A stretch of 17,790 nt of DNA from Flavobacteriales bacterium UBA2426. GTDB lineage: Bacteria; Bacteroidota; Bacteroidia; Flavobacteriales_F; PHOS-HE28. Shown here one piece after another: positions 1 to 17,790 of the stretch. Positions within the stretch are counted from its first letter, which is position 1; every line of letters starts with the position of its first letter. The stretch lies in assembly GCA_002342985.1 (NCBI GenBank), contig DDRC01000222.1:17805-35594 (forward strand), written 5' to 3'. The translations under genes were made by a program, and so were the position numbers. Below the pieces are notes generated by a model. That model saw only the letters and a list, made by a program, of their open reading frames with translations, ran no database searches and had not been told where the DNA came from.

Positions 1-956
1 CGGCTGCTGTAGCCGTACTCGTTGTCGTACCAGCCCATCACCTTCACCATGTTGCCCACCACGCTGGTGAGCTGCGCATCGAAGATGCAGCTGTGCGGAT
101 CGCCCACGATGTCCACGCTCACGATGGGGTCCTCCGTGTAGCGCAGTATGCCCTTGAGCCTGCCCTCCGCGAGCGACCTGAAGTAGGCGTTGATCTCGTC
201 GGCTGACTTGAGGTCCTTCACGCGGCAGGTGATGTCGGTGATGGAGCCATCGGGCACGGGCACGCGGATGCCGCCACCGCCCAGGCGGCCATCGAGCTCG
301 GGGAAGATGCGTGTGATGGCCTTGGCCGCACCGGTGGTGGTGGGCACCATGCTCACCGTGGCGGCGCGCGCCCGGCGCAGGTCCTTGTGCGGCGCATCAT
401 GCAGGCGCTGGTCGCCGGTGAAGCTGTGCACGGTGGTGATGAAGCCGTCCTCGATGCCGCAGAGCTCCTGGATGCCCAGGATCATGGGCGCGGCGCAGTT
501 GGTGGTGCAGCTCGCGTTGCTGATGATGGGCTCGTCGCCCTTCAGGATGCGGTCGTTCACGCCCAGCACCACGCTGGGGATTTCGGCATCCTTGGCAGGC
601 GCGGAGAGGATCACGCGCTTCGCGCCGGCGCTCAGGTGCGCACCGGCTGATGCGCGGGTGAGGAAGTGGCCCGTGCTCTCGATGACCGCATCGATGCCGA
701 GCGCCTTCCACGGCAGTGCGGAGGGATCCTTCGCTGCAAAGGCCTTCACGCTTCGCCTGCCCAGATGAAGGTGCTCCTCATCATGGCCGACGTCCCCAGG
801 ATAGACGCCGTGCACCGAATCGTACTTGAACAGGTGGGCGAGCGTGCGGTTGTCCGTGAGGTCGTTCACGGCCACCAGCTCCACATCGTTCCGCTGCAGG
901 AGCAGGCGCGCGGTGACACGTCCGATGCGGCCGAATCCGTTGATGGCGATCCTCAT
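1..956 (-). CDS. gap: Glyceraldehyde-3-phosphate dehydrogenase (3' end cut by window edge)
   Basis: Cytoplasmic glycolytic/gluconeogenic enzyme that oxidises and phosphorylates glyceraldehyde 3-phosphate with NAD. I translated most of the minus strand from the ATG at 954-956 to base 3 and found it open throughout. About 318 residues are visible, so only some 15-20 C-terminal residues are missing against a usual length near 335. The N-terminal Rossmann signature GFGRIGR is at residues 7-13 and an N-D pair at 31-32; the Asp suggests NAD rather than NADP preference. The catalytic motif SCTTNC is at 149-154 (Cys150), followed by TVHSFTGDQ with the catalytic His177 and then DAPHKDLRRARAA. WYDNEYGYS lies at the visible C-terminus. 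It follows lipA on the same strand after 108 bases that contain a palindrome, so it may be transcribed separately. Identity is certain; the NAD preference is inferred. Confidence 0.97.
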   Translation of the reverse strand, partial: MRIAINGFGRIGRVTARLLLQRNDVELVAVNDLTDNRTLAHLFKYDSVHGVYPGDVGHDEEHLHLGRRSVKAFAAKDPSALPWKALGIDAVIESTGHFLTRASAGAHLSAGAKRVILSAPAKDAEIPSVVLGVNDRILKGDEPIISNASCTTNCAAPMILGIQELCGIEDGFITTVHSFTGDQRLHDAPHKDLRRARAATVSMVPTTTGAAKAITRIFPELDGRLGGGGIRVPVPDGSITDITCRVKDLKSADEINAYFRSLAEGRLKGILRYTEDPIVSVDIVGDPHSCIFDAQLTSVVGNMVKVMGWYDNEYGYSS

Positions 957-999
957 GGGTTTGGTGCTTGTGTGGTCGGATCAGGGTTGTCAGGGCACG

Positions 1000-1058
1000 G
1001 TTGTCCGCTGTCGGCTGTCGGTCGGCTGACGGACAGCCGACAACGGTCCACGGACAAC
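1000..1058. repeat. Imperfect nested palindrome between lipA and gap
   Basis: An inner arm TGTCGGCTGTC (1009-1019) is the perfect inverse of GACAGCCGACA (1032-1042). A further GTC/GAC pairing toward the loop follows one mismatch. An outer 8-base arm GTTGTCCG (1000-1007) is the inverse of CGGACAAC (1051-1058), with an unpaired asymmetric stretch between the two helices. There is no T tract. It could act as a lipA terminator, as an mRNA-stabilising stem upstream of gap, or be one copy of a dispersed REP-like palindrome. The short reiterated units (TCGGCTG, GGACA) favour the REP-like idea, but only one copy lies in the window. Confidence 0.6.
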
Positions 1059-1064
1059 CCCATC

Positions 1065-1937
1065 TCAGAACATGTGCTTCTCCGCGTGGTAGCTGCTGCG
1101 AACCAATGGTCCGCTCTCCACATAGCGGAAGCCCTTGGCCAGCCCGATCTCCTTGAACCGGGCGAAGCGGTCAGGGTGTACGAACTCCGCCACGGGCAGA
1201 TGCTCCTTGGTGGGCTGCAGGTACTGCCCCAGGGTGAGGATGTCCACGCCCACGCTGCGCAGGTCGTCCATGGCCTCGAGCACCTCCTGCTCGCTCTCGC
1301 CGAGCCCGAGCATGATGCCGCTCTTGGTGCGCAGACCGGCGCGCTTGGCGCGCATGAGCACCTCGAGGCTGCGGTCGTACTTGGCCTGGATGCGCACCTC
1401 CTTGGTGAGGCGGCGCACGGTCTCCAGGTTGTGGCTGAGGATCTCGGGCGCGGCATCGAGCACCACCTGCAGGTTCTCCCATTTCCCTTGGAAGTCGGGG
1501 ATCAGGGTCTCCATGGTGGTGCCCGGGCTGCGGCGGCGGATGGCGCGTATGGTCCTGGCCCAGATGTCGCTGCCGCCATCCTTCAGGTCGTCGCGGTCCA
1601 CGCTGGTGATCACGCAGTGCTTCACGCCCATCAGCTCCACGCTGCGGGCCACGCGCGCGGGCTCGAAGGGGTCCACGGCCTCGGGCCGGCCGGTGGCCAC
1701 GGCACAGAAGCCGCAGCTGCGGGTGCACACGTTGCCCAGGATCATGAAGGTGGCGGTGCCGGCGCCCCAGCATTCGCCCATGTTGGGGCAGTTCCCGCTC
1801 TGGCAGATGGTGTGGAGCTTGTGCTCGCCCACGATGCCGGCCACCTTGCGGTAATTCTCGCCGGTGGGGAGCTTCACGCGCAGCCAATCCGGCTTCCGCA
1901 CGCGCTCAACGGGTTCCGCGATGGTCTCTTCGCTCAT
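1065..1937 (-). CDS. lipA: Lipoyl synthase
   Basis: Radical-SAM enzyme of 290 residues that inserts two sulfur atoms into octanoyl groups on lipoyl-domain proteins, making the lipoyl cofactor of pyruvate and 2-oxoglutarate dehydrogenases and the glycine cleavage system. The family-defining auxiliary [4Fe-4S] motif CX4CX5C is at Cys45, Cys50 and Cys56. The radical-SAM motif CX3CX2C (CTRSCGFC) is at Cys71, Cys75 and Cys78. The C-terminal RSSYHA carries the conserved RSSY that ligates the auxiliary cluster. Length is normal for the family. I chose the ATG at 1935-1937 because it gives a normal N-terminus and overlaps the upstream stop as ATGA; longer in-frame starts would lie inside the upstream gene. 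The 4-base overlap implies translational coupling to the outer-membrane protein gene upstream. The partner octanoyltransferase (lipB) is not in the window. Confidence 0.98.
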
Positions 1938-2689
1938 TGCACGTACTTCTTGCCGAACTGGATGGCGATATAGAACTCCAGGAAGAACTGCTTGTTCTCC
2001 ACCCCCTCCAGTTCCGCCATGATGGGCACCGTGACCGGGAAGGCATCCATGGTGGCGCCCACCTCGATGGCCTTGATGCCGGTGGTGTGCCCGGAATACT
2101 CGAAGTTGAGCGCAGCCCGGCCGAAGACGCCGGGGCGCAGGCTCGTCTCGGCCAGCCCGTTGAGCCATGATGCCCGGCCATAGATGTTCTGCACATTGTG
2201 CACGGCCGCATCGTACCGCTCGATGACGAAGGTCTCGTAGGGGATGTTGTCAGGCTTGCCGATCTCCAGATACACCGGCTTGAGGAACCCGATGGAAGGG
2301 CCGATGCCCCAGAGGTAATTGAGCTCGACGCCCGAGCGCCGGATCTTGTCGGTGATCTGCACTTTGCGGCCGTAAGTGGGGCGCAGTATCACGAAGGCGT
2401 TCGCCTTGCCGTAGAAGTAGCCCCGGGAGTCCTCGTAGTAGGGGTTGAAGCTCTTCACCTCCTTGGGGTGCTTCATGCTTACCACCTCCACGCTCAGCAA
2501 CCGGCGGTCCGTTGCGGTTCGGTACTTCGCATGGTGGAAGTGGGCGCCCCAGCCGTCGCCGTGGAGCATGAATCCGCCGTAGATCTCCCTGCGGAAGGGC
2601 ACGCGGGTCTCCTCGTAGATGGTCTGCTGCGCCAGCGCAGGGCATGCCGTCACCAGCAGGAAGGCGAGCAGAGCGGACCGGAACGGCAT
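1934..2689 (-). CDS. Predicted outer-membrane beta-barrel protein, conserved beside lipA
   Basis: A 251-residue exported protein. The signal peptide is clear: positive start, hydrophobic core LLAFLLVTA, and a likely cleavage after ALA around residue 20. The mature part is rich in alternating aromatic and polar stretches with many Tyr, Phe and Gly, as in small outer-membrane barrels, and includes [17 protein letters not shown] and a terminal strand ending [13 protein letters not shown]. It resembles a Bacteroidota family of unknown function that I recall near lipA; that recollection was not checked. There are no enzyme motifs. It is the first gene of the lipA block, overlaps lipA by 4 bases, and has its own -7 box just upstream. 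The start at 2689 is fixed by the signal peptide. A link between a surface protein and lipoate synthesis is unexplained; simple co-expression is the minimal reading. Confidence 0.85.
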
Positions 2690-2696
2690 GGGTGAA

Positions 2697-2704
2697 CAAA
2701 GCTA
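2697..2704 (-). promoter_or_regulatory. -7 promoter box for the outer-membrane protein/lipA block
   Basis: On the minus strand this reads TAGCTTTG, a perfect match to the Bacteroidota -7 consensus TAnnTTTG. Only 7 bases separate it from the ATG at 2689, so the transcript would have almost no 5' leader. No convincing -33 element was identified. Confidence 0.6.
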
Positions 2705-2726
2705 AGCCATCGGCGACCGGTGCACC

Positions 2727-2734
2727 TACCTTGG
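2727..2734 (+). promoter_or_regulatory. Candidate -7 box for the OsmC-family gene
   Basis: TACCTTGG matches five of the six fixed positions of TAnnTTTG and ends 17 bases before the ATG at 2752. It lies in the 62-base divergent region shared with the opposite promoter at 2697-2704. Confidence 0.4.
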
Positions 2735-2751
2735 CACCGACCCGCCCGACC

Positions 2752-3159
2752 ATGGATACCGCCATCATCACCCACCTCGGCGAACTGCGGACCGAGGCCC
2801 TGCACGTGCGCAGCGGACAGCGTTTCGTCACCGACGCCCCGGTGGACAACAAGGGCCGGGGCGAGGCCTTTTCCCCCACGGACCTCCTGGCCACCGCCCT
2901 GGCCACCTGCATGCTCACCACGATGGACATCGTGGCCCGCGACAACGGGATCGAGCTGACGGGCATGACGGCCCACGTGGTGAAGCACATGGCCTCAGGC
3001 CCCCGGAGGGTGCAGCGGGTGGAGGTGCGCATCGCCCTCGATGGCGCGCGGCTGAGCCCCGCCGACCGCGCGCTCATGGAGCGCACCGCGCACGGCTGCC
3101 CGGTGGCGATGAGCGTGCACCCCGACCTGGTGCAGGAGGTGAGCTTCACCTATCGCTGA
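2752..3159 (+). CDS. OsmC/Ohr-family peroxide-resistance protein
   Basis: A 135-residue cytoplasmic protein of the OsmC fold, whose characterised members are homodimeric thiol peroxidases acting on organic hydroperoxides. Two cysteines sit in the expected family contexts: Cys53 in ATALATCMLTTM and Cys116 in HGCPVAMSVH. An SPTDLLA turn precedes the first Cys helix (residues 41-47). The closest subgroup is the general OsmC/YhfA-like type rather than Ohr, judged by memory of motifs, so the substrate is open. I chose the ATG at 2752 because the usual length is about 140; in-frame starts further upstream would run into the divergent gene. It appears to be a single-gene transcript ending at the hairpin just downstream. 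Confidence 0.92.
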   Translation: MDTAIITHLGELRTEALHVRSGQRFVTDAPVDNKGRGEAFSPTDLLATALATCMLTTMDIVARDNGIELTGMTAHVVKHMASGPRRVQRVEVRIALDGARLSPADRALMERTAHGCPVAMSVHPDLVQEVSFTYR

Positions 3160-3167
3160 AAACAGGT

Positions 3168-3192
3168 AAGCCCGGACCGATGGTCCGGGCTT
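3168..3192. terminator. Bidirectional hairpin terminator
   Basis: AAGCCCGGACC and GGTCCGGGCTT form a perfect 11-bp stem around the 3-base loop GAT. It begins 8 bases after the OsmC-family stop and lies 26 bases beyond the stop of the convergent mini-lipoprotein, so it can serve both genes. There is no long T run, which is common for terminators in GC-rich Bacteroidota. Confidence 0.8.
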
Positions 3193-3218
3193 CGATCTCC
3201 GACGGGGATAGGCGCCGC

Positions 3219-3347
3219 TCAGCAGGCCTTTTCGGCGGGCACCTTGGCCACCTTGCCATAAGCCGGGCAGGAGTGGGTGCTGCCGCAGGAGGCGAGCAGC
3301 ATGCCGCCCACCGCGATCACCGCCAATACAAGAAGCGCCTTTTTCAT
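3219..3347 (-). CDS. Small CPAY-type lipoprotein (42 residues)
   Basis: The ATG at 3345-3347 opens a 42-residue frame. It has a two-lysine start, the hydrophobic core ALLVLAVIAVGGM and the lipobox LASC with the lipidated Cys at position 21. The mature part is only 22 residues and contains CPAYGK and a C-terminal Cys; its two further cysteines (27 and 42) could form a disulfide. Tiny lipoproteins with a CPAY motif recur in Bacteroidota, to my recollection, but no function is known to me. The gene has a perfect -7 box about 53 bases upstream and shares the hairpin at 3168-3192 with the convergent OsmC-family gene. A clean signal, lipobox, promoter and terminator make it a real gene despite its size. 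Confidence 0.8.
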   Translation of the reverse strand: MKKALLVLAVIAVGGMLLASCGSTHSCPAYGKVAKVPAEKAC

Positions 3348-3375
3348 CGTTGCGTGGTTTGTGTCCGGTGATTAG

Positions 3376-3383
3376 GACCTTTG
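3376..3383 (+). promoter_or_regulatory. Weak -7 box candidate for ung
   Basis: GACCTTTG matches five of six fixed positions of TAnnTTTG on the plus strand, 78 bases before the ung GTG. No better candidate was seen in the 114-base divergent gap. Low confidence. Confidence 0.25.
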
Positions 3384-3400
3384 AACGCCTGTCTTGCGGT

Positions 3401-3408
3401 CAAATTTA
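3401..3408 (-). promoter_or_regulatory. -7 promoter box for the mini-lipoprotein
   Basis: On the minus strand this reads TAAATTTG, a perfect TAnnTTTG match, in the only notably AT-rich spot of the intergenic region. It is 53 bases from the start at 3347, which gives this gene a normal leader, unlike several others in the window. Confidence 0.6.
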
Positions 3409-3461
3409 GCCCCTCGAACGGACGAGCCGTGGAAATGTTTCAACAAGCAGGCCTGTAATCC

Positions 3462-4166
3462 GTGAATTCCTCCACCCTGCCTGATAACGCCGAGCGCCGC
3501 CCGAATATTGGCGAGGGCTGGTACCGTGCGCTGGAGGGCGAGTTCAACGCGCCCTACTTCAGCGAGTTGAAGGCCTTCCTGGAAGCGGAACTGCGCCAGT
3601 ACGCGGTGTTTCCGCGCGGCCGCGACATCTTCAACGCCTTCAACTCCACGCCTTTCGAAGCCGTGAAGGTGGTGATCCTGGGCCAGGACCCTTACCACGG
3701 CCCCGGACAAGCCCACGGCCTCTGCTTCTCGGTGCCCAAGGGCATCGCCCCGCCGCCTTCGCTGCAGAACATCTTCGCCGAGCTCGAACGCGACCTGGGA
3801 CTGGGGAGGCCACCCCACGGCGACCTCTCCTCCTGGGCCGGCCAGGGCGTGCTGCTGCTCAATGCCACCCTCACGGTGCGGGCCGACCAAGCCGGATCGC
3901 ACCAGGGCCGCGGATGGGAGCGCTTCACGGACGCCGCCATCCAGCGGCTTTCGGAGCGGCAGGAGGGCATCGTCTTCCTGCTCTGGGGCCGCTTCGCGCA
4001 GCAGAAGGAGGGCCTGATCGACCATGAGCGGCACTATGTGCTGAAGGCCCCCCACCCCTCTCCCCTTTCCGCCCACCGGGGCTTCATCGGCTGCGGCCAC
4101 TTCAGTCAGGCCAACGAGCTCCTGGCGGCGCAGGGCAAAGCGACGATCGATTGGCGGCTGCCATGA
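3462..4166 (+). CDS. ung: Uracil-DNA glycosylase (family 1)
   Basis: A 234-residue DNA-repair enzyme that removes uracil from DNA after cytosine deamination or dUTP misincorporation, starting base-excision repair. The water-activating loop GQDPYHGP is at residues 74-81 (catalytic Asp76), with the uracil-stacking Phe89 in LCFSV. The Asn-containing strand LLLNATLTV follows, and the DNA-intercalating loop [11 protein letters not shown] starts at the catalytic His198. Length and motif order are those of UDG family 1. The start is a GTG at 3462; no earlier in-frame start gives a sensible N-terminus, and the conserved W/EF/PYF N-terminal helix begins about residue 20. The stop overlaps the ATG of the Omp85 gene as ATGA, so the two should be co-translated. 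Confidence 0.97.
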
Positions 4167-5872
4167 ACGCGATCCGCGCCGCCGCCTTGATCACCGGCCT
4201 TGCGGCTGCGGGGGCGTGCGCGGGACAGCGCCACAGGCTCCTCATCACCGGCGCTGATGCGCTGCCCGCCCGCTGGTCGCGGCCCATGGACCTGCCCTCG
4301 GCGGAGCGCGTGCCGGCGGCGGCCTCCGGCTTCCTCGCCTTCCTCCATGGCCAGGGCTACCTGGAGGCCAGCCTCGACACCTGCATCCGCAGCGGCGACA
4401 CCACGCGCTGCGCCTTGGTGCCCGGTCGCGCCTACCGCTGGGCGCAGCTCAGCGGCACGGGGATCCCGGTGGAGATCGCGAGCCAGAGCCGGTTCAGGGA
4501 GAAGCTCTACGCGGGCCGGCCGGTGAGCCCGGCCGCGACCCGGCGCCTGCTGGAGGACCTGCTGCGCCTCTGCGAGGACAACGGCCACCCCTTCGCTTGG
4601 GTGCGACTCGACAGCCTGCGGCACGATGCGGACGGGCTGCGGGCCACCGTGCGGCTCGACCGCGGACGCGCCGTGCGGTTCGATAGCGTGGTGGTGCGCG
4701 GCACGGCGCGCACCAGCATGCGCTACCTGCAGACCCACCTCGGCATCCGCCCGGGCGATGCCTACAACGAGAGCCTGGTGCGCGGCGTGGAGCGCCGGCT
4801 GCGCGAGCTGCCGTTCGTGACCCAGCGGCAGCGCCCCTATGTGCAATTCAACGAGGACCAGACGAAGCTCTACCTCTTCCTCGATGCGAAGAAGGCCAGC
4901 TCCGTGAACGGCATCCTGGGCGTGCAGCCCGACCCGGTGACGGGCAACGTGAAGCTCACGGGCGACCTGGACCTCCGCCTGCGCAACGCCCTGCGGCGGG
5001 GCGAGGCCATCGACCTCAACTGGCGCAGCCTGGCCGATGCGACGCAGGACCTCCGGGTGCGCTTCAACCTGCCCTTCGCGCTGAATACGCCGATCGGAAC
5101 CGATGCCAGCCTGAAGCTCTTCAAGCGCGACAGCACCTTCCTGGAAGTGACCGCCCGCGGCGCCCTCGAGTACCTCCTGCTGCGCGGCGACAAGGTGAGC
5201 GCCTTCGTCAACAGCAAGAGCAGCGAACGGCTGGGGCGCGACCTGATCGCCGCTGCGGGCCTGGCCGATGTGCGCGTGCTCTCCTACGGCCTGGGCCTCT
5301 CGCGCGAGCGATTCGATTACCGGTTCAATCCGCGCAGCGGGCACAGCGTGCGCGTGGAGGGTTCCGTAGGGCGCAAGCGCACCACCACGGCGGTGATCGG
5401 CGACGCCGCACCGCCGCCCGAGGTGCGCACCGTGCAATACGAGCTGGAGGGCTCGGCCGTGGCGCACCTGCCCATCCGGCGGCGCAGCACGCTGCGGTTC
5501 GCCGCGCAAGGCGGCTGGATGGTGAACGACGACCTGTACCGCAATGAGCTGTACCGGATCGGCGGCCTGAAAACGCTGCGCGGGGCTGACGAGGCCTCCA
5601 TCTTCTGCTCGGCCTTCGCCGTGGGCACCGTGGAGTACCGCTTCGTCTACGAGGAGAACTCCAACTTCTTCGTGTTCGTGGACCAGGCCTGGTGGGAGGA
5701 TGCCACGCGCGGCACCCTGCTCACCGACACCCCGCGCGGCTTCGGCATCGGCACCACCTTCGAGACCAAGGCGGGGCTCTTCGGCCTCACCTATGCCCTG
5801 GGCCAGCAGTTCAGCAACCCCATCCTCCTCCGTGGAGGCAAGGTCCACTTCGGCTTCACCAGCCTGTTCTGA
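4163..5872 (+). CDS. TamA/BamA-like Omp85 outer-membrane protein
   Basis: A 569-residue outer-membrane protein with a signal peptide ([20 protein letters not shown]). A periplasmic N-terminal half includes a convincing POTRA-like unit at about residues 170-246 (FDSVVVRG to FLDAKKA). A C-terminal beta-barrel of the surface-antigen type runs from about 246 to the final Phe569 (FGFTSLF), a typical barrel-ending residue. The Omp85 loop-6 signature appears as [10 protein letters not shown] with L472-R473-G474, followed by Ala where Phe or Tyr is usual. Family members insert or assemble barrel proteins or translocate partners. At this length it resembles short TamA-like Bacteroidota homologues rather than the larger essential BamA. 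The start is the ATG overlapping the ung stop; a TTG 12 bases earlier is less likely. It ends 18 bases from the convergent desaturase. Confidence 0.9.
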
Positions 5873-5890
5873 GCGGCGCGAAGGCGGCCC

Positions 5891-6964
5891 TCAGGCCATG
5901 CCCACCCGGCGCAGGTGCGCGAGGTGCGAGCGCAATGCGCTCCGCATGGTGGGGAATTCGCGGTACTCGATGCCGAATTCGGCGCACACCTGGCGCAGGC
6001 GGACGCTCAGCGCAGGATAGTGCACATGGCTGATCCGCGGGAAGAGGTGGTGCTCGATCTGGAAGTTGAGGCCCCCGAAGAGCCAGTTCCACACCCTGTT
6101 GCGCGTGGCGAAATTGGCGGTGGTCTCCACCTGGTGCACCGCCCACTCCGCCTCGATGCGGTGCCCGTCCCCCTCGGGGTGCACGAACTCCGCATGCTCC
6201 ACCACGTGGGCGAGCTGGAAGACCACGCTGATGACGATGCCGGCGACGAAGACCATGACGCCATAGCCGGCGAGCACGGGCAGCACCCCGACCTGCCACA
6301 TGGGGAGGACCAGGAACAGCCCGATGTAGAAGACCTTGGAGGCCCAGAAGACGATGTGGTCCTTGGCCTTCATGGGGCGCAGCGGCGTGCCGTCGGCCAC
6401 CTTGCCGCTGAAGTACTTGCGCAGGTCGTTGTAGAAGATCCAGAAGAGGTAGGTGGTGCCGTAGAGCAGCAGGCTGTACAGATGCTGGAACCGGTGGAAC
6501 CAGTAGCGCTTCTGGCCGGGGTGCACCCGGATCCACGGCTTGATGTCGATGTCATCGTCCATCCCCTCCACATTGGTGAAGGTGTGGTGGTTCTCGTTGT
6601 GCTTGAGCTTCCACAGGTAGGCATTGCCGCCGAGGAAGTTGAGGCTGTGCGCCATCAGCTCGTTCACCCACTTGCGCCGGCTGTAGCTGCCGTGTGCGCC
6701 ATCGTGCATCACGTTGAAGCCGATGCTGGCCACCACGAGCCCCATGAGCGCGCAGAGGCCGAGCGCCAGCCACGGGGAGGCCGGGGTGAAGAACACGAGC
6801 ACCACATACAGGGCGGCCAGTGCCGCCCCCAGGATGCCGGTCTTCAGGTACAGCCTGTAGTCGCCGGTCTTGCTGATGTTGTTCTCCTTGAAGTAGGCCT
6901 CGGTGACTTCCCGGAGGCGTTGGAAGAAGACCGGAGCGGTCCTCGCGAATGTCGTCTGTGCCAT
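5891..6964 (-). CDS. Front-end-type membrane fatty-acid desaturase
   Basis: A 357-residue inner-membrane di-iron enzyme that introduces a cis double bond into an acyl chain. All three histidine boxes are intact: HDGAH at 87-91, HNENHH at 122-127 and QIEHH at 302-306. Gln in place of the first His of the last box is the hallmark of front-end (delta-5/delta-6-type) desaturases. Hydrophobic segments lie near residues 43-60, 65-83, 165-185 and 215-260, the usual two-pair topology. There is no fused cytochrome b5 domain, so electrons must come from a separate ferredoxin or cytochrome. Whether the substrate is an acyl-lipid or acyl-CoA, and the regiochemistry, cannot be told. It is transcribed alone from a perfect -7 box 8 bases before the ATG, divergent from the exosortase operon. 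Confidence 0.93.
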   Translation of the reverse strand: MAQTTFARTAPVFFQRLREVTEAYFKENNISKTGDYRLYLKTGILGAALAALYVVLVFFTPASPWLALGLCALMGLVVASIGFNVMHDGAHGSYSRRKWVNELMAHSLNFLGGNAYLWKLKHNENHHTFTNVEGMDDDIDIKPWIRVHPGQKRYWFHRFQHLYSLLLYGTTYLFWIFYNDLRKYFSGKVADGTPLRPMKAKDHIVFWASKVFYIGLFLVLPMWQVGVLPVLAGYGVMVFVAGIVISVVFQLAHVVEHAEFVHPEGDGHRIEAEWAVHQVETTANFATRNRVWNWLFGGLNFQIEHHLFPRISHVHYPALSVRLRQVCAEFGIEYREFPTMRSALRSHLAHLRRVGMA

Positions 6965-6972
6965 GTTCGCTG

Positions 6973-6980
6973 CAAAGGTA
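6973..6980 (-). promoter_or_regulatory. -7 promoter box for the desaturase
   Basis: On the minus strand this reads TACCTTTG, a perfect TAnnTTTG match. Only 8 bases separate it from the ATG at 6964, which predicts a near-leaderless mRNA. Confidence 0.6.
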
Positions 6981-7081
6981 CCGCTCGGCGGATTCGGCCG
7001 CAGGGGGCCATTCGATCTTCTTCACGATCCGGTGGCAACCGCCACGTACCGATCCCGGGGCCGCCCCGTTGCATCCTTCGG

Positions 7082-7089
7082 TTCCTTTG
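7082..7089 (+). promoter_or_regulatory. Candidate -7 box for the exosortase K operon
   Basis: TTCCTTTG matches five of six fixed positions of TAnnTTTG and ends 5 bases before the ATG at 7095. The same box-to-ATG spacing is found for the genes starting at 11736 and 11824. Confidence 0.45.
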
Positions 7090-7094
7090 CATCC

Positions 7095-7607
7095 ATGCCG
7101 CGTGCCCGCCTCATCGCCCTGCTGCCCGCGGCAGCGCTGGTCCTGCTCGGGCTGGGCTTGAAATGGTGGGCGCGCACGGCGACGGCGGAGGACCTCGGCT
7201 TCCTGATCCGCCCGGCGGCCTGGCTGGTGGGTGCGCTGGCCGGCGATGCGCCCATGGCCACCGCCGCCGGCATGGAGCTCCGCGGCCTGGGCATCGTCAT
7301 CGACCGCTCGTGCGCGGGCATGGGCTTCCTGGTCACCGCACTCCTCAGCTTCGGGCTGATCGCCGCGCGCACCGCCGCCTCCGCCGGACCGGGCCGGTTG
7401 GCCGCCCTCGGGCTTGCGCTGGCGGCCTATCCGCTCACGGTGGCGGTCAATGCCGGCCGCATCCTCACCCTGTGCGGCTTCCAGGGCCTGGGTTTCGGGC
7501 TGCCGCCCCGGCTGCATGAGGGCATCGGCGCCGTCTTCTTCCTCACCGCACTGGTCATCGCCTCCGTCACCGTCAACCGCCTCCTCGTGCATCGGCCCCG
7601 TTCCTGA
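7095..7607 (+). CDS. xrtK: Exosortase K (XrtK)
   Basis: A 170-residue multi-pass inner-membrane transpeptidase-like protein. Exosortases cut sorting signals next to a C-terminal membrane helix, analogous to Gram-positive sortases but unrelated in sequence. The three catalytic positions are visible in the right order: Cys73 in DRSCAGMGF, Arg122 in VNAGRI and His141 in LHEGIG. Hydrophobic stretches at about 7-25, 35-50, 73-91, 102-118 and 143-161 place these residues near the periplasmic face of helices. At 170 residues it matches the compact K subtype, well below the 250-500 residues of other exosortases. The ATG at 7095 is preferred because earlier in-frame starts lie upstream of the -7 box. 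The MSEP-CTERM gene begins 3 bases after the stop, and in this subtype the neighbour is the dedicated target. Subtype assignment is from memory of family signatures plus context. Confidence 0.88.
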   Translation: MPRARLIALLPAAALVLLGLGLKWWARTATAEDLGFLIRPAAWLVGALAGDAPMATAAGMELRGLGIVIDRSCAGMGFLVTALLSFGLIAARTAASAGPGRLAALGLALAAYPLTVAVNAGRILTLCGFQGLGFGLPPRLHEGIGAVFFLTALVIASVTVNRLLVHRPRS

Positions 7608-7610
7608 ACC

Positions 7611-10424
7611 ATGCGCACAACGCTCCACCCCGCCGGCATCCTCCTGGCTCACACGCTGCCGGCCGCAGCGCTCGCGGTGCTCTATGCCGATGCCCTCGCC
7701 GTTGCCAGGCCCCTGCTGGATGCGGAGAGCCTGGAGGCGTGGCGCATGATGGCCTTCGGGCTGGCGGCACCCGCCCTTGCGGCCACGCTCTATGCCGCAT
7801 GGGCATGGTGGAGAGGAACCGCGGTGAGCGCCCTCTACGGTGCACTCGCCTTCGTTGCCTACGTGCCCTTGCTGCTCCTCTTCGGCGAGCGCATGGATCA
7901 CCTGTTCCCCAGCGAGGTTCCGCGCTGGATGCTGCCGGAGGATGCCCCGTTCTATGCCTTCCGCCTGCTCGCGGTGCCGCTGGTGCATGCGCTGTTCGTG
8001 CTGGTGCGGACCTCGCTCCCCGATGGCGCGGCGCAGCGCCCCTGGCGCGACCTGCTGCTGGCGGCCGCCATCCCCATCGCGGTCTTCCTCGGCTTCCAGC
8101 TCATTGCACCGTTCCGCGCCGCCGGGCCCTTCGAGGGCCATGCGTGGGCGGTGGTCGGCGCCGCGCTGGTGATCGGCTTCCTCTTCCTCCTGCTCCGCGG
8201 GGTGCTCGCGCTGGTGATGCGCCATGGCGATCGGCAGGGCCTCGCCATCGCGGTGCGCGCGCTGGTGGCGCTGGTGCTCCCCCTGCTCGGCCTTGCGCTC
8301 AACGAAGGGCGCTTCCCGGCCTTCTTCAGCCACATCCATCGGCCCTTCGGCGACCTCTCCCATCCGGGTTTCTGGCTGGCGGCCCTGCTGAATGCCGGGG
8401 CGGTGCTGTGGCCCTCGAGCACGCAGCCCGCGGTGCGGCTCATCCAATTCGCGCTGCGCAGCGCCGGCTTCAGCTACGTGCTCTACTTCTTCGTGCTCTT
8501 CCTCCCCCTGCTGCCGCTGAGCGTCCTGGCCATCCTCTTCTTCGGCATAGGGCTCCTGCTGCTGGCCCCGCTCCTGCTCTTCGCGGTGCAGGCACGGATG
8601 CTCATCGCCGATGCCCGCTTCCTGCTCGCGCACCATCAGCCGCTGAAGCTGGCCGCGGTGTTCGCCGCAGCCCTGGGCGCGCTGCCCGCCGTGGTCACGA
8701 TCGCCTTCCTTCAGCACCGCACGGCGCTGCATGGCGCGCTGCGCCACGTGTTCGAGGCCGACCCCTCCATGCCGGTGCGGCCCATCGATGCGGAACGCCT
8801 GGCCCACGTGCTGGACCGGGTGGAGGCCAACCGCTCGGGCGGCAGCTGGAGCCGCACCCACACGCCCTTCCTCACCCCGTTCTACAACCGCATCGTCCTC
8901 GGCAGCCTCACCCTGAGCGAAGAGCGGGCGGCCATCCTCCGCCGCGTGTTCCTCGACGCACGGCCTGCACCGCCGCCCACTCGCCGGACCCTGCCGTCCG
9001 GCGCCAATACCGCGCTGGCGGATGCGCGGGTGGAAAGCCGCTACGAGGAGGGGCAGCAGGCATGGCGCTCCTTGGTGCACCTCGGCATCCGCAATACCGG
9101 CGCGGGGCAGGAGGAATACACCACCGCCATCCGCCTGCCGGCCGGTGCCTGGGTGACCGGCCATTACCTGGTGATCGAGGGCGACACCGTGCCGGGCCTC
9201 CTGGCCGAGCGGCGCGCCGCGCAATGGGTGTACAACAGCATCGTGGACGTGCGCCGCGACCCCAGCCTGCTGCGGCATACGGCACCCGATTGCCTGGAAC
9301 TGCGCGTCTTCCCCGTGGAGGCCGGCCAGCGCCGGGCCTCCGGCATCGCGGTGCTGCACAAGGAGCCCATCGCGCTGAGCATCGGCGACACCTTGCTGGC
9401 GCTGGGCGACACCAGCCATGCCGCGCTGCCGGCGGATTCCGCCGCGCGTGCGCCGGGCGCCGCCTACCTCACGGCGGCGGCGAAGCGGGCCCTGCCCTTG
9501 GTGCAGCGCTCCCCGCACGTGCACCTGATCGTGGACGGCACCGAAGGCCAGCGCGGCCGCCGCCCCGAGGTGATCGAGCGGCTGCAGGCCTTCGTCCGTG
9601 CGGAGGGCCTTGACACCGCCCGCGTCACGCTGCACATCGCCGATGCCTACGGCACCAGCCTGCCCTATGAGAAGGCGGCGCTGCGCGCTTTCAGCCACCA
9701 CGCCGGGCGGGGCGGCTGCTTCACCGACCGCATCATCCGCCGCATCCTCGTGGGCGCCTGCCTGCAGCCGGGGGCCGAGGCGCCCGTGATCGTGCTGGCG
9801 CCGAGCGTGCCGCCGCACGACCCCGCCAGCCTGGGCGTGCTGCTGGAGGACCTGTCGGCCGCGGCCGCGTGCCTGCCCGAAGGGGACCGCTTCCACGTGC
9901 TGGGCGGGTCCGGTTACCTGAGCGAGCGCCGCTTGCACGATCCGCTCCGGCAGGTGAACACCGAGCCGACCGGCATCACCGTGCCGCCGGTGCACGCCTG
10001 GCCCGATGCGCAGCGCCCGCTCGGCTACCTCCCGGCATCGCCCGGCGGCGGCGTGCTGCTCGACCTGCCGCATGCGGGCCGGCTGAACGAGGCGCTACCC
10101 ACCCCGTGGCAGCAGGGGCTGTGGATGCACGCCCGCTGGCAGGCGCACCTGCTGCGCTCCGCACAGCTGCCCGTGGCGGCCCGCGAGCTGGTGGGCGCCA
10201 GTTTCCGTGCGCAGGTGCTGCTGCCCGTGACGGCCTGGATCTGCCTGGAGAACGAGGCGCAGCGCAATGCCCTGCTGAAGAAGCAGGAGGAGCTGCTGAA
10301 CGGCGCGGCCTCGCTCGATGCGGCGAACGAAGCGCTCACCCCCATGAGCGAGCCGGGTGCGGGCTGGATGCTCATCGCCTTGCTGGCAGCAGCAGCGGCG
10401 ATCCTGTTCCGACGGGCGCGGTAG
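7611..10424 (+). CDS. MSEP-CTERM protein, dedicated exosortase K target
   Basis: A 937-residue protein. Residues 9-367 hold about eleven hydrophobic segments (near 9-31, 46-67, 72-92, 116-134, 147-168, 178-204, 212-231, 252-268, 286-305, 306-327 and 346-367). A soluble region follows. Residues 470-585 look like a VIT domain (inter-alpha-trypsin type): LPAGAWVTGHYLVIEGDTV, an AERRAAQWVYNSIVDVRRDP helix and LELRVFPV. Residues 635-770 look like a vWA-type Rossmann fold with strands HVHLIVDG, VTLHIAD, APVIVLAP and FHVLGGSG. The motif before the sorting signal is LPVTAWICLENEA (871-883). The C-terminus has the tripartite signal: MSEP at 912-915, a helix at 917-933 and the basic tail RRAR. Cleavage and re-attachment by the adjacent exosortase are expected, but the product and its role are unknown. 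The ATG lies 3 bases after the exosortase stop. Confidence 0.88.
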   Translation: MRTTLHPAGILLAHTLPAAALAVLYADALAVARPLLDAESLEAWRMMAFGLAAPALAATLYAAWAWWRGTAVSALYGALAFVAYVPLLLLFGERMDHLFPSEVPRWMLPEDAPFYAFRLLAVPLVHALFVLVRTSLPDGAAQRPWRDLLLAAAIPIAVFLGFQLIAPFRAAGPFEGHAWAVVGAALVIGFLFLLLRGVLALVMRHGDRQGLAIAVRALVALVLPLLGLALNEGRFPAFFSHIHRPFGDLSHPGFWLAALLNAGAVLWPSSTQPAVRLIQFALRSAGFSYVLYFFVLFLPLLPLSVLAILFFGIGLLLLAPLLLFAVQARMLIADARFLLAHHQPLKLAAVFAAALGALPAVVTIAFLQHRTALHGALRHVFEADPSMPVRPIDAERLAHVLDRVEANRSGGSWSRTHTPFLTPFYNRIVLGSLTLSEERAAILRRVFLDARPAPPPTRRTLPSGANTALADARVESRYEEGQQAWRSLVHLGIRNTGAGQEEYTTAIRLPAGAWVTGHYLVIEGDTVPGLLAERRAAQWVYNSIVDVRRDPSLLRHTAPDCLELRVFPVEAGQRRASGIAVLHKEPIALSIGDTLLALGDTSHAALPADSAARAPGAAYLTAAAKRALPLVQRSPHVHLIVDGTEGQRGRRPEVIERLQAFVRAEGLDTARVTLHIADAYGTSLPYEKAALRAFSHHAGRGGCFTDRIIRRILVGACLQPGAEAPVIVLAPSVPPHDPASLGVLLEDLSAAAACLPEGDRFHVLGGSGYLSERRLHDPLRQVNTEPTGITVPPVHAWPDAQRPLGYLPASPGGGVLLDLPHAGRLNEALPTPWQQGLWMHARWQAHLLRSAQLPVAARELVGASFRAQVLLPVTAWICLENEAQRNALLKKQEELLNGAASLDAANEALTPMSEPGAGWMLIALLAAAAAILFRRAR

Positions 10425-10464
10425 CGCATGGATCTCCCCGCGCGCATGCCGGCCCGAGCCGCTC

Positions 10465-11736
10465 TCAACGAAGCGCGTTGTATGCGAAGCGCATGATGCA
10501 GCCCTTGGCCATGCCCTTCTTGTCGCCCTCTGAGGAAATGAGCAGGTCACCGTTGGTGAGGAAGGCGAGGCCCTCGGGCTTGAAGTAGACCTCGGCAGGC
10601 AGCGGATGCACGGCCGTCTCCGTGCCATCGAAGACGACCAGGAGGCGATCGCTCGCGGAGAGCACATAGAGGGCCTGCGTGATCGGGTGGATGCCCGCGG
10701 CGGAGGGCTGGAAGTGCAGCCCAGGACCCGCCATCGCGGGGCTGATGCGCGCAAGGGCCTGCGCCACACCCGCGCTGCTGAGGGTCCGCACCACCTGTAC
10801 GCGGCCATTGCGGCCGATGCGCTGCACCTGCCGGTCCTCTGCGGGACCGGTCACGGGCGCATCCTTGCTCACGATGTGCGCCTCGCCGGTGGCCGCATCG
10901 AGGTAGAGCCCCTCCTGGTTGAGCGATGCCAGCGCGGGCATCTGCTCGTGGATCACCGTCCGACCCCGACGATCCAGGTACACCAGATGGCCATCGCTGC
11001 GCAGCACAACGATGGTATCGCCGTGCACGGCGATGTCCTCGAAATCGCCCACGTCGGTGAAACGCAGCACATCGGTGATGCGCCCATCGCGCAGGTCGTA
11101 GGTGAACACGGCGCCCAGCTCATCCTGCACGCAGAGCACGCTACCATCGTCCGCCATCGCGATGCCCGAGACCTCGCGAAGCAGGTCCGGCAGTTCATGC
11201 ACGGTATCCGGGTCCAGCAGGTCATACCCGAGGCGGGGAAGGTCCTGTCCGCGCAGGCTGAACAAGCTCCACTTGTCCGAGACGAGCAGCGCTGTTGGCT
11301 TGTACTTGCGGCCCGTGGTGGTGAAGTAGAGGTTCTGCTCCACGCCATCCAGCATGATCTCCACCTTCAGGAAGCTGGTATCCACGGCGGCCACCAATCC
11401 GATCTCGTCCAAGGCCCATCCCGCATGGTGCTTGGCGATTGCCTTCTCGATCCGCTCCATCACGGCGGCATCGGGCCGCACCTCACGCTCCAGGTAGGTC
11501 ACCCGCCCGTTGCTGATCCCGGCCTCCACCAATTCGGCTCCGCAGAGGTATTCCACTTCCACCAGGCCGGACCCGGAGCGTTCGATGCTGAGGATATCGG
11601 CGGCGGGGCATTGCTCGCGCACCAGGTCGGCAATGCCGCGGTCATCGGTCACCTGGGCCATCGACGGCACCGAGAGGCCGAATGCCAGGACACAACCCGC
11701 GAGCAGCTGATGGAGGGGTGAGGGGATGGGATTCAT
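10465..11736 (-). CDS. Secreted protein: PepSY-like N-terminus plus SdiA-regulated-type propeller
   Basis: A 423-residue exported protein with a signal peptide ending near SMAQ (residue 28). Residues 30-155 resemble PepSY-like domains: a helix, strand pairs such as LVEVEYLCGAELVEAGI and LKVEIMLDGVEQNLYF, and a closing TTTGRKYKP turn. Residues 170-423 resemble the SdiA-regulated/YjiK beta-propeller family: REVSGIAMADDG, CVQDELG, YDLRDGRITDVLRF, DFEDIAVHGDTIVVLRSDG, and later FKPEGLAFLTNGDLLISSEG, a repeated 'evaluate the stored record' pattern. No catalytic residues can be assigned; binding or sensing is likelier than catalysis. I chose the ATG at 11736 for the signal peptide; a longer frame exists only as antisense of the response-regulator gene. 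It is divergent from the two-component system with 87 bases between the starts, so the system is a plausible regulator. Confidence 0.8.
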   Translation of the reverse strand: MNPIPSPLHQLLAGCVLAFGLSVPSMAQVTDDRGIADLVREQCPAADILSIERSGSGLVEVEYLCGAELVEAGISNGRVTYLEREVRPDAAVMERIEKAIAKHHAGWALDEIGLVAAVDTSFLKVEIMLDGVEQNLYFTTTGRKYKPTALLVSDKWSLFSLRGQDLPRLGYDLLDPDTVHELPDLLREVSGIAMADDGSVLCVQDELGAVFTYDLRDGRITDVLRFTDVGDFEDIAVHGDTIVVLRSDGHLVYLDRRGRTVIHEQMPALASLNQEGLYLDAATGEAHIVSKDAPVTGPAEDRQVQRIGRNGRVQVVRTLSSAGVAQALARISPAMAGPGLHFQPSAAGIHPITQALYVLSASDRLLVVFDGTETAVHPLPAEVYFKPEGLAFLTNGDLLISSEGDKKGMAKGCIMRFAYNALR

Positions 11737-11741
11737 GCACG

Positions 11742-11749
11742 CAAAGGCA
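11742..11749 (-). promoter_or_regulatory. Candidate -7 box for the PepSY/propeller gene
   Basis: On the minus strand this reads TGCCTTTG, five of six fixed positions of TAnnTTTG, ending 5 bases before the ATG at 11736. Confidence 0.45.
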
Positions 11750-11789
11750 TGATCCGAATCGGGGATCATTCTGGAATGCGAATCCCCAT

Positions 11790-11798
11790 TTCCTTCCC
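11790..11798 (+). promoter_or_regulatory. TTCCTTCCC element upstream of the response regulator
   Basis: TTCCTTCCC lies 12 bases before the -7 box at 11811-11818, at about the -33 position. The same 9-mer occurs at an almost identical distance before the candidate -7 box of the downstream PepSY gene. It is either an operator for the adjacent OmpR-family regulator (autoregulation) or an unusual -33 element. Confidence 0.4.
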
Positions 11799-11810
11799 AC
11801 ATCCGCCCGG

Positions 11811-11818
11811 TAGCTTTG
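11811..11818 (+). promoter_or_regulatory. -7 promoter box for the two-component operon
   Basis: TAGCTTTG is a perfect TAnnTTTG match, ending 5 bases before the ATG at 11824. It supports this start over the in-frame ATG at 11749, which lies upstream of the promoter. Confidence 0.65.
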
Positions 11819-11823
11819 ACTCC

Positions 11824-12501
11824 ATGAAGATCCTGGTGGTGGAGGATGAGCCCGGCCTGGCCGATGTGATCGCCCGGTCGCTGGAGCGCGAGCACCATGT
11901 GGTGGAGCTCGCTTGCGACCACCGGACCGCCCGGCTGAAGCTCGCCGACCACAGCTACGACCTGATCTTGCTGGACATCATGCTGCCCGGCGGCAGTGGC
12001 TTCGACCTGCTGCGCGGCATGAAGGCCGCTGGCGCAGGGGGCAACGTGATCATCATCTCCGCCAAGGACTCCCTCGATGACAAGCTCACCGGACTCGACC
12101 TCGGGGCGGACGACTACCTCACCAAGCCCTTCCACATTGCCGAGCTGAACGCCCGCGTGCGCTCCGTGCTGCGCCGGAAGGCCCTCGGTGGAAACAGCAC
12201 CATCAGCGCCGCCAACCTGCGCATGGACCCCGACGCGCGCAGCGTGCAGGTGGATGACGCCGAGCTCACCTTGAACCGCAAGGAGTTCGACACGCTGCTG
12301 CACCTGATGCTGAACAAGGACCGCCTCGTCTCCCGCGGCTCCCTGGCCGAACACGTGTGGGGCGACCATGCCGATGCCGGTGACGACCTCGACTTCATCT
12401 ACTCGCAGATCAAGAACCTGCGCAGGAAGCTGAAGCAGAGCGGCGCCGCGCTGGAGATCCAGGCGGTGTACGGCATCGGCTACAAACTGGTGGAGGCATG
12501 A
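11824..12501 (+). CDS. OmpR/PhoB-family response regulator
   Basis: A 225-residue cytoplasmic DNA-binding regulator. The receiver domain spans about 1-118: acidic pocket E7-D8, phospho-acceptor Asp51 in LILLDIMLPG, switch Ser79 in IIISAKD and Lys101 in LTKPF. A winged-helix domain spans about 128-225: RKEFDTLLHLMLN, LAEHVWG, and a C-terminal FIYSQIKNLRRKL recognition helix followed by the IQAVYGIGYKL wing. All phosphorylation residues are present, so it should be a canonical phospho-switch. The histidine kinase ATG overlaps its stop as ATGA, so the two are co-translated. Likely targets are its own promoter and the two flanking PepSY-type genes, inferred from position and the shared TTCCTTCCC motif. 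Confidence 0.95.
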   Translation: MKILVVEDEPGLADVIARSLEREHHVVELACDHRTARLKLADHSYDLILLDIMLPGGSGFDLLRGMKAAGAGGNVIIISAKDSLDDKLTGLDLGADDYLTKPFHIAELNARVRSVLRRKALGGNSTISAANLRMDPDARSVQVDDAELTLNRKEFDTLLHLMLNKDRLVSRGSLAEHVWGDHADAGDDLDFIYSQIKNLRRKLKQSGAALEIQAVYGIGYKLVEA

Positions 12502-13754
12502 GGCTGCTGAACCGCTCGCTGCTGCACCTCTCCGTCGTGCTGCTGCTCGTGCTGGCGGCCTGGGCCGTGGCCTTCTTCTTCATCGTGCGCCATGCCGTGG
12601 TGGACAGCATAGACGAAGGGCTGGAGGACCAGGAGGAAATCATCCGCCACCGGCTGGAACAGGACAGCACCCTGCTGCGGATCCACGACCTCGGCCTCCA
12701 CGGCTTCGCCTTCGCGCCGGTGGCGCAGAAAGTGAAGACCAGCTACCGCGACACCGTGCTCTTCGTCCCCAGCGAGGGGAAGCAGGAGCCCGTGCGGCTG
12801 CTCACCAAGTCCTTCCCCTACAACGGCGGCTATCAGCAATTGCGCATCTACACCAGCACGGTGGAGGAGGACGACCTGATCGAGGACATCCTTGCGGCGC
12901 TCATCGGCCTCTACATCACCCTGCTGCTCACCATCATCATCGTGAACAACGTGGTGCTGCGGCGCGTGTGGCGGCCCTTCCATGCGATCCTCGACCAGCT
13001 CAAGGGCTTCCGTCTCGGATCGGGCCGCTCGCTGGCCGATGTGCCCACGGAGGTCAGCGAGTTCAGGGAACTGAAGGCGGCCGCCAGCGCGCTCGTCCGC
13101 CACGCCATGGACACCTACGAGAACCAGCGGGCCTTCACCGAGAACGCAGCGCATGAGCTGCAGACGCCCTTGGCCATCGCCATCAACAGGCTGGAGCTCC
13201 TGGCCGAACGCCCTGCGAGCGAGGAGGAGCGCATGGCCGCCGTGGGCGAGGTGATCGCCTCCCTGGAGCGCTTGACGCGATTGAACAAGTCCCTGCTGCT
13301 GCTCGCCCGCATCGAGAACCGGCAATTTCCCGATGAACAGCCCATCTCCTTCACCGCGCTGCTGCGGGATGTGGCGGAGGAGTTCGCCGATCTAGCGGCG
13401 CATCGCCAGGTGGAACTGGGCGTGCAGGCCGATGGCGACCTGGTGCGCTCCATGGACCCCGGCCTCGCGCGCATCCTGCTCAACAACCTCGTGAAGAACG
13501 CCATCATGCACAATGTGCCAGGCGGCACGGTGAAGGCCCAGGTCGATGCCACGGGCCTCACCATCCGCAACACGGCTGCATCAGGGCCATTGGATCCCGC
13601 GCGCATCTTCGGCCGCTTCCACAAGGAGACCACCGCCGACGGAGGAACAGGCCTGGGGCTCGCCATCGCGAACGCCATCGCGCAACTGTACGGCCTGCGC
13701 ATCACCTACGCGTTCGATGACGGGCATGTGATGCGCCTGGAAGCCACGGCCTGA
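12498..13754 (+). CDS. Membrane sensor histidine kinase
   Basis: A 418-residue inner-membrane kinase partnering the overlapping response regulator. TM1 is near residues 8-31. A periplasmic sensor of about 100 residues (32-130) has no recognised fold and many charged residues. TM2 is near 131-154, then a short linker leads to the dimerisation domain. The H-box FTENAAHELQTPL carries the phospho-acceptor His219, the N-box NNLVKNAIMHN starts at Asn329, and the G-box GGTGLGLAI starts at Gly382. The region between N- and G-boxes is short and carries GRFHKE, an F-box-like stretch. A HAMP domain is at most minimal. The ligand is unknown; the flanking secreted PepSY-type proteins suggest an envelope signal. 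The stop is followed after 63 bases by the PepSY-like gene with its own candidate promoter. Confidence 0.95.
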   Translation: MRLLNRSLLHLSVVLLLVLAAWAVAFFFIVRHAVVDSIDEGLEDQEEIIRHRLEQDSTLLRIHDLGLHGFAFAPVAQKVKTSYRDTVLFVPSEGKQEPVRLLTKSFPYNGGYQQLRIYTSTVEEDDLIEDILAALIGLYITLLLTIIIVNNVVLRRVWRPFHAILDQLKGFRLGSGRSLADVPTEVSEFRELKAAASALVRHAMDTYENQRAFTENAAHELQTPLAIAINRLELLAERPASEEERMAAVGEVIASLERLTRLNKSLLLLARIENRQFPDEQPISFTALLRDVAEEFADLAAHRQVELGVQADGDLVRSMDPGLARILLNNLVKNAIMHNVPGGTVKAQVDATGLTIRNTAASGPLDPARIFGRFHKETTADGGTGLGLAIANAIAQLYGLRITYAFDDGHVMRLEATA

Positions 13755-13758
13755 AGCA

Positions 13759-13780
13759 TCCTTCCCAATTCCTTCCCGAT
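13759..13780 (+). promoter_or_regulatory. Tandem TCCTTCCC repeat upstream of the PepSY gene
   Basis: TCCTTCCCAAT (13759-13769) is directly followed by TCCTTCCCGAT (13770-13780): two direct repeats with an 11-base period, the spacing typical of OmpR-family binding sites. It ends just before the candidate -7 box at 13789-13796. The same core occurs before the response-regulator gene. Confidence 0.5.
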
Positions 13781-13788
13781 CGCCTGCT

Positions 13789-13796
13789 TCCTTTTG
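13789..13796 (+). promoter_or_regulatory. Candidate -7 box for the PepSY-like gene
   Basis: TCCTTTTG matches five of six fixed positions of TAnnTTTG and ends 21 bases before the ATG at 13818. It would allow expression separate from the two-component operon. Confidence 0.35.
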
Positions 13797-13817
13797 GTGC
13801 ATCAAACACCTTGCACC

Positions 13818-14288
13818 ATGAAGCACACCCGCCGATCGGCCCGCACGCTGGGCCTCGCCATCGCCGGCGCCGCCTTGATCAGCACCGCCGCCAAGGCCCA
13901 GGACCTGCAGCCATCGCAGGTGCCCGCGCCCGTGCTGAGCGCCTTCACCATGGCCTTCCCGAACGCCATGGACGTGGATTGGGACCTCAAGGGCACGCAA
14001 TACAAGGTGGAGTTCGAGACCGGCCTGCTCTTCACCGACCACGAGGCGTGGTACGATGGCAGCGGCAAGCTGCTGCGGCATGAGGAGGAGACCTCCGCGA
14101 GCGACCTGCCTGCCGGGGTGGCAAGCACCATCGCCACGGAGTTCCCCGGCTACCGCATGGATGACGTGGACCGCATCACGATTGACGGCACCGTCTCGTA
14201 CGTCGTTGAACTGAAGCAGAAAGGCCAGCCGAAGTGGAAAGTGGCCTATGACAGCTCCGGCAAGCAGCTGCAGCGAGGCCAGTACTGA
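13818..14288 (+). CDS. Secreted PepSY-like protein
   Basis: A 156-residue exported protein. The signal peptide has an Arg-rich start, a LGLAIAGAALIST core and likely cleavage after AKA at residue 27. The mature part is two similar halves of about 60 residues: VPAPVLSAFTMAFPNA.. to DGSGKLLRHEEE and LPAGVASTIATEFPGY.. to DSSGKQLQRGQY. Each has a helix, a FP turn, a strand with a V-E-[FL] motif and a [DS]GSGK-like hairpin. This fits the PepSY-like family once annotated as 'putative beta-lactamase-inhibitor-like'; actual inhibition is not implied. Such proteins are periplasmic and often lie near two-component systems. I prefer the ATG at 13818 to the TTG at 13794, which would add residues before the signal peptide and lies in the promoter. 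Confidence 0.88.
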   Translation: MKHTRRSARTLGLAIAGAALISTAAKAQDLQPSQVPAPVLSAFTMAFPNAMDVDWDLKGTQYKVEFETGLLFTDHEAWYDGSGKLLRHEEETSASDLPAGVASTIATEFPGYRMDDVDRITIDGTVSYVVELKQKGQPKWKVAYDSSGKQLQRGQY

Positions 14289-14423
14289 GGGATCCTGAGG
14301 CGGCATGGATCAGGCCATCCGCTGGCGCGCACGCCATCGCTTCTGGAAGAGCAGGCCCGGCCGTGTGTTGCTGCGCTCCAGCACCGCCCTGGTCGCGGTG
14401 GGGCTCCTCCTCGCCTGCACGGC

Positions 14424-14933
14424 TCACGGCAGCGGGAACCGCATCTCCGTCAACCCGAGCAGCGCGAAGTGCTCCTGCAATTCAGCGGAGCGCTCACCGC
14501 CGCGCGCGGCATGGTGCAGCAACGAGAGCCCGTGCGGCCCCTTTGCGCGCAAGAGATGCGGGAACGCTGCAAGCTGCGACTTCACCACGGCGGTTTGCCC
14601 CAGCATGGTGAGCACGAAGATGTTGGGCCGGGCACCGCGCGCCAGCAGGAACTCCGCCACCTCGCGGCTGCCCACATGGCCGGCGGCTTCCAAGGCGGTC
14701 TCGAAGTCGCCGCCGCCCCAGTCGTAGCACGCGTTCAGCAACCCGGGCTGCTCGTCGAGCATGCGCTTCACGGCATCGAACTCCCCATGGCCCACGCGCA
14801 CGAACTCCTTCACCAGCTCGTCCGGCAAGCGCGGGGGCTTGTCGTTGCCGGCGAGGTTCTGGGCGTGCAGGGGTAGCGCCCCCACGAGCGGCAAGCCGAG
14901 GGCGGTAGTGGCGAGGAAGTGCCTTCGATCCAT
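14424..14933 (-). CDS. Exported ankyrin-repeat protein with Tat-like signal
   Basis: A 169-residue protein. The N-terminus MDRRHFLATTALGLPL has adjacent arginines followed by a hydrophobic core and cleavage near LHA at about residue 24, which resembles a twin-arginine signal (RRxFL). The mature part carries two to three ankyrin-type repeats: VRVGHGEFDAVKRMLDEQPG, TALEAAGHVGSREVAEFLLARGARPN and a last SLLHHAARGG unit. Ankyrin repeats mediate protein binding, and the partner is unknown. The ATG lies 10 bases after the stop of the ABC permease gene on the same strand, so both are probably one transcript. Ankyrin proteins are more often cytoplasmic, so a periplasmic one coupled to a permease is noteworthy. 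It converges with the PepSY-like gene across about 135 bases in which I saw no strong terminator. Confidence 0.82.
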   Translation of the reverse strand: MDRRHFLATTALGLPLVGALPLHAQNLAGNDKPPRLPDELVKEFVRVGHGEFDAVKRMLDEQPGLLNACYDWGGGDFETALEAAGHVGSREVAEFLLARGARPNIFVLTMLGQTAVVKSQLAAFPHLLRAKGPHGLSLLHHAARGGERSAELQEHFALLGLTEMRFPLP

Positions 14934-14943
14934 GTTCGTTCGG

Positions 14944-17346
14944 TTACTCGTGCCGCAAGGCCTTCACCGGATCCGTCTGCGCCGCCCTTATCGCCCGGAA
15001 GCTCACCGTGAAGGATGCGATGAGCAGCACCACCAGTCCCGCACCGAGGAACACCAGCGGCTCGATGTGCGTGCGGAAGGCGAAGTTCTCCAGCCAGCGG
15101 CCCACGCCGAACCACGCGAGCGGCACCGCCACCAGCGCACCCACGAGCACCAGCAGGAGGAAATCGCGGGTGACCTCCCAGGTGATGCGCAGCGTGTCGG
15201 CGCCCATCACCTTGCGGATGCCGATCTCGCGCGTGCGCTTCTCGGCCGTCCAGCTGGCGAGCGCGAAGAGGCCAAGGCAGGCGATGAAGACCGCGAGCAG
15301 GGAGAAGATGCCGACGAGCTGCGCCAGGCGGCCCTGCGCCTCGTACTGCATGTTGAGCTGATCGTCGAGGAACTGGTACTCGAAGGGGAAGTTGGTGGTG
15401 CGCGCGTTCCATTCCTTGCGCGCGGCCTCGATCACGGGCCTGGGGTCGCCGCCCTCGGTGCGGATGTAGATGTACCGGAGCCACTGCGTAATGTCATTGG
15501 TCATGTCGAACACGAATGGGGCGACGGCCTTGAAGAGCGGATCGAAGGCGAAGTCCTTCGCCACGCCGATCACGCGCTCCTCGCCATGCGGCGTGTCCAT
15601 GCGCTCGCCGATGGCCTTGGCGGGATCATCGGGGTACAGCTGCCGGGCGAAGGTCTCGTTGATCACCACGCTCAGGGAATCATCGCCGGGGAAGTCGCGG
15701 CTGAACCAGCGACCGGCGAGCAGCTCGATGTCCATGGCCCGCTGGAACTCGGGGTTCACGTAGAGCGCGGGCAGGTAGGTCCACTTGCCCTGCTCCATGG
15801 TGCCCCAGTTGAACTCGTGGGTGTTGTGCTTCTTGCCGAGGATGTCGTTGGCCCAGCTCACGGCCTTCACCCCGCTGATCTTCTTCAGCTCGGGGTAGAC
15901 CGCCAGGTAGACATCCGCCATGGGCGCGCGCACGGGGATGAGCACCACCTGCTCCTTGGTGAATCCGAGGTCCACGGTGCGCAGGTGGTCGTGCTGGCGC
16001 TTCACGAAGACGGTGCCGATGATGAGCACCAGCGCGATGGCGAACTGCACCACCACCAGGGCTTTCCGCAGCGCCTGCCCGCGCGAGGTGCCGCCGCTGT
16101 TCCCCTTCAGCACCACCGCCGGCTGGAAGCTGCTGAGGAAGAAGGCCGGGTAGATGCCGCTGAGCAGGCCGAGCACCACCGCGAGGCCGAGCACGCCGGG
16201 CACCAGCATCGTCGGCAGCGGGATCATCTCACCCGCCAGCTCATTGAAGGCCGGCATCAGCAGCTTGATCAGCAGCAGGGCGATCAGCGCAGCGAGCATG
16301 CTCATGAGCACGCTCTCCAGCAGGAACTGGGCGATGAGCTGGCCGCGCGCCGCCCCCGCCGCTTTGCGCACGCCCACCTCGCGGGCCCGGTACGCGCTGC
16401 GCGCCGTGGCCAGGTTCATGAAGTTCACGGCGGCCAGCACCAGGATGAAGAAGCCGATGGCCCAGAGGATGTTCACGCTGCCCTTGTCGCCGTTCTGCCG
16501 CATCTCGAAGTCGAGCTTGCTGGTGAGGTGGATGTCCGCCAGCGGCTGCAGCTCGTGGCCGATCTGGTCCTTGAGGAAGTCGGGGTAGTATTTCTGGATG
16601 AAGGCCGGAAAGACGCGCTCCGCCTCCGCTTCGGTCACGCCCTCCTTCAGCCGCACGTAGGTCCAGCACGGGTTCCACACCCAATTGTTGCGCTCGATCT
16701 TCTTCCAGTACTGCAGGATGGTGTAGATGCTCACCAGCCCCTCGAAGCGGATGTGCGAGTTGCGCGGAAGCTCGCCCAGCACGCCCGTCACCTGCACATC
16801 CATGGCGTTGTCCCACTTCATCATCCGGCCCATGGGGTCGGCATCGCCGAAGTACTTCTTCGCCAGCTCCTGGCTGAGCACGATGCTGCCGGGCTTGGTG
16901 AGCGCCGTCCTCGGATCGCCCTGCACGAGCGGATAACCGAAGAGCTCGAACACGGTGCTGTCCACCAGGTACAGCCCGCTCTCGGTGAACATGCGGTCGG
17001 TGCTGAGGCTGTCGCCCACCTTCAGCGTGTGCTGCGGGTCCTGGAAATCGAACCAGCGGCAGTAGCGTTCCACCAGCTCCGGATGGTCGGCGTAGAGCGT
17101 GGGCCCCAGCCCGAAGACCATGCTGCTGCTGTGCTCGCCCTGCCCCTCCATCTCGATCTTGCCCACCACGCGGTACACGCGCTCATGATCGGGCACGAAA
17201 CGGTCGAAGCTGCGCTGGTACTGCACGTAGAGCCCGATGAGCACGAAGCATGCGATGCCCGTGGCCAGGCCCAGCAGGTTGATGAGCGCGTAGCGCTTCT
17301 GCTTCCAGAGGTTGCGGAAGCCGGTGAGGAGGAGGTTCTGCAGCAT
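14944..17346 (-). CDS. FtsX/MacB-type ABC transporter permease
   Basis: An 800-residue inner-membrane permease. TM1 is near residues 13-36. A large periplasmic domain of MacB_PCD type follows, then four TM segments near 290-312, 342-365, 379-403 and 429-449. A second periplasmic domain and three C-terminal TM segments near 676-698, 729-750 and 761-784 come next. The FtsX-type sequences REVGVRKAAGA and REIGIRKVMGA mark both halves as duplicated FtsX units, and the end DPVKALRHE is typical. This is the Bacteroidota 800-residue class. It has no ATPase domain, and no ATPase gene is in view, so the partner is elsewhere. Family members act in efflux, lipoprotein or peptide handling; the substrate is unknown. 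The ATG at 17346 gives the canonical MLQNLLLTGFRNL start; in-frame codons upstream (to 17562) run through the palindrome-bearing intergenic region and are unlikely. Confidence 0.93.
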   Translation of the reverse strand: MLQNLLLTGFRNLWKQKRYALINLLGLATGIACFVLIGLYVQYQRSFDRFVPDHERVYRVVGKIEMEGQGEHSSSMVFGLGPTLYADHPELVERYCRWFDFQDPQHTLKVGDSLSTDRMFTESGLYLVDSTVFELFGYPLVQGDPRTALTKPGSIVLSQELAKKYFGDADPMGRMMKWDNAMDVQVTGVLGELPRNSHIRFEGLVSIYTILQYWKKIERNNWVWNPCWTYVRLKEGVTEAEAERVFPAFIQKYYPDFLKDQIGHELQPLADIHLTSKLDFEMRQNGDKGSVNILWAIGFFILVLAAVNFMNLATARSAYRAREVGVRKAAGAARGQLIAQFLLESVLMSMLAALIALLLIKLLMPAFNELAGEMIPLPTMLVPGVLGLAVVLGLLSGIYPAFFLSSFQPAVVLKGNSGGTSRGQALRKALVVVQFAIALVLIIGTVFVKRQHDHLRTVDLGFTKEQVVLIPVRAPMADVYLAVYPELKKISGVKAVSWANDILGKKHNTHEFNWGTMEQGKWTYLPALYVNPEFQRAMDIELLAGRWFSRDFPGDDSLSVVINETFARQLYPDDPAKAIGERMDTPHGEERVIGVAKDFAFDPLFKAVAPFVFDMTNDITQWLRYIYIRTEGGDPRPVIEAARKEWNARTTNFPFEYQFLDDQLNMQYEAQGRLAQLVGIFSLLAVFIACLGLFALASWTAEKRTREIGIRKVMGADTLRITWEVTRDFLLLVLVGALVAVPLAWFGVGRWLENFAFRTHIEPLVFLGAGLVVLLIASFTVSFRAIRAAQTDPVKALRHE

Positions 17347-17432
17347 GGGTGCGCCGAGGGGTGGACGCAAGGTGCTCCGACCTGCCCGCCGATGGGCGGA
17401 TTCCGTGCGCTGGCGTTGCGTAGGTGACGGAT

Positions 17433-17445
17433 GGTTGGCCCAACC
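17433..17445. promoter_or_regulatory. Palindrome GGTTGGCCCAACC, copy 1
   Basis: A 13-base inverted repeat (GGTTGG-C-CCAACC) in the divergent region. Its outer arms GGTTG/CAACC match copy 2 at 17539-17551, with centres 106 bases apart. It is a candidate operator for a dimeric regulator; a chance pair is possible. Confidence 0.4.
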
Positions 17446-17538
17446 TTTCAACCTACCGTCCCCAGCGCATACGCTGCTCTGCTGGTGCATGCCGCTCCTC
17501 ACGCGGCCGTGGTGCAGCGGCACACCCACGCTCACCTT

Positions 17539-17551
17539 GGTTGAAACAACC
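17539..17551. promoter_or_regulatory. Palindrome GGTTGAAACAACC, copy 2
   Basis: The arms GGTTG/CAACC are identical to copy 1, with AAA in place of GCC in the centre. It ends 5 bases before the ATG at 17557, where an operator or start-site-overlapping element would act. A weak -7-like sequence TCACCTTG immediately precedes and touches it. Confidence 0.4.
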
Positions 17552-17556
17552 TGCTC

Positions 17557-17790
17557 ATGCAACGCACCCTACGCTTCATGCCCCGCATCGCCATCGCGCT
17601 CGTGTGCGCCATCGTCTTCCGCGGCCTGCCGCGCGCGCAAGGGCTCTCCACCGCCGAGCTGCTCGCCCCCGTGGGGAGCAGCTTCCACCACTACCAGATC
17701 GCAGACCTCTTCCCGTGGGACACCCTGCAAGGCCCGGGCGTGCTGTGGGATTATGCGTGGACCGCGGTCGACAGCACCGACGATGTGACC
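17557..17790 (+). CDS. Secreted protein, N-terminal part only
   Basis: The frame opens at the ATG 17557 and stays open to the right edge (78 codons). The N-terminus has two arginines, the hydrophobic core IAIALVCAIVF and a likely cleavage after PRAQ near residue 28; an alternative ATG at 17578 would also give a signal peptide. The mature part contains SSFHHYQIADLFPWDTLQGPGVLWDYAW. This resembles the start of secreted Bacteroidota proteins that open with a 'GPG..W.' beta-strand segment and end in a type IX secretion signal. The C-terminus is outside the window, so that is a guess. It is divergent from the ABC permease gene and sits directly behind palindrome copy 2. No function is assigned. 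Confidence 0.7.
   Translation, partial: MQRTLRFMPRIAIALVCAIVFRGLPRAQGLSTAELLAPVGSSFHHYQIADLFPWDTLQGPGVLWDYAWTAVDSTDDVT

Follow-up and report, generated by a model that had tools for sequence, protein, structure and literature searches.

Does a small exosortase act on one protein encoded beside it, and what would then become of the processed C-terminus? One-enzyme/one-substrate exosortase systems have so far been assigned by bioinformatics. The question was raised here by a stretch of 17,790 nucleotides from Flavobacteriales bacterium UBA2426 (the window), in which the first-pass annotation had placed a dedicated exosortase K/MSEP-CTERM operon at positions 7095..10424.

The exosortase K gene and its partner

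The features of the locus, all on the forward strand, are as follows.

7095..7607, +: xrtK, exosortase K, 170 aa (TIGR04287 60.9 bits, cut-off 55; TIGR04178 25.6 bits, cut-off 23)
7311..7313, +: codon of Cys73, the proposed nucleophile, from the sequence (Cys in 47/47 enzymes adjoining MxEP bodies and in 16/16 other aligned enzymes)
7458..7460, +: codon of Arg122 (47/47 enzymes adjoining MxEP bodies; 15/16 others, one gap)
7515..7517, +: codon of His141 (47/47 enzymes adjoining MxEP bodies; 15/16 others, one gap)
7611..10424, +: MSEP-CTERM protein of 937 aa, proposed as sole substrate (TIGR04286 601 bits, cut-off 150)
7611..8975, +: predicted membrane domain at the N-terminus (aa 1-455) with about 11 long helices (predicted structure, pLDDT 90.1)
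9009..9404, +: VIT domain, about aa 467-598 (PF08487 28.3 bits, cut-off 26.5, aa 492-575; strands in the predicted structure)
9510..10301, +: von Willebrand A-like (VWA) domain, about aa 634-897, degenerate metal site with Asp642 and Thr644
10344..10355, +: MSEP motif (aa 912-915), in a linker modelled with low confidence (sequence and predicted structure)
10359..10418, +: predicted C-terminal membrane helix, aa 917-936, followed by the basic end (DSSP on the predicted structure)

The coordinates, the two product lengths (170 and 937 aa) and the 3-base gap given by the first-pass annotation were all correct: the TGA stop codon of xrtK occupies 7605-7607, and the next ATG is at 7611. The start of xrtK at ATG 7095 is putative because the reading frame stays open upstream of this codon. 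The three residues named in that annotation (Cys73, Arg122, and His141) are present, and their conservation was counted over 63 aligned XrtK-like enzymes (47 beside MxEP-tailed bodies and 16 others); we take them to have the catalytic role that Cys, Arg, and His play in the exosortase family. Profile searches bore out the naming of the enzyme as exosortase K and of its neighbour as an MSEP-CTERM protein (scores above), and, judged by these profiles, the strength of both matches is far beyond chance. XrtK of the window is a divergent and low-scoring member of TIGR04287: the same-species genome gave 60.7 bits, and the remaining XrtKs above the cut-off in the genus genomes and the class sample gave 80-157 bits.

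The MSEP motif, the membrane helix, and the basic end were all found in the partner protein, and Pro915 was invariant (75/75 aligned rows). The N-terminal membrane domain matched no PDB entry at E 0.001 or better. In the predicted structure, the ectodomain resembles inter-alpha-inhibitor heavy chains, the closest match being heavy chain 1 (PDB 6fpy), with a VIT fold followed by a VWA fold. The metal-site motif of VWA domains, DxSxS, is not intact: Asp642 and Thr644 are retained, and the third position, variable across the family, is Gly.

Both models passed their cut-offs in an identical 8/45 genus genomes (the order comprises the same 45), with the genes adjacent in 8/8; one more genus genome had an exosortase match below the cut-off (26.8 bits). 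In a 395-genome sample of the class, TIGR04286 passed in 10 genomes and XrtK in 9, adjacent in 9/9. The exception, G226, encodes a full body without XrtK, which ends in VPIDG instead of MSEP (VPIDGEVWVLLAGG, followed by a basic end). A tail-profile search of the window's genome gave a single strong MSEP-tail match (E 3.6e-7), the next best (E 0.87) leaving the motif part uncovered. A second MSEP protein could have been missed because this genome is 83.6% complete; a same-species genome of 99% completeness likewise contained one tail scoring below E 0.001. Among 17 other XrtK genomes, 16 had a single tail at E 0.001 or lower, G054 had no tail at that threshold, and the best additional match was at E 0.007 (G009). 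The dedicated pairing that had been proposed was thus upheld by the shared distribution, the constant adjacency, and the single tail in the window's genome, where the many unrelated MSEP-tailed proteins that would speak against it were not seen.

The pair had also been described as standing alone, with no polysaccharide cluster. A Pfam scan of 13 further ORFs of the window (8 + 5) detected no polysaccharide-synthesis family, and within these limits the description held for the neighbourhood. The pair does not, however, stand alone in the genome, because a second exosortase is encoded on contig C160: exosortase X (XrtX; NF046081 173.2 bits, cut-off 170), beside a 71-aa PID-CTERM protein (30.6 bits, cut-off 26) and a protein matching an XrtX-associated model below the cut-off (26.9 vs 75 bits).

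Tail type and enzyme among relatives

Tail type tracks enzyme across the relatives of the MSEP body. Among 64 body homologues from a protein search, we counted 53 MxEP, 4 PID-type, 1 LAEP, 1 TSEP, 1 PEP, and 2 PAP-type tails, and 2 proteins without a recognisable tail. A scan of GTDB genomes for the body yielded at least 94 loci, and the tails among the best 80 were 47 MxEP, 12 PID, 9 PxP, 4 PEP, 2 LDEP, and 1 TSEP, with 5 unusable. In these best 80 of 94 loci, an XrtK-like gene directly adjoined 45/47 MxEP bodies; one of the remaining loci (L064) has just 58 bases of upstream DNA, and in L114 the body is split and the XrtK-like gene lies ahead of its first half. With L114 counted in, all 46 MxEP bodies having upstream DNA had an XrtK-like neighbour. 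For the other tails of the same set, the counts were 0/12 (PID), 8/9 (PxP), 2/2 (LDEP), 1/1 (TSEP), and 1/4 (PEP). Restricted to those of the best 80 of 94 loci that have 500 or more upstream bases, a Fisher test of tail against adjacency (44/45 vs 0/12) gave p 1.8e-11; this value takes no account of kinship, and we do not treat it as proof. L129 was a counterexample, having a PEP tail yet an adjacent weak exosortase (36 bits); L127 has a PAP-type tail and no adjacent exosortase, and in L123, where the tail is cut off, no exosortase was found in 1.5 kb upstream.

PID-type bodies occurred in 13 genomes: 12 of Hymenobacter and G226. Whole-genome profile searches detected XrtK in 0/13 of them and XrtX above the cut-off in 12/13 (14 proteins); in the thirteenth, the metagenome bin G430, no exosortase was found, though 8 PID-CTERM matches were present. 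XrtK was found in 6/6 MSEP-type Hymenobacter genomes and XrtX in 3/6 (G437-G439). H. sediminis (L085) thus has XrtK only, H. nitidus (L118) XrtX only, and H. elongatus JCM 17223 (L057) both; a cultured carrier of the XrtK/MSEP pair outside this genus is Aequorivita viscosa (L054). PID-CTERM matches followed XrtX: none in the three MSEP-type Hymenobacter genomes that lack this enzyme, 1 to 3 in each of the other three, and 1 to 10 in the 13 PID-type genomes.

Apparent replacement at one chromosomal site and an upstream element

Aconitase and subtilase genes flank the MSEP and PID forms alike. A body tree of 78 rows was built with the tail columns removed, and in this tree PID-type bodies formed a single group nested within the Hymenobacter MSEP bodies (SH-aLRT 91). 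Between H. elongatus, which has XrtK and an MSEP tail, and the PID-tailed H. nitidus, three neighbour genes were 96, 84, and 82 percent identical and the bodies 49 percent; the bodies of H. elongatus and H. norwichensis were 68 percent identical. Monophyly of the PID loci was rejected by the neighbour data (p-AU 1.1e-5). The body data, in turn, rejected a tree in which H. elongatus groups with the loci that are its neighbours by chromosome (p-AU 2.7e-120). Since the neighbour-gene and body trees conflict, the enzyme and the MSEP body seem to travel together, and XrtK plus MSEP body, on the one side, and PID body, on the other, appear to have taken each other's place at a single syntenic site. 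The body tree yielded just two independent contrasts because of kinship among the loci, and both agreed (sign test p 0.5).

Seven rows (L091, L110, L114, L120, L123, L129, and L131) were excluded from the 78-row tree; among these, L129 was the one counterexample.

In 17/18 Hymenobacter loci, a palindrome, CTTTG-N5-CAAAG, was located no more than 400 bases upstream of the unit's first gene: before xrtK in 5/6 and before the body in 12/12. Base shuffles predicted about 0.07, and the remaining parts of these Hymenobacter loci held two further copies. Outside Hymenobacter, it lay directly upstream of the unit in 4/38 MxEP loci, and it was found neither in the six genus loci scanned nor anywhere in the window. 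TAnnTTTG is the promoter box of Bacteroidetes. In eight other Bacteroidota loci, the palindrome was near the start of a gene that encodes a membrane protein and is paired with an HTH_34 winged-helix gene, and additional copies were near CreD, DUF4153, or xrtK genes; in Marinifilum (L063), the gene order is membrane protein, HTH_34, CreD, diacylglycerol kinase, xrtK, and MSEP body. Such neighbours were found in 13/80 loci (best 80 of 94), always on the strand of the body, and were absent from the window. The palindrome and these neighbours provide a lead toward envelope stress or membrane upkeep, one that concerns other loci than the window.

Proposed processing and comparison with known systems

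The identity of the two proteins, their adjacency, the single tail, and the matching of tail and enzyme are observations, and the reading that we prefer, to which we give a probability of roughly three in four, is that the locus is a dedicated tail-processing unit: XrtK would act on the MSEP-helix-basic tail of the adjoining substrate, and the freed C-terminus would be released or joined to something else. In this mechanism, XrtK, a small membrane cysteine enzyme, would cut at or near MSEP, and the new C-terminus of the ectodomain would then be released or transferred to an acceptor; we infer the cleavage, the topology, and a partner joined to the new C-terminus. Cutting of the tail would not decide membrane retention because about 11 predicted N-terminal helices already hold the ectodomain, and since the substrate has a membrane domain of its own, processing probably frees or conjugates the C-terminus. 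Conjugation is possible for the superfamily because the related archaeosortase A system of Haloferax links a lipid to the processed C-terminus (PMC7157517); heavy chains are ester-linked to chondroitin sulphate through their C-terminus (PMC3795262). Both may serve as analogies for the outcome of the XrtK reaction. The nearest phenotype found for any Bacteroidota exosortase is the poorer surface colonisation of Flavobacterium johnsoniae xrtF mutants (PMC10936215). The weak family score of the window's XrtK (60.9 bits) counts against the preferred reading, as do the restriction to two contrasts (p 0.5), L129, L127, L123, the four of 13 PID-type bodies that fall below the PID-CTERM cut-off, and G430 with its lack of an exosortase.

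Three other accounts and one wider proposal were considered beside dedicated processing. XrtK may only hydrolyse, so that the ectodomain would undergo regulated release or activation with its new C-terminus left bare; the substrate's own membrane domain makes an attached anchor seem needless, and no acceptor-synthesis gene was consistently beside the pair in the compared loci, but the lipid attachment described for archaeosortase A (PMC7157517) makes conjugation possible, and we regard pure hydrolysis as possible, although on balance unlikely. Much less credible is that the pair is merely inherited jointly, the tail being a plain membrane anchor and XrtK targeting other proteins. Adjacency by itself is no proof of an enzyme-substrate relation, and the body tree offers just the two contrasts; however, where XrtK is absent, the tail switches at the same site to a tag fitting the XrtX present in 12/13 genomes, and a further MSEP-type tail was not found in the window's genome. 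These points make joint inheritance very unlikely.

PID-type bodies could also be products of neutral tail decay that followed the loss of xrtK, with no true hand-over to exosortase X. This would fit the four of 13 bodies below the PID-CTERM cut-off (one at 23.1 bits and three not listed at E 0.001), but the genome search placed the other 9/13 above it, and 12/13 matched the model at E 1 or better, vs 0/30 bodies with MSEP and other tails. PID-type tails also retain the helix and the basic end, the body is conserved (mean column identity 60%), and XrtX occurs in 12/13 of the genomes, so neutral decay is very unlikely. In the wider proposal, the MSEP body would be the bacterial equivalent of heavy chains, held in the membrane and with an obligatory C-terminal transfer to a lipid or surface glycan, for which the enzyme would be exchangeable (XrtK in a dedicated operon, XrtX in Hymenobacter, and, in some Lentisphaerae, an EpsH type). 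The unit would then belong to a CTTTG-N5-CAAAG envelope regulon shared in several Bacteroidota with a winged-helix regulator, CreD, and DUF4153. As a whole, it is speculative and we consider it doubtful.

Hymenobacter provides a natural swap, in which the same body at the same site with the same upstream element is found with XrtK and an MSEP tail or without XrtK and with a PID-type tail and XrtX; matched species would allow tests of which tail segment determines enzyme specificity and of the fate of the processed C-terminus. The pattern also points to C-terminal processing as a standing requirement of the VIT-VWA body and not a property of one enzyme. In a literature search that misses most subscription papers, we found no publication naming exosortase K or MSEP-CTERM, none on PID-CTERM or exosortase X in the present sense, and none linking an exosortase with a VIT domain or with Hymenobacter; the first-pass remark that the biological role of the pair is undescribed holds for this literature. 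As far as it was searched, the exosortase K-to-X exchange, the replacement pattern, and the shared upstream element are new.

The XrtK/MSEP pairing itself is already curated in NCBIfam (TIGR04287/TIGR04286) and was not discovered from the window: the adjacent window proteins are that pair, both passing the curated cut-offs, albeit with a low-scoring enzyme (60.9 bits), and the model text, as far as shown, does not describe loci with a tail-switched body. The exosortase N system (TIGR04476/TIGR04477) likewise combines a VIT substrate, a C-terminal tag, and an adjoining exosortase, and in several class loci both weak matches lay side by side. The window proteins failed both exosortase N models (21.9 bits, cut-off 200, and 54.1 bits, cut-off 250), the TIGR04477 match of 54.1 bits running across the VIT part, and XrtN-type tails read VPEPHEW, unlike the MSEP of the window. 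Inter-alpha-inhibitor heavy chain 1 (PDB 6fpy, 6fpz) shares about 10% identity at an rmsd of about 10 A over the whole match, and unrelated VWA proteins match the VWA part alone as well as it does; we know of no heavy chain with a membrane domain or an MSEP tail. In the EPS-associated PEP-CTERM/EpsH system, polysaccharide genes lie beside the exosortase, unlike the window, with none among the 13 further ORFs scanned.

Tail exchange in VIT-type proteins is, as a principle, prior art: the available text of Haft and Varghese 2011 (PMC3237569) describes one VIT/von Willebrand family with GlyGly-CTERM, LPXTG (with an adjacent dedicated sortase), or PEP-CTERM tails. That text does not state an N-terminal membrane domain, unlike the MSEP body, and its account does not include XrtK, MSEP, XrtX, PID tails, or replacement at the level of the locus. 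The second system of the window's genome is exosortase X/PID-CTERM (NF046081/NF046080), whose tag the body bears in 13 genomes. In each of these PID-type genomes, as many as 10 PID-CTERM proteins were detected for XrtX to serve, in contrast to the one dedicated partner of XrtK.

Gene surroundings of the pair

Downstream of the exosortase K gene (xrtK) and the adjoining gene for the MSEP-CTERM body, the window contained the following:
11749-13754, two-component system
14427-14933, small ankyrin-repeat protein
14947-17562, MacB/FtsX-type permease

At eight other loci (L060, L062, L063, L066, L072, L080, L089, and L095), xrtK-MSEP was adjoined by genes for an HTH_34 winged-helix regulator, a membrane protein, CreD, and DUF4153, as in:
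L063 6681-12808, neighbourhood of this type

Diacylglycerol kinase was also among the neighbours in two of the loci with the HTH_34 regulator, and CTTTG-N5-CAAAG palindromes were found close to the gene starts of HTH_34-type neighbours.

A second exosortase system and other carriers

The window's own genome also encoded exosortase X (XrtX) and a 71-aa PID-CTERM protein on contig C160 (locus L050, 1016-2308), where an XrtX-associated membrane protein was a possible third member.

The MSEP-family body was also present in Bacillota (L097, L105, L108, and L111), including the isolate Geosporobacter subterraneus, with LDEP, MDEP, or MVEP tails and an adjoining exosortase K-like gene. In the assemblies of L110 (10001-12866) and L114 (9436-12753), the MSEP-family body was divided between two frames, through either natural fission or a sequencing error.

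Comparison with the marine proteobacterial sortase target

TIGR03788, the model of this target, weakly matched 6 of the 30 aligned MSEP-family bodies (best E-value, 2e-4). Like the MSEP-family body, the TIGR03788 family is a VIT family with one enzyme for one target.
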